Shown: positions 1-64,000 of the stretch, one piece after another
How positions within the stretch are numbered: the first letter of the stretch is position 1
How the letters are laid out: each line of letters begins with the position of its first letter
The notes under the pieces: model-generated
What the model was told of the DNA's origin: nothing
Databases searched by the model: none
What the model saw: only the letters and a program-made list of their open reading frames with translations
Made by a program: the position numbers and the translations under genes
NCBI GenBank assembly: GCA_039680175.1
Contig: JBDKTO010000016.1
Coordinates: 1-64,000 of the forward strand
Source: Veillonellales bacterium
GTDB taxonomy: Bacteria; Bacillota; Negativicutes; JAAYSF01
Direction of reading: 5' to 3'
Length of the DNA: 64,000 nt

Positions 1-939
1 CGGGAGCAGAAGATTAGCGAGCATCAGCTAGAGTTAGACAATTATAAAGCTTCGGGAATCAATGTCGCTAATGATATCCAGTATCTAAGAGATAATCAAG
101 GGATGGAAACCGTCAGCTTATTTAATAAAGTAGCGTCGCTGATAAGCAGTTACTCATATGATAGAGTAGAAGCCCCGTCTATTTTATCTCCGAGCAATAC
201 TGCGTTTGATAACGTAGAGTATGCTGCGGATGGAACCGTTACGGAAATAAACCCTGACGGAGTATCAAGTGATGAGGCAATACAACAGAGTGAAGATCGA
301 AATAAGGTGTTTAACGGTATCGGGCAAGAGTTTAGTGATTTTTTCAGCAGCCCTATTATAGAAAATCTGCCATTAATTTTAGCTGGCACGGCTATTTCTA
401 CAGGGATAGAGCTTCAAAATTCAGCAAATCCATTGGGACTGTCGATGGGGTCGAGTAATGCCACGAAGGTGGTAGATGGTATAAACGTAGTTGAGGGTAA
501 AGTCGGTGGGAAAATACCTATAGAGGAATTTACAAAAATCAGAAGTCAATCAATACACAATGCAAATGCAGAAGCAAGTTCGATGACTCTCGGTAAATAT
601 ACACCTACAGTAGAAAACGGGGTTGAAAATTGGGCAAAACCTGGGCCGGATTCATATATTGCTAAGGCTGGAGACAAATCTACATATTTTGATTTAGGAA
701 GTGAATGGGAAAATATTCAGAGCAGGTATAATTTAACTGGCGAAGAAATGTTTAATTACTTTAATAAGCCTGCACTTGACGATGCTGTCCGCAATGGTAA
801 AACTATCCAATTTTCACATAAGCCTGACTTAGAAATATATAAAGGTAGCTATCTAGCTGAGGAGTGGAATTACTTGAAGAATGAATACGGATATTCAATA
901 CTTATTGAAGGCGAAGGGGGAATTTGGTATGCAAAATAA
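1..939 (+). CDS. C-terminal part of a phage-associated protein with a toxin-like tip (5' partial)
   Basis: The frame is open from base 1, so the gene begins left of the window; 312 residues are visible. The first ~60 residues look helical and charged. A hydrophobic stretch follows (about residues 121-136, ENLPLILAGTAIS), and the last ~110 residues form a compact polar, aromatic-rich domain ending in GEGGIWYAK. I do not recognise that domain. A small gene overlaps its stop codon by 11 nt, as immunity genes often do with polymorphic toxins. The next genes are gpM-, gpL-, gpK- and gpJ-like, so by lambda gene order this is where the tape-measure protein should end. A toxin-tipped tape-measure or tail protein is inference; an ordinary phage structural protein remains possible. 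Confidence 0.6.
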   Translation, partial: REQKISEHQLELDNYKASGINVANDIQYLRDNQGMETVSLFNKVASLISSYSYDRVEAPSILSPSNTAFDNVEYAADGTVTEINPDGVSSDEAIQQSEDRNKVFNGIGQEFSDFFSSPIIENLPLILAGTAISTGIELQNSANPLGLSMGSSNATKVVDGINVVEGKVGGKIPIEEFTKIRSQSIHNANAEASSMTLGKYTPTVENGVENWAKPGPDSYIAKAGDKSTYFDLGSEWENIQSRYNLTGEEMFNYFNKPALDDAVRNGKTIQFSHKPDLEIYKGSYLAEEWNYLKNEYGYSILIEGEGGIWYAK

Positions 940-1267
940 TGCAGAAGACATAGCGATTGACATTATTAACAAATTGAAAAATTATTTTGGCAGCAGATTC
1001 GAAGGGTTCTCAGTATGTTCCATTACTGATGAACCTTATAAGATGTTTAGTATTAAATTCACGGCGTATAATTATTTTTCAATTATTCTTAATTATGACA
1101 GAGGGAGCTTTGGTTGCAGTATTTCTAATGGTGGAGAAGGAATTGCTTTAAAAAGTAACCAAAACTGGTATGACAAAGCGGATATGAACATTTTTTTTAA
1201 AGAGCTAGAACAGCAGATAGAGTTGCGAATACCAGATAAATTTTTGGAATTTTACGGATGGAAATGA
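929..1267 (+). CDS. Small acidic protein, candidate immunity protein for the preceding tip domain
   Basis: This encodes 112 residues with no signal peptide or membrane segment, so it is probably cytoplasmic. The ATG at 929 lies 7 nt after a GGGGGA ribosome-binding site and inside the 3' end of the preceding gene, which favours it over an in-frame ATG at 881. I recognise no family. The size, acidic character and coupling to a variable C-terminal domain fit a cognate immunity protein of a polymorphic toxin system. The function is inferred from context only. A second pair of the same layout lies at 10547-12037, but the two small proteins do not look alike. Confidence 0.6.
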   Translation: MQNNAEDIAIDIINKLKNYFGSRFEGFSVCSITDEPYKMFSIKFTAYNYFSIILNYDRGSFGCSISNGGEGIALKSNQNWYDKADMNIFFKELEQQIELRIPDKFLEFYGWK

Positions 1268-1430
1268 CTTTGTCTATTGAGTTTTAAACACAGAGCATAG
1301 AAATTGACCGCAGAATTCAGATTCTGCAGTCAGTCACCCGCAATCCTAGCGAAGCGTCAGTACCGTCTAGAGCGGTAGCGTCGCATTTGACGCAATTGTC
1401 GCTTTAGGCGGACAACAACACAAAAGACAA

Positions 1431-1462
1431 CAGTAGCAGCATCTTCACGGATGCTGCTACTG
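1431..1462 (+). other. 13-bp inverted repeat (hairpin)
   Basis: Arms 1431-1443 and 1450-1462 are perfect complements around a 6-nt loop. No T-tract follows, so it is not a classical terminator. It may mark the edge of the exchangeable toxin/immunity segment or be a folded RNA. Confidence 0.5.
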
Positions 1463-1639
1463 CCGTCACACGGCGGTATCACATAGGCGGTCCGGTGCTT
1501 CATCATCCCGGTAGAGATGTTGACCAAGAGAAGCATGACGCAACCCGGGGCCTGCATTTTGCCTTGCCCTCGGCGATATTCCTGTAGTCGCCGTGGAATA
1601 AACGGCCACACCTTTTGTAACTATACATCAAGTAAAAGC

Positions 1640-1669
1640 GACAGCATCTTTTGCGATGTTGTCATTTTT
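1640..1669 (+). terminator. Intrinsic terminator before the gpM-like gene
   Basis: A 9-bp stem (GACAGCATC with GATGTTGTC, one G-U pair) and a TTTTGC loop are followed by ATTTTTATT. The same structure recurs at 12183-12214. It would separate transcription of the toxin/immunity pair from that of the tail genes. Confidence 0.6.
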
Positions 1670-1730
1670 ATTGAATAGAGTTTTCTTACATTCCTACATC
1701 AAAAAACAATTAAATCAGAGGAGGAAAACA

Positions 1731-2093
1731 ATGGTGCAATTTCCAGACATTCAGCAACCGGTATACCCCTTTACCACTAAGATCAAAGATCCCTCGCTGC
1801 AGTCAGAAATGGAGAACGGGTTGGTGATTTCGCGGGCTAGGTTTACCCGGGCGCCGCAGACCTTTACTTTGAAGTGGACGGCTCTACCGGCCGCAGATTA
1901 TGCGGCCTTGCGGAATTTTTACTGCAATACGGTTTATGGCGGCAGCTTGGCGTTCAATTGGTATTATCCAACCGTAGCCAATGATCCGTATTCCGGCAAA
2001 CTATTTTCTGTCCGCTTCACGGGGGGAGACATTAGTTTCGAGTTAGCGGCACCGGGCTACTATTCCGGTACACTAAACATCCAGGAGGTGTAA
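1731..2093 (+). CDS. Phage minor tail protein, gpM-like
   Basis: This encodes 120 residues. The ATG at 1731 follows GAGGAGG with ideal spacing; the longer ORF from 1656 lacks a ribosome-binding site. The pattern resembles lambda gpM-type minor tail proteins: an N-terminal strand with a polar segment, a central LKWTALPAADYAALRNFY-type region and C-terminal beta strands. It sits just upstream of gpL-, gpK- and gpJ-like genes in the order typical of siphophage tail tips. The 5' ends of this gene and its leader are duplicated at 12275-12406 as a broken copy. Family assignment rests on size, pattern and position. Confidence 0.65.
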   Translation: MVQFPDIQQPVYPFTTKIKDPSLQSEMENGLVISRARFTRAPQTFTLKWTALPAADYAALRNFYCNTVYGGSLAFNWYYPTVANDPYSGKLFSVRFTGGDISFELAAPGYYSGTLNIQEV

Positions 2094-2094
2094 T

Positions 2095-2712
2095 ATGCTT
2101 AATTTATCAGTGGCGGGCATGCTGGAAAAAAGCCAGCTTTCCAGTGACGGTGTATGGCTTTTACTGGTAGAAATCGCCATTCCGCATTCCGATGAGCCGT
2201 TGCGGCTGGTGCGCAATAACGAGAACGTTATCTGGAACAGCCATACCTGGAATGCTTTCAACCTTAAGCTCGGAGAAGTTACGGAGGACAACAAAGGCAG
2301 GCCGCAGTCTATACCGTTGCAGATTTCCAATCTTACGCAGACGGTTCAGGCCTACGTAGAACAATACAGCGGTTTGACCGATGTAACAATCATCCTGCGG
2401 GTAGTTCATTCTCAGCATCTGGACAACTCCGCTCCCGAGTTGGAAGAGATCTTTACCGTGGAGTCCACAACCTGTGACAGCAAATGGATTACCTTTTATC
2501 TTGGCTGTGAATTGTCCATTAAGCGGCGCTTTCCTCCCCGGCGGATGCTGAAGCACTTTTGCGCCTGGCGCGATCAGTACCAGGGCATTGAGTGCGGCTA
2601 TAACGGCCCCCTGGCGGAGTGCGACGGTACGCTGAAAGCCTGCCGCTTGCGGGGCAATGCGGCCCGTTATGGCGGCGAACCCAGTATTCCGGAAGGTGGG
2701 CTGTATGATTAA
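2095..2712 (+). CDS. Phage minor tail protein, gpL-like with a four-cysteine C-terminus
   Basis: This encodes 205 residues and starts 1 nt after the gpM-like stop. The N-terminal 140 residues look like the beta-rich domain of gpL/DUF2163-type tail-tip proteins. The C-terminus carries Cys156, Cys167, Cys176 and Cys183 in a spacing like the iron-sulfur-binding C-terminal domain of lambda gpL. The protein would join the tail-tip hub between the tail tube and the gpJ-like protein. The stop overlaps the start of the next gene (ATGA-type coupling), so the tail-tip genes are translationally linked. Confidence 0.75.
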   Translation: MLNLSVAGMLEKSQLSSDGVWLLLVEIAIPHSDEPLRLVRNNENVIWNSHTWNAFNLKLGEVTEDNKGRPQSIPLQISNLTQTVQAYVEQYSGLTDVTIILRVVHSQHLDNSAPELEEIFTVESTTCDSKWITFYLGCELSIKRRFPPRRMLKHFCAWRDQYQGIECGYNGPLAECDGTLKACRLRGNAARYGGEPSIPEGGLYD

Positions 2713-3116
2713 TGAGTACAACATTTAGCGACTTAATCGGGATTCCTTTTGTCGACGGCGGGCGCGACCCTGCCAGGGGGCTTGATTGCTGGGGACTGTC
2801 TACGGAAGTATTCCGGCGTTACGGCTTGGAATTGCCCGATTATACAATCTCCTGTGAAGCTGCCAGTATGATCAACCGTGAAGTCAATAAGCAACGACAA
2901 TTTTGGCGCAGGTGCGAAGGAGCAATCCCCGTTCCCGCGCTGGTTGTAATCCGGTTTACCGTGTATTGCGACCATACCGGGGTCTACATCGGCCAGGGAA
3001 GATTTATTCACACCCGTAAGGGAGTGGGTGTCAATATCGACCGGGTTGACAGCCCTGCCTGGGCAAAACGTATTGAAGGATTCTATGTACCGGAGGTGAT
3101 GGCATGCTCACAATAA
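2712..3116 (+). CDS. NlpC/P60-family tail protein, gpK-like peptidase
   Basis: This encodes 134 residues. It carries the NlpC/P60 nucleophile motif LDCWGL (Cys26) and the partner motif DHTGVYIG (His88), followed by a second polar position near His100. In lambda-type phages the equivalent gpK is a tail-tip cell-wall peptidase with a C-terminal NlpC/P60 domain. Here the usual N-terminal JAB/Mov34 domain is absent, so this is a minimal version. It lies between the gpL- and gpJ-like genes, overlapping both (1 nt and 13 nt). Confidence 0.8.
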   Translation: MSTTFSDLIGIPFVDGGRDPARGLDCWGLSTEVFRRYGLELPDYTISCEAASMINREVNKQRQFWRRCEGAIPVPALVVIRFTVYCDHTGVYIGQGRFIHTRKGVGVNIDRVDSPAWAKRIEGFYVPEVMACSQ

Positions 3117-6100
3117 CCGTATTGAAAAACCCGTTTAACCACAGTGAAAAAGAAAATTACGTCTGTGAATATAGTCCCGGCAAATCGGTCTATGAGTATA
3201 TCCAGCCTTATATCATGGGGCTGGATGAGTATATTGTCAGCGTTAACGGCAATGTCGTAGAAAATGCCAAAGAACAGCTGGCCGGCAGTGACGATTGGCT
3301 GGCAGTCTGTCCGGTTGTCGGCAAAAGTGGCTCGGACTGGTTTCGGTCTGCTTTTACGATTGCTTTGGGAACCTGGACAGGTGGAGGATTCGCGAAATAT
3401 TTAGACAAAATAGGAGTTAAAGGTGTTTGGGGTGCCCTGGCAAAAGGCGCCGTTGGTATGATAGGCGGCAGTCTAATCAACCACTGGTTTCCGGCAGCCA
3501 AGCCGGAGCCGATCGCAACAAAATCGACCTATAACTGGAGCAATGCGCAGTCGCAGACCGGTCAGGGCAATGCACTGGCCGTCACCTATGGCACCATGCG
3601 GACTGCCGGTCAGGTGCTGGCTCAGCATGTGTCGAGCGATGATGAGAACCAGTACCTGAATATCCTGCTGTGCGGCGGTGAAGGGCCGATTGACAGGATC
3701 AGCGATATCCGCATCAACGATAATCCTATTTCTTACTATAAAGACGTAACTGTCGAGACCCGGCTGGGTACTAATGAGCAAACGGCAATCGCTAATTTTG
3801 GCGACATTTACGACGATCAGCCTTTAGACTACGAGCTCAACACCGATAGTACCTGGACAACGCAGCAAACGGAAGGAAATGGTGTACAAGGGTTGGAAGT
3901 CACGCTGGATTTTCCCGGCGGTCTGTACTATATAAATGATAAAGGCAATCTTACGAATGCAGCCGTTACGGTAATAATGCAGTATCGCAAAGTTGGCGAT
4001 ACAAGCTGGAGCGATTTCACCACAGCAACAATTACTGCAGCGAAAAACAATGCGTTTTTCCGCACATACCGGCTGGATCATCTTCCTGCCGCTCAGTATG
4101 AGGTAAGAGCGCAGTGCACGGCCAAAAGCGGCACAAGTACCCGGCATTCGACACGGGTGTATTGGACGCAGTTGTCCAGCATCATGTATGATGATTTTAC
4201 CCGTCCCGGCAAGGTATTGATCGGTATCAAAGCGCTGGCGACCAGCCAGTTGAGCGGAGGCATGCCGTCAATCACCTGGCTGCAGACCCGTGACAAGGTT
4301 TGGGTGTGGAACGCCGAAGCAAGCGCGTATGAACAAAAATCCGCTGCGAATCCGGCCTGGGCAGCTTATGACATGATTCACCGCTGCCGGCAGTTAAAAA
4401 ATATCCATAGCGGTAACGATGAGTTTGTTGTTCAAGGCGCTCCGGCATCGCGGGCAGTGTATCAGGATTTTGTCGGATGGGCCGCATTTTGCGAGGAGCG
4501 AAAGCTGACCTTTGACTATATTTTCGATACGGCGGACGATCTGTGGACATTGCTGCAGAAACCGGAAGGCGTCGGTCGGGGCAAGGTAATCATGCGGGGA
4601 ACAAAATTCGGCTGTGTCTGCGATGCGCCCGGTGAGCCGGTGCAGTTGTTTACGGTCGGCAATATCCTGGCCGATAAGTTTGAAGAAACTTTTGTTAGCC
4701 TGAAGGACCGGGCTAACGCCATAGAAATTTCTTTTCCCAACAAAGACAAGGCGTATGAAAAAGAAGTGATCACGGTTTATGCCGATGATTATAATAAAGC
4801 GACCGAACCCAATATCACCCAGATTACTATGGATGGGGTGACTACGGTTGAACAAGCTTATCGGGAAGCTAAATACCGGCTGCGGCTGAATCAATATTTA
4901 ATGCGGACTGTGGAACACAGCGCCGATATTGATGCAATTGCCTGCCAAATCAATGATATTGTTTTGCTGGCCCATGATGTGCCGCAATGGGGATTTTCCG
5001 GACGGCTGCGCAGTGCAACGGCCACTACGCTGCAGCTTGACCGGGAGGTAACGCTGGAACCGGGCAAATCCTATGCGGTGGCCCTGCAGATTACCAATAC
5101 GGCGGCGACCACGAATCAAAATGTCCAAAGTATTGTGACTGCAGCCGTACAGGGTGTGACGGAGGAAACGGTCACCGCGGCAGTTACTCTTGTCAGTCCG
5201 CTGTCTATTGTGCCGCAGGCATGGGATTTATACAGTTTTGGCGAAACGAATAAAGTCGTCAAACCGTTCCGGGTGCTTAAAATCAGCCGGGATCAGGATT
5301 TAAAGCGCAAAATCACCTGTCTTGAATATATCGAAGCTGTTTATACTGAGGCAACGGATATACCGGAAATAAATTATAGCGACTTAGAGACTACCGTCGA
5401 AGTCAGCAATGTAAACGTCAATGAAAATACCTATCGCCAGAAAGACGGCACAATGGTTTCTGATCTGGATATTTCCTGGAGTATACCGCGCGCTACCAGA
5501 ATCGCTGGCTATAAGGTCCTGTACAGCAGCGACAATGGAACGACCTGGAATCAATGGTGCAGCGGGTTAACCGCACTAAGCACTTCCATAGTGGGCGTAA
5601 AAACGGAAACTACCTATTTGGTCAAGGTTTGTACCATGAATGAATTTGGTGCTGTATCGAACGGAATTCAAGCTTCGTTATACGTTACCGGCAAAGATTT
5701 TCCCCCATCCGGTGTTTCCAGTGTAGCAGCTTCCTTTGACCCTACAGATTCAACTAAGATTACGCTGTCTTGGCCGGCGGTAGATGATATTGACCTGGCG
5801 GGGTATCGAATCCGGGAAGGGACAACGGTTATTGAAAAACTGGCTCAAATTACTACTTATACCTATGTTGCAACCGAAAGCCGTACCCATACTTTTTCGG
5901 TTACTGCCGTCGATAACTCGGGCAATGAATCGGATACCGCGGCCGTAGTAACTGTCAATGTAACGGTGGAACCTGCCAATGTTCAAAAGTTTGCGGTGGA
6001 GCAGCGAGCGTCGAACCGAAACTATGTGGACATGTCATGGAAGGCAAACGGTGATACGAGTTTATCGCATTACGAAATCCGAATGGGAACAACTGACGAT

Positions 6101-8038
6101 TGGGCTTCGGCAACCGTTATTGCCAGCCAGCTAAAAGCTACGAGTTTTAGTTATCAGCTGACGAAAGAAGCCTATACGTATTTCTTGATCAAGGCGGTAA
6201 ATTCCAGCGGATACTATAGTACTTTGGCCGCCGGCGGCGCATTGCAGGTGGTGTTAAAACCGGATGCTGTTACTCGGCTTAGCGCCGTCCAGAGTATAAA
6301 GGATAAAAGTATTGCTATTTTAACGTGGGCTGCGGTAAGCGGAGATGATATCGCCGGGTATAAAGTCACGGTAGATGATTACACCTATAGCACGAAGGAA
6401 TTGACTTTTAGTTATGAGGTGCGTGAAAATAGAACCTATACTTTTACGCTGCAAGCTCTGACTACGGCGGGATTTTATTCTAAAGAGACAAGCTGCAGCA
6501 TTCCCGTGACGATATCGGCAGCAGACGTAACCGGATTTTCCGTCAATCAATCATCCACTGACCGGACGAAAATTATTTTGACATGGGACACTCCGGCGGA
6601 ACTGGATGTATCTTACTACATTATCAAGAAAGGAACGGCATGGGAAACTGCCGATATCTTAGGCAGCCGGGTAACCGGGACAAAATTTGAAACGCAGATA
6701 ACCACGGAGACAGAACAATCATTTTTAATCAAAGCGGTTACTCTGGCCGGAAATGAGAGTCAATATCCGGCGAAAGTCAGTGGGATCTTTGATCTAAATC
6801 CCGCACCGGTAACAAACATCGTTTTGTCACAGTCATTTGCCGATAAATCTGTACTTAACATATCATGGACGGGAATTCTGGAGAGCGATCTGGCTTACTA
6901 TGACATACGCGTCGGTCCTTCCTGGGATGGGGCAGTACCCATTGTGACTACCCAAGAAACGAATTGTAACTATACTTTAAGTGCCAGTGGATCGATAAAG
7001 ATACTCATAAAAGCAATGAACGTTGCCGGGTTCTACTCCGATGAAACGGCGGCAACCCTCTATTGTACGGTAGAGCCGGCGGCGGTATCCAATTTCCGCG
7101 TATACCAAAACGGTGTGTATGTGGAACTCTTCTGGGATAAAGCGGGTGAGCCCGATGTAGTAAGCTATGAGATTCGGGAAGGAGCTAGCTTTAACACAGG
7201 CTCTTTAGTGGTAACGGGGCAGACATCTACCAGCTATCGGTATGTCGTGGATACGGAACGGAAGTACCAGTATCACATTAAAGCAATTAATAAAAGCGGC
7301 TTCTATAGTTTATCGGCCACTAGCGGCAGCGCAGCAGTGAGCGATCTTCCCGCGAAAAATGTAATCGAAACTTTTGATGAGATTATACTGCAATCAGGAA
7401 CACACGCCAATACGGTTTTTGGCACATCGCAGTACAAATTCAGTAACCTGGGCGGCAGGTTTAGTGACTATAGGACAATGCGGTTTAGTGAAATCGGCGG
7501 GAATACCGTGCTTAAGTTAGCAATGAATGGTTCGGAGTATTATTCTTCCGGTATATATACTTGCCAACAGATCGACATCGGCCAGGTAATTACTGCGAAT
7601 ATAACAGTTTATTTTGTTTCAACGGAGCTTTTATCCGGGACATCGGCCAGGCTGCAATACAGGACTAGCCAGGATGGCAGCACATTCACGGATTGGCAGG
7701 ATTTTAAGGCGGTACAGGCAAGCTTCCGCTATTTGGAATTTAGAGCGGTATTAGCTACGACGGATACAGCCAAAACGCCGGAGGTTAATCATTTTACAAT
7801 TTCAGTGGATGTGCCGGATACGGATATGAGTTTAACGGCTGCCGTAGCCGCCGGCGGGACTACGATTGCGTATGGGCGGACATTTCATACGGTTCCGGTG
7901 GTTACTCCTACCGCCGTCGGTGAGGATTTATACGCACAGGTCATTGCAAAAACAACTGAATGTGTAGCGCTTAAAGTTAAAAACGCATCCGGTCATGATG
8001 TAGGTGGGACAGTCGATATACGGGTTAAAGGATATTAA
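3104..8038 (+). CDS. Giant tail-tip/host-specificity protein (gpI+gpJ-like) with seven FN3 domains
   Basis: This encodes 1644 residues. Residues ~1-150 resemble the gpI tail-assembly protein: a beta-grasp-like start, then a Gly/Ala-rich hydrophobic stretch near 85-125. Residues ~150-740 match the TipJ/gpJ hub core. From about 766 to 1413 there are seven fibronectin-III-like repeats, each with a W near strand B and a Y-[ED]-I-R-x-G-like strand (for example AGYRIREG, SHYEIRMG, AYYDIRVG). The last ~220 residues form a beta-sandwich. It would sit at the tail tip and contact the receptor. The start overlaps the NlpC gene by 13 nt behind a GGAGGTGATGGC site. The gpI-gpJ fusion is inferred from sequence character. 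Confidence 0.85.
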   Translation: MLTITVLKNPFNHSEKENYVCEYSPGKSVYEYIQPYIMGLDEYIVSVNGNVVENAKEQLAGSDDWLAVCPVVGKSGSDWFRSAFTIALGTWTGGGFAKYLDKIGVKGVWGALAKGAVGMIGGSLINHWFPAAKPEPIATKSTYNWSNAQSQTGQGNALAVTYGTMRTAGQVLAQHVSSDDENQYLNILLCGGEGPIDRISDIRINDNPISYYKDVTVETRLGTNEQTAIANFGDIYDDQPLDYELNTDSTWTTQQTEGNGVQGLEVTLDFPGGLYYINDKGNLTNAAVTVIMQYRKVGDTSWSDFTTATITAAKNNAFFRTYRLDHLPAAQYEVRAQCTAKSGTSTRHSTRVYWTQLSSIMYDDFTRPGKVLIGIKALATSQLSGGMPSITWLQTRDKVWVWNAEASAYEQKSAANPAWAAYDMIHRCRQLKNIHSGNDEFVVQGAPASRAVYQDFVGWAAFCEERKLTFDYIFDTADDLWTLLQKPEGVGRGKVIMRGTKFGCVCDAPGEPVQLFTVGNILADKFEETFVSLKDRANAIEISFPNKDKAYEKEVITVYADDYNKATEPNITQITMDGVTTVEQAYREAKYRLRLNQYLMRTVEHSADIDAIACQINDIVLLAHDVPQWGFSGRLRSATATTLQLDREVTLEPGKSYAVALQITNTAATTNQNVQSIVTAAVQGVTEETVTAAVTLVSPLSIVPQAWDLYSFGETNKVVKPFRVLKISRDQDLKRKITCLEYIEAVYTEATDIPEINYSDLETTVEVSNVNVNENTYRQKDGTMVSDLDISWSIPRATRIAGYKVLYSSDNGTTWNQWCSGLTALSTSIVGVKTETTYLVKVCTMNEFGAVSNGIQASLYVTGKDFPPSGVSSVAASFDPTDSTKITLSWPAVDDIDLAGYRIREGTTVIEKLAQITTYTYVATESRTHTFSVTAVDNSGNESDTAAVVTVNVTVEPANVQKFAVEQRASNRNYVDMSWKANGDTSLSHYEIRMGTTDDWASATVIASQLKATSFSYQLTKEAYTYFLIKAVNSSGYYSTLAAGGALQVVLKPDAVTRLSAVQSIKDKSIAILTWAAVSGDDIAGYKVTVDDYTYSTKELTFSYEVRENRTYTFTLQALTTAGFYSKETSCSIPVTISAADVTGFSVNQSSTDRTKIILTWDTPAELDVSYYIIKKGTAWETADILGSRVTGTKFETQITTETEQSFLIKAVTLAGNESQYPAKVSGIFDLNPAPVTNIVLSQSFADKSVLNISWTGILESDLAYYDIRVGPSWDGAVPIVTTQETNCNYTLSASGSIKILIKAMNVAGFYSDETAATLYCTVEPAAVSNFRVYQNGVYVELFWDKAGEPDVVSYEIREGASFNTGSLVVTGQTSTSYRYVVDTERKYQYHIKAINKSGFYSLSATSGSAAVSDLPAKNVIETFDEIILQSGTHANTVFGTSQYKFSNLGGRFSDYRTMRFSEIGGNTVLKLAMNGSEYYSSGIYTCQQIDIGQVITANITVYFVSTELLSGTSARLQYRTSQDGSTFTDWQDFKAVQASFRYLEFRAVLATTDTAKTPEVNHFTISVDVPDTDMSLTAAVAAGGTTIAYGRTFHTVPVVTPTAVGEDLYAQVIAKTTECVALKVKNASGHDVGGTVDIRVKGY

Positions 8039-8060
8039 AAATAATTATGGGGTGATGTGT

Positions 8061-9500
8061 ATGTCATACAATAGCAAGCTGCCAGCGGATGATGAGTATA
8101 TTGCAGCGGGACCGGCGGACATCCGCGAAAATCTCCGGGCCCTGAAGGAAGATCAAATCGTTAATGCGGGAACGCTGTCTGGCCTGCCGGCAGGTAACGC
8201 CAGTGGTAATATCCCGGAATCGAATGGAACGGTCAATGCAAATTTAAACGCCGATCGGTTAGACGGGTATGACGCGAGTGCTTTCGCTATGGCAAACCAC
8301 GCTCATTCGGCGGCTACCACGTCAACCCCAGGGTTTATGAGCGCTGTCGATAAAACGAAGCTGGACGGAATCGCAGCCGGTGCTCAAGTCAATCAGAATG
8401 CGTTTAGTAATGTACTGGCAGGTTCTACGACCATACAAGCAGACTCGCAAACCGATACGCTGGAGATTGTCGGCGGCGCAAATATTTCCGTTGTTGCCGA
8501 TGCGACGAACGACCGGCTGACATTTGCTGTGAATGGGAAAGTTGCGAGTGCGAGTACGGCGGATGCAGCTACAACTGCAGGAACTGCAACTTATGCAAAT
8601 ATAATTAACTGTCCTGATGGGGATAGACTTGCATCAACAAAATTGCCAACAACAACTCCCAAAGCAGTAAGGTTTGATTTTGTGGCGGCTAGTTCGACTG
8701 GTACTGGAGGAGATTATGCGGGAGTAATGACATATGCTCCCTGGGACGGGACATATGATGCGTATACTGGTGGGGATTGTAGTTATCAATTAGCGTTCGG
8801 CTCTACAATTCAAAACGGAGGGGCTCCGCAACTACGAATCAGAAATGGGATAGGAAGCTCTTGGAATGCGTGGAAAGATATTATTACTTCGGATACTATC
8901 GGTAGTCAGGCAGTTAACTATGCGGCATCCGCCGGTTCTGCGCCTGCTAACGGTGGTAATGCGGCAACGGTAGGAGGTTATGCGCCGCAAAACACTGGAA
9001 GTGGAGCATCTTGGCCGTTTATTCCTTTTGTTCAAACTTCTGGTGTGATAGAGATTGGTAAGTATATTGACTTTCACGAATCTAGTAATGACGGATTGGA
9101 TTATGCGGCGCGAATAACATCTGTAAACGGTACTTTACAGATGCCGGATATGACAATCAGCGGCAAGCAAGTCGCCACCACTGATCAGATACCGCAGACA
9201 ACCTATATCACAGCTTCTGGCAGCGGTACAAATTATTACTGGCGGAAGTGGTCAAACGGGGATATAGAACAGTACGGATGGAATTTAGGGCCTATTGGCC
9301 AGGACAGTACACAACACGTTGCATTTCCGGTACAGTTTCAAAGTCAAGTATTTTATGTAGGCGTTATACAAACAAGTAATTTTAGAGGTGATGGGCAAGG
9401 TGAAGATGGCGCGGGAAATTGGTCATTGTCTGGGTTTGATTACACTCATTACTCCGATGGTGGTAATACTCATTACGCTTATCATGCAGTAGGGAGGTAG
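8061..9500 (+). CDS. Tail fibre protein A (gp53-like C-terminal tip)
   Basis: This encodes 479 residues from the ATG at 8061, which follows GGGGTGATG; the longer ORF start at 8004 lies inside the preceding gene. Residues ~1-165 are nearly identical to the fibre at 12440. They include motifs typical of fibre shafts (LNADRLDGYDASAF, STPGFMSAVDKTKLDGIAAGA). The C-terminal ~90 residues (YYWRKWSNGDIEQYGW and onward) resemble the gp53-like C-terminal domain of phage tail fibres, a receptor-binding tip. It is followed 2 nt later by a small probable assembly protein. Confidence 0.85.
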   Translation: MSYNSKLPADDEYIAAGPADIRENLRALKEDQIVNAGTLSGLPAGNASGNIPESNGTVNANLNADRLDGYDASAFAMANHAHSAATTSTPGFMSAVDKTKLDGIAAGAQVNQNAFSNVLAGSTTIQADSQTDTLEIVGGANISVVADATNDRLTFAVNGKVASASTADAATTAGTATYANIINCPDGDRLASTKLPTTTPKAVRFDFVAASSTGTGGDYAGVMTYAPWDGTYDAYTGGDCSYQLAFGSTIQNGGAPQLRIRNGIGSSWNAWKDIITSDTIGSQAVNYAASAGSAPANGGNAATVGGYAPQNTGSGASWPFIPFVQTSGVIEIGKYIDFHESSNDGLDYAARITSVNGTLQMPDMTISGKQVATTDQIPQTTYITASGSGTNYYWRKWSNGDIEQYGWNLGPIGQDSTQHVAFPVQFQSQVFYVGVIQTSNFRGDGQGEDGAGNWSLSGFDYTHYSDGGNTHYAYHAVGR

Positions 9501-9502
9501 CT

Positions 9503-10039
9503 ATGAAATATTATTTGAATTATGATGCCACTACAGGCTTAATTATTGGCGCGCCATATTGTGACCTAGTCCATGGCAAGCAGGTGCCGGTTTACAATAC
9601 GGAACAGATTACTAAGCAAGTACCGGAAATCGACGCAAACGGCAGGCAAGTTGCCGATAAAGAGGGAAAGCCAGTCATGAAGTCGGTTACCCAGGCTGCC
9701 GGTACAGTGCAGACGGGTACAACTTTGGATTTATCAGCAATTCCTACGCCCAATATCGAGCTGACCGAGGCAGAGCATGACGACTGGATGCAACATCAGT
9801 CCACCCGGAAAGTTGACGTGACAGCAAAGAAACTGGTAGAGTATACACCTGCTCCGGTTGTATTGACTGCCGTGCAAAGACTGACAGCTTTGGACGCGGA
9901 ATATCAGCGTCAGTTTACTGCTGTAACACAGGCTTATTTGACTGCAATGACAGCAGGCGATGCTACGACAGCGGCAGCTAGGCAAGCTGATTACGCAACG
10001 TTAAAGGCAAATTATAAGACAGCATTGGGGGCGATTTAA
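9503..10039 (+). CDS. Probable tail-fibre assembly/accessory protein
   Basis: This encodes 178 residues with a GGAGG site before the ATG. It starts KYYLNYDATTGLIIGAPY, resembling the small accessory proteins found directly after tail-fibre genes. The C-terminal 60 residues are Ala/Gln/Thr-rich and predicted helical (LTALDAEYQRQF). No catalytic motif is visible. Position directly after fibre A suggests a chaperone or fibre-capping role. There is no counterpart after fibre B at 14060, so one copy may serve both. Confidence 0.55.
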   Translation: MKYYLNYDATTGLIIGAPYCDLVHGKQVPVYNTEQITKQVPEIDANGRQVADKEGKPVMKSVTQAAGTVQTGTTLDLSAIPTPNIELTEAEHDDWMQHQSTRKVDVTAKKLVEYTPAPVVLTAVQRLTALDAEYQRQFTAVTQAYLTAMTAGDATTAAARQADYATLKANYKTALGAI

Positions 10040-10179
10040 TGACGACATATTGTTTCGTTTGCGGGGCGAAGATTGATGTGGCTGCTGGCAAATGTACGAA
10101 TAGCGCTTGTCCAAGGTATGAAGCCCCGGCAACTGCTGCTGCCAGTAAAACGTCCGACACATCAACAACAAGTAAATAA
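10039..10179 (+). CDS. Small zinc-ribbon-like phage protein
   Basis: This encodes 46 residues, with its ATG overlapping the previous stop (TAATG). The N-terminus holds CFVCG and, 11 residues later, CTNSACP, a four-cysteine knuckle that could bind zinc. The rest is a low-complexity Ala/Thr/Ser tail. Tiny zinc-ribbon ORFs behind tail-fibre genes occur in Firmicute prophages, but no function can be given. An intrinsic terminator follows immediately. Confidence 0.55.
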   Translation: MTTYCFVCGAKIDVAAGKCTNSACPRYEAPATAAASKTSDTSTTSK

Positions 10180-10201
10180 ACGCCTATAGGGCGTATTTTT
10201 T
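10180..10201 (+). terminator. Intrinsic terminator ending the tail operon
   Basis: A 5-bp stem, ACGCC with GGCGT, and a 5-nt loop are followed by ATTTTTT, right after the zinc-ribbon stop codon. Confidence 0.6.
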
Positions 10202-10369
10202 ATGGGTTGGGTGGAGAAGATGTGACACAGCCAGATGGGGCTTGTATGGATAGGGGATATGATGCTAGATTCACGCAATGTGAAAAAACGGTATAGAAAC
10301 GATTACATCATCATTGTGATTATTCAGAAGGTGATGTATTAGTGAAAAACAAATACTCATTTTTGCTGA

Positions 10370-10406
10370 CGGGCGCAGGCTAATTGGCTTGCGCTTGTTA
10401 TTTTTA
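10370..10406 (+). terminator. Terminator-like hairpin
   Basis: The stem GCGCAGGC with GCTTGCGC (8 bp, one G-U pair) has a TAATTG loop and is followed by TTGTTATTTTTA. It lies at the end of a 13-codon GTG ORF and before a small membrane ORF. Confidence 0.5.
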
Positions 10407-10516
10407 TGACGGTGGCATGGCCCGGCGTTCTGTTTATTAATTCTCTAGCCGCCTGGTTGGTTGCGTTTTGGCTGAAGGAGCTGTATGGTACAAAGTTTGA
10501 ACAAGCGGCTTATTAG
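10406..10516 (+). CDS. Possible 36-residue membrane peptide
   Basis: A short ATG ORF encodes one hydrophobic segment (WPGVLFINSLAAWLVAFWL) followed by a polar tail. It has no clear ribosome-binding site and no recognised family. It could be a remnant of a lysis or holin gene displaced with the orphan cassette, or chance. Confidence 0.25.
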   Translation: MTVAWPGVLFINSLAAWLVAFWLKELYGTKFEQAAY

Positions 10517-10546
10517 TAATGACATGGAAGAGCGGGAAGTGATTGA

Positions 10547-10990
10547 ATGTCATTTGAGGATATAAAGGATATAGTTAATCAAGGTTTGGGAAATATAGAA
10601 AAAACCGGACAAGCAATCGTAGATTCTATTCGTGAACGCGTCCCTACGGAATTGGGGCAAGACCAAATAGCAGACTTAGGGAGCGAACCAGAAGTACCGC
10701 AAGTAGCGGTTTATGTACCGGAAACATATGACCAGGTAAGTAATGCGAACTATGGAGAAAGTAACTTTGCAAATGAAAATCAAAATCAAACAGAACACCC
10801 ATTACCGGAAATAACATACTACAATTCATCTGGACTAAAAGCAGATATAAGTGGTAATACCATTAGGAATAGCGATGGCACTTATACCGATAGAGAAGGC
10901 CATACCATTATGGCAGATGAAAATGGTGAGCCAATAATGGCACAAGACGCACCAGAATTTTATGATTGGTATAAACCAGAAAAAGCCTGA
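10547..10990 (+). CDS. N-terminal part of an orphan toxin-like protein, interrupted by a frameshift
   Basis: This encodes 147 residues starting at an ATG behind GGGAAGTG. The first ~40 residues are amphipathic helix and the rest is acidic, Asn/Glu-rich linker (AQDAPEFYDWYKPEK). The frame ends in TGA at 10988. The -1 frame continues without interruption through the following 260 codons, and the switch is most likely at the A5 run 10980-10984. The two ORFs together would form a ~407-residue protein. This is either a broken gene or, less likely, programmed frameshifting. It is AT-richer than the tail genes, in keeping with a separate origin. Confidence 0.55.
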   Translation: MSFEDIKDIVNQGLGNIEKTGQAIVDSIRERVPTELGQDQIADLGSEPEVPQVAVYVPETYDQVSNANYGESNFANENQNQTEHPLPEITYYNSSGLKADISGNTIRNSDGTYTDREGHTIMADENGEPIMAQDAPEFYDWYKPEKA

Positions 10991-11031
10991 CCGATATAGT
11001 AGAAGAAAAATTAAAGCCCTTTGCCGAAGCA

Positions 11032-11769
11032 TTGGAAAACTTGACGTACAAATTCTCACCGACCAGTACGGCGGCAACCGGCGTCGACGAATTAACGAAA
11101 CAGGATAATGGCTATGTCCTGGATTATGATGAATATAATATACCGCGAAGATATGACGCTCTTGGCGGAATGCATCCTGACGACATACCTCGTTGGAGCG
11201 AATTCCAAGACGCAATAAATAGTAGCTTCTCTAAGATTCCATACAAAGACATTACTGATTTACTTGATGGATTGAATACCTCTACTCAATTGGTGAGGAC
11301 TTCCTTACTGCCAGTAATTGCGATAGGCGCAATAGGTACGGAAAATTTATTTAAATTTGCAAAAAGCGGAAAAGTAACGAATTCAATTCAGGGGTCGAGT
11401 AAAGTTGCTGAAAAACTTGGACAGGTAGTCAAAACTGATTATGGTCCAGCAGTTCAGTCTACAGAAGGTGAAGCATTAAAGTTACGAGAATATGTAGATA
11501 GTGGAGGTAATCTTTACAAGGCTGGAACATTTGGACGATCAAATGCTGCTGACTCCCAATTCTGGGCAACAGAAAATCCTTTAACAACTCCTGGGTATGC
11601 AAATAAATACGGTGTGGATTTCAGTAAAGTTGATTATATTATTGGTGGTAAAATAAAAAAACCTTATATTACCCGTTCAGCACCAGGGCTCGGTGAAAAT
11701 GCTGGTGGAGCACTTGAAGTTGTGACAGACCCCTTTGGGGTTGAACTAGATTTCTTCTATATGCCATAA
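11032..11769 (+). CDS. C-terminal part of the orphan protein carrying a candidate ADP-ribosyltransferase-like toxin domain
   Basis: The -1 frame is open from 10975; the first start-like codon is the TTG at 11032, which has no good ribosome-binding site, so translation probably needs the upstream ORF. A hydrophobic segment (LLPVIAIGAIG) precedes the last ~100 residues, which contain LYKAGTFGRS, ADSQFWATENPLTTPGYANKYG and APGLGENAGGALEVV. That pattern reminds me of C-terminal toxin domains of Rhs/polymorphic proteins, possibly the EF-Tu-modifying ADP-ribosyltransferase group. This recognition is tentative. A small gene follows 16 nt later, as expected for a toxin/immunity pair. Confidence 0.55.
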   Translation: MENLTYKFSPTSTAATGVDELTKQDNGYVLDYDEYNIPRRYDALGGMHPDDIPRWSEFQDAINSSFSKIPYKDITDLLDGLNTSTQLVRTSLLPVIAIGAIGTENLFKFAKSGKVTNSIQGSSKVAEKLGQVVKTDYGPAVQSTEGEALKLREYVDSGGNLYKAGTFGRSNAADSQFWATENPLTTPGYANKYGVDFSKVDYIIGGKIKKPYITRSAPGLGENAGGALEVVTDPFGVELDFFYMP

Positions 11770-11785
11770 GAAGAGAGGTGATAAA

Positions 11786-12037
11786 ATGGAATTCAACAGC
11801 AACGATGATTTGAGGAGGTTCGCAAAACACGTAGAGGAGAAAATGGAATATCTGGGGAACTCATCGATAGCACATGATTTGAGAGAATGGAACGAAACCG
11901 CCTTTTTACCATCGGAGCTCCTAGGTGAATTAAGAATAATATTGAAACGTGTAGAATCTCTAGCAATCATAGACTCAGAGCTAAAGCAACAGGTAGGTGA
12001 TTGCATAGCTGCAATTAACAAGGCATTTGGTCAGTGA
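11786..12037 (+). CDS. Small helical protein, candidate immunity protein of the orphan toxin
   Basis: This encodes 83 residues with GAGAGGTG before the ATG. It is highly charged, has no membrane segment and is predicted mostly alpha-helical (DDLRRFAKHVEEKMEYL). It lies 16 nt after the toxin-like ORF. I do not recognise the family. Position and size support an immunity role; if the toxin frame is broken, this may be retained as an orphan immunity gene that protects against kin carrying the intact toxin. Confidence 0.6.
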   Translation: MEFNSNDDLRRFAKHVEEKMEYLGNSSIAHDLREWNETAFLPSELLGELRIILKRVESLAIIDSELKQQVGDCIAAINKAFGQ

Positions 12038-12040
12038 TTG

Positions 12041-12274
12041 GCCTCTTTTTCTGGTAGGTCCGGCATCACGTAGGCCGTCCGGTGCTTCACCATCCCATAG
12101 ACGATGTTAACTACGCGTAAAATGACGCATCCAGGGCCTGTTGAATAAGACCAGCCGCTTTAACTATACATCAAATAAAAATGACAGCATCTTTTGCGAT
12201 GTTGTCATTTTCTATTAAACAGAGTTTTATTACATCCCTACATCAAAAAACAATTAAAACAGAGGAGGAAAACA
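12041..12274 (+). repeat. Second copy of the toxin/tail spacer
   Basis: This diverged direct repeat of about 1470-1730 has the same GGTGCTTCA-CATCCC block, the same terminator hairpin and an almost identical leader ending in AGAGGAGGAAAACAATG. Each copy lies directly downstream of a toxin/immunity-like pair. Confidence 0.75.
12183..12214 (+). terminator. Intrinsic terminator, second copy
   Basis: This is the same 9-bp stem and TTTTGC loop as at 1640-1669, followed by ATTTTCTATT. Confidence 0.55.
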
Positions 12275-12406
12275 ATGGTGCAATTTCTAGACATTCAACA
12301 ACCGGTATACCCCTTTACCACTAAAAGCAAAGATCCCTCGCTGCAGTCGAAATGGAGAACAGATTGGTGATTTCGCGGGTCAGGTTTACCCGGGCACAGC
12401 AGACTT
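12275..12406 (+). pseudogene. Truncated, frameshifted remnant of the gpM-like tail gene
   Basis: This matches 1731-1863 from the ATG onward with scattered substitutions. One base is missing at the position where copy 1 reads CAGTCAGAAATGG and copy 2 reads CAGTCGAAATGG, which breaks the frame. The match stops after GCAGAC and jumps to the last bases of the gpJ-like gene (copy 1 equivalent near 8026). The sequence therefore records a deletion of about 6.2 kb in an ancestral duplicate. Confidence 0.75.
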
Positions 12407-12439
12407 AAAGGATATTAAAATAATTATGGGGTGATGTGT

Positions 12440-14059
12440 ATGTCATACAATAGCAAGCTGCCAGCGGATGATGAGTATATTGCAACGGGGCCGGCGGACA
12501 TCCGCGAAAATTTCCGGGCCTTGAAGGAAGATCAAATCGTTAATGCAGGAACGTTGTCTGGTTTGTCGGTAGGTAACGCCAGTGGTAATATCCCGGAATC
12601 GAATGGAACGGTCAATGCAAATTTAAACGCCGATCGGTTAGACGGGTATGACGCGAGTGCTTTCGCCGCGGCAAACCACGCTCATTCGGCGGTTACCACG
12701 TCAACCCCAGGGTTTATGAGCGCTGTCGATAAAGCGAAGCTGGAGGGTATTGCCGCCGGTGCTCAAGTCAATCAGAATGCGTTTAGTAATGTACTGGCAG
12801 GCTCTACGACCATACAAGCAGACTCTCAAACCGATACGCTGGAGATTGTCGGCGGTGCAAATATTTCCGTTGTTGCTGATGCGACGAACGACCGGTTGAT
12901 ATTTGCTGTGAATGGGAAAGTTGCGAGTGCGGGTTATGCAGATAGCGCAGGTTATGCCGCAAGTGCGGGGTCTGCTCCTGCAAATGGAGGAACCTCTACT
13001 ACAGTGACGGGGTCTTATACGGGTAATGGTGGTCAGCAAGCACCTAATTATTTTGGAACAAATAAAGCCGGTTTCCTGATGATGAATACTTCGATTAACG
13101 GCGATTCCAATTATAAAAATTTCTTGATTATGGATAATTATAGCGGCGCTGATGTAGGCGGAGCTACTGCGTTGGGACTCGGCAGACAGACGAATAGAGC
13201 GTTTATAATGCGCAGTGATGCAAATAGAACTGCTTGGAATGAAAGCGCCGAACTAATTACAACGGCTAACATCGGCTGTCAATCCGTAAATTATGCTGTT
13301 ACAGCAGGCAGGGCTTATCCTTATCGTTCTGATGGAGGCCAACTGAATTTCTATTGGTCTGGCCAAGGCGGACAGCCGTCGTGGCTTTGGGGCGGGAATG
13401 ACGGCGTTAATATGTATGTGTACAGCCCGTCTAACTTTAGCGTTAATTATGCAATTCATGCAGACTATTCCGGCAGCGGTAAAACACTTGCTACGATAGA
13501 CCAGATACCGGCAGCGCACGGTAAACAACTATTCACTGCTTCCGGCACATTTACAGTGCCTGCTGGAGTTACGCAAGTATGGATAAGCTTGTGCGGAGCG
13601 GGTGGAAATGGAGGAAGCCATTCCAATGGTTCAAATGGATTCTGTGGTGGCGGCGGTGGTGGCGCGGCGGCTAACATGGCATACAATGTAACCGGCTTAA
13701 CTCCTGGTGCTGAGATAGCTGTAACTATTGGGGCTGTTCCAGGAGGGGCAACATCGTTTGGGAGTTATATATCTTGTGCGGGAGGAGGGACTGGTGGCAA
13801 CGGTAGCTACGCATTTCCTGGAACAGGGGGCGTTGCAGGTGGAGCTGGAGGAGTTCCCGGCGAATCTGGTATGTATAATGTGGATGGCTCAACTCAGACG
13901 CCTATTAATACAAATACTCCTCCCGGTGGAGGGTGCCTGTTTGGCGTAGGTGGAATAGAGTCGAATGGTGCAGGATACGGCGCTGGTGGCGCGGGTGGGA
14001 AAAGTACCCATGATGCTGGATACTCAGGTGCGCCTGGAATGTGTTTGGTTGAATGGTAA
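12440..14059 (+). CDS. Tail fibre protein B (glycine-rich tip)
   Basis: This encodes 539 residues from the ATG equivalent to that of fibre A. Residues ~1-165 are nearly identical to fibre A, then the sequences diverge completely. The C-terminal ~180 residues start with a beta segment (FTASGTFTVPAGVTQVWISL), followed by Gly-rich blocks such as GGGGGGAAA and AGYGAGGAGGKS. These are typical of polyglycine-sandwich receptor-binding tips of tail fibres and adhesins. It is therefore an alternative adhesin on the same base. Its leader carries the GGGGTGATG site, so it could be expressed if transcription reaches it. Confidence 0.85.
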   Translation: MSYNSKLPADDEYIATGPADIRENFRALKEDQIVNAGTLSGLSVGNASGNIPESNGTVNANLNADRLDGYDASAFAAANHAHSAVTTSTPGFMSAVDKAKLEGIAAGAQVNQNAFSNVLAGSTTIQADSQTDTLEIVGGANISVVADATNDRLIFAVNGKVASAGYADSAGYAASAGSAPANGGTSTTVTGSYTGNGGQQAPNYFGTNKAGFLMMNTSINGDSNYKNFLIMDNYSGADVGGATALGLGRQTNRAFIMRSDANRTAWNESAELITTANIGCQSVNYAVTAGRAYPYRSDGGQLNFYWSGQGGQPSWLWGGNDGVNMYVYSPSNFSVNYAIHADYSGSGKTLATIDQIPAAHGKQLFTASGTFTVPAGVTQVWISLCGAGGNGGSHSNGSNGFCGGGGGGAAANMAYNVTGLTPGAEIAVTIGAVPGGATSFGSYISCAGGGTGGNGSYAFPGTGGVAGGAGGVPGESGMYNVDGSTQTPINTNTPPGGGCLFGVGGIESNGAGYGAGGAGGKSTHDAGYSGAPGMCLVEW

Positions 14060-14124
14060 GCTGGCGGAAGTTTTAAAAGGCGCATAGGCGTCTATTTTTT
14101 ATGACAATTTATAGGGGTGGGAGT

Positions 14125-14445
14125 GTGGATGAACTCGAACTGAAGCAAATGCTGGAAAATCATATCCGGGACCAGACCCAGAAATGGGATGAACAAGCCA
14201 GATTGACACGCGAACTGCTGGAAAGAACCGCCCGGGTAGAAACATTGTTGCAGTCATGCCCAGGTTGTCAGGTGGAAATCAGGGAGCAGGGAAAGGCTAT
14301 TGTTAAAGCGGCGGAAAGTGCAAAATCAGCCCATCGCAGACTTAACGGAATCAAGACGACAGTCAGTATAGTTGCACTGATTGTCAGTACGGTAATAGGC
14401 GCTATTTTCACTGTGCTGAATTTTATTTTTCGGGGGCATGGGTGA
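14125..14445 (+). CDS. XhlA-like lysis accessory protein
   Basis: This encodes 106 residues from the GTG at 14125, which follows AGGGGTGGGAG; an ATG at 14101 is in frame but has no ribosome-binding site. A long coiled-coil region with a CPGC motif (about residues 43-46) is followed by one C-terminal membrane helix (TTVSIVALIVSTVIGAIFTVLNFI). This layout matches haemolysin XhlA-type proteins that act with holin and endolysin. It overlaps the holin-like gene by 4 nt and opens the lysis cassette. Confidence 0.65.
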   Translation: MDELELKQMLENHIRDQTQKWDEQARLTRELLERTARVETLLQSCPGCQVEIREQGKAIVKAAESAKSAHRRLNGIKTTVSIVALIVSTVIGAIFTVLNFIFRGHG

Positions 14446-14696
14446 TGATAGTAAAATTTATGAATTTTTTGCATGACCACTGGCCGGGCGTCGTCTTAAC
14501 GATGACGCTTATTTTATTTCTGTCCGCACTCGCTGGTTATTGGATACAAGGCATTACAGAGCACAAATGGGACATGACCGCCATGTGGGCAGGAGTGACG
14601 GCCATAGCGGCAGCGGCTGCTGCCGGCTATGGAAAGTTTTGGGCAGACAGTAAATATAACAGCCTAACCGGCCAGCCGCCTGGGGAACAAAAGTGA
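14442..14696 (+). CDS. Holin-like membrane protein
   Basis: This encodes 84 residues with two hydrophobic segments (about 17-37 and 48-62) and a charged C-terminal tail. Size, topology and position between the XhlA-like gene and the amidase fit a phage holin. No specific family can be named by eye. It overlaps both neighbours by 4 nt, so the cassette is translationally coupled. Confidence 0.6.
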   Translation: MMIVKFMNFLHDHWPGVVLTMTLILFLSALAGYWIQGITEHKWDMTAMWAGVTAIAAAAAAGYGKFWADSKYNSLTGQPPGEQK

Positions 14697-15238
14697 ACGA
14701 ACAGATTATGTATATCAAGAATATAAATATATTACGGAGAGTGATTCAATTGGTGAGCGTGAATATTAAGGAAACAAATCTGGAATTCGGGCCGCTGGAA
14801 GACCGGAAGGAAACGAACCTGATTGTGGTTCATCATGTCGGCGGTACTGACCGGGATGTATCGGCAGAAGAAATCCACGGCTGGCACCTGGCAAACGGCT
14901 GGTCCGGAATCGGGTATCATTATGTGATACGAAAAGACGGAACAATCGAACGCGGCCGGCCCCGCGAAATGATTGGCGCTCATGCAGAGGGCTTCAATAG
15001 TCGATCAATCGGTATCAATATCGTTGGCGATTTTGAGCAGGCCACACCGGAGCCGGCACAAATTGAAAGCGCCGCTATGCTGATTGCAGAGTTGTGCGAG
15101 ATATATTGCTTATGCCCGGATGCTCAAACGATCGTGGGACATCGGGATTTAATGTCCACGGACTGTCCGGGGGAAAACTTGTATTGTCTGCTGCAGGATA
15201 TCAGGGGAAAAGCGGTTTGGTATCAGCAGAACTGCTAA
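14693..15238 (+). CDS. N-acetylmuramoyl-L-alanine amidase (endolysin, Amidase_2/PGRP fold)
   Basis: This encodes 181 residues from the GTG at 14693, which overlaps the holin stop; TTG 14750 or GTG 14753 behind GGAGAG would give a core-only protein of about 161 residues. The zinc ligands of the Amidase_2 family are visible: His47 or His48 in VVHHVG, His150 in VGHRD and Cys158 in STDCPG, with the GYHYVIRKDGTI strand between. It cleaves the bond between muramic acid and the stem peptide during lysis. There is no separate cell-wall-binding domain, as is usual for endolysins acting in diderm hosts. Confidence 0.88.
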   Translation: MNEQIMYIKNINILRRVIQLVSVNIKETNLEFGPLEDRKETNLIVVHHVGGTDRDVSAEEIHGWHLANGWSGIGYHYVIRKDGTIERGRPREMIGAHAEGFNSRSIGINIVGDFEQATPEPAQIESAAMLIAELCEIYCLCPDAQTIVGHRDLMSTDCPGENLYCLLQDIRGKAVWYQQNC

Positions 15239-15262
15239 GTGATATATTTTAATAATACGGGA

Positions 15263-15301
15263 TTAGGGCGGCTCTAATTAAAATGAGCCGCCCTAAATTT
15301 T
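15263..15301 (+). terminator. Intrinsic terminator after the amidase gene
   Basis: A perfect 12-bp stem (TTAGGGCGGCTC with its complement) and a 10-nt loop are followed by ATTTTAAT. Confidence 0.65.
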
Positions 15302-15323
15302 AATAAGGTGGAGGAATGTTATT

Positions 15324-15629
15324 ATGGAAAACGCTGAAAAGCAAAAAATTCAAGCGGATGTTACAAAAATTAAGGCCGCAATTGCCTCCTTGCAGGCAGA
15401 GGGAGCTGACTTATTTTCAGAAGAAATTTTGAATCTCAAGCAAAAACTGGCTGCTAATATCGAGAATGAAGCAGCAGCCCCGGAAACGCAGGTCGAAACC
15501 AAAGCCCGGACTTGGACCAAAAAATTTCGTGAAGAACACGGTATCTCCGTCCCGGTAGCCGTGGCGGCTGGCATTTATATTATTTGGCAGGTTGCCGCAG
15601 CGTGCTGCCGGGCACTGGGGTGGTTTTAA
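15324..15629 (+). CDS. Small tail-anchored coiled-coil protein of the lysis region
   Basis: This encodes 101 residues with GGTGGAGG before the ATG. The first ~60 residues are helical and charged, followed by a basic linker (TWTKKFREEHG) and one C-terminal membrane segment (VAVAAGIYIIWQVAAACC). The family is not recognised. It starts just after a terminator and ends on the base where the spanin-like ORF begins (TAATG), so it probably belongs to the lysis or superinfection group. Confidence 0.5.
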   Translation: MENAEKQKIQADVTKIKAAIASLQAEGADLFSEEILNLKQKLAANIENEAAAPETQVETKARTWTKKFREEHGISVPVAVAAGIYIIWQVAAACCRALGWF

Positions 15630-16069
15630 TGCAAATCAATATCAAGGAGGATATATCAAAAAATGTTAAAAAAGTTGCTATTATTGTTATCGCTGTGTTT
15701 TTTTTGTGTGCTGCCGGCGGGTATCTGTTCAGCCGAAGCCACGTATCCAATAACGGAGTCGGCGCTGACACGGTTAGATCAAATCTTCGATCAATTGGCG
15801 ATCAACAACAATCAGCTATTGACGGAATTACAGATGTCGAATCAGGACTTGGAGACAGCACAGCGTCAGCTGGAAGAATATCAGACGAAGTTGATGCAGT
15901 CTCAGAAGGAATTAGAGGAACTCAAAGCACAATTGCTGACGCTCAAAGCCGAATCAACACAAGCCAAGACATCGCTGCAAGCGGTTCAGACCTCATTGCA
16001 GAAGGCAAACGAATCATTAAACAAGTACGAGAAAGAGGTCCAATCCCGGGAAACAAAGCTCAAAATTGA
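15629..16069 (+). CDS. Inner-membrane spanin-like protein (Rz-type), overlapping another ORF
   Basis: This encodes 146 residues. The ATG at 15629 overlaps the previous stop (TAATG). One N-terminal membrane helix (VKKVAIIVIAVFFLCAAGGYLF) is followed by a long helical Ser/Ala/Gln-rich periplasmic domain ending in LIAEGKRIIKQVRERG. The layout matches i-spanins (Rz), which with an outer-membrane partner fuse the two membranes in the last step of lysis in diderm hosts. A second ORF at 15663-16118 reads the same bases in the +1 frame over 407 nt. Confidence 0.6.
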   Translation: MQINIKEDISKNVKKVAIIVIAVFFLCAAGGYLFSRSHVSNNGVGADTVRSNLRSIGDQQQSAIDGITDVESGLGDSTASAGRISDEVDAVSEGIRGTQSTIADAQSRINTSQDIAASGSDLIAEGKRIIKQVRERGPIPGNKAQN

Positions 16070-16118
16070 ACGCGATATCGGTTGGGTAGTCGCTGCCATT
16101 GCGATATTCCACAAATAA
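15663..16118 (+). CDS. Secreted coiled-coil protein embedded in the +1 frame (Rz1-like partner candidate)
   Basis: This encodes 151 residues. AGGAGG lies about 11 nt before the ATG. It has a clear export signal (KKLLLLLSLCFFCVLPAGICSAEA) and a coiled coil of about 90 residues (DQLAINNNQLLTELQ and onward), then a short hydrophobic end (WVVAAIAIF). The phase relative to the Rz-like ORF is +1, as for lambda Rz1 in Rz. The cysteine near residue 22 lacks a canonical lipobox, so lipoprotein status is uncertain. It is also much longer than a usual o-spanin. Both ORFs look protein-like. Confidence 0.55.
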   Translation: MLKKLLLLLSLCFFCVLPAGICSAEATYPITESALTRLDQIFDQLAINNNQLLTELQMSNQDLETAQRQLEEYQTKLMQSQKELEELKAQLLTLKAESTQAKTSLQAVQTSLQKANESLNKYEKEVQSRETKLKIERDIGWVVAAIAIFHK

Positions 16119-16212
16119 TCCGGGGCTGCTATGAGCGTTCTTAATGGTTTGGTTGGTTTACTGATCTGAATGGCTGAAATGTTGCCATTTTGTCAGCGAA
16201 AATAAAAAAAGC

Positions 16213-16262
16213 AGAGGTTGTCCATGAGTCTATCAAACTTATGGGCGGCCTCTTTTTTTTAT
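16213..16262 (+). terminator. Strong intrinsic terminator at the end of the lysis cassette
   Basis: A 16-bp stem (16213-16228 with 16238-16253, several G-U pairs) is followed by a run of eight T. It lies between the plus-strand lysis genes and a minus-strand gene and is the likely end of prophage late transcription. Confidence 0.75.
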
Positions 16263-16270
16263 TTAGTATG

Positions 16271-16699
16271 CTATTTGCTGAAACTGGTTATATATTTTAT
16301 TAGATAATCAAGTTTTGCATTCAGGACAGCAATGTCTGTTTTGATGCTGGCTTCAGTTGTTTTTATCTGTTGCTGATTAAGTTTATCGGCTAGAATATTT
16401 TGTTCTAATTGATTTAATTGTTGTGTTACAACGCTTTGAAATGCGTTGCTTTTTTCATTTTGAATAGCAGCTGCTTGCCGCTGCTCCTGATAGCGAACAG
16501 TGTTTTCTTTGCGCTCTTGTGATAATAAATAATTATTCTGCAATGTGGCTGTTGTTAAAAATAATAAAAGGGTAATTGTTAAACGGATCGTCCATTTTCG
16601 CAGTGGTTTTTCTTTGATAAAAGACAAAAGCAGACCGATAATTGAGATAGTGACAAATATCAAAAATAAAATCATCAGAAAATCCAATAGTATACTCAT
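16271..16699 (-). CDS. Membrane protein with two N-terminal helices and a coiled-coil tail
   Basis: This encodes 142 residues with GGAGG 5 nt before the ATG. Two hydrophobic helices (about 4-27 and 37-50) precede a Gln-rich coiled coil (QEQRQAAAIQNEKSNAFQSV) and a C-terminal helix. No family is recognised. It converges on the prophage lysis terminator and could be a host gene or a prophage-borne membrane factor. Confidence 0.6.
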   Translation of the reverse strand: MSILLDFLMILFLIFVTISIIGLLLSFIKEKPLRKWTIRLTITLLLFLTTATLQNNYLLSQERKENTVRYQEQRQAAAIQNEKSNAFQSVVTQQLNQLEQNILADKLNQQQIKTTEASIKTDIAVLNAKLDYLIKYITSFSK

Positions 16700-16908
16700 G
16701 TTTTCCTCCCGGCAGAATTTGCAGTTATAAGTAAAAGAGAAGGTGATTTACCAATTACAACAATTCGTCTTCTGCAGCAGATCCGAATATTCCTGCTTTT
16801 GCATTCGTGTATTCGCAAGTAAAATTGGCTTATTCGTATATAATGCCAATAAAACGGGAAGAATGGAATTATGCAAGCATCATTGCAGGAAAGGATGGTA
16901 TATTAATA

Positions 16909-17175
16909 ATGCAAATGATTTGGTTTCTATTAATCGGACTGATTTCCGGCTGGCTAGCCGGCATGATTTCACGCGGGGGAGGGTTCGGCCTTTGGGGAGA
17001 TCTGATAACGGGTGTTATCGGTTCTTTTATTGGCGGCACTATATTTAACTTTATGGGAATATCCGCTTATGGGACACTGGGGGCCATTGTTTCAAGTACT
17101 GCAGGCGCTGTTGTGCTTTTATGGATTATACGAATGTTTTTCCATGCAGCGCCGGCCGCGCAGAAAAAAGAATGA
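16909..17175 (+). CDS. GlsB/YeaQ/YmgE-family stress-associated membrane protein
   Basis: This encodes 88 residues from the ATG at 16909, which has AGGAAAGG upstream; the longer ORF adds an unlikely N-terminus. Three hydrophobic segments are rich in Gly, with the family-typical N-terminal IGLISGWLAGMI and internal GDLITGVIGSFIGG. The family (transglycosylase-associated protein domain) is found in stress-induced small membrane proteins; the biochemical role is unknown. A terminator follows. Confidence 0.85.
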   Translation: MQMIWFLLIGLISGWLAGMISRGGGFGLWGDLITGVIGSFIGGTIFNFMGISAYGTLGAIVSSTAGAVVLLWIIRMFFHAAPAAQKKE

Positions 17176-17187
17176 TATTTACTTTTG

Positions 17188-17216
17188 CCGCCTATCCTGG
17201 GATGGGCGGTTTTTCT
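17188..17216 (+). terminator. Intrinsic terminator after the GlsB-like gene
   Basis: CCGCCTATCC pairs with GGATGGGCGG and is followed by TTTTTCT. Confidence 0.65.
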
Positions 17217-17334
17217 GTGTGTTGTATGTGGTTTGAAAGCGGCGGATAAAAAGATTACGAAATTACTTTACCAAACAACTTCTATATAAGCAGGGTTTTG
17301 TAAAGTAAAGCAGAATATATAGGACGATTTCATT

Positions 17335-18036
17335 TTGGCAGATTTGGTGCAAGGTTCTATTGATCTGCGCACAGCTTGGGGGGCTAATTCGTTGTCAAAG
17401 GATGTAATCCAACAGGGACGATTACCGGCATGCAATATTAATTCGGCTTTCATGGATAAGCTATGGAATATTTTAGGCAGTGAGGGCGATTTTACCTGGG
17501 AGGCAAAAGTAGGCACTGATGATGATCTGCTGGGGGAAAAAGAAGAGCAGAATCGTTCTGAGCAAATTGTGACGGAATGGTCGGAACTGACGGCGCTGCT
17601 TGCAGCGCTGCCGCGTATCGACAGCCTAAAAATTACCGTTGAAATTCCCGGACAAGGATCTCTGGCGATTATGATTAAAAGTTATGCGCCGGCAAGGGGA
17701 GCGCTGGCAGTCAGCGGGGATTCCGCCGAATGGGTGAACGCGAAATTTGCTGATATAGAAGAGTTGTTTGTTAGCAGTAAGGATAGTTTTGCCGCCGGAT
17801 TATATTCTTATATTGGGTTTGGAATGATTCATACCGTGATTCCTTTATCTGCAGCTTTTGTGATTGTCATGCTGCTGGCAGGACTCTTGATTCCGTCGGA
17901 AATTCGCCATAGCGACTGGGTATGGTGGATTACGGCGATTTGCCTGCTGATTACCCTGCGTCTGGCGTATACGATTTCCGATCGCTTGATGCTTCATTTT
18001 ATGAAAAAGTATCCATATCTTCGCTGGCTTTCATAA
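17335..18036 (+). CDS. Hypothetical protein with two C-terminal membrane helices
   Basis: This encodes 233 residues from a TTG start with AGGA 9 nt upstream. The first ~150 residues look soluble, with an alternating beta/alpha pattern (LKITVEIPGQGSLAIMIKSY). Two membrane helices follow (about 172-192 and 200-215). The family is not recognised. It lies alone between a GlsB-like gene and a sporulation-type deacetylase. Confidence 0.6.
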   Translation: MADLVQGSIDLRTAWGANSLSKDVIQQGRLPACNINSAFMDKLWNILGSEGDFTWEAKVGTDDDLLGEKEEQNRSEQIVTEWSELTALLAALPRIDSLKITVEIPGQGSLAIMIKSYAPARGALAVSGDSAEWVNAKFADIEELFVSSKDSFAAGLYSYIGFGMIHTVIPLSAAFVIVMLLAGLLIPSEIRHSDWVWWITAICLLITLRLAYTISDRLMLHFMKKYPYLRWLS

Positions 18037-18090
18037 TTCTCCGCTGCGCTGCATAGATACTATTGTATATTGCGGCGGGGGGGATTATTC

Positions 18091-18831
18091 ATGATTGTGA
18101 ATTTACGGCAGATCTTTCATCATCGGCATATATTTTATAGTATAATCGGCTTGTTTACGATTGGAGCCTTTTATGTGCAGGTTTCCGATCTGATTTCAAC
18201 CGGACCAATGGCAATCGCCGGTACGCGTACTGACCAGAAGGTGGTTGCGTTGACCTTCGACCACTCCTGGGGCAATAAGTTTACGCCGTCTATTTTGGAT
18301 ACGCTGCAAAAAAATAATACAAAAGTGACCTTTTTTATTATGGGGCCATGGGCACAGAAGTATCCGGAGGTGGCTAAACGGATGGTTGCCGATGGACATG
18401 AGATTGCCAGCCATGGTTATCGGCATGAGAATTATGGCGATATGCCGGCTGAATGGGTAAGAGAGGATATTCAAAAAGCCCATAATCAAATCAGGGAAGT
18501 TACGGGTATAGAGCCGACGCTGCTTCGTCCGCCGAATGGACATTATAGTCAGCAGTCCCTGAAAGCAACCGATGAATTAGGGTATAAAACAATCATTTGG
18601 AATGTGGATTCTCTGGATTGGAAAAATCCCGGACGGGATGTGATTATTAGCCGGGTAATGAAACGAATCAAGCCGGGGGCCATTATTCTGCTGCACGCTT
18701 CGGATACGCCGGTTCAGACGGCGGATGCACTGCCGCTGCTTTTGGAACGAATAAAAGCCGAAGGGTATCAGATTGTAACTGTTAGTGAACTGTTAAGCAA
18801 TTATGCTGAGCGGGGAGTTCAACGCCATTAG
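18091..18831 (+). CDS. Polysaccharide deacetylase, PdaB-like
   Basis: This encodes 246 residues; the ATG at 18091 follows a G7 ribosome-binding site. An N-terminal signal anchor is followed by a NodB-homology domain with ALTFDHSWG, the metal-binding HEIASHGYRH, RPPNGHY and ILLHASD motifs. As in Bacillus PdaB (TFDISWG), the second Asp of the classical TFDDG is replaced, here by His. PdaB is needed for late spore stability in Bacillus, so the gene suggests an endospore former. Substrate and activity are not certain. Confidence 0.82.
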   Translation: MIVNLRQIFHHRHIFYSIIGLFTIGAFYVQVSDLISTGPMAIAGTRTDQKVVALTFDHSWGNKFTPSILDTLQKNNTKVTFFIMGPWAQKYPEVAKRMVADGHEIASHGYRHENYGDMPAEWVREDIQKAHNQIREVTGIEPTLLRPPNGHYSQQSLKATDELGYKTIIWNVDSLDWKNPGRDVIISRVMKRIKPGAIILLHASDTPVQTADALPLLLERIKAEGYQIVTVSELLSNYAERGVQRH

Positions 18832-18883
18832 TTCCAGGTAAGATGTCCTGTTCCTATTGCTCAGAGCTTGATCATTTTAAGAA

Positions 18884-18917
18884 AGATTGTTTCGCGACTG
18901 CGAAGCAATCTTTTTTT
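18884..18917 (+). terminator. Intrinsic terminator after the deacetylase gene
   Basis: A 12-bp stem (AGATTGTTTCGC with GCGAAGCAATCT) and a 4-nt loop are followed by seven T. Confidence 0.8.
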
Positions 18918-19033
18918 ACGTTAATAGGGGATATCACGAAGCAGGGAAATGAAAGACGAGCACGAAGTATATAAAATTACAAAAAATGTTGAAAAATGCC
19001 GCTGGCATAAAATAATTTATTTTTACAAAATCA

Positions 19034-19077
19034 CCCAGGCAGCAAGCACGGAATACAGCTGAATTTTGCTGCCTGGG
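19034..19077 (+). other. Leader hairpin upstream of mqnE
   Basis: Perfect 12-bp arms (CCCAGGCAGCAA and complement) enclose a 20-nt loop and end 35 nt before mqnE. No T-tract follows. It may be a 5'-UTR structure affecting expression of the menaquinone genes. Confidence 0.45.
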
Positions 19078-19112
19078 GCTATAGCAGTAAGATAAGGTGG
19101 CTGATAAATGGA

Positions 19113-20207
19113 ATGTGTACTGTAAACCTAGTATCGGAAAAGCTGCTCAGCGGTGGGCGTATTGATTTTGCCGAAGCTTTGGCGCTTTATCGGGAAAACG
19201 ATTTGCTGGCGTTGGCGGGGCTGGCCCGGGCTATTAAGGAGCAGAAGTCCGGACGTGATGTGTATTTTAATGTGAACCGGCATATAAATCTTACCAATAT
19301 ATGTGCATCCCGCTGTCCTTTATGCGCTTTTGCCTGTGATGCCGACAGCGAGCGAGCTTACGTTCTGGAAAAGCCGGATGTTGTTCGTATGGTCAGGGAA
19401 GCGGCGGAACGATCGCCTGAGCTTACTGAAATTCATATGGTAAGCGCGCTGCATCCGGATAAGCCTTTTCGCTATTATTTGGATATTGTTGCTGCCGTGA
19501 AGCAGACATTGCCCGCTGTACATTTGAAAGCATTTACGCCGGTAGAAATTGTCCATTTTGCCAAAAGCTCCGGATTGTCGGTTCAAGCGGTTCTGGAGCA
19601 GCTTAAGGCGGCGGGGCTGGACTCTCTGCCGGGCGGCGGGGCTGAGATACTGGATGACAGCGTGCGAAAGATAATTTGTCCCAATAAAGCCAGTACCGCC
19701 GAGTGGATTGGGGTTATTACAACAGCGCACCGGCTGGGTATTCCCACGAATGCGACTATGCTTTACGGACATATTGAAAGTATTGAGCAGCGTATTCAGC
19801 ATTTAATCACCCTGAGAAACATACAGGATCAAACGAAGGGATTTCAGGCCTTTGTGGCATTTCCCTTTCACCCTGCCAATACAGGATTTTCCCAGCTTTC
19901 CCGGGTATCCTCCTGGGAAGATCTGAAGATGATTGCTCTGTCGCGGCTGATTCTTGACAACTTTGATCACGTTAAGGCTTTTTGGATGATGCTGACTCTG
20001 CCTGTGGCGCAACTATCACTGTCTTTCGGTGTGGATGATTTGGACGGTACGGTAGTGGAAGAAAAAATTATTCATGCTGCCGGGGCAAAAACAAAAACAG
20101 GGATTACTAAGGCGGAGATCATTAGTCTTGTTCGTGAAACAGGGTATGTTCCTGTTGAACGGGATACTTTTTACAATCCGTTGAAAATCCTGAGCGAGGA
20201 GCTGTAA
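19113..20207 (+). CDS. mqnE: Aminofutalosine synthase
   Basis: This encodes 364 residues. The radical SAM cluster motif CASRCPLC (Cys64, Cys68, Cys71) lies in the IN-LTNIC context typical of MqnE, with the family signature LDSLPGGGAEIL and a C-terminal RDTFYN. The enzyme joins 3-[(1-carboxyvinyl)oxy]benzoate to SAM to make 6-amino-6-deoxyfutalosine in the futalosine route to menaquinone. It is first in a close cluster with mqnA, mqnC and a nucleoside phosphorylase. MqnC is a paralogue, but the cysteine spacing and gene order separate the two. Confidence 0.92.
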   Translation: MCTVNLVSEKLLSGGRIDFAEALALYRENDLLALAGLARAIKEQKSGRDVYFNVNRHINLTNICASRCPLCAFACDADSERAYVLEKPDVVRMVREAAERSPELTEIHMVSALHPDKPFRYYLDIVAAVKQTLPAVHLKAFTPVEIVHFAKSSGLSVQAVLEQLKAAGLDSLPGGGAEILDDSVRKIICPNKASTAEWIGVITTAHRLGIPTNATMLYGHIESIEQRIQHLITLRNIQDQTKGFQAFVAFPFHPANTGFSQLSRVSSWEDLKMIALSRLILDNFDHVKAFWMMLTLPVAQLSLSFGVDDLDGTVVEEKIIHAAGAKTKTGITKAEIISLVRETGYVPVERDTFYNPLKILSEEL

Positions 20208-20209
20208 AC

Positions 20210-21049
20210 ATGAAACAACCCCGTTTAGGACATATTAATTTTATTAACTGTTTACCGTTAAACTACGGATTGGTTTATGGCGGTTTTGATGAGGGAATGA
20301 ACGTACATTCAGCTGTTCCCTCCAGCCTAAACCGTTTAGTGCTTGAGGGAGAACTGGATGCCAGCCCGGTATCGTCAATTGTCTATGCCCGGAATAGTGA
20401 CCGGCTTGTTTTGCTGCCGGATGTTTCGATCAGCGCCAACGGGGCGCTGGAAAGTATCATGCTGGTATCGAAGCATCCGATTAACGAATTGAAACAGTCC
20501 CGAATTGCCTTAACGGCCAAATCGGCGACTTCCCACTGTTTGTTGAAGATTATCCTGCATCACTCCTATCAAGCCCAGCCGGAATATTATATTACCTCCT
20601 TGTCAATTGACGGCGGGGTATTGGAGGAAGCTGACGCCGTATTATTTATCGGTGATGATGCGTTATATGCGTATCATAATCAGCAGCCGGAGCTCTTTTA
20701 TTATGATTTGGGTGCGGAATGGAAAAAACTTACTGGGATGCGAATGGTTTATGCCGTATGGGTCGTAAATCGCCAGTTTGCTGATAGGCAGCCGGAAGCG
20801 GTACAAATGATTTATGAGCGGGTTACAAGCGGTTTTAATTTCGGACTGTCACATTTGGCGGATGCCGTTGACTCAATGAATGGCAAAGTACCGTTTAGCA
20901 GTAACCAGCTCAGTCATTATATCGGTTTATTAAATTACCAATTTTCGCCGGAGCATGAACAGGCGCTGGTGAAATTTTATACTTTGGCCAATGAGCTCGG
21001 TTTGATTCAATCCGTACCGACCATAAATTTTGCGGAGGTACAAGCATGA
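20210..21049 (+). CDS. mqnA: Chorismate dehydratase
   Basis: This encodes 279 residues, starting 2 nt after mqnE. It has the periplasmic-binding-protein-like fold of MqnA/MqnD, with the N-terminal GHINFINCLPLNYGL and the S-PVSSIVYAR segment near residue 55 typical of MqnA. It dehydrates chorismate to the substrate of MqnE, the first step of the pathway. Four-base overlap with mqnC indicates a co-translated operon. Confidence 0.92.
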   Translation: MKQPRLGHINFINCLPLNYGLVYGGFDEGMNVHSAVPSSLNRLVLEGELDASPVSSIVYARNSDRLVLLPDVSISANGALESIMLVSKHPINELKQSRIALTAKSATSHCLLKIILHHSYQAQPEYYITSLSIDGGVLEEADAVLFIGDDALYAYHNQQPELFYYDLGAEWKKLTGMRMVYAVWVVNRQFADRQPEAVQMIYERVTSGFNFGLSHLADAVDSMNGKVPFSSNQLSHYIGLLNYQFSPEHEQALVKFYTLANELGLIQSVPTINFAEVQA

Positions 21050-22080
21050 GTACGGTGCTTAGTTCGCAGGAAGCTCTGAACTTATTGGCTGAGGCGGATA
21101 TTCTCGAGCTGGGGATGGCAGCCGACCAGATGAGGAAAAAACTTCATCCGGGGAATATTGTTACTTTTGTGATTGATCGCAACATTAATTACACTAACAT
21201 ATGTACCAATGAATGTAAGTTCTGCGCCTTCTTTCGCCGGGCGGATCATCCGGAGGCCTATGTTCTGCCTGAATCGGTTATACTGGAGAAAATAGAAGAA
21301 GCGATCCATGCAGGCGGCACTCAGGTTATGCTGCAGGGAGGTTTGCATCCTGACTTGGGGCTGGATTATTATTTGAATTTGCTGCAGAAAATAAAAAAAC
21401 GGTTTACGATCACGATTCATTCTTTTTCACCGGCCGAGGTAATGCATATGGCGCGTCAGGCCGGTCTGACGCTAGGCGAAACACTGCGGCGTTTAAAAGC
21501 AGCCGGTTTGGATTCTCTGCCGGGCGGCGGCGCTGAGATATTGGTTGATGCCGTACGGCAAAGAGTCAGTCCCCGCAAAATCAGTGCCGGGGATTGGCTG
21601 GCTGTTATGGAGGCGGCGCATGCAATTGGCTTGGAAAGTACGGCGACTATGGTCATCGGCATGGGGGAAACATATGCTGACCGGGTTGAACACCTGGAAA
21701 AGATTCGCCGGCTGCAAGAAAGAACCGGCGGATTTCGTGCTTTTATTATGTGGTCATACCAACCGGGAAACACTGTTCTCGGCGGAACGAAAACATCTAC
21801 CTGGGATTATCTGAGAACGCTGGCGGTAGCGCGGCTATATTTGCATAATTTTAGTCATATCCAGGGTTCCTGGGTGACTCAGGGACAAAACATTGGTCAA
21901 CTGACATTGGCTTTTGGTGCTGATGATTTAGGCAGTATTATGCTGGAGGAAAATGTTGTCCGGGCTGCCGGAACTTCTTATCAGATGTCGATTGAAAAAA
22001 TGCTGGGATTGATTCGGGCCGCCGGTAAAATTCCTGCCCAGCGGGATACAGAATATAATATTATAAAAACATTCGAGTGA
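21046..22080 (+). CDS. mqnC: Cyclic dehypoxanthinyl futalosine synthase
   Basis: This encodes 344 residues. It is a radical SAM protein with CTNECKFC (Cys53, Cys57, Cys60) and the paralogue signatures GGLHPDLGLDYY, LDSLPGGGAEIL and RDTEYN. It cyclises dehypoxanthinyl futalosine. The start overlaps mqnA by 4 nt. The hydrolysis step between MqnE and MqnC needs another enzyme; the next gene is a candidate. Confidence 0.92.
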   Translation: MSTVLSSQEALNLLAEADILELGMAADQMRKKLHPGNIVTFVIDRNINYTNICTNECKFCAFFRRADHPEAYVLPESVILEKIEEAIHAGGTQVMLQGGLHPDLGLDYYLNLLQKIKKRFTITIHSFSPAEVMHMARQAGLTLGETLRRLKAAGLDSLPGGGAEILVDAVRQRVSPRKISAGDWLAVMEAAHAIGLESTATMVIGMGETYADRVEHLEKIRRLQERTGGFRAFIMWSYQPGNTVLGGTKTSTWDYLRTLAVARLYLHNFSHIQGSWVTQGQNIGQLTLAFGADDLGSIMLEENVVRAAGTSYQMSIEKMLGLIRAAGKIPAQRDTEYNIIKTFE

Positions 22081-22090
22081 GGTTCGGAAA

Positions 22091-22915
22091 ATGAATTTAT
22101 TGCAGACAGATTTTGCAGTAATTGCCGGGTCCGGTACACTGTCCAGCGATTTTCCTTTAGGCGCCGGTGATACGGGAGTGAAAATACTGGCGGATGACCT
22201 GGAATTTGAAACTCCCTATGGGTTAAGTCCGGCTTTTCGTCTGTTTAGTGTCGATGACCGGCAGGTACTGACCTGCCGCATGCATGGCTGGCGGACGGGG
22301 GTGAGCCGTGCCGATGCTTCCCGGCAGGTATTCTGGGTTCTGAGGGAAGCCGGCGTGAAGCGGATCATTGGTGAAGGCGGCGTAGGATCGGTGAATCAGC
22401 TGCTGGACCCCCGGGATTTTGTAATTCCTGACGATTATCTTGATTTATCGCTGCGTAAGGATGTTGGCTTAGAAGGAAAATATTTGTTAGTTATGCGGGA
22501 TGCGCTATGTCCGGAAATCCGGGAAGTTTTATTGAAAATGACCCGCCAGCATTATTCAGGCCGGATTTTTCAACGGGGCGTATATGCGGTTACCGATGGG
22601 CGCCATTTTGAAAGTCCGGCGGAAATTGGTATGCTCCGGGGGCATGCCGATATTGTCGGGCAGAGCATTTGTCCGGAGGTGTATCTGGCAAGGGAAATCG
22701 GCGCTTGCTTTGCCGGGCTGTATTTTGTGGTCAATTATGGCGAAGGTGTGGTGAAAAATTGGTCGCATCAGCAGCTGCAGGATATTTTTTATGATGATGC
22801 ACCCATGATCAGCCGTATTATTTTGGATTCTATCCGGCAGCTTGCTGCAACGGGAAAATGCGAGTGCCGGAGTTTGCGGAAAGAAACGCTGCTTAAGGGT
22901 ATTTACAACAAGTAG
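22091..22915 (+). CDS. MTAP-like purine nucleoside phosphorylase in the menaquinone cluster
   Basis: This encodes 274 residues with the family features of methylthioadenosine phosphorylase/PNP-II: an N-terminal glycine-rich AGSGTL, a phosphate-region MHGWRTG and EGGVGSVNQLLDP, and a base-binding segment near ADIVGQSICPE. It starts 10 nt after mqnC. The pathway needs an activity that removes adenine from aminofutalosine, usually MqnB or an MTA/SAH nucleosidase; neither is present nearby. Position makes this phosphorylase a candidate for that step. Alternatively it may act in methylthioadenosine salvage. Confidence 0.75.
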   Translation: MNLLQTDFAVIAGSGTLSSDFPLGAGDTGVKILADDLEFETPYGLSPAFRLFSVDDRQVLTCRMHGWRTGVSRADASRQVFWVLREAGVKRIIGEGGVGSVNQLLDPRDFVIPDDYLDLSLRKDVGLEGKYLLVMRDALCPEIREVLLKMTRQHYSGRIFQRGVYAVTDGRHFESPAEIGMLRGHADIVGQSICPEVYLAREIGACFAGLYFVVNYGEGVVKNWSHQQLQDIFYDDAPMISRIILDSIRQLAATGKCECRSLRKETLLKGIYNK

Positions 22916-22979
22916 TAAAGTATGGTATATTATCGTCTAATATTGTTTCTCTCATTTTACCAAGGAGGGGTATAGTGTA

Positions 22980-24521
22980 GTGATAGCACAGCAAAAAGAA
23001 ATGGTGTTGGTAATGGATTTCGGCGGGCAGTACAGCCAGCTGATTGCCAGGCGTATTCGCGAATGCGGCGTATATTGCGAGATTTTGCCGTTTAACACCT
23101 CAATTGAAAAAATAACTTCACTTCAGCCAAAAGGTATTGTATTTTCCGGCGGTCCGTCTAGTGTCTACAGTGAAAATGCGCCAAAATGTGATGAAAAAAT
23201 ATTTGAACTTTCAATTCCGGTGCTGGGAATTTGTTATGGGATGCAGCTTATTGCCAAGCTGCTGGGCGGACAGGTGGTTCATGCTGATTCCCGTGAATAT
23301 GGGAACACTCATTTATATGTGGATGCGGCAGCCGGAGTATTTCATGAAATCACTGAGGAAACCCAGGTTTGGATGAGTCATGGTGATTATATTGAACAGC
23401 CGCCGCAAAAATTTTCAATAACGGCTCATACTAAAAGCAGTCCGGTAGCAGCTATGGCCGACAGCAGCCGCCGAATTTTCGGCGTGCAGTTTCATCCGGA
23501 AGTAGTACATACACCGGAAGGCATGAAAATGCTGCGAAATTTTCTTTTCGATATTTGCGGCTGCAAAGGCGATTGGGATATGGGGTCTTTTGTTGATCAC
23601 GCTATTGAAAAAATTCGTGCTCAGGTTGGCAACAGAAAGGTTCTGTGTGCCTTAAGCGGCGGAGTTGATTCGTCGGTAGCTGCCGTGCTGGTGCATCGCG
23701 CGGTTGGCGACCAGCTTACCTGTGTATTTGTAAACCACGGCTTTTTGCGGCAAGGGGAACCGGAACAGGTAGTAAAGACCTTCCGGGACGGCTTTCACAT
23801 GAATTTAGTCTATGCCAATGCGGCAGATCGGTTTTTGAGTCGCATGAGGGGTGTAACCGAGCCGGAGAAAAAGCGAAAAATTATTGGTGAAGAATTTATT
23901 CGTGTATTTGAAGCGGAAGCCGCTAAGCTTGGTGAAATGGATTTTCTGGTACAAGGCACATTATATCCTGACGTGATTGAAAGTGGCACGGCAACGGCAG
24001 CGGTGATTAAAAGCCATCACAATGTTGGCGGCTTGCCGGAAGATATGAAATTTCAATTAGTAGAGCCATTGCGCGATTTGTTTAAGGATGAAGTAAGAGT
24101 CTTGGCCAGAGAACTGAATCTGCCGGAAGATATCGTCTGGCGTCAGCCTTTTCCGGGACCGGGCTTGGCAATTCGTATTATTGGTGAAATCACCGAAGAA
24201 CGGTTAGAAATTCTGCGGGAAGCAGATGCTATTGTTTATCAGGAAATTAAGAATGCCGGCCTTTACCGGAAAGTATGGCAGTCCTTTGCCGTTTTGCCGG
24301 CAATGAAGAGTGTTGGTGTTATGGGAGATGAACGAACTTACGCTTATTCGGTAGGCCTTCGCATTGTTTCCAGTGAAGATGGTATGACTGCCGATTGGGT
24401 GCGGTTGCCCTACGAGGTGCTTGATGTGATCTCCCGTCGTATTGTGAACGAGGTGAAGGGTGTGAACCGTGTTGTCTATGATATTACATCCAAACCGCCG
24501 TCGACAATTGAATGGGAATAA
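22980..24521 (+). CDS. guaA: GMP synthase (glutamine-hydrolysing)
   Basis: This encodes 513 residues from a GTG start 10 nt after AAGGAGGGG. An N-terminal class I glutamine amidotransferase carries the nucleophile in LGICYGMQ and the His/Glu pair in VQFHPEV. The ATP pyrophosphatase domain has the P-loop LSGGVDSSV. The C-terminal dimerisation domain ends KPPSTIEWE. It converts XMP to GMP. It is separate from the purine operon at 36045-43296, and no riboswitch is visible in its short leader. Confidence 0.96.
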
Positions 24522-24559
24522 GTATAGCCATATAAGTAATCCGTAGAGCCATGAGTCCG

Positions 24560-24585
24560 GCCCTTCTGCAAATTCGCAGGAGGGC
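24560..24585 (+). terminator. Hairpin after guaA, possible terminator
   Basis: GCCCTTCTGC pairs with GCAGGAGGGC around a 6-nt loop. The only T-run (ATTTTTTG) lies about 14 nt farther, so termination is uncertain. Confidence 0.4.
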
Positions 24586-24654
24586 TGCTGTGTGCGGATA
24601 TTTTTTGTCAAGATTTCTTCACCCAAAATATCGCCATATAAGAGGAGGCAATAT

Positions 24655-26124
24655 ATGTTAGTCCATCAGTTGATCTGCCAGGGAAAAGGGGAAGAGCCGG
24701 CACTTTTTGATAAACAGCAAACAGTTACTTATGGCCAATTGCAGCAGCAAGTGGAACGTTACCGGAGCTATTTTTATCAGCAGGGAATTCGGCCGGGTGA
24801 AAATGTAGGCATTGTTTCTAAAAATTCCGTTGAATTTGTTTATAGTTATTTAGCCATTGTCAGTTTGGGTGCAGTGGTTGTTCCGCTTAACTTTCAGCTT
24901 GTTTCCCGGGAAATATCGTATATCGTACAAGACGCCAGGATGAGGCATATTGTAACCATGCAGCCTTTAAAATTAGATTCTGCGCGGTTTGGTTATACCC
25001 AGAAAGTACATCAATTGATTATTTCAAAATTTTCTGCCGAAATAGATAAAATATGCTTTTCACCTGCACCTGTTGCCAGGGAGTTTGCCGGGGATACTGT
25101 TGCTGTGATCATTTATACTTCGGGTACTACCGGATATCCCAAAGGAGCTATGCTGACTCATGATAATCTGATTAGCGATGCCAGAGCCTTTTCTGAAGCC
25201 GTTCTGATAAAGGCGGAAGATAATGTTTTGTGCATATTGCCAATGTTCCACTGTTTTGCCTGGACTTGCGCAGTATTGACCCCTTTGCTGAAAGGTGCGG
25301 CGATTACGATTGCCGATAATTTTTCGATTCGGGAGAACATCAGCTTGATTCGCAACAGCGGTCTGACGGTGGTATTTGGTATTCCCGCTTTGTATAAGTT
25401 ATTCGCGACCTGGGGCACTCCGGAGGATTTTGCGAAGGTGAGGCTGTTTATTTCCGGCGGCTCTTCTTTGCCTCAGGAGATTTTACGGCAGTTTCAGGCT
25501 AAGACGGGAAAAGCGATAGTGGAAGGATACGGCCTTTCAGAGGCATCTCCTGTGGTAACGGTAAATCCGGTGGATAAAACAAAAACCGGTTCGGTAGGCA
25601 AAGCTTTGCCGGGAATCCGGGTTTGTATTATTGATGTGGATAACGCTCAGGTCCTGCCCGAAGGCGAGATCGGTGAATTGCTGGTGCAGGGGCCGGTGGT
25701 GATGAAAGGATATTACAATTTACCGGCAGAATCGGCGCAGACGGTCCGGCAGGGCTGGCTGCACACCGGGGATCTGGCTTACCGGGATGAAGCAGGCTAT
25801 ATTTTTATTGTGGATCGCCTTAAAGATATGATTATTGCCGGCGGTGAAAACATTTATCCCCGGGAAATTGAAGAGTTGATATATACCTATCCTGGTGTGC
25901 TGGAAGCTGCAGTTATTGGGGTTCCCGATAAACTGCGCGGCGACTATGCCCGGGCTTGCGTAGTGCCGGAAGAAGGACAAACCCTTGATACAAAGAAGCT
26001 GCGGAACTACTTGAAGGAAAATCTCGCTGCTTACAAAATTCCCAAAGAAATTGTGATCTGCAATTCTTTACCTAAGAATGCAACCGGAAAGATACTAAAA
26101 AGAGTTTTGCGGGAGCAGGCTTAG
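24655..26124 (+). CDS. Acyl-CoA synthetase (AMP-forming, long-chain fatty-acid ligase type)
   Basis: This encodes 489 residues from the ATG at 24655 behind GAGGAGG. ANL-superfamily motifs are present: the P-loop IIYTSGTTGYPKGAM, EGYGLSEASPV, the hinge region GWLHTGDLAY and the C-terminal catalytic Lys in LPKNATGKILKR. It would activate a carboxylic acid, probably a medium- or long-chain fatty acid, to its CoA ester. It is a single-gene unit between guaA and the convergent grd operon. The exact substrate cannot be read from the sequence. Confidence 0.85.
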   Translation: MLVHQLICQGKGEEPALFDKQQTVTYGQLQQQVERYRSYFYQQGIRPGENVGIVSKNSVEFVYSYLAIVSLGAVVVPLNFQLVSREISYIVQDARMRHIVTMQPLKLDSARFGYTQKVHQLIISKFSAEIDKICFSPAPVAREFAGDTVAVIIYTSGTTGYPKGAMLTHDNLISDARAFSEAVLIKAEDNVLCILPMFHCFAWTCAVLTPLLKGAAITIADNFSIRENISLIRNSGLTVVFGIPALYKLFATWGTPEDFAKVRLFISGGSSLPQEILRQFQAKTGKAIVEGYGLSEASPVVTVNPVDKTKTGSVGKALPGIRVCIIDVDNAQVLPEGEIGELLVQGPVVMKGYYNLPAESAQTVRQGWLHTGDLAYRDEAGYIFIVDRLKDMIIAGGENIYPREIEELIYTYPGVLEAAVIGVPDKLRGDYARACVVPEEGQTLDTKKLRNYLKENLAAYKIPKEIVICNSLPKNATGKILKRVLREQA

Positions 26125-26154
26125 GCTTGCGGACAATAAGATCGGATTGAAAAC

Positions 26155-26186
26155 ACGGCCACAGTTTCTTTGGAAACTGTGGCCGT
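26155..26186 (+). terminator. Bidirectional terminator-like hairpin between the acyl-CoA ligase gene and grdCD
   Basis: A perfect 14-bp stem (ACGGCCACAGTTTC and complement) with a TTTG loop lies between convergent genes. T-runs are weak on both sides, but no other terminator is visible here. Confidence 0.6.
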
Positions 26187-26192
26187 TAGTAC

Positions 26193-28757
26193 TTATTGCA
26201 GAAGATAGCGGTGTTCCTTCAATAGGCTGAGAGATGATTCTAAGTCCTCCGCTGCTACTAAGATCACGGGACCGGTGCAGCCCATTCCGGTTTCAGCGTA
26301 AAGAGTATGCTGCCATAGCAGGTTTTGAGCAGCCTCCAGTTCCAATACGTCAATGCCGGTAATTTGCTGACTTACCACTTTTTTCGGGAGAGGGGACGCT
26401 TGCTTGCTAGGTACAGCTGACCTTATCTGCGGCGCAAGCAAATTAGCCAAGTCGGCTGTGTTGGCAGCAGCAAATTCCCGCTTGACCATTGTCAATAGCT
26501 TGCCCCGGGCAACTGCAGCCGCGTAGCAGATGGCTCCGGTGATTACCGGCGCTCCGGATGACCGGGAAATAATATTGATGATCTTGTCAAAGTCTTCGCC
26601 TATCCCAGGACCATAGCCGTAGCCGAGGCATTCGTAATTGCCGCCGGTGGTAAAAGCGGAAAACATTTTTATCAGCAAATTGCCGGTCAGACTGTCAGTT
26701 ACCATGATATCCGGGGTTCCGGCCAGGAGATCATTGCCACGCATAATAATGCCGCCGTCGGCTCGCAGGCTTTCTGCCAATTCGATGATATAACCGTTGC
26801 TTTTCAGCTCCCGCAGGATTCGTTCCACCTGCCGGGAGCCGTCAACGTTTAAGATGCCTACTGTCGGGCTGCCGATACCGTAGGCTTTGGCAGCGGCAAT
26901 GCCCAATAAGGCATTTTTCACCATGCCGGTAACCCGGTCGGTAGAGGAAGTGCCGGTAGTATTGGCGATAAACATTTTTTTACCGCAGCCGGGGGTGATG
27001 GCGAGCCCGACGGTGGAAGTGCCGATAGGGAAGTTGTAATGCATAGTCACGGCGGCGGAAAGTTGACCCGATTCCAGTAATTCCTCCATTTTCGACTGGC
27101 CTGCTTCGACGGTGGAAACGATAATCTTGGTTAATTTTGTTTGGACATCAGGCGGGCCGATGACTATGACTTCAGCATCAGCTAGTTGCTGCTGTGCCGC
27201 TTCGGCTCCTTGTAATACTTCCTGTACGCCGTGTTCGCTGCCCAGCAGGGTGATTCCGACTTTGAGCCCGGAGCGTTTGCTGCAGGTTTCTAAGCTGGCT
27301 TGTTCATCTGCTATTCCGCTGTTTCTTTCAATAATCAGCGACAGCCCGTCAAAAAGATTGGTCATTCTACCCAGGAACAAACTGCCCTTGCCAATTAACA
27401 TTGTACTGTCGACTTGGCCGGACAGCATTTTGTCCCGAATATAGCCTAGGACCGGAACGCCGGAGGGAATGTGCCCTTGGGTGGGGGCGAAACCGGGCAA
27501 TCCATGTTTTTCAACGAATCGCATCAGTTCGGGACGCTGGATTTCACCGGCCATTACCGCCAGAGCGCCGATCATTTTATAGTTGGCTTCCGGTACGTTG
27601 CCGGCGCCGGCCGGTTCGGTCAGTTCGGGATTTTGCATTTCTACCGAGTAGTAATTGATATCGGTAATTTTCCGCTTGAGGCGGCCTAGCGGCTCGCTGA
27701 CTAAAGCCTTCATTACCTGCTGGGGGGAAGCGCCGGAACCGATGTTGTGTTTGCCGATGACATCCAGGCGGATGACTGGGTTTATACCATCGTTTTTTGA
27801 AATCAAAAGGGCAAAGGTGCCAAGAACGTCTTCTAATGCCGGCATGCCTTTTGCCACATGATCTTTACCGTTCATTCCCAATTTGGCAGCCGATCCACCG
27901 CCTACTACTGCAACATTTTGGAACACCCCGACTTTAACCAGGGAAGCGGCTTGCAGCAGGGCGTGGGTGGGGCCGGCGCAGAATCCCCGGACATCACAGC
28001 CGCTGGCGCTGGTAAGCCCGGCCATTTCCCCCAGGGCTTTGGCAAAATTACCGCCGCCGCGCTGATTCATATCGCCGCAGGCTTCTTCGGAGCATTCGAT
28101 GATATAATCGATTTCGGCGGGGTTGATACCGCTGTTGTGCAAAAGATGCAGCAGTACTAAGATGCCGGAAGCCTTGACAACCAGATTTTCCAGCATAACG
28201 TGGGCGGATAAGTTGTTGTCGATTTCATGGGCTTGCCGAACGCACCCCACAAGCCGTTCACCAAGATACAAACCTTCTGCGGTATGAGCTGCTACCAGTT
28301 TTTCGATATCCGCCAGGGGTTTGCCGGCGGCAATTCGGGCTGCATTCTTTTCGTCGATTAATTTATGAGCTGCTAATTTTGTTTTTACATTGTCTAAAAA
28401 AGTTTCTTCTAAAACAACCAAATCAAAAGAATCGGCGATTTTCAGCATGCCGTAAAATTCTTCTTCCGGCATAATTTCACCAAAAGGCCCCCAACGGCAG
28501 TGATGGTCGCTTTGACGATTGTACCAGGGGCGGGAAATTGCCCGTAATTGATCCAAAGCTATGTTGCCGATATAGGCCTGGTTCGGCAGGTAGCGTAAGC
28601 AGTCTTCGTATGTGCGCAAGTGCTGTTTGAGGTTTTTCAGGTAGTCGGAATCAGGGTTTTTCAGTCGCTCGGCAGCTTGGGTAGCACCGGCGTGATACAA
28701 AATATCAGGAGCGTGGATCAGTGAGTAACTAACGCCGCGAATAACAGGCATGTTCAT
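26193..28757 (-). CDS. Glycine reductase component C, fused beta (GrdC) and alpha (GrdD) subunits
   Basis: This encodes 854 residues. Residues ~1-490 match GrdC, a FabH/thiolase-like acyl-handling subunit (SEEACGDMNQRGGGNFAK, GCDVRGFCAGPTHALLQA). Residues ~497-854 match GrdD, a PlsX-like subunit, including the C-terminal GMGCTGP cysteine (about 827) in the place of the acetylated Cys of GrdD. Component C takes the Se-carboxymethyl group from GrdA and releases acetyl phosphate. In the well-studied clostridial systems the two subunits are separate genes; here one uninterrupted frame carries both. GGAGG precedes the ATG. It is last in the grd operon, 116 nt after grdB, with a hairpin in the gap. 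Confidence 0.88.
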   Translation of the reverse strand: MNMPVIRGVSYSLIHAPDILYHAGATQAAERLKNPDSDYLKNLKQHLRTYEDCLRYLPNQAYIGNIALDQLRAISRPWYNRQSDHHCRWGPFGEIMPEEEFYGMLKIADSFDLVVLEETFLDNVKTKLAAHKLIDEKNAARIAAGKPLADIEKLVAAHTAEGLYLGERLVGCVRQAHEIDNNLSAHVMLENLVVKASGILVLLHLLHNSGINPAEIDYIIECSEEACGDMNQRGGGNFAKALGEMAGLTSASGCDVRGFCAGPTHALLQAASLVKVGVFQNVAVVGGGSAAKLGMNGKDHVAKGMPALEDVLGTFALLISKNDGINPVIRLDVIGKHNIGSGASPQQVMKALVSEPLGRLKRKITDINYYSVEMQNPELTEPAGAGNVPEANYKMIGALAVMAGEIQRPELMRFVEKHGLPGFAPTQGHIPSGVPVLGYIRDKMLSGQVDSTMLIGKGSLFLGRMTNLFDGLSLIIERNSGIADEQASLETCSKRSGLKVGITLLGSEHGVQEVLQGAEAAQQQLADAEVIVIGPPDVQTKLTKIIVSTVEAGQSKMEELLESGQLSAAVTMHYNFPIGTSTVGLAITPGCGKKMFIANTTGTSSTDRVTGMVKNALLGIAAAKAYGIGSPTVGILNVDGSRQVERILRELKSNGYIIELAESLRADGGIIMRGNDLLAGTPDIMVTDSLTGNLLIKMFSAFTTGGNYECLGYGYGPGIGEDFDKIINIISRSSGAPVITGAICYAAAVARGKLLTMVKREFAAANTADLANLLAPQIRSAVPSKQASPLPKKVVSQQITGIDVLELEAAQNLLWQHTLYAETGMGCTGPVILVAAEDLESSLSLLKEHRYLLQ

Positions 28758-28806
28758 ACCTCCCTCTGTAGAGTTTTTGCTTTTTAGAAAACAAGATTGC
28801 CCCGTT

Positions 28807-28835
28807 GCCGCTGTGAAATTTTATATCACAGCGGC
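28807..28835 (-). other. Intercistronic hairpin between grdB and grdCD
   Basis: Perfect 10-bp arms (GCCGCTGTGA and TCACAGCGGC) surround a 9-nt AT-rich loop. No T-tract follows on either strand, so it is more likely an mRNA-processing or stabilising element than a terminator. Confidence 0.5.
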
Positions 28836-28873
28836 GAATGTTACGAAGCAATCTGATCTGTTATGGGGTATTC

Positions 28874-30181
28874 TTATTCAAAAACCGTCTGTTCGTCAAT
28901 TTCGGTTGACAGGGCTTTTAATGCTTTTGCTACTAAGTTATGTCTTATGACTTTTTCACCTTCCGCAGTGAGAGCCGGATTGCCCAGGGGATGAGGAATG
29001 GCGACGGTAGGCACAATGCGGTTGGCGCCAACTGTTTTGCTGATTGGCACAATGGTGCACATATGAACTACCGGCAGACCGGCTCGCTCAATTTCTTTTA
29101 CAATCGCTGCGCCGCAGCGAGTACAGGTCCCTCAGGTTGATGTCAGGATGACGGCATCCACACCATCATTCCTGAGCTCGGCTGCGATGGCCTTGCCAAA
29201 ACGGGAAGCATTAGCTACCGATGTGCCATTACCTACTGTGGCATAATAGAAATCATGAAGCTTGCCGATTATGCCTTGCTGTTCCATCTCTCGCAATACA
29301 TCAATCGGCAGCACCCGATCGGCATCCTGGTTGGCATATACCGGGTCATAGCCGCCATGAGCCGTCTGGAATGTTTCCGGGGTTAGGTCGGAAACGCCGG
29401 CAATCGAATATTTGCCGAATTTTGAGGCGGAGGATGACTCGATGCGGTCAGGATTTCCTTTAGGAACGATGCCGCCGGAAGTAACTAAGGCAATGGTTGC
29501 TTTGGTTATATCTTTAATCGCAGGATTTGGCGAAACACGATCAAAAGCCGGCATGGGCAGTTCAGTGACAAATTCCCCTCCGGTTAGTTTGTTTACCAGC
29601 ATGTCGACCGCCCGTTTGGCGCCGGTATCACTGGCGAAGAAGTTTTTCCGAATGCCGCGGGCAATATAGCCTTCTTTTTCCGGAGTACCAATTGATTGTT
29701 TGTCGGCAAGCTTTAAGGCGAGGGCTGCCATTTTTGGAACGGCTTTACGCATGCCAATGGCGGAGTTGGCTGTTTCGATAATATAAATCGACTTTTTATA
29801 CAGATCAGCTCCGGGATTTTCCGGATACATTCCGCTGACAGCCGGCAGGCCCAATTGTTGCTGCACCGCATCGGCAACAGCGCCGCAGGCGGTGCCATAA
29901 CGACCGGCATTAAATGCCGGCCCGGTAATGACCAGATCAGGCTGATATTCTTTAATGAAGCTTAGTACTTGACACAAAGCTGCATCTATATTTTCAGCGA
30001 AGAAACTATCCCCGCAAATCACCGTGCCGACGACTTCAGCCTGCCCATTGAAGGCTGCGTTGAGCGCCAGTCCGGGACCAACCGGGCCGTCTTTCTTCAT
30101 TGGGGCGACAGTTGCTTTTTCTTCGCCGCCTATCTGACCGAAGAATTGGTTCAGATAGTGAACGACTTTCAGTTTGGCCAC
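28874..30181 (-). CDS. grdB: Glycine reductase component B gamma subunit, selenoprotein
   Basis: This encodes 435 residues when the in-frame TGA (29132-29134) is read as selenocysteine at position 350. Before it the sequence is DAVILTST and after it GTCTRCGA, which is the GrdB active-site context (U-x-x-C-x-x-C). Without readthrough the product would be 349 residues and the essential C-terminus (VPISKTVGANRIVP) would be lost. GrdB binds glycine with the GrdE-derived subunits and passes it to GrdA selenium. A hairpin (CGCTGC-GGC-GCAGCG) lies 12 nt after the TGA, at SECIS distance. Confidence 0.95.
29099..29134 (-). promoter_or_regulatory. Selenocysteine UGA and candidate SECIS hairpin in grdB
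   Basis: The TGA codon is followed 12 nt later by a 6-bp hairpin with a GGC loop (CGCTGC/GCAGCG), within the coding sequence as bacterial SECIS elements are. The exact SelB-binding loop is not resolved by eye. Confidence 0.6.
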
Positions 30182-30205
30182 AGTATTACCCCCTTTTTGG
30201 CAGAA

Positions 30206-30676
30206 TTAAAATTTGCTACCTTCTTGACGCATTTTGGAAACTTCGGCGGCAAGACCATCTACGTCCACCACCATTTCCATCATCGCTGCCTGTTCTTCGT
30301 ACACGGCAGGAGCAATTTCCGCTTTGATTTCAGGTTCAAGAATATGATAAACACTGAGTCCCAACGGGACTCCGGCCAGAGCACCTGCATAAGTAGGATC
30401 GCCCAGCGTAACCGTTTCGGCGGTAATGGATGCACTGTCGGGTTCAGCAGTCCCCAGCAGTACAACGATATTTTCTCCGCCGATTTCCTCGGTTAACTCT
30501 TTAACGCGAGCTTGGTTTTGCAGGTCCATCGAGCCGGCGGCAGTTCAGACAAAACATTCGGTAGTGGCAAAGATAATTTCTGCGCCGGCGCTGATAGCAC
30601 ATTCAACAATTGCGGGACCGGGAACACCGTCACGGTCGCCGATAATGATAATTTTTTTACCAGCTAAAATTGCCAT
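30206..30676 (-). CDS. grdA: Glycine reductase component A, selenoprotein
   Basis: This encodes 156 residues with TGA at 30545-30547 read as selenocysteine 44, in the diagnostic motif [15 protein letters not shown]. The ATG at 30674-30676 lies behind AAGGAGG. GrdA is the small redox protein whose selenol carries the carboxymethyl intermediate from component B to component C and is re-reduced by thioredoxin. Automatic calling that starts at the internal ATG 30529 would lose the active site. It lies between grdE and grdB, 24 nt before the latter. Confidence 0.95.
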
Positions 30677-30718
30677 GACTTTTCCTCCTTGATTTGATTT
30701 AATTGGACTTACTTGTGG

Positions 30719-32005
30719 TTAGAATCCGTTAACACCCAATTTAGTAAAGCCAACTTCACTGGTTGCTCCGGTTAGAGCTTGGATTTCCACTTCAATACTT
30801 CCGTCACTTCGCAATGATCCGGAAAATCCACCGGCGATAGTATCGGCTACTTCTTGATGGCCGATAACGGTAGCTAGTTTAGGCAAAACAATCGTTTCAT
30901 TGGCGTTGCCGCCGGTTACGACCGCGGTCGCTTCCGGAGTGGTGTCGGCCAGTGACTGGGAACTACCGTCCCGACCGGCGTATTCATCGGTAATCAGAAC
31001 GGTCTTGATCCCTTTTTGTTCTAATTTCCGGCAGTTCATAACCAGATCGGCGTCCGGGTTGCCGAACCCTTCCTCAGTGATGATAGCGGCATCAATACCG
31101 ATCATTTCGGCAAGCTTCGCCGTATAGTTGGAAGAACGTTCTTTGTCGGCCAAGGTGACATTTTCGTTGGTGATGATAGTGGCAATAAAGTTGTAATCCT
31201 GGCCATGACGGCGGAATAGCTCGCGGATTACCGGATTGTTCTGGTGAACATAGGTGGGATTTTTATCGCAGGCTGATACGCAGTTGCCGCTGACAATGGC
31301 TCCGTCCATAACTTCGGTAGGAGAGATGAAAGTGGGAAGTATCCGTTTGGCATCTACTCCGTAGACATAGGTGTCATGGAGCAAGCCCTGAGTTTGCAGC
31401 ATATATACATAGGCTACTTTCGGCAGGCCGGGATACTTCCGCAGTGCTTCGGCAATGCTGGGGACATCATAAACTTCTTCTTCGTCGGCAGAAATATTCC
31501 GTCCGGCTTCGCCTAAGTAGGCGGCTGCTTTAAAGCCGGCGATTCGCAGAATGCTTTCGTGTTCGTGCTGGGATAAACCAGGTACGGGCTCCGCCTTTAT
31601 GACAACATTATAGGTCTGTGAAAATGGGGTATACTCGGCGCCAGGACCGGTCATGTCGATGATTCCTTCCTGGAATCCGACGATTTTACCGGTGGTCACT
31701 ACGGCTGCACCTTTTAGTACATGGGTACGGCCGCTGCCGACCATATCCACTTTTCCGAGAAATCCAGGGAACACATTGCCGGGACCTTCCACTTTTACCC
31801 TGGGCTCAATGACGTCTTTCACCGGAATAATGCGGGTACTATCGCCGGGTTTGGCCAGGAAGATATCAACATTGGTAATTCGGCTGTCTTCTTTGATAAG
31901 TGATGCCAACTCTTCCTGGTTGACCATGAGGATTCCGTTGTCCACTTTTGTGACTGGGGCAAATTCCACGTCTTTGATGTTAATTTTACCAAGCACAAGA
32001 CGCAT
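30719..32005 (-). CDS. grdE: Glycine reductase component B proprotein
   Basis: This encodes 428 residues, the usual GrdE length. It contains Cys242 in GNCVSACDKNPTYVHQNNPV, the site where the proprotein is cleaved to two chains with formation of a pyruvoyl-type group in characterised systems. These chains, with GrdB, form the substrate-specific component B. A GGAGG site precedes the ATG. The neighbours trxA upstream and grdA downstream match the classical operon order. Glycine specificity, rather than sarcosine or betaine, is suggested by the glycine riboswitch at the head of the operon. Confidence 0.95.
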   Translation of the reverse strand: MRLVLGKINIKDVEFAPVTKVDNGILMVNQEELASLIKEDSRITNVDIFLAKPGDSTRIIPVKDVIEPRVKVEGPGNVFPGFLGKVDMVGSGRTHVLKGAAVVTTGKIVGFQEGIIDMTGPGAEYTPFSQTYNVVIKAEPVPGLSQHEHESILRIAGFKAAAYLGEAGRNISADEEEVYDVPSIAEALRKYPGLPKVAYVYMLQTQGLLHDTYVYGVDAKRILPTFISPTEVMDGAIVSGNCVSACDKNPTYVHQNNPVIRELFRRHGQDYNFIATIITNENVTLADKERSSNYTAKLAEMIGIDAAIITEEGFGNPDADLVMNCRKLEQKGIKTVLITDEYAGRDGSSQSLADTTPEATAVVTGGNANETIVLPKLATVIGHQEVADTIAGGFSGSLRSDGSIEVEIQALTGATSEVGFTKLGVNGF

Positions 32006-32017
32006 GTTATCCCTCCT

Positions 32018-32359
32018 TTACAATTGGGGTTCGCCAAGAAGCAGTTGAATTTTTTCTTCAATTTCTTCTTGACCAAAGGACCCTTGCAGTTCGCTGACAA
32101 GCTTGCCGTTTTTGTAGAATTGGAAGGTTGGCAGACTCATGACTCTGAGTTGAATTACCAAACGACGATTTTCTGCCGTATTCACCTTGCAGAATTTGAC
32201 CTTGCCATCATAAGTTTCCGCCAACTCTTCCACTGTGGGCATAAGTCCCATGCAGGGTACGCAGCGGGGACCCCAAAAATCGACGAGTACCGGTTGCTTG
32301 CTTTGTTTTACTTCTTCGTCAAAGTTTTCCTTGGTAATAGCGATTAGGTTATTAGACAT
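32018..32359 (-). CDS. trxA: Glycine-reductase-linked thioredoxin
   Basis: This encodes 113 residues of thioredoxin fold. The active site is GPRCVPC (Cys33, Cys36) instead of WCGPC, a variant typical of thioredoxins encoded with glycine reductase. It would pass electrons from TrxB to GrdA. The cis-Pro loop (MSLPTF) is intact. It sits 13 nt before grdE and 38 nt after trxB in the operon. Confidence 0.92.
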   Translation of the reverse strand: MSNNLIAITKENFDEEVKQSKQPVLVDFWGPRCVPCMGLMPTVEELAETYDGKVKFCKVNTAENRRLVIQLRVMSLPTFQFYKNGKLVSELQGSFGQEEIEEKIQLLLGEPQL

Positions 32360-32396
32360 ATTTTCACCTCCTTTTTACCTGCTTGGCAGGACATTT

Positions 32397-33323
32397 TCAC
32401 TCCTTAAAATTGCTTTCAATATATTTTTCAGCGTGGAAGGCAGCAATTGCGCCGTCGGCTGCGGCAGTTACGATTTGCCGCAGCAGTTTAACACGAACGT
32501 CGCCTGCGGCATAGATGCCGGACACGTTTGTTCGCATATTTTCATCGGTTTTAATGTAACCGTGTTCATCGGTTTCCACCAAGGCAGCAATAAAATCAGT
32601 GTTAGGCTCCAACCCTACATAGACAAATACGCCGTCAACCGGCATCACGCTGATTTCGCCGGTCACTACATTTTTCAGTATTGCTTTTTCGACGATATCG
32701 TCCCCTTCGATTTCTTGAACGATTGTATCCCAAATGATAGTTAGTTTGGGGTTATTAAAGGCTTTATCCTGAACGATCTTAGTTGCCCGCAAGCTGTCGC
32801 GGCGATGAACCAGGGATACTTTTTCGGCAAATTTTGTGAGGTAACAGGCTTCTTCTACCGCTGAATCGCCGCCGCCGATGACCATAACGTTACAACCTTC
32901 GTAAAATGCGGCATCACAGGTTGCGCAGTAAGATACGCCCCGGGCCCGGAACTTCAGTTCTCCCGGACAACCCAGCAGCTTGGGGGCTGCGCCGGAGGCG
33001 ATAATGACTGTCTTGGCAGTAAAGTCGCCTTTGTTGGTTTTGACAATTCGCTGTTGTCCGGCCAGTTCAATTCCTTGGACTTTAGCGCCCAGACATTCAG
33101 CGCCAAAGCGTTTGACTTGCTGTTCCATCTGGGATACCAATTCCGGTCCGGTTGTTCCCTGGGAAAAACCGGGATAATTTTCGATTTCATCGGTTGTAGC
33201 TGCCTGACCGCCGGTTGATAGTTTCTCGATATACATGGTTTTTAATTTGCTGCGGGAGCTGTATAGTGCCGCGGTAAGACCTGCCGGACCGGAGCCGATG
33301 ATAATCACATCATATCGATCCAT
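32397..33323 (-). CDS. trxB: Thioredoxin reductase
   Basis: This encodes 308 residues from the second ATG (33321-33323), which lies 6 nt after GGAGG; the first ATG abuts the ribosome-binding site. FAD motif IIIGSGPAGLTAA, redox-active CATC and the NADPH-type GGGDSAVEE are present, with the C-terminal YAAGDVR. It supplies reducing equivalents to the TrxA of this operon and so to glycine reduction. Cofactor preference (NADPH or reduced ferredoxin/flavin types) cannot be decided by eye. Confidence 0.92.
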   Translation of the reverse strand: MDRYDVIIIGSGPAGLTAALYSSRSKLKTMYIEKLSTGGQAATTDEIENYPGFSQGTTGPELVSQMEQQVKRFGAECLGAKVQGIELAGQQRIVKTNKGDFTAKTVIIASGAAPKLLGCPGELKFRARGVSYCATCDAAFYEGCNVMVIGGGDSAVEEACYLTKFAEKVSLVHRRDSLRATKIVQDKAFNNPKLTIIWDTIVQEIEGDDIVEKAILKNVVTGEISVMPVDGVFVYVGLEPNTDFIAALVETDEHGYIKTDENMRTNVSGIYAAGDVRVKLLRQIVTAAADGAIAAFHAEKYIESNFKE

Positions 33324-33341
33324 AATCATCCTCCTTGTACT

Positions 33342-33746
33342 TTAATTTGTTACAGATTCTAAGTAGCTGGTAAAAAAGGATAAGTCAATAACGGCGAAAT
33401 CGCCGAGCGTTGACTGGGTTATGGGAGGACGGGGGCGGGATTTTAATAGGCTCATGGCTTTATGAAAGCTGGATTCGGCAATCCATATCGATTGGTAGTC
33501 GCTGGTGCCGTCAGCCGATTTTTCTAAAACAATGGTTTTATAGGGGGTTTGATTTGGTTTAATACTGCCGGTTAAAGGGTGGGTGATGAGCAAGTAAGAT
33601 TTATGGCAGAGACTGCAAGCCTTTGCCAGGACATCTTCGGTGCAGCCGGATATCCAGCAAAGACTGTACTGCCGGTTTAAGTTTCTGGTATTAATAAGAT
33701 CCCGGACAAGGGGGTTGTTGGTTACGATCATTCTGTTGCCGAACAT
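33342..33746 (-). CDS. grdX: GrdX-family protein
   Basis: This encodes 134 residues from the ATG at 33744-33746 behind GGGAGG; a longer frame to 33767 has no ribosome-binding site. It begins MFGNRMIVTNNPLVRD and has conserved cysteines (CWISGCTEDVL, ACSLCHKSY). GrdX is found at the head of glycine, sarcosine and betaine reductase operons; its role is unknown. It is the first gene after the riboswitch. Confidence 0.85.
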   Translation of the reverse strand: MFGNRMIVTNNPLVRDLINTRNLNRQYSLCWISGCTEDVLAKACSLCHKSYLLITHPLTGSIKPNQTPYKTIVLEKSADGTSDYQSIWIAESSFHKAMSLLKSRPRPPITQSTLGDFAVIDLSFFTSYLESVTN

Positions 33747-33800
33747 AGCAGCCTCCCTTAATAACATAATCCGATGATATGCCGGTTAGGCTTGCTCAAT

Positions 33801-33846
33801 AAAAATAAAAAAACAGAAGCCTAAACACAAGGTGTTTGGCCTCTGT
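33801..33846 (-). terminator. Riboswitch-controlled terminator of the grd operon
   Basis: On the minus strand a ~15-bp stem (ACAGAGGCC-AAACAC with GTGTTTAGGCTTCTGT) is followed by TTTTTTTATTTTT, directly after the second glycine aptamer. Its 5' arm lies next to the aptamer closing sequence, as in glycine-activated riboswitches. Confidence 0.8.
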
Positions 33847-33849
33847 CTG

Positions 33850-34016
33850 TTAACCTGAGAGATTCCCGCATGCTGCACTGAGGAATGATGCGGATTACCC
33901 CTTTGGTGCCGCGCAAGGCGGACTCTCCAGAGTTCCGTCGGGATGCGGTCCTTTTGCCTGAGAGGTTCAGTCCAAAACTTGCTCCTTCGGCGCCTGAGAT
34001 TAGGTCTCTCCCGCAT
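33850..34016 (-). promoter_or_regulatory. Tandem glycine riboswitch
   Basis: On the minus strand, two consecutive aptamers are visible. The first has GGGAGAG, GCCGAAGGAGCAA and CTCTCAGGCAAAAGG. The second has GGAGAG, CCAAAGGGGTAA and TCTCTCAGG. This is the gcvT-type tandem glycine aptamer. With the terminator that follows it should switch the grd operon on when glycine is present, which suits a glycine-consuming pathway. In many bacteria the same element controls the glycine cleavage system. Confidence 0.92.
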
Positions 34017-34053
34017 CGGTCATTCGGACATGGTATTAAATTCCTTTTATTTC

Positions 34054-34083
34054 ATTATATAGTATATGCAGGCCGTAATACAA
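34054..34083 (-). promoter_or_regulatory. Promoter of the grd operon
   Basis: On the minus strand, -35 TTGTAT (34078-34083) and a perfect -10 TATAAT (34054-34059) are separated by 18 bp, about 35 nt upstream of the glycine riboswitch. Confidence 0.7.
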
Positions 34084-34196
34084 TGAAATTTTTTTAAAAT
34101 TATGAAAATTACTGGGACGGGCATATGTGCGTAGTTTAATTTACGTAAAAAATCCGAACATTAAATTGATTTTGTATTTAAAAGTTCATATTTTTA

Positions 34197-34226
34197 TTGA
34201 CAGGCTTTTATACCTGCTGATAAAAT
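34197..34226 (+). promoter_or_regulatory. Promoter of the purine operon
   Basis: A perfect -35 TTGACA (34197-34202) and -10 TAAAAT (34221-34226) are 18 bp apart, ending 20 nt before the guanine aptamer. Confidence 0.75.
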
Positions 34227-34246
34227 ATATACGTAAATGAATATAG

Positions 34247-34313
34247 CTCGTATAATTTTGAGGATATGGCTCGACAGTTTCTACCAGATGACCGTAAATT
34301 ATCTGACTACGAG
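34247..34313 (+). promoter_or_regulatory. Guanine riboswitch (purine aptamer)
   Basis: The full purine-aptamer pattern is present: P1 CTCGTA with TACGAG, TATAAT...GATATGG, GTTTCTACC, ACCGTAAAT and GACTAC. The specificity base in J3/1 is C (GACTAC), which indicates guanine or hypoxanthine rather than adenine. No terminator follows directly; the next element is a ykkC-type aptamer, so the two share one expression platform. Confidence 0.92.
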
Positions 34314-34440
34314 TGAAAGTGTGCCTAGGGTTCCGCATACCGGCGTATCCCGTTTTATCTGCTGCGTATGGCTGCGACCAAGGGGTACAGGTGTTCCCGA
34401 TAACGCTACACCGTTGGGATAAAAGCCCAGGCGGGGAAGT
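34314..34440 (+). promoter_or_regulatory. ykkC-type riboswitch, probably PRPP-sensing
   Basis: The ykkC consensus blocks are visible in order: CCTAGGGTTCCG, GCGACCAAGGG, ACACCG and GGGATAAAAGCCC. Subtype 2b (PRPP) is inferred from the purine operon context and from the known natural tandem of guanine and PRPP aptamers. Guanidine (subtype 1) or ppGpp (2a) sensing would be odd here. PRPP would favour expression and guanine would oppose it. Confidence 0.82.
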
Positions 34441-34489
34441 TTCGCTCGGAAAAATGCGATATTTCCCTGTCCGGGTTTACTTATTTTTT
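34426..34489 (+). terminator. Shared terminator of the tandem purine riboswitch
   Basis: CCCAGGCGGGGAA pairs, with G-U pairs, with TTTCCCTGTCCGGG and is followed by TTTACTTATTTTTT. Its 5' arm overlaps the last conserved block of the ykkC-type aptamer, which gives a direct switch. Confidence 0.75.
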
Positions 34490-34559
34490 GGAGGTGAAGG
34501 GAGAAAATAAACGGTGAGAAAAACACGGGGACTCGAGACTATTTGAAAGGGAGACAAGC

Positions 34560-35933
34560 ATGCTGGAAAAAATTTTTAATCTCAGTGCACGGAAAACGGA
34601 TGTAAATACCGAGTTTATGGCAGGTATTACGACTTTTATGACAATGGCCTATATTTTGTTTGTAAATCCAAGCGTACTTGGCGCCGCAGGTATGGACAAG
34701 AACGCCGTATTGCTGGCAACCGCAATTGGCGCCGGATTAGTGACGATTATGATGGGGCTGTTTGTTAATTATCCGATTGCGCTGGCTCCCGGAATGGGTC
34801 TGAATGCCTTTTATGCTTTCACCGTAGTTATCGGTATGGGGGTTTCCTGGCAGGTTGCTTTGGGTGCCGTATTTATTTCCGGCATAATTTTTATCTTGCT
34901 GACTATTACGCGGATACGCCAACTGCTGGTAGAAGGGATGCCTGCATCACTCAAGTATGCAATTACGGTAGGTATTGGTTTATTTATTACTATTATCGGG
35001 CTCAAGATTTCCGGCTTGATGAGTATTCGCTTATCACTCATTCCGCCTACGTTAGAGAAAATTGTTGCCGGTCATGGTAATGGCACTCCTTTATATTTTG
35101 AAACTATTATCGAAATGGGCAAGCTGGTGGATAAAGATGTTCTGCTGGCGGTGTTTGGCCTGTTGTTTATCGGTGTTTTAATGGCGCGTAAGATTAAGGG
35201 CTCTATGCTTATTGGTATTTTAGTCACCACTGTGATCGGTATTGTAATCGGCGTGGTAAAAGTTCCTGCCGGATTTACGCCGGTGGCTGTTCCCGATTTT
35301 AGTAAAAATGCCTTTTTGGCTCTGGATATTCCCGGTGCCATCAATATGGGACTGCTAACCATTATTTTTACCTTTACTTTTGTGGAACTGTTTGATACGA
35401 TGGGAACTCTTGTCGGGACGGCAACAAAAGCCGGCCTAATGGATGAAAAAACCGGAAAATTTCCCGGCATCGGCAAGGCAATGCTGGTCGATGCAACGGG
35501 TGTTAGTCTGGGTTCCCTTCTGGGTACCAGCACGATTACCTGTTTTGTGGAAAGCGCGGCCGGTGTTGGTGCCGGTGGGCGTACCGGGTTGGCAGCGGTA
35601 GTATGCGGGGTATTGTTTCTGTTATCCCTGTTTTTCACACCGTTGGTGGGACTGATTCCCGATGCGGCCACTGCACCGGCACTTATCATTGTGGGAGCGC
35701 TGATGATGGATGGCATCCGTCATATTGATTTCAGCGATTTTACCGAAGCGCTGCCGGCCTTTCTCACGATTACTTTAATGCCTTTTACATACAGTATTGC
35801 CAATGGCATTTCTGCCGGATTGGTTTTTTATCCGCTGCTTAAGTTAATTACCGGCCGCGGCCGTGAGGTTCATTGGATTGTATATGTGCTTGCATTATTA
35901 GTTCTTGCACGGTTTGTTTTTCTTGCGGAATAG
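34560..35933 (+). CDS. NCS2-family guanine/hypoxanthine permease (AzgA/PbuG type)
   Basis: This encodes 457 residues with about 12-14 hydrophobic segments and AAGGGAGA before the ATG. Family motifs include the N-terminal TEFMAGITTFMTMAYILFVNP, ALAPGMGLNAFY, FVELFDTMGTL and a GTSTITCFVESAAGVGAGGRTGL segment. It would import guanine or hypoxanthine by proton symport. It is the first gene behind the tandem guanine/PRPP riboswitch and precedes the de novo purine genes, so salvage uptake and synthesis are co-regulated. Confidence 0.92.
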   Translation: MLEKIFNLSARKTDVNTEFMAGITTFMTMAYILFVNPSVLGAAGMDKNAVLLATAIGAGLVTIMMGLFVNYPIALAPGMGLNAFYAFTVVIGMGVSWQVALGAVFISGIIFILLTITRIRQLLVEGMPASLKYAITVGIGLFITIIGLKISGLMSIRLSLIPPTLEKIVAGHGNGTPLYFETIIEMGKLVDKDVLLAVFGLLFIGVLMARKIKGSMLIGILVTTVIGIVIGVVKVPAGFTPVAVPDFSKNAFLALDIPGAINMGLLTIIFTFTFVELFDTMGTLVGTATKAGLMDEKTGKFPGIGKAMLVDATGVSLGSLLGTSTITCFVESAAGVGAGGRTGLAAVVCGVLFLLSLFFTPLVGLIPDAATAPALIIVGALMMDGIRHIDFSDFTEALPAFLTITLMPFTYSIANGISAGLVFYPLLKLITGRGREVHWIVYVLALLVLARFVFLAE

Positions 35934-36044
35934 TAAATATCATATCAGGATCAAGGGTGTTACGGCTTATTGAAAGAATCTTTTGCCGCAGGCTGAACGG
36001 ACAGGTGACAATCATTATTTTTCAATAGAAAGGATGATATCTGC

Positions 36045-36530
36045 ATGAAAGTAGCCATAATAATGGGGAGTGATTCCGATTGGCCGGTATTGGAGCCGGC
36101 AGTCAGGACGCTTCACGATTTTGATATTGCGACGGAGGTTCTGGTCGCTTCCGCCCATCGTACACCGGAAAAAGTGCATCAATTTGCTGCTACAGCCGGT
36201 GAACGGGGGGTACAGGTTATTATTGCGGCAGCCGGAGCGGCAGCCCATTTACCTGGTGTTGTCGCTAGTTATACGACGCTGCCGGTTATTGGGGTCCCTA
36301 TTAACAGTACCTCATTGAATGGGATGGATGCACTGCTGAGTATTGTACAGATGCCTTCCGGCATTCCCGTAGCTACGATGGCGGTCAATGGTGCTAAAAA
36401 TGCCGCGATTTTTGCCGCTCAGATTTTAGCGGTACAGAATGCGGCTCTGGCGGAAAAATTGCTGGCCCATCGTCAAACCATGGCGGCAGAAGTCGAACGT
36501 AAAGCAGCGAAAGTTGCTGAAAAGCTGTAA
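36045..36530 (+). CDS. purE: N5-carboxyaminoimidazole ribonucleotide mutase
   Basis: This encodes 161 residues. The N-terminal class I PurE signature MGSDSDWPV and the SAHRTPEKV motif with the catalytic His are present, and GAAAHLPGV follows. It moves the carboxyl group from N5-CAIR to CAIR. No purK is next to it; the ATP-dependent partner may be elsewhere, or CAIR may form directly from CO2. It is first of seven pur genes on this strand. Confidence 0.95.
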
Positions 36531-36589
36531 GATGTATTAACCAGTTTATAAAATTTGCAATATAAATAGAAATAGTGGAGGGTTTTGCA

Positions 36590-37300
36590 ATGGGGAAAAC
36601 GCCATTATATGAAGGCAAAGCAAAGCAGGTTTATGCAACTGACAATGACGACGAATTACTGGTTTACTTTAAGGATGACGCTACGGCGTTTAATGGTGAA
36701 AAAAAGGGTACGATTCAAAGCAAGGGAGTATTAAATAATAAAATTTCCACTTTCTTTTTCAATCTGTTAAGCAAAAATGGAATCCCGCATCATTTCATTC
36801 GCACGATCAGCGATCGGGAAATGCTTGTGAAGAAACTGGATATTGTCAAAGTAGAGGTTGTGGTTCGCAATATTGCTGCTGGCAGTCTGGCTAAACGGAT
36901 GGGCTGTGAGGAAGGGAAAAAGCTGCCTAGCGCTGTTTTGGAAATGTACTATAAGAACGATGAGCTTGGCGACCCAATGATTAATCAATATCATATTAAA
37001 GCCATGGGTCTGGCTACGGCTGAACAAGTAAGTAAAATGGAGGAATACGCTCTTAAAATTAATGAAGTTTTGACAAGCTATTTAAATACTAAAAAAATCG
37101 AGCTGGTTGATTTTAAATTGGAATTTGGTATTCATAAAGGAGAATTGCTTCTGGGGGATGAGATTTCTCCCGATACTTGCCGCTTCTGGGATAGTGAAAC
37201 CGGTGAAAAACTGGATAAGGACCGTTTCCGTCGGGATCTCGGCAATGTGGAGGAAGCCTATAAAGAAGTATTGCAGCGTTTAACGGGAGAAACTTTATGA
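36590..37300 (+). CDS. purC: SAICAR synthetase
   Basis: This encodes 236 residues from the ATG at 36590 with GGAGGG upstream; the longer ORF from 36575 would begin inside that site. Motifs include [10 protein letters not shown], the aspartate-binding [13 protein letters not shown] and DFKLEFG, and SPDTCRFWD. It joins CAIR and aspartate with ATP. The stop overlaps purF by 4 nt. The next enzyme, PurB, is not in the window. Confidence 0.95.
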
Positions 37301-38736
37301 GTATTGACTTGGCGGAAAGTGACAAACTCCATGAGGAGTGCGGCGTTTTCGGCATTTATTCCCGGGATGATGATGTGGCACTGAATACATATTGGGGACT
37401 CTACGCCCTGCAGCATCGTGGTCAGGAAAGCGCCGGTATCGCAGTAACCGATGGAGCCTGGATGGATATTCACCGGGGAATGGGACTGGTAAACGAGGTA
37501 TTTCGCCATCAGCTGCCGCATATGGAAAATCAGTATATTGCTATCGGACATGTACGTTATTCGACTACCGGTTCCAGTTTATTGGCCAATACGCAGCCGC
37601 TTATGGTTACTTTCTCCGGCGGTCACATTAGTATGGCTCATAATGGCAATCTTACAAATGCCCGGGAATTGCGGCAAAAATTAGAGGAGCAGGGCAGCGT
37701 TTTTCAGACTTCCATTGACAGCGAGGTAATTGTGAATCTGATTGCCCGTTCCCGTAAAGCAACTGTCGAAGAACGGATTCAGGAAAGTTTGTCAAAAATC
37801 CAGGGGGCTTACTGCCTGGCGATTATGACAGAAGCAAAATTGATTGGGGTGCGGGATCCACACGGATTTCGTCCTTTATGCATTGGTAAATTAAACGACG
37901 GCTGGGTCATTGCTTCGGAGTCCTGCGCCTTAGATACCGTCGGGGCTGATTTTGTCCGGGATGTCGAGCCGGGTGAAATGGTGGTTATTGATGAAAACGG
38001 ACTTCATTCCAGCTATTTTGGCGAGAGTGACCGTCGGTCACTGTGCATTTTTGAATATATTTACTTTGCCCGTCCCGATAGTGTCATTGACGGACAAAGC
38101 GTGTATCAGGCCCGGTTTGATATGGGAAGAGCTTTAGCCAGGGAGAGCGGGTTTAAAGCGGATTTAGTCATATCGGTTCCTGACTCGGGGACTACTGCAG
38201 CTCTCGGGTTCAGTTATGAGTCGGGAATTCCCTTTGCCGAAGGGCTAATAAAAAATCGTTATATCGGGCGTACTTTTATTCAGCCGGAACAGAAGAAGCG
38301 GGATTTAAGTGTCCGGATCAAGTTAAACGCTGTTCGTTCGGTAGTGGAGGGGAAATCCGTTGTTATGGTGGATGACTCCATTGTCCGGGGAACGACCAGC
38401 GGTAAAATTGTCCGTTTACTGAAAGAGGCCGGTGCGAAGGCGATTCATATGTGTGTAAGTTCTCCGCCAATTGGGTTTCCCTGTTACTATGGGATTGATA
38501 TTTCTGTACGCAAAGAACTGATTGCTGCCACTAAGCAAGTAGAAGAAATCAGGGAATATATTGATGCGGATTCTCTGTATTATCTTTCTTTGGAAGGATT
38601 GAGGGAAGCCGTGCCGAATATACCATCGGGACAAATGTGCTACGCTTGCTTTAATTGCGATTATCCGGCCAATAGGCCCTGTGAAGGCAATTGTGCCAGC
38701 AATAAATTTATCTTTGAGCAGCGCAGGAAACGGTAG
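37297..38736 (+). CDS. purF: Amidophosphoribosyltransferase
   Basis: This encodes 479 residues. A short propeptide precedes the catalytic Cys15 ([10 protein letters not shown]), as in the Bacillus-type enzyme that is self-processed. The glutaminase part has RYSTTGSS and AHNGNL, and the PRPP site has [13 protein letters not shown]. The C-terminal [10 protein letters not shown] and earlier cysteines suggest the 4Fe-4S form that is sensitive to oxygen. It catalyses the committed step from PRPP, which fits control by the PRPP riboswitch. Confidence 0.95.
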
Positions 38737-38766
38737 CAAAGTTACTGGTCGAATTGGAGGAAATAA

Positions 38767-39837
38767 ATGAGCATGGAAAAAAATCAGAAAATCCCGTTAA
38801 CATATCGCGAAGCCGGGGTGGATATCGACGCCGGCAACCGGGCGGTGCAGTTGATGAAAAATGACGTCAAAGCTACTTACCGTCCGGAAGTGCTTGGCGA
38901 TATCGGCGGGTTTGGCGGCTTGTTTGCCCTTGATATTGCCAAATACCGTCAGCCGGTTCTGGTTTCCGGTACGGATGGAGTTGGCACCAAGCTTTGCCTG
39001 GCATTTATGCTGGATCGCCATGATACCATTGGACAGGACGCCGTAGCCATGTGTGTAAACGATATTTTAGTACAAGGGGCGGAGCCCTTGTTTTTCCTCG
39101 ATTATTTAGCAGTTGGGAAACTGGAGCCGGAAAAAGTCGCTGCCATTGTCAGCGGTGTCGCCGGTGCCTGTAAAGAATCCGGCTGCGCCCTCATTGGCGG
39201 CGAAACAGCGGAAATGGCCGGTTTTTATAAGACCGGTGAGTATGACATCGGCGGCTTTGCCGTCGGAGTAGTTGAAAAATCAAAAATAATTACCGGGGAG
39301 ACTATTCAGCCGGGAGATGTTTTGCTGGGACTGCCTTCCAGCGGCGTTCATTCTAACGGATATTCTCTTGTGCGAAAAATTTGTTTTGATTTGCAGCAGC
39401 AGTCGCCGGATGATTTTATGCCGGAACTGGGACGGACAATCGGCGAGGAATTGCTGGTGCCCACCAGACTGTATCCCAAGGTTTGTTTGCCGCTCTTCGA
39501 GAAATTTGAAGTTCGGGGGATGGTACATATTACCGGCGGCGGCTTTTATGACAATATACCCCGTATATTGCCTGAACATTGCAGGGCTGAGGTGGATACG
39601 TCCTCCTGGCCGATGCTGCCTGTATTTGGATTGCTTCAGGAATGGGGGCAAGTTCCCTGGCCGGAAATGTACCGGACGTTCAATATGGGAATCGGCATGA
39701 TTCTGGTACTGCCACCTTCTCAGGCAGAAGCTGTTCAGCAGGATTTGGCGGCCCGTGGTGAAAAATCATATGTGATCGGCAAAATAAACGCCGGAAAACA
39801 GGAAGTCATCCTGAAAGGTGGCGTCTTTGGTGGGTAA
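38767..39837 (+). CDS. purM: AIR synthetase
   Basis: This encodes 356 residues with GGAGG before the ATG at 38767. Motifs include the N-terminal [24 protein letters not shown], the ATP-binding [18 protein letters not shown] and [11 protein letters not shown]. It closes the imidazole ring of FGAM. Its 3' end overlaps the start of purN, so the two are translationally coupled. purL, purS and purQ, needed for the preceding step, are not in this operon. Confidence 0.95.
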
Positions 39838-40456
39838 AACGGTATTAGGCGTATTGGCTTCCGGGCGGGGCAGTAATCTGCAGGCTATTATGGATGCCAT
39901 TTCTGCCGGCAGTATTGCAGCCGAGATTGGTGTGGTCATCAGCGACAATCCGAAGGCCAATGTACTCAAACGCGTAGCGGGTACGGGTATACCGGCCATT
40001 CCAATTGATCGTAAGCGTTTTGCCACCAGAGCGGAATTTGAAGGGGAAATTGCCAGACAGCTTAATTTGCATCATGTCGAATTGGTGGTATTAGCTGGAT
40101 TTATGCGCATTTTAAGTCCGGATTTTATTAGCTTATTTTCCGGCTATATCATGAATATTCACCCGGCGCTGTTACCCTCCTTTCCCGGGTTAAATGCCCA
40201 GGAACAGGCGGTTAATTATGGCGTAAAAGTTTCCGGGTGTACCATTCATTTTGTTGACGAAGGAATGGATACCGGCCCCATTATATTGCAAGAGGCAGTT
40301 CCCGTATTGGATGGCGACACCCCCGAAACATTAGCGGACCGGATTCTTCAGGTAGAACATAAGCTTTATCCTAAGGCTGTTGCCTTATATTGCGAAGGAC
40401 GGCTGCGGGTTGAAGGACGTAAAGTGAGAATTGTGGAAAAGGGGATGCGTTTATGA
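39830..40456 (+). CDS. purN: GAR transformylase
   Basis: This encodes 208 residues from the GTG at 39830, chosen because AAAGGTGG lies about 10 nt upstream; a GTG at 39818 is also possible. The fold shows [13 protein letters not shown], the catalytic Asn-His motif [11 protein letters not shown] and the conserved [19 protein letters not shown]. It uses 10-formyl-THF to formylate glycinamide ribonucleotide. It overlaps purM by 8 nt and purH by 4 nt. Confidence 0.94.
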
Positions 40457-41994
40457 ATATTTCACGTGCATTAATTAGTGTTTCCGATAAAACAGGAATT
40501 GTTGATTTTGCCCGTAAGCTTAATAGCTATGGCGTAGAGATTATTTCCACCGGCGGTACGATGAATGCGCTGCGTAAAGCAGGCATTCCGGTTACGTATG
40601 TGAGCGATGTAACCGGCTTTCCTGAAATCATGGATGGACGGGTAAAGACCTTGAATCCTTATATTCATGGCGGTATTTTGGCCATTCGCGACAACCCCGA
40701 CCATGTGAAAGCCATGAAACAGCATAACATTCGCGGGATTGATCTGGTGGTTGTAAATTTATATCCCTTTCGGCAAACTGTGGCCAAGCCGGATGTTACC
40801 TTAGAAGAGGCTATTGAAAATATTGATATCGGCGGGCCGTCCATGATTCGTGCTGCCGCTAAAAATTATCGTTATGTTACGGTAGTGGTGAATCCGGAAC
40901 ACTATGATTCGGTGCTGCAGCAAATTGGCGACAAAAACGGTATTTCGGAAGAAACCCGCATGCAGCTGGCCCATGAAGCTTTCGAACATACGGCTGAGTA
41001 CGATGCATATATTGCTCAGTATCTAAGTAAACAACTGGGAGAAGGGAAATTCCCTCCTAACCTCCACATGGTCTGGGAACGGGTGCAGGCTTTGCGTTAT
41101 GGCGAGAATCCACACCAGCAGGCGGCTTTTTATCGGGAAAAATATTATACCGGCGCTGGGATTGCCAATGCCCGTCAACTCCATGGCAAGGAATTATCCT
41201 TTAACAATATTGTGGATGTAGAAGCAGCTTATAAGCTTGTTGCCGAATTTGACAAGCCGGCGGCAGCCATTATCAAACATACCAATCCCTGCGGTACCGG
41301 CATTGGCGATAATCTGGCAGCTGCCTACCAAAAGGCCTATCAGGCTGATCCGCTGTCGGCTTACGGCGGTATTGTCGCCCTGAACCGGGAAGTGGATCAG
41401 GCTACTGCTGAAGAAATAAAGACTATCTTCGTTGAAGCGGTGATCGCTCCGGCGTACAGCCAGCAAGCCCTTGATGTTCTCACGCAAAAAAAGAATGTCC
41501 GCATATTGTTGGCTGAAATGCCGGATCATTCAGCGGCGCAGCTGGACTGTAAAAAAGTTTCCGGCGGGCTGTTGATTCAGGAAACCGACAGTAAGGACGC
41601 TCCGCGGGCGGCTATGAAAGTGGTTACTGACCGTCAGCCTACGGCGGCAGAGTGGGAACAGCTGCTTTTTGCCTGGAAGGTTGTAAAACATGTCAAATCC
41701 AATGCAATTGTGGTCGCCGGGAATAATCAGACATTTGGCGTTGGCGCCGGTCAGATGAACCGTGTCGGATCTGCCGATATTGCCCTGACTCAGGCAGGCG
41801 AAAAAGCTCAGGGAGCGGTTTTGTCATCCGATGCTTTCTTCCCTTTCCGTGATACGATAGATGCTGCTGCTAAAGCCGGTATTAAAGCAATTATCCAACC
41901 CGGCGGGTCAATAAGAGATGAAGAATCGATTCAGGCAGCTAATGAACATGGTATTGCCATGGTATTTACCGGAATGCGGCATTTCAAACATTAA
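40453..41994 (+). CDS. purH: AICAR transformylase / IMP cyclohydrolase
   Basis: This encodes 513 residues in the bifunctional arrangement. The N-terminal IMP cyclohydrolase (MGS-like; ISVSDKTGIVDFA, STGGTMNALR, MDGRVKTLNP) is followed by AICAR formyltransferase with RYGENPHQQAAFY, FNNIVD and the catalytic IKHTNPCG. It makes IMP from AICAR in two steps. It is separated from purD by 36 nt. Confidence 0.96.
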   Translation: MNISRALISVSDKTGIVDFARKLNSYGVEIISTGGTMNALRKAGIPVTYVSDVTGFPEIMDGRVKTLNPYIHGGILAIRDNPDHVKAMKQHNIRGIDLVVVNLYPFRQTVAKPDVTLEEAIENIDIGGPSMIRAAAKNYRYVTVVVNPEHYDSVLQQIGDKNGISEETRMQLAHEAFEHTAEYDAYIAQYLSKQLGEGKFPPNLHMVWERVQALRYGENPHQQAAFYREKYYTGAGIANARQLHGKELSFNNIVDVEAAYKLVAEFDKPAAAIIKHTNPCGTGIGDNLAAAYQKAYQADPLSAYGGIVALNREVDQATAEEIKTIFVEAVIAPAYSQQALDVLTQKKNVRILLAEMPDHSAAQLDCKKVSGGLLIQETDSKDAPRAAMKVVTDRQPTAAEWEQLLFAWKVVKHVKSNAIVVAGNNQTFGVGAGQMNRVGSADIALTQAGEKAQGAVLSSDAFFPFRDTIDAAAKAGIKAIIQPGGSIRDEESIQAANEHGIAMVFTGMRHFKH

Positions 41995-42030
41995 AATAGC
42001 GCATCGCAGAAGAGTTAAAGGGGTGTAATT

Positions 42031-43296
42031 GTGCGAATTTTAGTTATTGGCGGCGGCGGACGTGAACATACACTGGTTTGGAAACTGGCGGACAGCCCAC
42101 GGGTGGAAAAAATATATTGTGTGCCGGGAAATCCGGGAATCGGTCAGATTGCCGAATGCGTGAATCTTGATATCGGTGATAATGACGCCCTTGTCCGGTT
42201 TGCGCAGAACGAGCGGATAGATCTTACTGTTGTGGGTCCGGAGCTCCCCCTTGCTAATGGTATAGTGGATGTATTTGCGGCTCATAACCTGCGAATTTTC
42301 GGACCCGACCGGCAGGCAGCCCGGATTGAGGGATCCAAGTCTTTTGCCAAAGAACTGATGGAAAAATATCAGATTCCTACTGCCGGATTTCGGGTATTTA
42401 CCGTTGCCGAAGAAGCAAAAAAGTATGTCAGGCAGCATGGTGCGCCGGTAGTGGTCAAAGCCGATGGGCTGGCGGCCGGTAAAGGCGTGGTAGTTGCTAT
42501 GACGCTGGCAGAAGCGCTGGCAGCTGTGGATATGATCATGTGCGATCACGCCTTTGGTGCCGCCGGGAGCCAGGTGGTTATTGAAGATTTTTTAACCGGT
42601 GAGGAAGCATCTTTGCTGGCATTTACCGATGGAACAACGATTGTGCCGATGATAGCGGCCCAGGATCACAAACGAATTTTTAATGGCGATCAGGGTCCCA
42701 ATACCGGCGGAATGGGAGCGTATGCTCCGGCTCCGGTAGTTACTGCGGAAATTCGTGAGCAGGTTGTACGGGATATTTTACAGCCTGCCATTGACGCGAT
42801 GCGGCAGGAAGGCTGTCCTTATTGCGGTTGTTTATATGCCGGCTTGATTATTACCGATGAGGGCCCGAAGGTGATTGAGTTTAATGCCCGCTTTGGTGAT
42901 CCGGAGACGCAGGTGGTGCTGCCGCTGCTGGCGACTGATTTGACAGTCATTATGGAAGCTTGCATTGATGGTCAGCTTGCCAATGTGGATATTGAGTGGC
43001 GTCAGGAAACAGCCGTGTGCGTTGTTCTTGCTTCAAAAGGCTATCCGGCATCTTCCCATAAGGGAGATGTGATTGATGGTATTGATAGCGCTGAAAAGCA
43101 GCAGGCTTATGTATTTCATGCCGGGACGGCGGTGCGGCATGATCAGGTAATAACCAACGGCGGGCGGGTATTGGGTGTTACCGCTACTGCAGCCGATATT
43201 CGCGGCGCCGTAGAAAAGGCATATGCCGCGGTTAAGGAAATAAAGTTTGAAGGTATGCAGTACCGTACCGATATTGCCTATCGCGCTATGAAATAA
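42031..43296 (+). CDS. purD: Glycinamide ribonucleotide synthetase
   Basis: This encodes 421 residues from a GTG start behind AAAGGGG. ATP-grasp motifs are present: VIGGGGREHTLVWKL at the N-terminus, KADGLAAGKGVVVA, GGMGAYAPAP and EFNARFGDPE near the metal site. It attaches glycine to phosphoribosylamine. It is the last gene of the purine operon and is followed by a strong terminator. Confidence 0.96.
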   Translation: MRILVIGGGGREHTLVWKLADSPRVEKIYCVPGNPGIGQIAECVNLDIGDNDALVRFAQNERIDLTVVGPELPLANGIVDVFAAHNLRIFGPDRQAARIEGSKSFAKELMEKYQIPTAGFRVFTVAEEAKKYVRQHGAPVVVKADGLAAGKGVVVAMTLAEALAAVDMIMCDHAFGAAGSQVVIEDFLTGEEASLLAFTDGTTIVPMIAAQDHKRIFNGDQGPNTGGMGAYAPAPVVTAEIREQVVRDILQPAIDAMRQEGCPYCGCLYAGLIITDEGPKVIEFNARFGDPETQVVLPLLATDLTVIMEACIDGQLANVDIEWRQETAVCVVLASKGYPASSHKGDVIDGIDSAEKQQAYVFHAGTAVRHDQVITNGGRVLGVTATAADIRGAVEKAYAAVKEIKFEGMQYRTDIAYRAMK

Positions 43297-43301
43297 AAAA
43301 G

Positions 43302-43335
43302 GGCAGTCAGGAAATAATCCTGGCTGCCTTTTTTT
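43302..43335 (+). terminator. Intrinsic terminator of the purine operon
   Basis: An 11-bp stem (GGCAGTCAGGA with TCCTGGCTGCC) is followed by seven T. An A-run on the 5' side lets it also serve the convergent lepB. Confidence 0.85.
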
Positions 43336-43360
43336 CAGATGAATTTGACTTAAATAAACG

Positions 43361-43882
43361 TCATAAATTGGCTATTTTTTGCAGGGGCCAAAAAATAGCC
43401 ATGGCTTTGCCCTTCACAAATTGAGAGGGCAAAAAACCAACGCTGAAGCGGCTGTCTTCAGAATTATTGCGGTCATCTCCCATAACGAAATAATGGCCTT
43501 CAGGCACGGCTTTTAAGGGATAGGACCCGTTTGTCGGTTCTAAAATATAAGGTTCCGTTAACTGTTGTCCGTTTACAAGTACCTGTCCGTTGTTTACTTG
43601 AATGGTATCGCCGCCTACCGCAATCACGCGCTTAATAAAATCCCGGTCGGGATCCAGTGGATATTGAAAGACAATAATGTCCCCTCGCTGGGGTGGATGA
43701 AGGCGATAGACAAATTTATTCACCATTACCCGGTCGTCCTGCACCAAAGTGGGAAGCATCGAAGGACCTTCTACTTTATAGGGCTCAATTATAAAGTAAT
43801 GAATCAGAAAAGCAAGGGCGATTGCAAGTGCGATGGATTTTACCCAGTCTTTAACTTCATTCATTACGCTGTGTTTATTCAA
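43361..43882 (-). CDS. lepB: Signal peptidase I
   Basis: This encodes 173 residues from a TTG start (43880-43882) 7 nt after GGGAGGAG; the in-frame ATG at 43864 has no ribosome-binding site. One membrane anchor is followed by the Ser/Lys dyad: Ser41 in EGPSMLPTL and Lys84 in DFIKRVIAVGGD, with the C-terminal MGDDRNNSEDSR. It cleaves signal peptides of exported proteins. It is a single gene on this strand, converging on the purine operon. Confidence 0.92.
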   Translation of the reverse strand: MNKHSVMNEVKDWVKSIALAIALAFLIHYFIIEPYKVEGPSMLPTLVQDDRVMVNKFVYRLHPPQRGDIIVFQYPLDPDRDFIKRVIAVGGDTIQVNNGQVLVNGQQLTEPYILEPTNGSYPLKAVPEGHYFVMGDDRNNSEDSRFSVGFLPSQFVKGKAMAIFWPLQKIANL

Positions 43883-43994
43883 ATTTGTACTCCTCCCGCA
43901 GTCAATAAAAATAGTATATTCCAAAAGAGACAACTTATGCCTGAAAGGTTAAGGATAAGTCTATTTAGTAAAACTGAAATTGGAAAATTTCCAT

Positions 43995-44026
43995 AAAAAA
44001 CCGCTACAAAGTATAGCGGTTTTTTT
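43995..44026. terminator. Bidirectional terminator-like hairpin upstream of lepB
   Basis: CCGCTA/TAGCGG is flanked by A6 and T7, which pair further, giving T-runs on both strands. It insulates lepB from the divergent efflux operon. Confidence 0.6.
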
Positions 44027-44059
44027 ATTAAACGTATATCATTATTGCGGATATCTTGA

Positions 44060-44093
44060 TATAATCATATCTGACTGGCTGACTGACTAGTCA
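44060..44093 (+). promoter_or_regulatory. Promoter -10 and TetR-type operator of the efflux operon
   Basis: A perfect TATAAT (44060-44065) is followed by the near-palindrome TGACTGACTAGTCA (44080-44093), in the region of the transcript start. The -35 is weak. The same half-sites with a 4-nt centre recur at 52756-52769 just after a tetR gene. Confidence 0.55.
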
Positions 44094-44134
44094 ACTTTGA
44101 TTTTATATACCTGCCAATAGAAAGGATGAGATGA

Positions 44135-45259
44135 GTGATTTTTAAAAATAAAAAGATTGCTATAGCTGCGGCGGTAATCTTTGTGTTGACCGGCATCATT
44201 GGCTATCGTGTTTATGCCAATGTCGCCGCAAGCAAAGCGAGGGCCGGGCAAATGTCTCAGGGAAATAAAGTCGTTGTTCAGGTGGCACAGGTCGGCCGGC
44301 ATGATATCCAGCCGAACATGACCTTTTCTGCCGGTCTTGAACCGGTTTGGAGTGCAGATGTTTCGGCCAAGGTTGACGGCCGGATTAATACCTTAACCGT
44401 TACGGAGGGTGACGCAGTTAAGGCCGGGGCGGTAATTGCCACTTTGGATACTGCCGATTTATCCGCTCAGGTTATACAGGGACAGGGTAATCTAATGGCG
44501 GCTCAATCAAACTTGGAACAGGCTGAAATGGATTATCAGCGCTATTCAGTATTGGCCGGACAAGGAGCGATATCAGCCCAAATGCTGGATAACGCCCGAA
44601 CAAAGCGGGATTTGGCAGCGGGTCAGGTTAAAGCGGCCGAAGGCGGGTTGGCTTTGATGGAGGAAAAATTAAATAATGCCAGGATTGTCGTCCCTCAGGA
44701 CGGTGTGGTAACTAAACGCTATGTACAATCCGGCACCTTTACCAGAGCCGGTTCGCCGATTGTTACCGTGGCTGATGTTTCTACGCTATTGGCAAAGGCG
44801 ACTATCGGTGAGGCACAGATTGGTGAACTGCAGGTGGGTACGACTGTTAAAGTAAAGCTTGACGCTTTAAGCGGTCAGGAATTTACCGGAATAATTACCC
44901 ATATTTCTCCGGCAGCCCAATTGCCGGCTCGGACTTTTACCGCTGAAGTAACTATTTCTAACGGTAGCGGTGCACTGAAAGCCGGTATGTTTGCGAAAGT
45001 GGAAATTCCTACTCGCGTGCATCAAAATGTTCTTGCCATTCCGGAAAGTGCTTTGGTTATGCGCGAGGATCAGAAAACTGTATTTGTAGTTGATGCTGAT
45101 AATAAAATCCAACAGCGTATTTTAAAACTAGGCTATGTTGGTGATGGCTGGGCCGAAGTTTTAGAGGGCGTAATTGAAGGGGACACCATCGTTATTGCCG
45201 GTCAGAATAAAGTAAAGGATGGGATCGAGGTTTCTCCTGCTAAGGAAGGTGCTTCATAA
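44135..45259 (+). CDS. RND efflux periplasmic adaptor (membrane fusion protein)
   Basis: This encodes 374 residues from a GTG start with AAAGGATGA upstream. An N-terminal membrane anchor is followed by a biotinyl-lipoyl-like half motif (AKVDGRINTLTVTEGDAVKAGAVIATLD), a helical hairpin (LMAAQSNLEQAEMDYQRY and onward), the second lipoyl half (IVVPQDGVVTKRYVQSG) and a beta-barrel. It links the inner-membrane pump to an outer-membrane channel. It ends 1 nt inside the pump gene start. No outer-membrane channel gene is adjacent. Confidence 0.92.
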   Translation: MIFKNKKIAIAAAVIFVLTGIIGYRVYANVAASKARAGQMSQGNKVVVQVAQVGRHDIQPNMTFSAGLEPVWSADVSAKVDGRINTLTVTEGDAVKAGAVIATLDTADLSAQVIQGQGNLMAAQSNLEQAEMDYQRYSVLAGQGAISAQMLDNARTKRDLAAGQVKAAEGGLALMEEKLNNARIVVPQDGVVTKRYVQSGTFTRAGSPIVTVADVSTLLAKATIGEAQIGELQVGTTVKVKLDALSGQEFTGIITHISPAAQLPARTFTAEVTISNGSGALKAGMFAKVEIPTRVHQNVLAIPESALVMREDQKTVFVVDADNKIQQRILKLGYVGDGWAEVLEGVIEGDTIVIAGQNKVKDGIEVSPAKEGAS

Positions 45260-48200
45260 TGGGAGGTATCGGAACATTTATTAAGCGTCCTGTCTTTACT
45301 ACTATGCTGGTCATGCTGCTGGTAGTATTCGGACTTAAAGCTTACCCGACGTTGGGAATCGATTTAAATCCGGACGTAGACTTTCCTATCGTTAGCGTTT
45401 CTGTAAGTTATGCCGGCACCTCACCGGAAGAGATGGAAAGTTTAGTTACCAAACCAATTGAGGATGCTGTCAGCTCGCTATCCGGCATTAAGAATTTGTC
45501 TTCCGTTACGAAAGCAGGAAGTTCTCAGACTACCATTGAATTTGAGTTCGGAACCGATCCTAAGTTAGCAGCGAATGAAGTGAGAGAAAAGGTGGCAGGA
45601 GCCCGGAAACGGCTACCTGATCAAATTGATGAACCGGTAGTTCAGCGTTTTGATATCAGCGCTCAGGCTATTGCAACCTATAGTTTATCGTCGAACAGCC
45701 GCAGCACTGGCGAGATTCAAAAGCTGGCAACCGATGTTGTAAAGGATGAACTGCAGCGAATTGATGGTGTAGCCAGTGTTAACGTATACGGCGCGTCCGA
45801 CCGGGAGATTCAGATTCAACTTGATTCGAAAAAATTAGATGCCTATACAATTTCCATGCAGCAAATTCTTAACACTGTAGACAATCAGAACCTTAACGCC
45901 CCTGGAGGGCGTGTGACCGAAAAAGGAACTGATCTACTGGTGCGAACCATCGGTAAATACCAAAGTGTGGATGATATCAAGGGGATCATTGTTGCCAATC
46001 AGGATGGTCATTTGATTAAATTGAGTGATGTGGCTACGGTAAATGACAGTTGGCAAGAAGCAACTACACTAGCTCGCACTAACGGCCAGCCTAGTGTATT
46101 GATTTCGATTCAGAAACAATCCGGGACGAATACGGTTGACGTTGCCGATAAAGTGAAAACAGCCATGGGTAAGTTGCAAAACGTTTTACCGTCTGACGTA
46201 AAAGTTGCCAATACTCGCGACAGCTCTACCTATATTCGCAGCAGTGTGGATGATGTAATGACATCGCTGGTATTTGGGGGCTTGCTGGCGATTATTATTA
46301 CCTTCTTGTTCTTACAGAATACCCGGGCGACGATGATCGGGGCTATCGCCATTCCGACATCGGTTATTGCAACATTTTTTCTCATGAAGGCAATGAATTT
46401 TACGCTAAATAATATGTCTTTGATGGGGCTTAGTCTGGCGGTAGGTATTCTGATTGATGATGCAATTGTTATTATCGAGAATATTTACCGGCATATGGAA
46501 CAGGGAAAATCGGCCTTTGCGGCAGCCCGGGAAGGCACTGCCGAAATTGCTCTTGCGGTCATGGCGACAACCTTTTCCATTCTGGCGGTATTTGTGCCGG
46601 TTGGCAGCATGGGGCAAATTATCGGTCAGTTTTTTAAGCAGTTTGGCTTGACCGTTGCTTTCGCCGTGGCTTTCTCCTTATTCGTAGCCTTTACCTTAAC
46701 GCCGACATTGTCGGCATACTGGCTCAAGCAAGAACATGGTAAGGCTGAATTACCTCATGGACCGCGCAAATGGTTACAAGACTTTTTGGATCGCTGGGAA
46801 AAAGGCTTTTTGAGCCTGCAGGCAACATATAAAAATATTTTAAGCTGGGCGCTAAAACGTCCGAAAAAATTGGTTGCTTTTGCTGTATTATCGCTTTTTG
46901 CTAATGGTTTATTGCTGCCGTTCCTGGGAACTGAGTTCCAGCCAACCTATGACTCCGGTGAATTTAGTATTGCGATGACTGCACCGGCAGGAACTTCACT
47001 GGAGAAAATGCAGCAACTGGCAGCACCCATTGAACAAACGGTTCTGGCAATTCCCGAAAGAGATACATCCTACACCTTAGTAGGTTCGAACGGTTTGACG
47101 AATAAGGCTACGATTGGTGTCCGCCTTGTTCCAGCCAGCAGCCGCAAGCGATCGATGACACAGATTATGGACGAACTACGGAAAAATTTCAATAATGTCG
47201 GCAATTTAAAGATTGCGGTCCAAAATAATCAAGGCGTTGGTCGCGGTGATTCCCGTCCGGTGCAGCTTGCTCTTCGCGGACCGGATCTGGTTACGTTAAC
47301 CCATACAGCCTTGGATTTAGCGGAAAAAATCAAACAGCTCCCCGGTACGGCGGATGTAGATATTTCCAGCGAACAATCGGCTCCGGAGATTCAGGTTAAA
47401 CTGGATCCAGTACGCATGAGTGATGCCGGATTGGACGCGGCTGTGGCTTCTACTACGGTACAGACAGCTTTCCTGGGGGTTACTACCAGAAATAGATTCA
47501 ATGTCGGTAATAACGATTATAATATCCGGCTTCAGCTCCAGTCCCAAAGCCGAACGAATATCGACGATGTGGCTAACCTCCTCATTACTACAAAAACGGG
47601 AAGCGCTGTCCGCTTGGGTGATATTGCTAATGTTTCCCTATCTTCCGGTCCGACCGAAATCGATCGTGAATCGCGTCAGCGTGAAGTCATTGTCTATGCG
47701 AACGTAGTCGGCGTTTCGGCCGGGGATGTGATTACCCAGGTGAAAAATATTGTGACGACGATGAACCTGCCGCTCGGTTACTCCTATCAATTTGTCGGCC
47801 AGGCTCAAACGATGCAGGATTCTTTTGCCGAACTTGCAAGGTCGCTGATTTTGGCTGTTGTTTTGATCTATATGGTGCTTGCCGCCCAGTTTGAAAGCTT
47901 TATCCACCCGTTGACAATTATGCTGTCGCTGCCATTCTCATTGATTGGTGCGATTCTCGGCTTGCTGATTGCGGGGCAGACGCTGAATATCATGTCGCTC
48001 ATCGGCTTTATTATGCTGATGGGGCTGGTTACGAAAAATGCGATCCTGCTGGTTGATTACACGAATCAGCTACGGAAAAAGGGAATGGGTGTTTCCGAGG
48101 CTTTGGTCGAGGCAGGCACAGTCCGTCTGCGTCCAATTCTCATGACTACGGCCGCCATGATATTCGGTATGCTGCCGGTGGCGCTGGGTATTGGCTCCGG

Positions 48201-48351
48201 TGCCGAATTGCGGCAGTCTATGGGGGTGGTACTGGTAGGCGGCTTAATCACTTCTACAGTGCTGACTCTGGTTATCGTTCCGCTGGTTTACCTGTTGATC
48301 GACCGATTAAAAAACCGTTATAACAAAAGAGCGCATCAAATAGCTGAATAA
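45259..48351 (+). CDS. RND efflux transporter (HAE1/AcrB-like)
   Basis: This encodes 1030 residues. The layout is that of AcrB-type pumps: the N-terminal FIKRPVFTTMLVMLLVVFGL, two large periplasmic loops and twelve membrane helices. The proton-relay pair is visible in helix 4 (GLSLAVGILIDDAIVIIENIYRH). The start GGIGTFIKRPVF and PTLGIDLNPDVDFP suit hydrophobe/amphiphile exporters rather than metal exporters. It probably exports toxic amphiphiles. A perfect hairpin follows. Its presence supports a diderm cell. Confidence 0.94.
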   Translation: MGGIGTFIKRPVFTTMLVMLLVVFGLKAYPTLGIDLNPDVDFPIVSVSVSYAGTSPEEMESLVTKPIEDAVSSLSGIKNLSSVTKAGSSQTTIEFEFGTDPKLAANEVREKVAGARKRLPDQIDEPVVQRFDISAQAIATYSLSSNSRSTGEIQKLATDVVKDELQRIDGVASVNVYGASDREIQIQLDSKKLDAYTISMQQILNTVDNQNLNAPGGRVTEKGTDLLVRTIGKYQSVDDIKGIIVANQDGHLIKLSDVATVNDSWQEATTLARTNGQPSVLISIQKQSGTNTVDVADKVKTAMGKLQNVLPSDVKVANTRDSSTYIRSSVDDVMTSLVFGGLLAIIITFLFLQNTRATMIGAIAIPTSVIATFFLMKAMNFTLNNMSLMGLSLAVGILIDDAIVIIENIYRHMEQGKSAFAAAREGTAEIALAVMATTFSILAVFVPVGSMGQIIGQFFKQFGLTVAFAVAFSLFVAFTLTPTLSAYWLKQEHGKAELPHGPRKWLQDFLDRWEKGFLSLQATYKNILSWALKRPKKLVAFAVLSLFANGLLLPFLGTEFQPTYDSGEFSIAMTAPAGTSLEKMQQLAAPIEQTVLAIPERDTSYTLVGSNGLTNKATIGVRLVPASSRKRSMTQIMDELRKNFNNVGNLKIAVQNNQGVGRGDSRPVQLALRGPDLVTLTHTALDLAEKIKQLPGTADVDISSEQSAPEIQVKLDPVRMSDAGLDAAVASTTVQTAFLGVTTRNRFNVGNNDYNIRLQLQSQSRTNIDDVANLLITTKTGSAVRLGDIANVSLSSGPTEIDRESRQREVIVYANVVGVSAGDVITQVKNIVTTMNLPLGYSYQFVGQAQTMQDSFAELARSLILAVVLIYMVLAAQFESFIHPLTIMLSLPFSLIGAILGLLIAGQTLNIMSLIGFIMLMGLVTKNAILLVDYTNQLRKKGMGVSEALVEAGTVRLRPILMTTAAMIFGMLPVALGIGSGAELRQSMGVVLVGGLITSTVLTLVIVPLVYLLIDRLKNRYNKRAHQIAE

Positions 48352-48383
48352 TGCAAAGAGGCACCCACGGTGCCTCTTTGCAT
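48351..48383. terminator. Bidirectional hairpin terminator after the RND operon
   Basis: A perfect 14-bp stem (TGCAAAGAGGCACC and complement) with a CAC loop lies between convergent genes; it is followed by only a weak T-run. Confidence 0.65.
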
Positions 48384-48397
48384 TATTCAGCCAACAA

Positions 48398-49585
48398 TTA
48401 TTTTTCGACAGCTGCTTTGATCTGCTGCAGTCCTTTTATGATGTTTTCCCGGGAGGCAGCATAGGAAAAACGCAGGTATTCATCAGTCTCACCGATGTTT
48501 CGGGCGCCAAAGGCCGTGCGGGGGAGAACGGCAACATTTCCCTGGTACAGGATATAGTGCTGCAGCTCTTTAGAAGTTTTGAGACCGAGATTTTTGCAGG
48601 CTTCCGTAACATTGGGGAATACATAAAAGGCTCCATTCGGTTTTTTACAGGTAAAACCGGCAATCTGATTTAATCCGTCGACAATTAAATCCCTTCTGGC
48701 TCTGAATTCATTGACTATATTCGTTACCGAATCCTGGGGACCGGTTAATGCTTCGATTGCGGCATATTGAATAAAGGTATTCGTACAGGACTCGCAGTTA
48801 GTCTCCAGACGGGTAATCTGGGTGGCCAGTTCTTCATTCATCACACCATACCCCAGCCGCCAACCGGTCATTGCATAGGTTTTAGAAAATCCGTCCAAAA
48901 TAATAGTGCGTTCTTTCATACCAGGCAGCGAACTGATACTGGAGAATTTTCCGGAGTAGATGATGCGGCTGTAAATCTCGTCAGAAAGTATCCATAAGTC
49001 ATGTTCGCTGGCCAACTGGGCAATCGCTGCCAGGTCTTTATCGGTTAGCATCCCGCCGGTAGGATTCTGCGGACTGTTAAGGATGATCAATTTTGTTTTT
49101 GGGGTGACCAACTGCTTTAACTGCTCCGTATCAAAGGAAAATCCTTTTTCTTCCAGCAATGGTGCAGGAACAGGAACGCCGCCGACGAATTTGATGACTG
49201 ATTCATAAATGGAAAAACCGGGGTTGGGATAAATCACTTCGTCGCCGGGATTCACCAGGGCATGAATCGTATAATAGATGATCGGCTTTCCGCCGGGAGT
49301 AACGACAACTTCATTTGGGCTGACGGGAATTCCTCTGGTTTCGCTAATGTGGCGGGCAATTGTCTCCCGCAGCGGCATAATACCGGCTGAGGGACCATAA
49401 TGAGTTTGATTTTCCGCAAGAGCCCGGATACAAGCCTGCTTAATATTGGAGGGAGTGTCAAAATCCGGTTCGCCGATAGCAAAACTAATGATGTCGCGGC
49501 CGGCTGCTGTTAATTTGTTTACCTCTGCCAGAACTTCAAAGGCGTTCTCTGAGCCTAATTGACTTAACCGATGTGCCAGATTCAT
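48398..49585 (-). CDS. PLP-dependent aminotransferase, class I (aspartate aminotransferase-like)
   Basis: This encodes 395 residues with GGAGG before the ATG. Fold-type I motifs are present: the PLP-binding Lys in SKTYAMTGWRLGYG, NSPQNPTGG, SDEIYSR and RFSYA near the C-terminus binding the substrate carboxylate. It transfers amino groups between an amino acid and a 2-oxoacid, most likely aspartate or an aromatic amino acid. It is a single gene, so the context does not narrow the substrate. Confidence 0.88.
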   Translation of the reverse strand: MNLAHRLSQLGSENAFEVLAEVNKLTAAGRDIISFAIGEPDFDTPSNIKQACIRALAENQTHYGPSAGIMPLRETIARHISETRGIPVSPNEVVVTPGGKPIIYYTIHALVNPGDEVIYPNPGFSIYESVIKFVGGVPVPAPLLEEKGFSFDTEQLKQLVTPKTKLIILNSPQNPTGGMLTDKDLAAIAQLASEHDLWILSDEIYSRIIYSGKFSSISSLPGMKERTIILDGFSKTYAMTGWRLGYGVMNEELATQITRLETNCESCTNTFIQYAAIEALTGPQDSVTNIVNEFRARRDLIVDGLNQIAGFTCKKPNGAFYVFPNVTEACKNLGLKTSKELQHYILYQGNVAVLPRTAFGARNIGETDEYLRFSYAASRENIIKGLQQIKAAVEK

Positions 49586-49823
49586 AAATTCCTCCTGTGA
49601 GTATAAAATGGTAAGTACATATTATATATTTTACGAAAGCAGGGCGAGTTCCTTCCCCATACTGGATTATTCCAATATATCTTTCTTTTCGGCAGGAAAA
49701 TTTATTTTTTTTTGTGATAAAGGAAGGATTTATTCTTTATAGGGCGAACGAGTTAATCATAACAACTTTTTCTGGAGAGTTGTTCTAGTTTAAATAACAC
49801 ATCGAATGATGGGAGGTATAAGA
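49586..49823 (+). other. Intergenic region between the aminotransferase gene and the flavodiiron gene
   Basis: It is AT-rich and holds the divergent control regions. A 7-bp inverted repeat (AACAACT...AGTTGTT, about 49759-49782) lies 40 nt upstream of the flavodiiron start and could be an operator. No gene is seen. Confidence 0.4.
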
Positions 49824-51005
49824 ATGAGTTTTAAAATTAAGGACAGTATTTCATGGGTTGGCAAGGTAGATTGGGAATTGGTTAAATTTCATGGGGAAGA
49901 GTATTCCACCCACAAGGGTTCCACCTATAATTCATATTTGGTGCGGGACGAAAAGACAGTCTTGATCGATACGGTCTGGATGCCTTATGCTAAAGAGTTC
50001 GTGGAAAAGCTGCAGCAGGAGGTTGATTTGCAGCAGATTGATTACATTATCGCCAATCATGGGGAAGTGGATCATAGCGGTGCTTTGCCGGAATTGATGC
50101 GTCATATACCCGATACGCCGATTTATTGCACGGCGAATGCTGTTAAGTCTCTGCAGGGACAGTATCATGAGGACTGGAATTTTAAAGTAGTAAAAACCGG
50201 CGATAAACTCAGTATCGGTTCCCAAGAATTTATCTTTATTGAAGCGCCGCTGCTCCATTGGCCGGATACTATGTTCAGCTATCTGACCGGAGATAATATT
50301 TTGTTTAGCAATGATGCTTTTGGTGAGCATTTGGCCTCTGAGTATATGTTTAATGACCTGGTAGATCAATCGGAACTGTATGCCGAAGGCATGAAGTATT
50401 ATGCTAATATTCTTAACCCCTTCAGCAAGCTTGTGGATAGAAAAATTAAGGAATTCGTTGGCTTAAATCTGCCGCTGAATATGATCTGCCCCAGCCACGG
50501 CGTGATCTGGCGGGACAATCCGCTGCAAATTGTCAAGCAATATCTAGAATGGGCTAACCAGTATCAGGAAAATCAGATTACGATTCTGTATGATACCATG
50601 TGGGACGGCACCAGGAAGATGGCAGAGGGTATTGCCCAAGGGATTCGGCTGGCGGATCCTTCGGTCAATGTGAAATTGTTTAATACCGCCCGGCGGAGTA
50701 AAAATGATATTGTTACCGAGGTGTTCAAATCCAAGGCGATTGCTGTCGGTTCACCGACGATTAATAAAGGAATATTGTTCTCCATTGCCGGTATTCTGGA
50801 AGAAATCCAGGGATTGCGCTTTGTTAATAAAAAGGCGGCAGCTTTCGGTACTTATGGCTGGAGCGGTGAATCGGTAAAATTAATCAATGAAAAATTGAAA
50901 GAATCCGGCTTTGAAGTTATCAACGACGGACTGAAGCAGCTGTGGAATCCTGATGCTCAGGGTATGGAAGCTTGCATTCAATTAGGAAAACAAATTGCCG
51001 GTTAA
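49824..51005 (+). CDS. A-type flavodiiron protein (FprA family)
   Basis: This encodes 393 residues from the ATG at 49824 behind GGGAGG. The N-terminal metallo-beta-lactamase-like domain carries the diiron ligands in NHGEVDHSG, with further His/Asp ligands near LLHWPD, FSNDAFGEH and PSHGVIWR. The C-terminal flavodoxin domain binds FMN (YDTMWDGTRKMA, GSPTINKG). Such proteins reduce oxygen to water or NO to N2O with electrons from rubredoxin, protecting anaerobes. It is monocistronic, ended by a terminator. Confidence 0.92.
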   Translation: MSFKIKDSISWVGKVDWELVKFHGEEYSTHKGSTYNSYLVRDEKTVLIDTVWMPYAKEFVEKLQQEVDLQQIDYIIANHGEVDHSGALPELMRHIPDTPIYCTANAVKSLQGQYHEDWNFKVVKTGDKLSIGSQEFIFIEAPLLHWPDTMFSYLTGDNILFSNDAFGEHLASEYMFNDLVDQSELYAEGMKYYANILNPFSKLVDRKIKEFVGLNLPLNMICPSHGVIWRDNPLQIVKQYLEWANQYQENQITILYDTMWDGTRKMAEGIAQGIRLADPSVNVKLFNTARRSKNDIVTEVFKSKAIAVGSPTINKGILFSIAGILEEIQGLRFVNKKAAAFGTYGWSGESVKLINEKLKESGFEVINDGLKQLWNPDAQGMEACIQLGKQIAG

Positions 51006-51012
51006 CTCATGA

Positions 51013-51056
51013 AGAAACGGCGTCAGCCAGAGTGCTGATGCTGTTTCTTTTTATTT
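51013..51056 (+). terminator. Intrinsic terminator after the flavodiiron gene
   Basis: A 15-bp stem (GAAACGGCGTCAGC with GCTGATGCTGTTTC core, two G-U pairs) is followed by TTTTTATTT. Confidence 0.8.
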
Positions 51057-51133
51057 GGCAGAAGGAAAAGCTTTATATAAGCTAGAAAGAATATTTAATA
51101 TTATTTTGCCGGAAATCTTAAAAGGAGTAGAAA

Positions 51134-52072
51134 ATGAAAATTATTGATCTGCATTGTGACACCATCATGTGTCTCACTGAACTTGGTCCACAGGCCGGTT
51201 TGTATGAAAACGATTTGAGTATTGATATTCGGAAATTGAAAGCGGCGAATTCTCTGGCTCAATTTTTTGCCCTGTATCTTGATTTGGGCCAGGTGGAAAA
51301 TCCCCTGGAACATGGCCTGAAAATGGCAGATCGATTTTATCAGGAGATGGAAGCTAATCAGACGGATATCCGGCCGGCTGCCGGTTATGGGGATTTATGC
51401 AGCAATATGGCCCAAGGGAAAATATCCGCTTTTTTAACGATTGAAGAGGGGGGAGCGCTGAAAGGAGAACTTGCCAATCTGCGCAATTTTTACCGGCTGG
51501 GCGTACGGCTCATTACCTTGACCTGGAATTATCCCAATGAAATTGGTTTTCCCAACTGCCAGGAACAGTTTCGCAGTAAAGGGCTGACAGCCTTTGGCCG
51601 AGCCGTTGTTGGTGAAATGAACCGGCTGGGAATGCTGATTGACGTATCCCATTTATCGGATCAGGGTTTTTATGATGTCGCCCGGTTGTCCCAAAAACCG
51701 TTTGTGGCATCCCATTCCAATTCTCGTGCTATAACCGACCATCCCCGGAATCTAACGGATGATATGATTCGTTTGCTGGCGCAGAAAGGCGGTATCATGG
51801 GAATTAATTTTGCGAAGGATTTTTTAGGCGGTACAGATATAAGCAGAGTGGCGGATATGATCCGGCACATTCGTCATATCCGCAATGTCGGCGGTATTGA
51901 GGTATTGGCGTTAGGTTCGGATTTTGACGGCATCAGCCGGGAATTGGAAATCCACCATATTGGCGAAATCGATAAACTGATCCGGGGACTGTCGCAAAAC
52001 GGCTTTAGTGAAGGCGAGATTGAAAAAATTTGCTATCAAAATGCCCGGCGGCTGATTCAGGACTGCTTGTGA
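51134..52072 (+). CDS. Membrane-dipeptidase-like metallopeptidase (M19)
   Basis: This encodes 312 residues with AAGGAGTAG before the ATG. The family zinc ligands are visible: the N-terminal DLHCDTI, bridging Glu in TIEEGG, SHSNSRA with His, and LGSDFDGI near the C-terminus. M19 enzymes cleave dipeptides, including D-containing ones. It starts after a terminator and is 38 nt upstream of tetR, with which it may be co-transcribed. Confidence 0.88.
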   Translation: MKIIDLHCDTIMCLTELGPQAGLYENDLSIDIRKLKAANSLAQFFALYLDLGQVENPLEHGLKMADRFYQEMEANQTDIRPAAGYGDLCSNMAQGKISAFLTIEEGGALKGELANLRNFYRLGVRLITLTWNYPNEIGFPNCQEQFRSKGLTAFGRAVVGEMNRLGMLIDVSHLSDQGFYDVARLSQKPFVASHSNSRAITDHPRNLTDDMIRLLAQKGGIMGINFAKDFLGGTDISRVADMIRHIRHIRNVGGIEVLALGSDFDGISRELEIHHIGEIDKLIRGLSQNGFSEGEIEKICYQNARRLIQDCL

Positions 52073-52110
52073 TATTTAGTTTATTGGTATGAAATTAAGG
52101 GAGGCGCAAT

Positions 52111-52734
52111 ATGAATTATTCGCGAGAAACGGAAAAATTTACTGATTCGCGCTCAAAACGGCAGCAGATACTGGATGCCGCGTATGAAATTTTTTCACAT
52201 AAAGGATATCACCAGGCAACTGTTGATGAAATTATTACCTTAGCTGATACAGGAAAAGGGACTGTATATAATTATTTTGTCAATAAAGAGCAGTTGTTTT
52301 ATACATTAGTGAAGGAACGGACGGCTCCGTTTGAGGTGGAACTGGCTAAAATTATTGAATCTCCCTTGGATCCGTTAGCCAAGGTTGAGCGGATTATTAA
52401 ATCATTTTTAGGATTTTATGTTATTAATGCTGATATTTACCGGGTTTTGATGCATGAAATCCGCGGTTTGGGAAGTGACAGCTATTCCCGGGTTCCGCAG
52501 GAGCAGCGGGAAAAATATCGGCAGCTGCTGGACGGAACCATCGGCATGATTGAGAAAGTCATTATTGAGGGTGTCGAAGCCGGAGTAATCCGGCAATGCA
52601 ATGAAAAAAAGGCGGCTCATGCTCTCTTCAGTGTAATTGTCATGATGGCTTTTAAGAAATGGGTCGATGAGGATATCGATGGGACGGCACATGTCGTCGC
52701 CGACCATTTTTTGTATGGAATAGCAAAACGCTAG
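52111..52734 (+). CDS. TetR/AcrR-family transcriptional regulator
   Basis: This encodes 207 residues. The N-terminal helix-turn-helix (about 19-65: RQQILDAAYEIFSHKGY, ATVDEIITLADTGKGTVYNYF) is typical TetR; the C-terminal part is an all-helical ligand domain. GGGAGG precedes the ATG. A TGACT-N4-AGTCA palindrome lies 21 nt after its stop and an equivalent one in the RND efflux promoter at 44080. Control of the efflux pump by this protein is inference. Confidence 0.88.
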   Translation: MNYSRETEKFTDSRSKRQQILDAAYEIFSHKGYHQATVDEIITLADTGKGTVYNYFVNKEQLFYTLVKERTAPFEVELAKIIESPLDPLAKVERIIKSFLGFYVINADIYRVLMHEIRGLGSDSYSRVPQEQREKYRQLLDGTIGMIEKVIIEGVEAGVIRQCNEKKAAHALFSVIVMMAFKKWVDEDIDGTAHVVADHFLYGIAKR

Positions 52735-52755
52735 TGATCTTTTTGTCCGGATGCC

Positions 52756-52769
52756 TGACTGTTTAGTCA
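52756..52769 (+). promoter_or_regulatory. TetR-operator-like palindrome after the tetR gene
   Basis: TGACTGTTTAGTCA has the same TGACT...AGTCA half-sites and 4-nt centre as 44080-44093. Its location downstream of tetR is unusual for autoregulation. Confidence 0.4.
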
Positions 52770-52822
52770 CGTCTCCGGCGATAAACAGAAGGCTTATTTA
52801 GCAGCAGGGGCAATTAATAAAC

Positions 52823-52870
52823 GGGACAAGCGAAAAGGGCAGATGCCGCATCTGCCCTTTTCGCTGTCCC
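52823..52870. terminator. Very long convergent hairpin between tetR and metQ
   Basis: A 22-bp stem with a single bulged A and a CCG loop contains runs that become T4 on either strand. It is probably a bidirectional terminator for the convergent genes. Confidence 0.7.
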
Positions 52871-52882
52871 AAGACGGTTGAA

Positions 52883-53698
52883 TTACCAAGCAACGGTAAC
52901 GGAACCTTTAAAATGCTCTTGGGCAAATTGTTTTACTTCATCGGACTGGTAAGCCTTGATCAATTTTTGTATATTGGGATTATCCTTATTTCCTGCCTTT
53001 ACAGCGAGTATGTTGGCGTAGGGCGAGTTTGCATCTTCCAGTAAAATAGCATCTTTATTCGGAGTTAATCCGGCAGTCATGGCATAATTGGTGTTAATGG
53101 CGGCAAGATCTACATCATCCAGTGAACGGGGGATTTGTGCGGCTTCCAATTCTTTAATCTTCAGGTTTTTCGGATTTTCAATAATGTCGGTTACGGCAGC
53201 TTTAACTCCGGCATCAGGACGAAGTTTGATCAAGCCTGCCTTCTCCAGTAATAAGAGACCTCTCCCGCCGTTGGTAGGATCATTGGGGATGGCTATGACA
53301 GCACCGGCTGGAAGTTCGTCAATGGATTTAAGTTTTTTCGAATAGATTCCCATGGGGAAAATAATGGTTTTTGCAACAGAAACAAGATCATAATTGCGGT
53401 CTTTGATGATGTTGTCCAAATAGGGTTGATGCTGAAAACTGTTTACATCAATATCGCCCTGGAAGAGAGCCACATTCGGTTGAATATAGTCATTAAATTC
53501 AATGACTTCAATTTTAAGACCGTTCTTTTCAGCAACTTTTTTTACTACATCCATCACTTCAGCATGCGGGCCGGCGGTTACGCCGACTTTTAATGGCTTA
53601 TCGGCCGGGGTGCTGTTTTGTTTGCTGCAGCCGCCGGCTAAGAAGGCAATGAAGGTCAGTGTCAGCAAGACAGCGGTGAGTTTGGTCCATTTTTTCAT
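52883..53698 (-). CDS. metQ: Methionine ABC transporter substrate-binding lipoprotein
   Basis: This encodes 271 residues from the ATG at 53698, 7 nt after GGGAGG. A lipoprotein signal ends in LAGGC. The NlpA/MetQ fold is shown by KVGVTAGPHAEVMD, NSFQHQPYLD and AIPNDPTNGGRGLLLL. It binds D- or L-methionine and delivers it to MetNI. It is last in an operon under a SAM-I riboswitch, after an aminotransferase gene. Confidence 0.92.
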   Translation of the reverse strand: MKKWTKLTAVLLTLTFIAFLAGGCSKQNSTPADKPLKVGVTAGPHAEVMDVVKKVAEKNGLKIEVIEFNDYIQPNVALFQGDIDVNSFQHQPYLDNIIKDRNYDLVSVAKTIIFPMGIYSKKLKSIDELPAGAVIAIPNDPTNGGRGLLLLEKAGLIKLRPDAGVKAAVTDIIENPKNLKIKELEAAQIPRSLDDVDLAAINTNYAMTAGLTPNKDAILLEDANSPYANILAVKAGNKDNPNIQKLIKAYQSDEVKQFAQEHFKGSVTVAW

Positions 53699-53718
53699 TG
53701 GTATACCTCCCAATAGTA

Positions 53719-54882
53719 TTATTTCAATTTTTGCAAGCGTTCCACTGCTGTTTCCAGCGTGGCTAATTCTTTACAGAAGCAGAAGCGGACAAAACGATGC
53801 CGGTCCGGATTATCTTCCCGATAAAAACTGGATCCGGGGACAACGGCGACGCCTATCTTTTCGGCCAGGTAGCGGGCAAAATCCACATCGCTGTTCCAGT
53901 CGAGAATGTCAGTCATAATATAGTAGGCCCCGCCGGGACGGATACAGTCAAAGCCGACTGCCGTTAATTCTTTCAGCATAAAGTCGCGGCGCTTTTTGTA
54001 AAAAGAAGATAGTTCCCGGTAGTATTCCGGACCAAAATGCAGTGCTTCGGCAATAGCAGCTTGCAGGGGAGCAGCAGCGCCGACAGTGAGAAAATCGTGA
54101 ACTTTTCGTACCGATTGGGTAATTTCCGGTGAGGCGATTACATAGCCGATGCGCCAGCCGGTTACACTGTAGGTCTTTGAGGCGCTGTTGATTGCTAAAG
54201 TTCGTTCAGCCATACCGGGCAGGGTCCAGAGGGGAATGTGCTCAATACCGTCATACAGAATGTGCTCGTATATTTCATCCGTGATGGCCAGGACATCATA
54301 CTGAATGCAGAGCTGAGCAATTAGATTCAGTTCATCCCGGCTAAACACTTTGCCGGTGGGATTGTTAGGGGAGTTCATGATAATGGCCCGGGTGCGCTCG
54401 GAGAAAGCGGCTTTTAACTCTTCCGGGTCAAAATTAAATTCCGGCGGACGCAGACTGATATATTTCGGGGAAGCGCCGCAAAGAATAACATCCGGTCCGT
54501 AATTTTCATAAAAGGGTTCAAAGATGATCACTTCATCGCCGGGATTAACGGTAGCCAGCAGGGAAGAAACCATACATTCGGTGGCGCCGCAGCAAACAGT
54601 AATTTGCCGCTCCGGGTCCAATTCCACACCATAATCCCGCTGCACTTTCCAGGCAATGGAATTTCTCAGTTCTTTCGTTCCCCAGGTGATAGCATACTGG
54701 TTATGGTCTGCCATTACCGCCCGGACGGCTGCTTCTTTAATTTTCTGCGGAGCAGGAAAATCCGGGAAACCCTGAGCCAGATTAACGGCTTTGTGAGCGG
54801 CGGCAATCCGGGACATTTCCCGGATAACCGACTCCGTAAACCGGCTGGCTTTTGCCGAAGCATACTTTAAGGCAGTAGTCAT
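53719..54882 (-). CDS. PLP-dependent aminotransferase in the methionine operon
   Basis: This encodes 387 residues of class I aminotransferase fold (VNLAQGFPDF, CCGATECM, NSPNNPTGK, PLP lysine in SASKTYSVTGWRIGY). The N-terminal LAQGFPDFPAP resembles kynurenine/methionine-type aminotransferases. Its place between metI and metQ under a SAM riboswitch suggests a role in methionine metabolism, such as amination of 4-methylthio-2-oxobutyrate at the end of methionine salvage. That role is inference; a general aminotransferase is possible. Confidence 0.85.
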   Translation of the reverse strand: MTTALKYASAKASRFTESVIREMSRIAAAHKAVNLAQGFPDFPAPQKIKEAAVRAVMADHNQYAITWGTKELRNSIAWKVQRDYGVELDPERQITVCCGATECMVSSLLATVNPGDEVIIFEPFYENYGPDVILCGASPKYISLRPPEFNFDPEELKAAFSERTRAIIMNSPNNPTGKVFSRDELNLIAQLCIQYDVLAITDEIYEHILYDGIEHIPLWTLPGMAERTLAINSASKTYSVTGWRIGYVIASPEITQSVRKVHDFLTVGAAAPLQAAIAEALHFGPEYYRELSSFYKKRRDFMLKELTAVGFDCIRPGGAYYIMTDILDWNSDVDFARYLAEKIGVAVVPGSSFYREDNPDRHRFVRFCFCKELATLETAVERLQKLK

Positions 54883-54905
54883 TGTGTTATAATCCTCCTC
54901 AACTT

Positions 54906-55559
54906 TTATCTTTTATTCAGCCGACGGGCAAAATAGTCGCCGCAGGTTTGAACAATCTGGACTTGGGCAATCAAAATTATTACGGTAAGCAGCATGATAT
55001 CGCCGCGAAATCTTTGATACCCATAGCGGATGGCCAAGTCGCCCAGCCCGCCGCCGCCGATCGCTCCGGCCATGGCGGAATAGCCGATGAGGCCGATGAT
55101 TGCTAATGTAAGCCCCATAATTATGGCAGGCAGCGCTTCGGGGATCAATACTTTCGTAATGATTTGCCGGGGGGAGGCTCCCATAGCCTGAGCAGCCTCA
55201 ATTAGACCGTAGTCCACTTCTTTTAATGCGGATTCCACGACCCGGCCGATGAAAGGAATAGCGGCAAGGGTTAAAGGTACGATGGCCGCATTGGTGCCGA
55301 TGGAAGTGCCGACGATCAGTCTGGTTAAAGGGATAATGGCTACCATTAGAATGATGAACGGAGTAGACCGGGTAGCGTTCACGATTGCCCCTAAAATGCG
55401 GTTAAGGACAAGATGTTCTAAGATGTGATCTTTGGCCGTGGTAACAAGAATGACTCCCAGGGGGATTCCCACTATGGTGGATATAATGGCGGAAACAGCA
55501 ACCATATAGGTGGTTTCCAACAGTCCGTTAGCTAGCAGCGCTAGTACGTCTGGCGACAT
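54906..55559 (-). CDS. metI: Methionine ABC transporter permease
   Basis: This encodes 217 residues from the ATG at 55557-55559, 6 nt after GAGGTGA; a TTG two codons earlier is less likely. Five hydrophobic segments are seen, with the ABC permease EAA-loop (IEAAQAMGASPRQIITKVLIPEALP). It forms the membrane channel of MetNIQ. The start lies within the end of metN, so translation is coupled. Confidence 0.92.
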   Translation of the reverse strand: MSPDVLALLANGLLETTYMVAVSAIISTIVGIPLGVILVTTAKDHILEHLVLNRILGAIVNATRSTPFIILMVAIIPLTRLIVGTSIGTNAAIVPLTLAAIPFIGRVVESALKEVDYGLIEAAQAMGASPRQIITKVLIPEALPAIIMGLTLAIIGLIGYSAMAGAIGGGGLGDLAIRYGYQRFRGDIMLLTVIILIAQVQIVQTCGDYFARRLNKR

Positions 55560-56586
55560 AACCAATCACCTCAATTCCTAACTCGCGGCTTTTTAAATAT
55601 TCTAAGGCGTTTTGAATATTGTTTTGCTCACCGGCAAGCTCAATGATTAAAGTACCAAAAGGTGTACTTTGGATGTTGTCAATATTGCCGTACAAAATGC
55701 TGGCATCCACATTGAAGTGCCGTATCATATTGGCAATAACCGGTTCTTCGGCCGAATGGCCGATGAAGGAAAGACGAAGCACCAGGGTGCTGCCGGCAAA
55801 AGGAAGCGGGGAAAAATCAATGTCCGCCAGGACTGCCGGTAAATCATGATTGATGATACCGCTGATAAAATCCCGGGTCGTCGCTGCCTGGGGTTTGGTG
55901 AAGATATCCAGTACCGGCCCCTGTTCAATAATCCGGCCATTTTCAATGACAGCCACATGATCGCAGATTTCTTTGATGACCTGCATTTCGTGAGTGATCA
56001 TGACAATAGTCAGCTTAAGCTTGAGATTAATATCTTTTAAAAGCTTTAATATGGCTTTCGTAGTCTGAGGATCAAGGGCGGAGGTGGCTTCGTCGCAAAG
56101 CAGTACTTTAGGCTGATTGGCCAGTGCCCGGGCAATGCCGACTCTTTGCTTTTGACCGCCGCTCAGTTGTGCCGGATATTGATCTCGTTTGTCAGTGAGC
56201 TCGACCAACTCCAGTAAATGCATTACTTCCCGGTCGATTTCCCCTTTGCGGCGTTTCGCTAATTCCAGGGGAAAAGCAATGTTTTCATAAACAGTGCGGG
56301 ATGACAGCAGATTAAAATGCTGGAAGATCATGCCGATTTTTTTGCGTGCCTCCCGTAATTCCCGTTCCGGCATAGCAGTCAAGTCCTGACCATCGACAAA
56401 CACTTTGCCGGCAGTGGGGCATTCCAGCATGTTAATGCAGCGAATCAGCGTACTTTTACCGGCGCCGCTTTTACCGATAACGCCAAATATTTCACCCTGG
56501 TTAATATTTAAAGTAACGCCGTTGAGGGCATTTACTTGTCCGTTGGAACCGGAATAAACTTTTTTGATTTCTTTGAGCTTAATCAT
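55528..56586 (-). CDS. metN: Methionine ABC transporter ATP-binding protein
   Basis: This encodes 352 residues. ABC ATPase motifs are clear: Walker A GKSGAGKST, signature LSGGQKQRVGIARAL and Walker B VLLCDEATSALDP. The C-terminal ~90 residues form the NIL domain that senses methionine and gives trans-inhibition. It is the first gene behind a SAM-I riboswitch. Confidence 0.95.
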   Translation of the reverse strand: MIKLKEIKKVYSGSNGQVNALNGVTLNINQGEIFGVIGKSGAGKSTLIRCINMLECPTAGKVFVDGQDLTAMPERELREARKKIGMIFQHFNLLSSRTVYENIAFPLELAKRRKGEIDREVMHLLELVELTDKRDQYPAQLSGGQKQRVGIARALANQPKVLLCDEATSALDPQTTKAILKLLKDINLKLKLTIVMITHEMQVIKEICDHVAVIENGRIIEQGPVLDIFTKPQAATTRDFISGIINHDLPAVLADIDFSPLPFAGSTLVLRLSFIGHSAEEPVIANMIRHFNVDASILYGNIDNIQSTPFGTLIIELAGEQNNIQNALEYLKSRELGIEVIGYVARRTSAAS

Positions 56587-56612
56587 GAGCCATGCTCCTT
56601 TCTTCGGTTTGA

Positions 56613-56648
56613 TAATAATAAAAAAGTCTCTTCACAGAATGAAGAGAC
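56613..56648 (-). terminator. SAM riboswitch terminator
   Basis: On the minus strand GTCTCTTCA pairs with TGAAGAGAC around a 5-nt loop and is followed by TTTTTTATTATTATC, 26 nt before metN. Confidence 0.85.
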
Positions 56649-56649
56649 C

Positions 56650-56772
56650 GCATCATCAGGCTGGTATTCTTCATCTGCCAGGATATTCTCCTGTAGGAAT
56701 TGGCACCGTTTCGCCGAAACGAATGGTTGCCGCGGCGTCATCGGGCCAGTCCCTCAGCCAACTCTTGATGAA
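56650..56772 (-). promoter_or_regulatory. SAM-I (S-box) riboswitch
   Basis: On the minus strand the S-box consensus appears: TCATCAAGAGTTGGCTGAGGGACTGGCCC, GATGACGCC, GGCAACC, and farther 3' GGTGCCAATTCC with CCAGATGA-like closing. High SAM favours the terminator and shuts off metNI-aminotransferase-metQ. Confidence 0.92.
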
Positions 56773-56794
56773 ATATATTCAGTTGATATCAGAA

Positions 56795-56823
56795 AGTTTA
56801 ACATGCTGTTTGCAGCGTGTCAA
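56795..56823 (-). promoter_or_regulatory. Promoter of the met operon
   Basis: On the minus strand a perfect -35 TTGACA (56818-56823) and -10 TAAACT (56795-56800) are 17 bp apart, just upstream of the S-box. Confidence 0.75.
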
Positions 56824-56967
56824 GTTAAAAATAGTAAACTCAGCAAAAAAATAGAATACCTTTGTATTTTCACTAAGTAAAGAATAAAAGAAATAAAGCA
56901 GGAAAAATTAGTGGCAAAGACGAATAAAAAATTAGCAGTTATTATTGTAGATAAGGAGCGGATGACA

Positions 56968-57294
56968 ATGTCTGTCAACCCTAAATTGAAGGATCCTCTT
57001 ACGGATCAATTATTTGAAGCCATGCTGCTGCTCGGGAATCAGGAGGAATGCTATCAATTCTTTGAAGATATTTGCACAATCAGCGAACTGAAAGCAATGG
57101 CTCAGCGGCTGGAGGTAGCCAGGATGCTGAAACACGGTCACACCTATGATGATATTGTCGACAGAACCGGAGCCAGTACAGCCACAATCAGCCGGGTGAA
57201 GCGCTGCTTGAATTATGGCGCCGACGGCTATAAAATTATTCTGGAACGAATCGACAGCCAGGAAAAAGCTGCACCAGCCGGCACTCCTGTTTAA
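56968..57294 (+). CDS. YerC/YecD-family TrpR-related regulator
   Basis: This encodes 108 residues from the ATG at 56968, 9 nt after AAGGAG; earlier starts have no suitable site. The TrpR-like fold is shown by CTISELKAMAQRLEVARML and the recognition region YDDIVDRTGASTATISRVKR. It is directly followed by hisZ, and this family often neighbours histidine genes. A role as a local his regulator is inference; the ligand is unknown. Confidence 0.88.
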   Translation: MSVNPKLKDPLTDQLFEAMLLLGNQEECYQFFEDICTISELKAMAQRLEVARMLKHGHTYDDIVDRTGASTATISRVKRCLNYGADGYKIILERIDSQEKAAPAGTPV

Positions 57295-57321
57295 TGAAAA
57301 AGAAAAGCGAGGATATAATTT

Positions 57322-58506
57322 ATGAGTAACGTATTTGTACCCAAGATTCCCTATGGAATGAGAGATTTTTTGCCCCGCGAGTCCAGCCGCAAGCGGGCGA
57401 TTGAGGGCTCCTTAGGCAGCCTTTTTTCCCGCTGGGGCTATGACGAGGTCATTACACCGACGATTGAATATTTGGAAACGCTGACAGTAGGAGCCGGGCC
57501 GGACGCCCAAGCCAGTATGTTCAAATTTTTTGATAAGAACAATCGAATATTAGCCCTGCGTCCGGACATGACTACCCCCATTGCCCGGGTTGCGGCGACG
57601 CGGCTGAGGGAAAGCGCTTTGCCGCTTAAATTGTTCTATTTAACCAATGTATTTCGTTATGAACAGGCCCAAGCCGGCAGACAATGTGAGTTTTATCAGG
57701 CCGGGGTGGAATTATTCGGCGCCGGCGATTCGACAGCAGACGCCGAAGTGATTGCTTTGGCAGCGGAAGCTATGTTAACTGCCGGACTGCAAAGCTTTCA
57801 GATTAGCCTGGGACAGGTCGAGTTTATTAACGGCGTTATGGATGAATGTGAATTGACGATTGAACAGCGCCAGCAAATCAAGCAGGCAATGGTGACACGG
57901 GATCTGGTAGGGCTGGGGGAAATTTTGTCTGCCAGCGGTCTCTGCCGGTCAGGACAAAAGTTACTGCAGCAGATTCCCCTGCTTCATGGACGGGAAGACA
58001 TGCTTAAGCAGGCTTATAGTATGGTTGCAACGGCAACAGCCCGGTCGGCGCTGGATAATTTAGCGGATATTTATAGTTTATTGAACAATTATGGGGTCGC
58101 GAAGTATGTTAATTTTGATTTAGGCATCATTCGGGATTTCGATTATTATACCGGCATGGTTTTTGAAGGGTATACCCCCGGTCTGGGCTTTCCTCTGTGC
58201 GGCGGCGGCAGGTATGATAATATGGTCAGTTCTTTCGGTGTCGATTGTCCTGCTACCGGATTTGCCCTGGGCATTGAACGGATTCTGCTGGCTTTGGAAC
58301 GGCAGGAAATTGAACTTGCAGCGAAAAACAGAGATGTATATATTGGCTGGCAGAACGGGAAGCTGACAGAAGCAATTGGTGAAGCAGGCCGTCGGCGAAA
58401 AGCGGGACAAACCGTAGAATTGGGACTGGTTCATCAGTCGCAAACCGAGGCGGCAGCCAGCCAAACCGCTAAAGGTTATCGTCAACTGGTCTATTTAGGC
58501 GGTTGA
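57322..58506 (+). CDS. hisZ: ATP phosphoribosyltransferase regulatory subunit
   Basis: This encodes 394 residues of class II aminoacyl-tRNA-synthetase-like fold (PYGMRDFLPRES, LRPDMTTPIARV, YEQAQAGRQCEFYQAG, CGGGRYDNMV) without the anticodon-binding domain. The histidyl-tRNA synthetase paralogue HisZ activates the short-form HisG and carries its feedback control. A short-form hisG is present at 60144, which supports this call over HisRS. Confidence 0.93.
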   Translation: MSNVFVPKIPYGMRDFLPRESSRKRAIEGSLGSLFSRWGYDEVITPTIEYLETLTVGAGPDAQASMFKFFDKNNRILALRPDMTTPIARVAATRLRESALPLKLFYLTNVFRYEQAQAGRQCEFYQAGVELFGAGDSTADAEVIALAAEAMLTAGLQSFQISLGQVEFINGVMDECELTIEQRQQIKQAMVTRDLVGLGEILSASGLCRSGQKLLQQIPLLHGREDMLKQAYSMVATATARSALDNLADIYSLLNNYGVAKYVNFDLGIIRDFDYYTGMVFEGYTPGLGFPLCGGGRYDNMVSSFGVDCPATGFALGIERILLALERQEIELAAKNRDVYIGWQNGKLTEAIGEAGRRRKAGQTVELGLVHQSQTEAAASQTAKGYRQLVYLGG

Positions 58507-58510
58507 GAAT

Positions 58511-59038
58511 ATGCTGAATCGGATCAATCAGGTTATTTCCGCTCTTACTGCAAAAATTACCAGGCAGGATGAGTGCTTTGTGGCAGAACAATTGAATGTC
58601 CGGGAGCAGAAACTGTTTTGGCAGATGAATCTGCCGGATCAGCGTCATGCCTTGAACGTAACGCATACCGCGTTAAAATTGGCGCAAACTAAAGCCGGAA
58701 TAAATTTGACGTTGCTGATAAAAGTGTCGTTATTGCATGATGTAGGCAAGGTGCGGGGTGACGTCAGCACCTTTGATAAAATTGCCACGGTAATCGCCCA
58801 TAAGTTGTTTCCCGGCTGGGCCGAAAGCTGGGGAAAACTGGGCCGCGGCAGTAAGGTGGCAAATTTACGCCACGCTTTCTACATCTATTTTCATCATGCT
58901 TCCCGCAGTGCGGTCATGCTGCAGCAAATCGGCGCCAATCCGCTGGTGACGAAAATTGTCAGTAAGCATCATCAAGCTCCGGCGGAAAGTGATCCGCCGG
59001 AGCTTGTCATACTGCGGGCAGCTGATGACATGAACTGA
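58511..59038 (+). CDS. HD-domain hydrolase
   Basis: This encodes 175 residues, starting 4 nt after hisZ. The HD motif is in VSLLHDVGKVRGD, with an earlier His in HALNVTHTAL and a later KHHQAP and RAADDMN, the usual metal ligands of HD phosphohydrolases. The natural substrate cannot be inferred. It lies within the histidine region but has no known role there. Confidence 0.8.
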   Translation: MLNRINQVISALTAKITRQDECFVAEQLNVREQKLFWQMNLPDQRHALNVTHTALKLAQTKAGINLTLLIKVSLLHDVGKVRGDVSTFDKIATVIAHKLFPGWAESWGKLGRGSKVANLRHAFYIYFHHASRSAVMLQQIGANPLVTKIVSKHHQAPAESDPPELVILRAADDMN

Positions 59039-59043
59039 ATCAG

Positions 59044-59994
59044 TTAATAACCTTTTTCTTTGTCAATGAGGGTTAACATTTCCTCTTTTTTTATAAAGTG
59101 TGTCAGATTATCAGTAAATAGTTTTATCGCCCGGTCAAGGTAAAGAGGGGATAGAGCGGCGATATGCGGGGTGATAATTACATTCGGCATATCCCACAGG
59201 GGAGAGGATTCGGCCAGTGGTTCGTGTTCGAAAACGTCCAGGCCGGCTCCTTTGATCAACCCCTGGCTTAAAGCAGTTTCCAGGTCGGCTTCGCGGACTA
59301 CGGCACCGCGGGAAATATTGATAAAGTAAGCAGTTGGCTTCATGGCGGTAAACTGCTCAAACTTAAACATTTCTCTCGTTTCTGGAAGTAGCGGCAAAGC
59401 TACTACTACAAAGTCGCACACTGCCAGCATTTCATTTAGCTGATCCGGACTATATAATTGATCAACAAACAGTTCCGTTGTCATTTTTCGCTTGGTAGCG
59501 ACTACATTCATTCCCAGTCCTTTGGCTTTTTTGGCAAATTCCCGGCCGATGCTGCCGAGACCGACAATGCCGATGGTTTTATCGTGAATCTCATCCACAG
59601 GGGAGCGCTGCCAGTTTTTTTCTTCCTGGTGACGAATAAAAAAATTCAGGCCCCGGGTAAAAGCCAGCATCAGAGCGAGAACATGTTCGGAAACCGGGAT
59701 GCCGTGAATCCCCTTGGAATTGGTTAATATGGTGCTCATGCTTTGCAGTTCCGGCGACAGCAAGTTTTCCACTCCGGCACTTAAAGCGTGAATCCATTTC
59801 AATTTTGCCGCTGCTGGCAGAAGAGAACAAATATTCATCCAGCCCCAGGCGACTAAAATATCGCAGTCGGCAATATGATCAGCGGCATGCAGGAGATCGC
59901 TGACCAGTACAGTGCTGTCTGGTGCGGCGTTATTGATGGCGGCAATATGACGTGCCGCTAATTTGTTTAATACTAGAATGTTCAATCCGGGCAC
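59044..59994 (-). CDS. D-isomer-specific 2-hydroxyacid dehydrogenase
   Basis: This encodes 316 residues from a GTG start (59992-59994) 7 nt after GGAGG; the longer frame to 60120 has no ribosome-binding site. The NAD-binding domain has GIVGLGSIGREFA, and the catalytic Arg, Glu and His lie in NISRGAVV, LDVFEHEPL and ITPHIAALS. It would reduce a 2-oxoacid or oxidise a 2-hydroxyacid. It interrupts the plus-strand his genes and is divergent from hisG. The substrate is unknown. Confidence 0.87.
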   Translation of the reverse strand: MPGLNILVLNKLAARHIAAINNAAPDSTVLVSDLLHAADHIADCDILVAWGWMNICSLLPAAAKLKWIHALSAGVENLLSPELQSMSTILTNSKGIHGIPVSEHVLALMLAFTRGLNFFIRHQEEKNWQRSPVDEIHDKTIGIVGLGSIGREFAKKAKGLGMNVVATKRKMTTELFVDQLYSPDQLNEMLAVCDFVVVALPLLPETREMFKFEQFTAMKPTAYFINISRGAVVREADLETALSQGLIKGAGLDVFEHEPLAESSPLWDMPNVIITPHIAALSPLYLDRAIKLFTDNLTHFIKKEEMLTLIDKEKGY

Positions 59995-60066
59995 TATGAG
60001 CCCTCCTTTTTCTATTTGTATTTTGTTAAATACTTCTACATGTATGGGAAAAATCCTACAAGGGTC

Positions 60067-60095
60067 TTGACGAAAAAGCAGGTGGATGTTAATAT
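60067..60095 (+). promoter_or_regulatory. Promoter of the hisGDCB operon
   Basis: -35 TTGACG (60067-60072) and -10 TAATAT (60090-60095) are 17 bp apart, 48 nt before hisG. Confidence 0.65.
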
Positions 60096-60143
60096 AGCAG
60101 TATATTAATACTTTAAACAATTAAAGGATGACAGGAGGGTACC

Positions 60144-60809
60144 ATGACATCGAGTGATATGAATTATCTTACCATAGCATTGCCAAAGGGGAAGTTATTT
60201 ACTCCTTCGGCGGAAATGCTGGCAAGTGTGGGCTATACGGCGGAAGGACTGAGGGAAAACTCGCGAAAGCTGGTTATCACTAACGAACAGCAAAAAATCC
60301 GGTTTATTATTACCAAAACAGCCGACTTGCCGACTTATGTGGAGTACGGTGCCGCGGATATCGGTATTATCGGTAAGGATGTTTTGTTGGAAGAAAACAA
60401 AGACGTGTACGAGCTATTAGATTTGCAATATGGGGTATGCCGGCTGATGGTGGCGGTTCCTCAGGCGCTGCAGCAGGAAAAGCTAAGCGATTATGCCCAT
60501 ATGCGGGTAGCCACTAAATATCCCCGGGTAGCGGAGCAGTTTTTCCATAGTAAGGGCGTTCAGATGGAAATTATTAAACTGAATGGTTCCATTGAGCTGG
60601 CCCCGATGGTAGGATTAGCTGAAATCATTGTGGATATTGTGGAAACCGGCAGGACGCTTAAGGAAAATCAACTTGTGGAAATCGCCCGGATTCATCCGGC
60701 TACCGCCCGGTTCATTGCCAATCGTGTCAGCTTTAAGATGAAGTTTGATCGGATTAATAAGATGGTGGAAGATTTAAAAGCTATAGTGGAAAGTGGGAAG
60801 GCACAGTGA
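60144..60809 (+). CDS. hisG: ATP phosphoribosyltransferase, short form
   Basis: This encodes 221 residues; GGAGG lies 5 nt before the ATG. It shows LTIALPKGKLF, the PRPP-binding VDIVETGRTLKEN and YGAADIGIIGKDVL. The C-terminal regulatory ACT-like domain of long-form HisG is absent, so it depends on HisZ (57322). It starts histidine synthesis from PRPP and ATP. The stop overlaps hisD by 4 nt. Confidence 0.94.
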   Translation: MTSSDMNYLTIALPKGKLFTPSAEMLASVGYTAEGLRENSRKLVITNEQQKIRFIITKTADLPTYVEYGAADIGIIGKDVLLEENKDVYELLDLQYGVCRLMVAVPQALQQEKLSDYAHMRVATKYPRVAEQFFHSKGVQMEIIKLNGSIELAPMVGLAEIIVDIVETGRTLKENQLVEIARIHPATARFIANRVSFKMKFDRINKMVEDLKAIVESGKAQ

Positions 60810-62146
60810 GAATCATTTATGCGAAAGACAACAGTAAGGAAGCGTTAACAGCGCTATTAACCAAGCCTGCTTTTGATGAAGTGGTGCTGGGAGAAGGCGC
60901 TAAAGCCCGTACCCGGGAATCCTTCGGCAGTGATATGACGGCGGCGCAGGTAGTGGATAAGATTGTTGCCGATGTGCGGGCCCAGGGAGATGCTGCCATA
61001 CTTCATTTTTCCAGGATTATTGATGGTGTAGAACTTTCGGCGGAAACACTGGAAGTGAGTCAGGCTGAATTTTCCGCCGCCGCTGAGAAGATCGATCCGG
61101 CAGTACGGGACAGTCTTCGTAAAGCAGTTGCCAATGTGCGCCGCTTTCATAGCGAACAGGTGCCAAAATCCTGGCTGACTTACCGGGAGCACGGCTCAAT
61201 GCTGGGCCAGAACTGCATACCGCTTGATCGGGTGGGAATTTATGTTCCCGGCGGAACAGCGGCTTATCCTTCATCGGTTATTATGAATGCGGTTCCGGCA
61301 GCGGTTGCCGGCGTAAAAGAAATTATTATGGCAGTACCACCGGCCCGGGACGGCAGTGTCAATCCCAATGTCCTTGTTGCAGCGCAGGAAGCGGGAGTTA
61401 CTCGAGTGTTTAAAATCGGCGGGGCTCAGGCAATTGCCGCCTTGGCTTTTGGTACGGCTGCCGTACCGCGGGTAGATAAAATAACCGGTCCGGGAAATAT
61501 TTTTGTTACTCTGGCCAAAAAAGCGGTATATGGCTACTGCGATATTGACATGCTGGCCGGCCCAAGTGAAATTTTGATTGTCGCCGATGCCGCTGCCGAT
61601 CCCCGCTATATTGCGGCGGATATGCTCAGTCAGGCCGAACACGATGTTTTGGCATCCAGTATTGTTATTACCGATAGTTCGGGATTAGCCGATAAAGTTG
61701 CCGCAGAGGTAGGCAAACAATTGGTAAAACTGCCTCGGGAAAAAATAGCAGCTGCTGCTTTAGATACCAACGGCCTGATTATTGTAGCCGACAGTATCAT
61801 GCAGGCGATGGAATTGGCCAATTTATCGGCTCCTGAGCATATGGAGCTGCTAACAGCGGATCCTTTTTCCCTGCTGCCCTACGTGCGTCATGCCGGGGCG
61901 GTGTTCTTAGGACCGTATTCGCCGGAACCATTGGGCGATTATTTTGCCGGTCCAAACCATGTGCTGCCTACCGGAGGTACGGCTCGCTTTTATTCAGTGC
62001 TGAATGTGGAGACGTTTATGAAGAAGACCAGTATTATTGCTTATACGCAAGGAGCTTTACAATCAGTCAGTGATGACATCATCCGTCTGGCCAAGGCGGA
62101 AGGACTGGATGCTCATGCCAATGCTATCAAAGTGAGGGGAAAATAA
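60806..62146 (+). CDS. hisD: Histidinol dehydrogenase
   Basis: This encodes 446 residues from a GTG start overlapping hisG. Motifs include [45 protein letters not shown] and the zinc/catalytic [10 protein letters not shown] and [14 protein letters not shown]. It oxidises histidinol to histidine in two NAD-dependent steps. Its last base is the first base of the hisC start codon. Confidence 0.96.
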
Positions 62147-63213
62147 TGATGCTGAAGTATCGGGCGGGTTTAGAAGCTTTACATACTTACGCCATTGATG
62201 AACGTGACTGGGACATTAAGCTGGATGCCAATGAAAGTCCGGCCAATCTGCCTCCCTTGGTGAGGGAGCGGGTGGTAAACCGGCTGTCCTATTTGGCGTT
62301 TAACCGCTATCCGGAAATGGGAATGCTTGGACTTAGAGAACAAATCGCCGCTGAATTTCAGTTGTCGGTAGATCAGGTTTTGATCGGCAACGGGTCCAGC
62401 GAAATTTTAATTGCCCTTTGTCATGCCCTGGGCGGACAGGGCCGGAGTATTGTCTTTCCGACACCTTCCTTTTCCATGTACGGCATTTACGCTATTCTTG
62501 CCGACAGCGAGGCGGTTCCCGTGAATTTGGCGCCAACTGACTTTTCTCTGTCGCGGGATAAAATTTTACAGGCAGCCGAAGCATCCAAGGCAAATTTAAT
62601 TATTTTGTGCAATCCCAATAATCCAACCGGTACAGTCATACCACCGGAGGATATCGAGTATATTGTCAGTCAGGCAAAATGCCTGGTTGTAGTGGACGAA
62701 GCGTATCACGAGTTTTATGGCGGCCGGTCGGCCGCCGGACTAATCGGTAAATATGATAACCTGGTTGTGGCTCGTACTTTTTCCAAGGCTTACAGCCTGG
62801 CATCGGCCCGGGTGGGCTATATGCTGGCTGGGGAGCAAGTGACCCAGATGGTTGGCAAGGCAATGCTGCCTTATCATGTTAATGCCTTATCATTAGCGGC
62901 AGCAGAGGTAGTATACCAAATGCGGGATGAATTTAAGGCAGGAATCAGCCAAACCGTCATGGAACGCAAGCGTATGGCGGAATCATTGCGTAAATTTACC
63001 GGGATAACCGTCTACCCGTCTGAAACGAACTTCATTTTGATCAAACTGGCGCAGGCTCAGGGATTAAACAGTTATTTGGCGGAACGCAGCATTAGTATTC
63101 GCGATTTTGGCGGTGCTCCCGGATTAACCAATTGTTTGCGGATTTCTGTCGGCACCCCGGTGGAAAATGACACGTTGCTTCAGGCAATTTTGGAATTTCT
63201 GAAAAGAGGTTGA
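62146..63213 (+). CDS. hisC: Histidinol-phosphate aminotransferase
   Basis: This encodes 355 residues of class II/fold-type I aminotransferase. KLDANESPANLPP at the N-terminus is typical of HisC, followed by GNGSSEILIAL, CNPNNPTGT, VVDEAYHEF and the PLP lysine in ARTFSKAYSLA. It makes histidinol phosphate. Tight coupling to hisD (shared base) and hisB supports the assignment. Confidence 0.93.
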   Translation: MMLKYRAGLEALHTYAIDERDWDIKLDANESPANLPPLVRERVVNRLSYLAFNRYPEMGMLGLREQIAAEFQLSVDQVLIGNGSSEILIALCHALGGQGRSIVFPTPSFSMYGIYAILADSEAVPVNLAPTDFSLSRDKILQAAEASKANLIILCNPNNPTGTVIPPEDIEYIVSQAKCLVVVDEAYHEFYGGRSAAGLIGKYDNLVVARTFSKAYSLASARVGYMLAGEQVTQMVGKAMLPYHVNALSLAAAEVVYQMRDEFKAGISQTVMERKRMAESLRKFTGITVYPSETNFILIKLAQAQGLNSYLAERSISIRDFGGAPGLTNCLRISVGTPVENDTLLQAILEFLKRG

Positions 63214-63218
63214 TAAAA

Positions 63219-63806
63219 GTGGCGCGTACGGTAGAAATAAGCCGCAAAACAGCGGAAACCGAGATTCAAATCGCGTTGAATCTGGATGGAACCGGAGCCG
63301 GCGAAATTAGTACCGGAATAGGCTTCTTCGATCATATGCTGAATCTTTGGGCCAAACATGGGTTGTTTGATTTATCCCTTAAAGCTAAGGGGGATTTGGC
63401 AGTCGACAGCCATCATACGGTGGAAGACACCGGTATCGTATTGGGCCAGGCACTGGCAAAAGCATTAGGCGATAAACAGGGAATCAAGCGCTATGGAACT
63501 GCGTTTGTGCCGATGGATGAAGCCTTAGCTATGGTATCTTTGGATATTAGCGGCAGGCCCTATTTGGCATTTGACGTGACCATACCGACGGAACGGATTG
63601 GTAGCTTTGACAGCGAAATGACGGAGGAGTTTCTCCGCGCTCTGGCGGTTCATGGCGGTTTGACGCTGCATGTTCGGCTATTAGCCGGAAAGAATGCGCA
63701 CCACATTGTGGAGGCTGTGTTTAAGGCTTTGGGCCGGGCGCTTGCTGCCGCCGTTTGTGAGGATAAGAGGATCGTTGGCGTGATGTCAACGAAGGGAATG
63801 CTGTAA
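63219..63806 (+). CDS. hisB: Imidazoleglycerol-phosphate dehydratase
   Basis: This encodes 195 residues from the GTG at 63219, 9 nt after AAGAGG; a TTG at 63210 is possible. IGPD motifs are present: GIGFFDHML, the metal-binding DSHHTVEDT and a second [10 protein letters not shown]. It removes water from imidazoleglycerol phosphate. It is monofunctional, without the phosphatase domain of enterobacterial HisB. Confidence 0.95.
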
Positions 63807-63850
63807 TTTTACTTGGGCCGCAGAAGGGCACAAGGCTGGGAGGAGCAGGA

Positions 63851-64000
63851 ATGATCGCAATCATTGATTATGGCATGGGCAATCTGTATAGTGTGGAAAA
63901 AGCCTTAACGAAACTGGGTGCTTCCGTTATTGTAACCGGCAGGCCGGAGAAAATTGTCCAGGCTGCCAAGGTTGTGCTGCCGGGCGTCGGCGCTTTCGGC
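63851..64000 (+). CDS. hisH: Imidazole glycerol phosphate synthase subunit HisH (3' partial)
   Basis: The first 50 residues are visible ([18 protein letters not shown] ... VLPGVGAFG), with AGGAG before the ATG at 63851. The start and the LPGVGAFG motif are those of the HisH glutaminase. The frame is open to the window end. It belongs to the hisGDCBH operon. Confidence 0.93.

Follow-up and report, generated by a model that had tools for sequence, protein, structure and literature searches.

The window, a 64,000-nucleotide stretch of contig JBDKTO010000016.1 from a Veillonellales bacterium, carries a purine operon on its forward strand with the gene order permease-purE-C-F-M-N-H-D. Matches in NCBIfam, Pfam and PDB identified a purine permease of the AzgA/PbuG branch (Xan_ur_permease; 34560-35933; Pfam 4.2e-42, plant AZG1 2.8e-66), purE (36045-36530; TIGR01162), purC (36575-37300; TIGR00081), purF (37297-38736; TIGR01134), purM (38767-39837; TIGR00878), purN (39818-40456; TIGR00639), purH (40453-41994; NF002049) and purD (42031-43296; TIGR00877). 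A permease followed by seven pur genes had been read in an earlier note on this DNA, and the matches agree. The permease had also been called a guanine/hypoxanthine permease; a purine permease of this branch was confirmed, whereas family membership by itself leaves guanine/hypoxanthine versus adenine undecided as its substrate.

A likely promoter of good sigma-70-like form lies just 5' of the guanine aptamer on the same strand (34197-34226; TTGACA-18-TAAAAT with TG ahead of the second hexamer), recognised purely by its match to 11 of 12 consensus positions. One strong intrinsic terminator was found by folding at 34423-34489 on the forward strand, with arms at 34423-34445 and 34456-34478 and a T-run at 34481-34489 (UUAUUUUUU). 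The fold of 34416-34495 had an energy of -33.3 kcal/mol (z -4.07), and none of 200 shuffled sequences was as stable. The automatic terminator scan reported no terminator at the tandem locus, since it allows loops of at most 8 and this loop is 10. From the promoter through the T-run, the full regulatory unit spans approximately 34197-34489; the coordinates 34247-34489 and the single terminator proposed earlier were accurate.

The purine operon stands back to back with a glycine/sarcosine reductase cluster (grdX, trxB, trxA, grdE/grdG-like), which is preceded by two tandem glycine aptamers on the reverse strand (33835-34023; RF00504, 65.1 and 45.7 bits). A SECIS_4 selenocysteine insertion element on the reverse strand (29094-29131, 48.3 bits) is consistent with a selenoprotein in this cluster. 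A SAM riboswitch (56668-56774, reverse strand, 85.1 bits) was also observed ahead of an ABC-transporter ATPase resembling MetN.

The guanine aptamer occupies 34228-34315 on the forward strand. Its RF00167 match (34228-34329) scored 86.1 bits, where the gathering score is 37, and the specificity base in GACUACGAG is the guanine-specifying C, as had been noted from the letters. It was the sole purine riboswitch detected in the genome. The ykkC-type aptamer that follows reads GUGAAAGUGUGCCUAGGGUUCCG...CACCGUUGGGAUAAAAGCCCAGGCGGGGAAGUUUCGCUCG and is continuous with the guanine aptamer. The order of the two had been described correctly, but they overlap at 34310-34314 rather than abut with no gap.

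To the second aptamer (34312-34448, forward strand) we applied a covariance model of 30 other tandem PRPP aptamers. The window scored 98.4 bits (E 8e-21) and the family loci L002 and L004 scored 102-104 bits, all three being excluded from the model, which did include L022, a near-copy of L004. In this sequence, the ykkC core is flanked by conserved 5' and 3' extensions that form a 9-bp P0. A match to RF00442 (guanidine-I) at 34314-34435 reached 43 of the 63 bits required, as expected for ykkC subtype 2 and not for guanidine-I. Position 49, a marker against guanidine, is a pyrimidine in subtypes 2a and 2b and A in guanidine-I (PMC6031431); in the window it is G (34383), neither the pyrimidine of subtypes 2a and 2b nor the A of guanidine-I, and guanidine-I identity was rejected on this base and the score.

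The published base separating PRPP from ppGpp aptamers is G96 (PMC6031431). The numbering used here is inferred, having been transferred by fitting the published C75-A76-C77 and G95-G96-G97 to tandems L091 and L092. On this numbering, G96 falls at 34430 on the forward strand, and G was present in 91 of 91 collected sequences where the position was readable. The same genome has two ppGpp-type (candidate subtype 2a) RNAs, L098 and L099, which share the scaffold and the 5' conserved block with the window. They differ in reading UGCGG where the window has AGGCGG, and so lack G96; they scored 62.8 and 61.5 bits with the PRPP model and are without a guanine aptamer. L098 precedes a glutamate-synthase-like gene and L099 leuA (names read from translation only), unlike the purine operon of the window; both contexts have been published for ppGpp RNAs. 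By the published discriminator, the second aptamer is thus assigned to the PRPP type (ykkC subtype 2b). The Rfam search suggested in the earlier note gave RF00167 above gathering and RF00442 below threshold, in line with ykkC subtype 2. A guanidine or ppGpp subtype, which that note had named as speaking against its reading, was looked for at the sequence level and not found.

We then compared the pairings of the two aptamers. Guanine P1 pairs 34246-34252 (GCUCGUA) with 34308-34314 (UACGAGU), as placed by the RF00167 structure and the fold. PRPP P0 pairs 34310-34318 (CGAGUGAAA) with 34440-34448 (UUUCGCUCG) in nine pairs, in the fold of 34228-34450 and in RNAalifold analysis, which detected P0 in 30 relatives. 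All four strands lie on the forward strand. Nucleotides 34310-34314 are common to the 3' strand of P1 and the 5' strand of P0, and the terminator 5' arm (34423-34445) takes in the opening six nucleotides of the P0 3' strand (34440-34445), in line with the overlap between the last conserved block and the terminator arm noted earlier. In the minimum-energy fold of 34228-34450, P0 was formed and guanine P1 was melted; with the fold extended to 34500, guanine P1 and the terminator appeared. Pairing probabilities for the window were 0.01 for P1 and 0.99 for P0 in the short transcript, and 0.97 for P1, 0.00 for P0 and 1.0 for the terminator in the long transcript. In these modelled structures, guanine P1, P0 and the terminator exclude one another through the two strands that they share.

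Pattern scans of 47 stretches of named genome records and of phylum and family genomes yielded 88 further tandems; the phylum part of the sample comprised tandems from 42 of 398 genomes, plus two genomes of the same family. Lacking a guanine aptamer, six pattern matches (L009, L017, L023, L044, L054 and L096) were discarded. One of these, L023, carries a pair of PRPP-type aptamers separated by about 1 kb (L023:1836-1956 and L023:2825-2946), the latter likewise without a guanine aptamer. The three strands were readable in 85 of the 89 tandems, giving 61 distinct strand sets; the script anchored the P1 5' strand of L007 wrongly. Some genomes duplicate named records (L004 and L022, for example, look alike), and statistics were therefore calculated on unique strand sets.

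In all 61 distinct sets, the shared strand could pair with both its guanine P1 and its PRPP P0 partner, with a median overlap of 5 nt between P1 and P0. Native P0 helices had a mean energy of -8.09 kcal/mol compared with -6.92 kcal/mol after permutation of partners, and 0 of 20,000 permutations was as low, relatedness being incompletely corrected in this test. When each distinct shared strand was counted once, the values were -7.73 (native) and -6.10 kcal/mol (permuted). Partner strands also changed together. U replaced A or G at index 5 of the shared strand with A in both partners in four cases, and a shared-strand CGUG was matched by CACG in the P1 5' strand and by CACACG or GCACG in the P0 3' strand. 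Likewise, UACGAGAGAAA of the L073 type is accompanied by UUUCUUCUCGUA, and GAGUAAAA of L045 by UUUUGCUC. In 84 of 85 tandems, a terminator was predicted that takes up the P0 3' region. Thermodynamic folding of the relatives gave a clean swap from P0 to P1 in only 23 of 85; therefore, ligand stabilisation or co-transcriptional kinetics must contribute. These sequence comparisons support, across lineages, a strand-competition model published for one sequence only. With one strand kept complementary to both stems in distinct tandems, that one-sequence model becomes a specific, testable rule.

A tandem without shared-strand competition, in which the aptamers hinder each other sterically or each affect the terminator independently, appears unlikely. 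Sherlock et al. kept steric competition open in 2018 (PMC5912903), and a 2022 review described the structural changes, and with them the structural basis of aptamer competition, as not yet established (PMC9481103). However, across the 61 distinct sets the shared strand has retained both of its pairings, and its partners change along with it. The shared strand is, moreover, merely 9-13 nt long, so that overlap of P1 and P0 is unavoidable.

The locus very probably carries a guanine–PRPP tandem riboswitch that controls transcription of an operon for purine uptake and IMP synthesis. In the strand-competition model, 34310-34314 would have two possible partners: an upstream one in guanine P1, which guanine stabilises, and a downstream one, 34440-34448, in P0, which PRPP stabilises. 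A formed P0 would tie up the terminator 5' arm and RNA polymerase would read on; with the shared strand held in P1, the 3' strand of P0 would be left free and would fold into the terminator. Guanine would thus favour termination, and PRPP would favour read-through by closing P0. Since the shared strand is contested, PRPP would compete with guanine and could override it. We infer ligand binding, the direction of the response and the gate logic at this locus from the homologues of Bacillus megaterium and Thermoanaerobacter mathranii. The tested homologue works as an IMPLY gate: PRPP takes precedence over guanine, and the genes are also expressed with neither ligand (PMC5912903). Such a gate is off only when guanine is present and PRPP absent (PMC5912903, PMC9481103). 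The earlier wording that guanine blocks the effect of PRPP inverts this published truth table.

The guanine–PRPP tandem class was described by Sherlock et al. in 2018 (PMC5912903), and 192 examples had been counted by 2022 (PMC9481103); its function has been published (PMC5912903, PMC6031431, PMC9481103). Direct adjacency and a single terminator overlapping the PRPP aptamer were both found here, as the assignment to this class in the earlier note implied. As in the B. megaterium codA tandem (PMC5912903), the guanine aptamer lies immediately 5' of the PRPP aptamer, one terminator overlaps the latter and purine-related genes follow. Unlike that tandem, the window has a permease and seven pur genes instead of codA, a PRPP pocket with G49 and A104, and a very strong P0. 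The T. mathranii tandem (6CK5/6CK4, PMC6031431) similarly has G96 and mutually exclusive P0 and guanine P1; its exclusivity was predicted by folding one sequence, compared with 61 distinct strand sets here, and its pocket bases 49 and 104 differ from those of the window. The window element is an ordinary member of the known class with one unusual pocket base, and what the present analysis adds is this base and the comparative support for shared-strand competition.

Among the 89 tandems, position 49 was U in 52, C in 36 and G in one, the window (34383, forward strand); the other 88 thus all have a pyrimidine. Position 104 is A in the window (34438, forward strand), a base shared with L099, with Sporomusa and with some further relatives; most tandems have G. 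G49 and A104 could lower the affinity of the window aptamer for PRPP, because in the crystal structure C49 contacts metal M1, held at the PRPP 5-phosphate, and G104 contacts the PRPP ribose (PMC6031431). A search for purine-49 variants in 398 genomes of the phylum returned one other match, L100:1471-1587 on the reverse strand, a PRPP-like ykkC RNA with G at 49 and without a guanine aptamer; the same search of viral contigs found none. The gene context of L100 is unusual, with an M20-type amidohydrolase (hydrolase) gene downstream. Since L100 keeps PRPP-like features with G49, the G49 of the window is probably a tolerated deviation at a position that serves as a sorting marker and not, like G96, as the ligand discriminator. 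The G at 34383 may also be an assembly error.

Loss or strong reduction of PRPP sensing through G49 and A104 would leave mainly a guanine OFF switch with P0 as a built-in antiterminator. G49 is unique among the tandems, A104 replaces a base that touches PRPP, and the window P0, at -12.1 kcal/mol, ranks second in strength among 56, so that antitermination with little ligand is conceivable. We nevertheless consider this improbable: the other contact bases that could be placed are kept (A5, G6, G48, C75, C77, C78, G96 and G105), A104 occurs in L099 and is frequent among Sporomusa relatives whose aptamers are otherwise intact, and G49 recurs in L100, an unrelated RNA. That the G49/A104 pocket has either switched its ligand preference or lost PRPP sensing within the same strand-exchange frame seems quite improbable; if it has, the tandem would compute another function, such as that of a plain guanine OFF switch, or may answer another phosphoribosyl compound. 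A ppGpp (subtype 2a) sensor is scarcely credible, even though subtypes 2a and 2b are little more than one base apart and a single change interconverts them (PMC6031431), given G96 at 34430, the scores about 36 bits lower of the ppGpp-type RNAs of the same genome, which lack G96, and downstream genes that are pur rather than leuA or glutamate synthase.

We examined the genes following tandems that had at least 600 bases downstream (n=87). The first gene was a permease in 56, purE in 11 and purD in 10; for the other ten it was a phosphorylase-family gene in five, one for a Bmp/PnrA-type binding protein in three, and in one each an amidohydrolase resembling adenine deaminase and a purL-like gene. 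One representative each of the phosphorylase-family, Bmp/PnrA-type and amidohydrolase classes was checked in Pfam. The arrangement of permease and pur genes under one gate, pointed out from the letters, was thus confirmed at this locus; it is not special to it. In this sample, whose selection favours sequences near the search pattern, salvage and uptake genes are common under the guanine–PRPP gate, and the permease-first arrangement means that the gate commonly spans purine uptake as well as synthesis. The main text of the 2018 paper leaves permeases unmentioned and presents synthesis up to IMP as the regulon (PMC5912903); a literature search for PRPP riboswitches with permeases found no paper in the collection searched. 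Salvage or uptake genes (amidohydrolase, Bmp/PnrA-type binding protein, phosphorylase) follow the tandem at L065, L064, L066, L082, L011, L046 and L058-L060, and some genomes carried two tandems.
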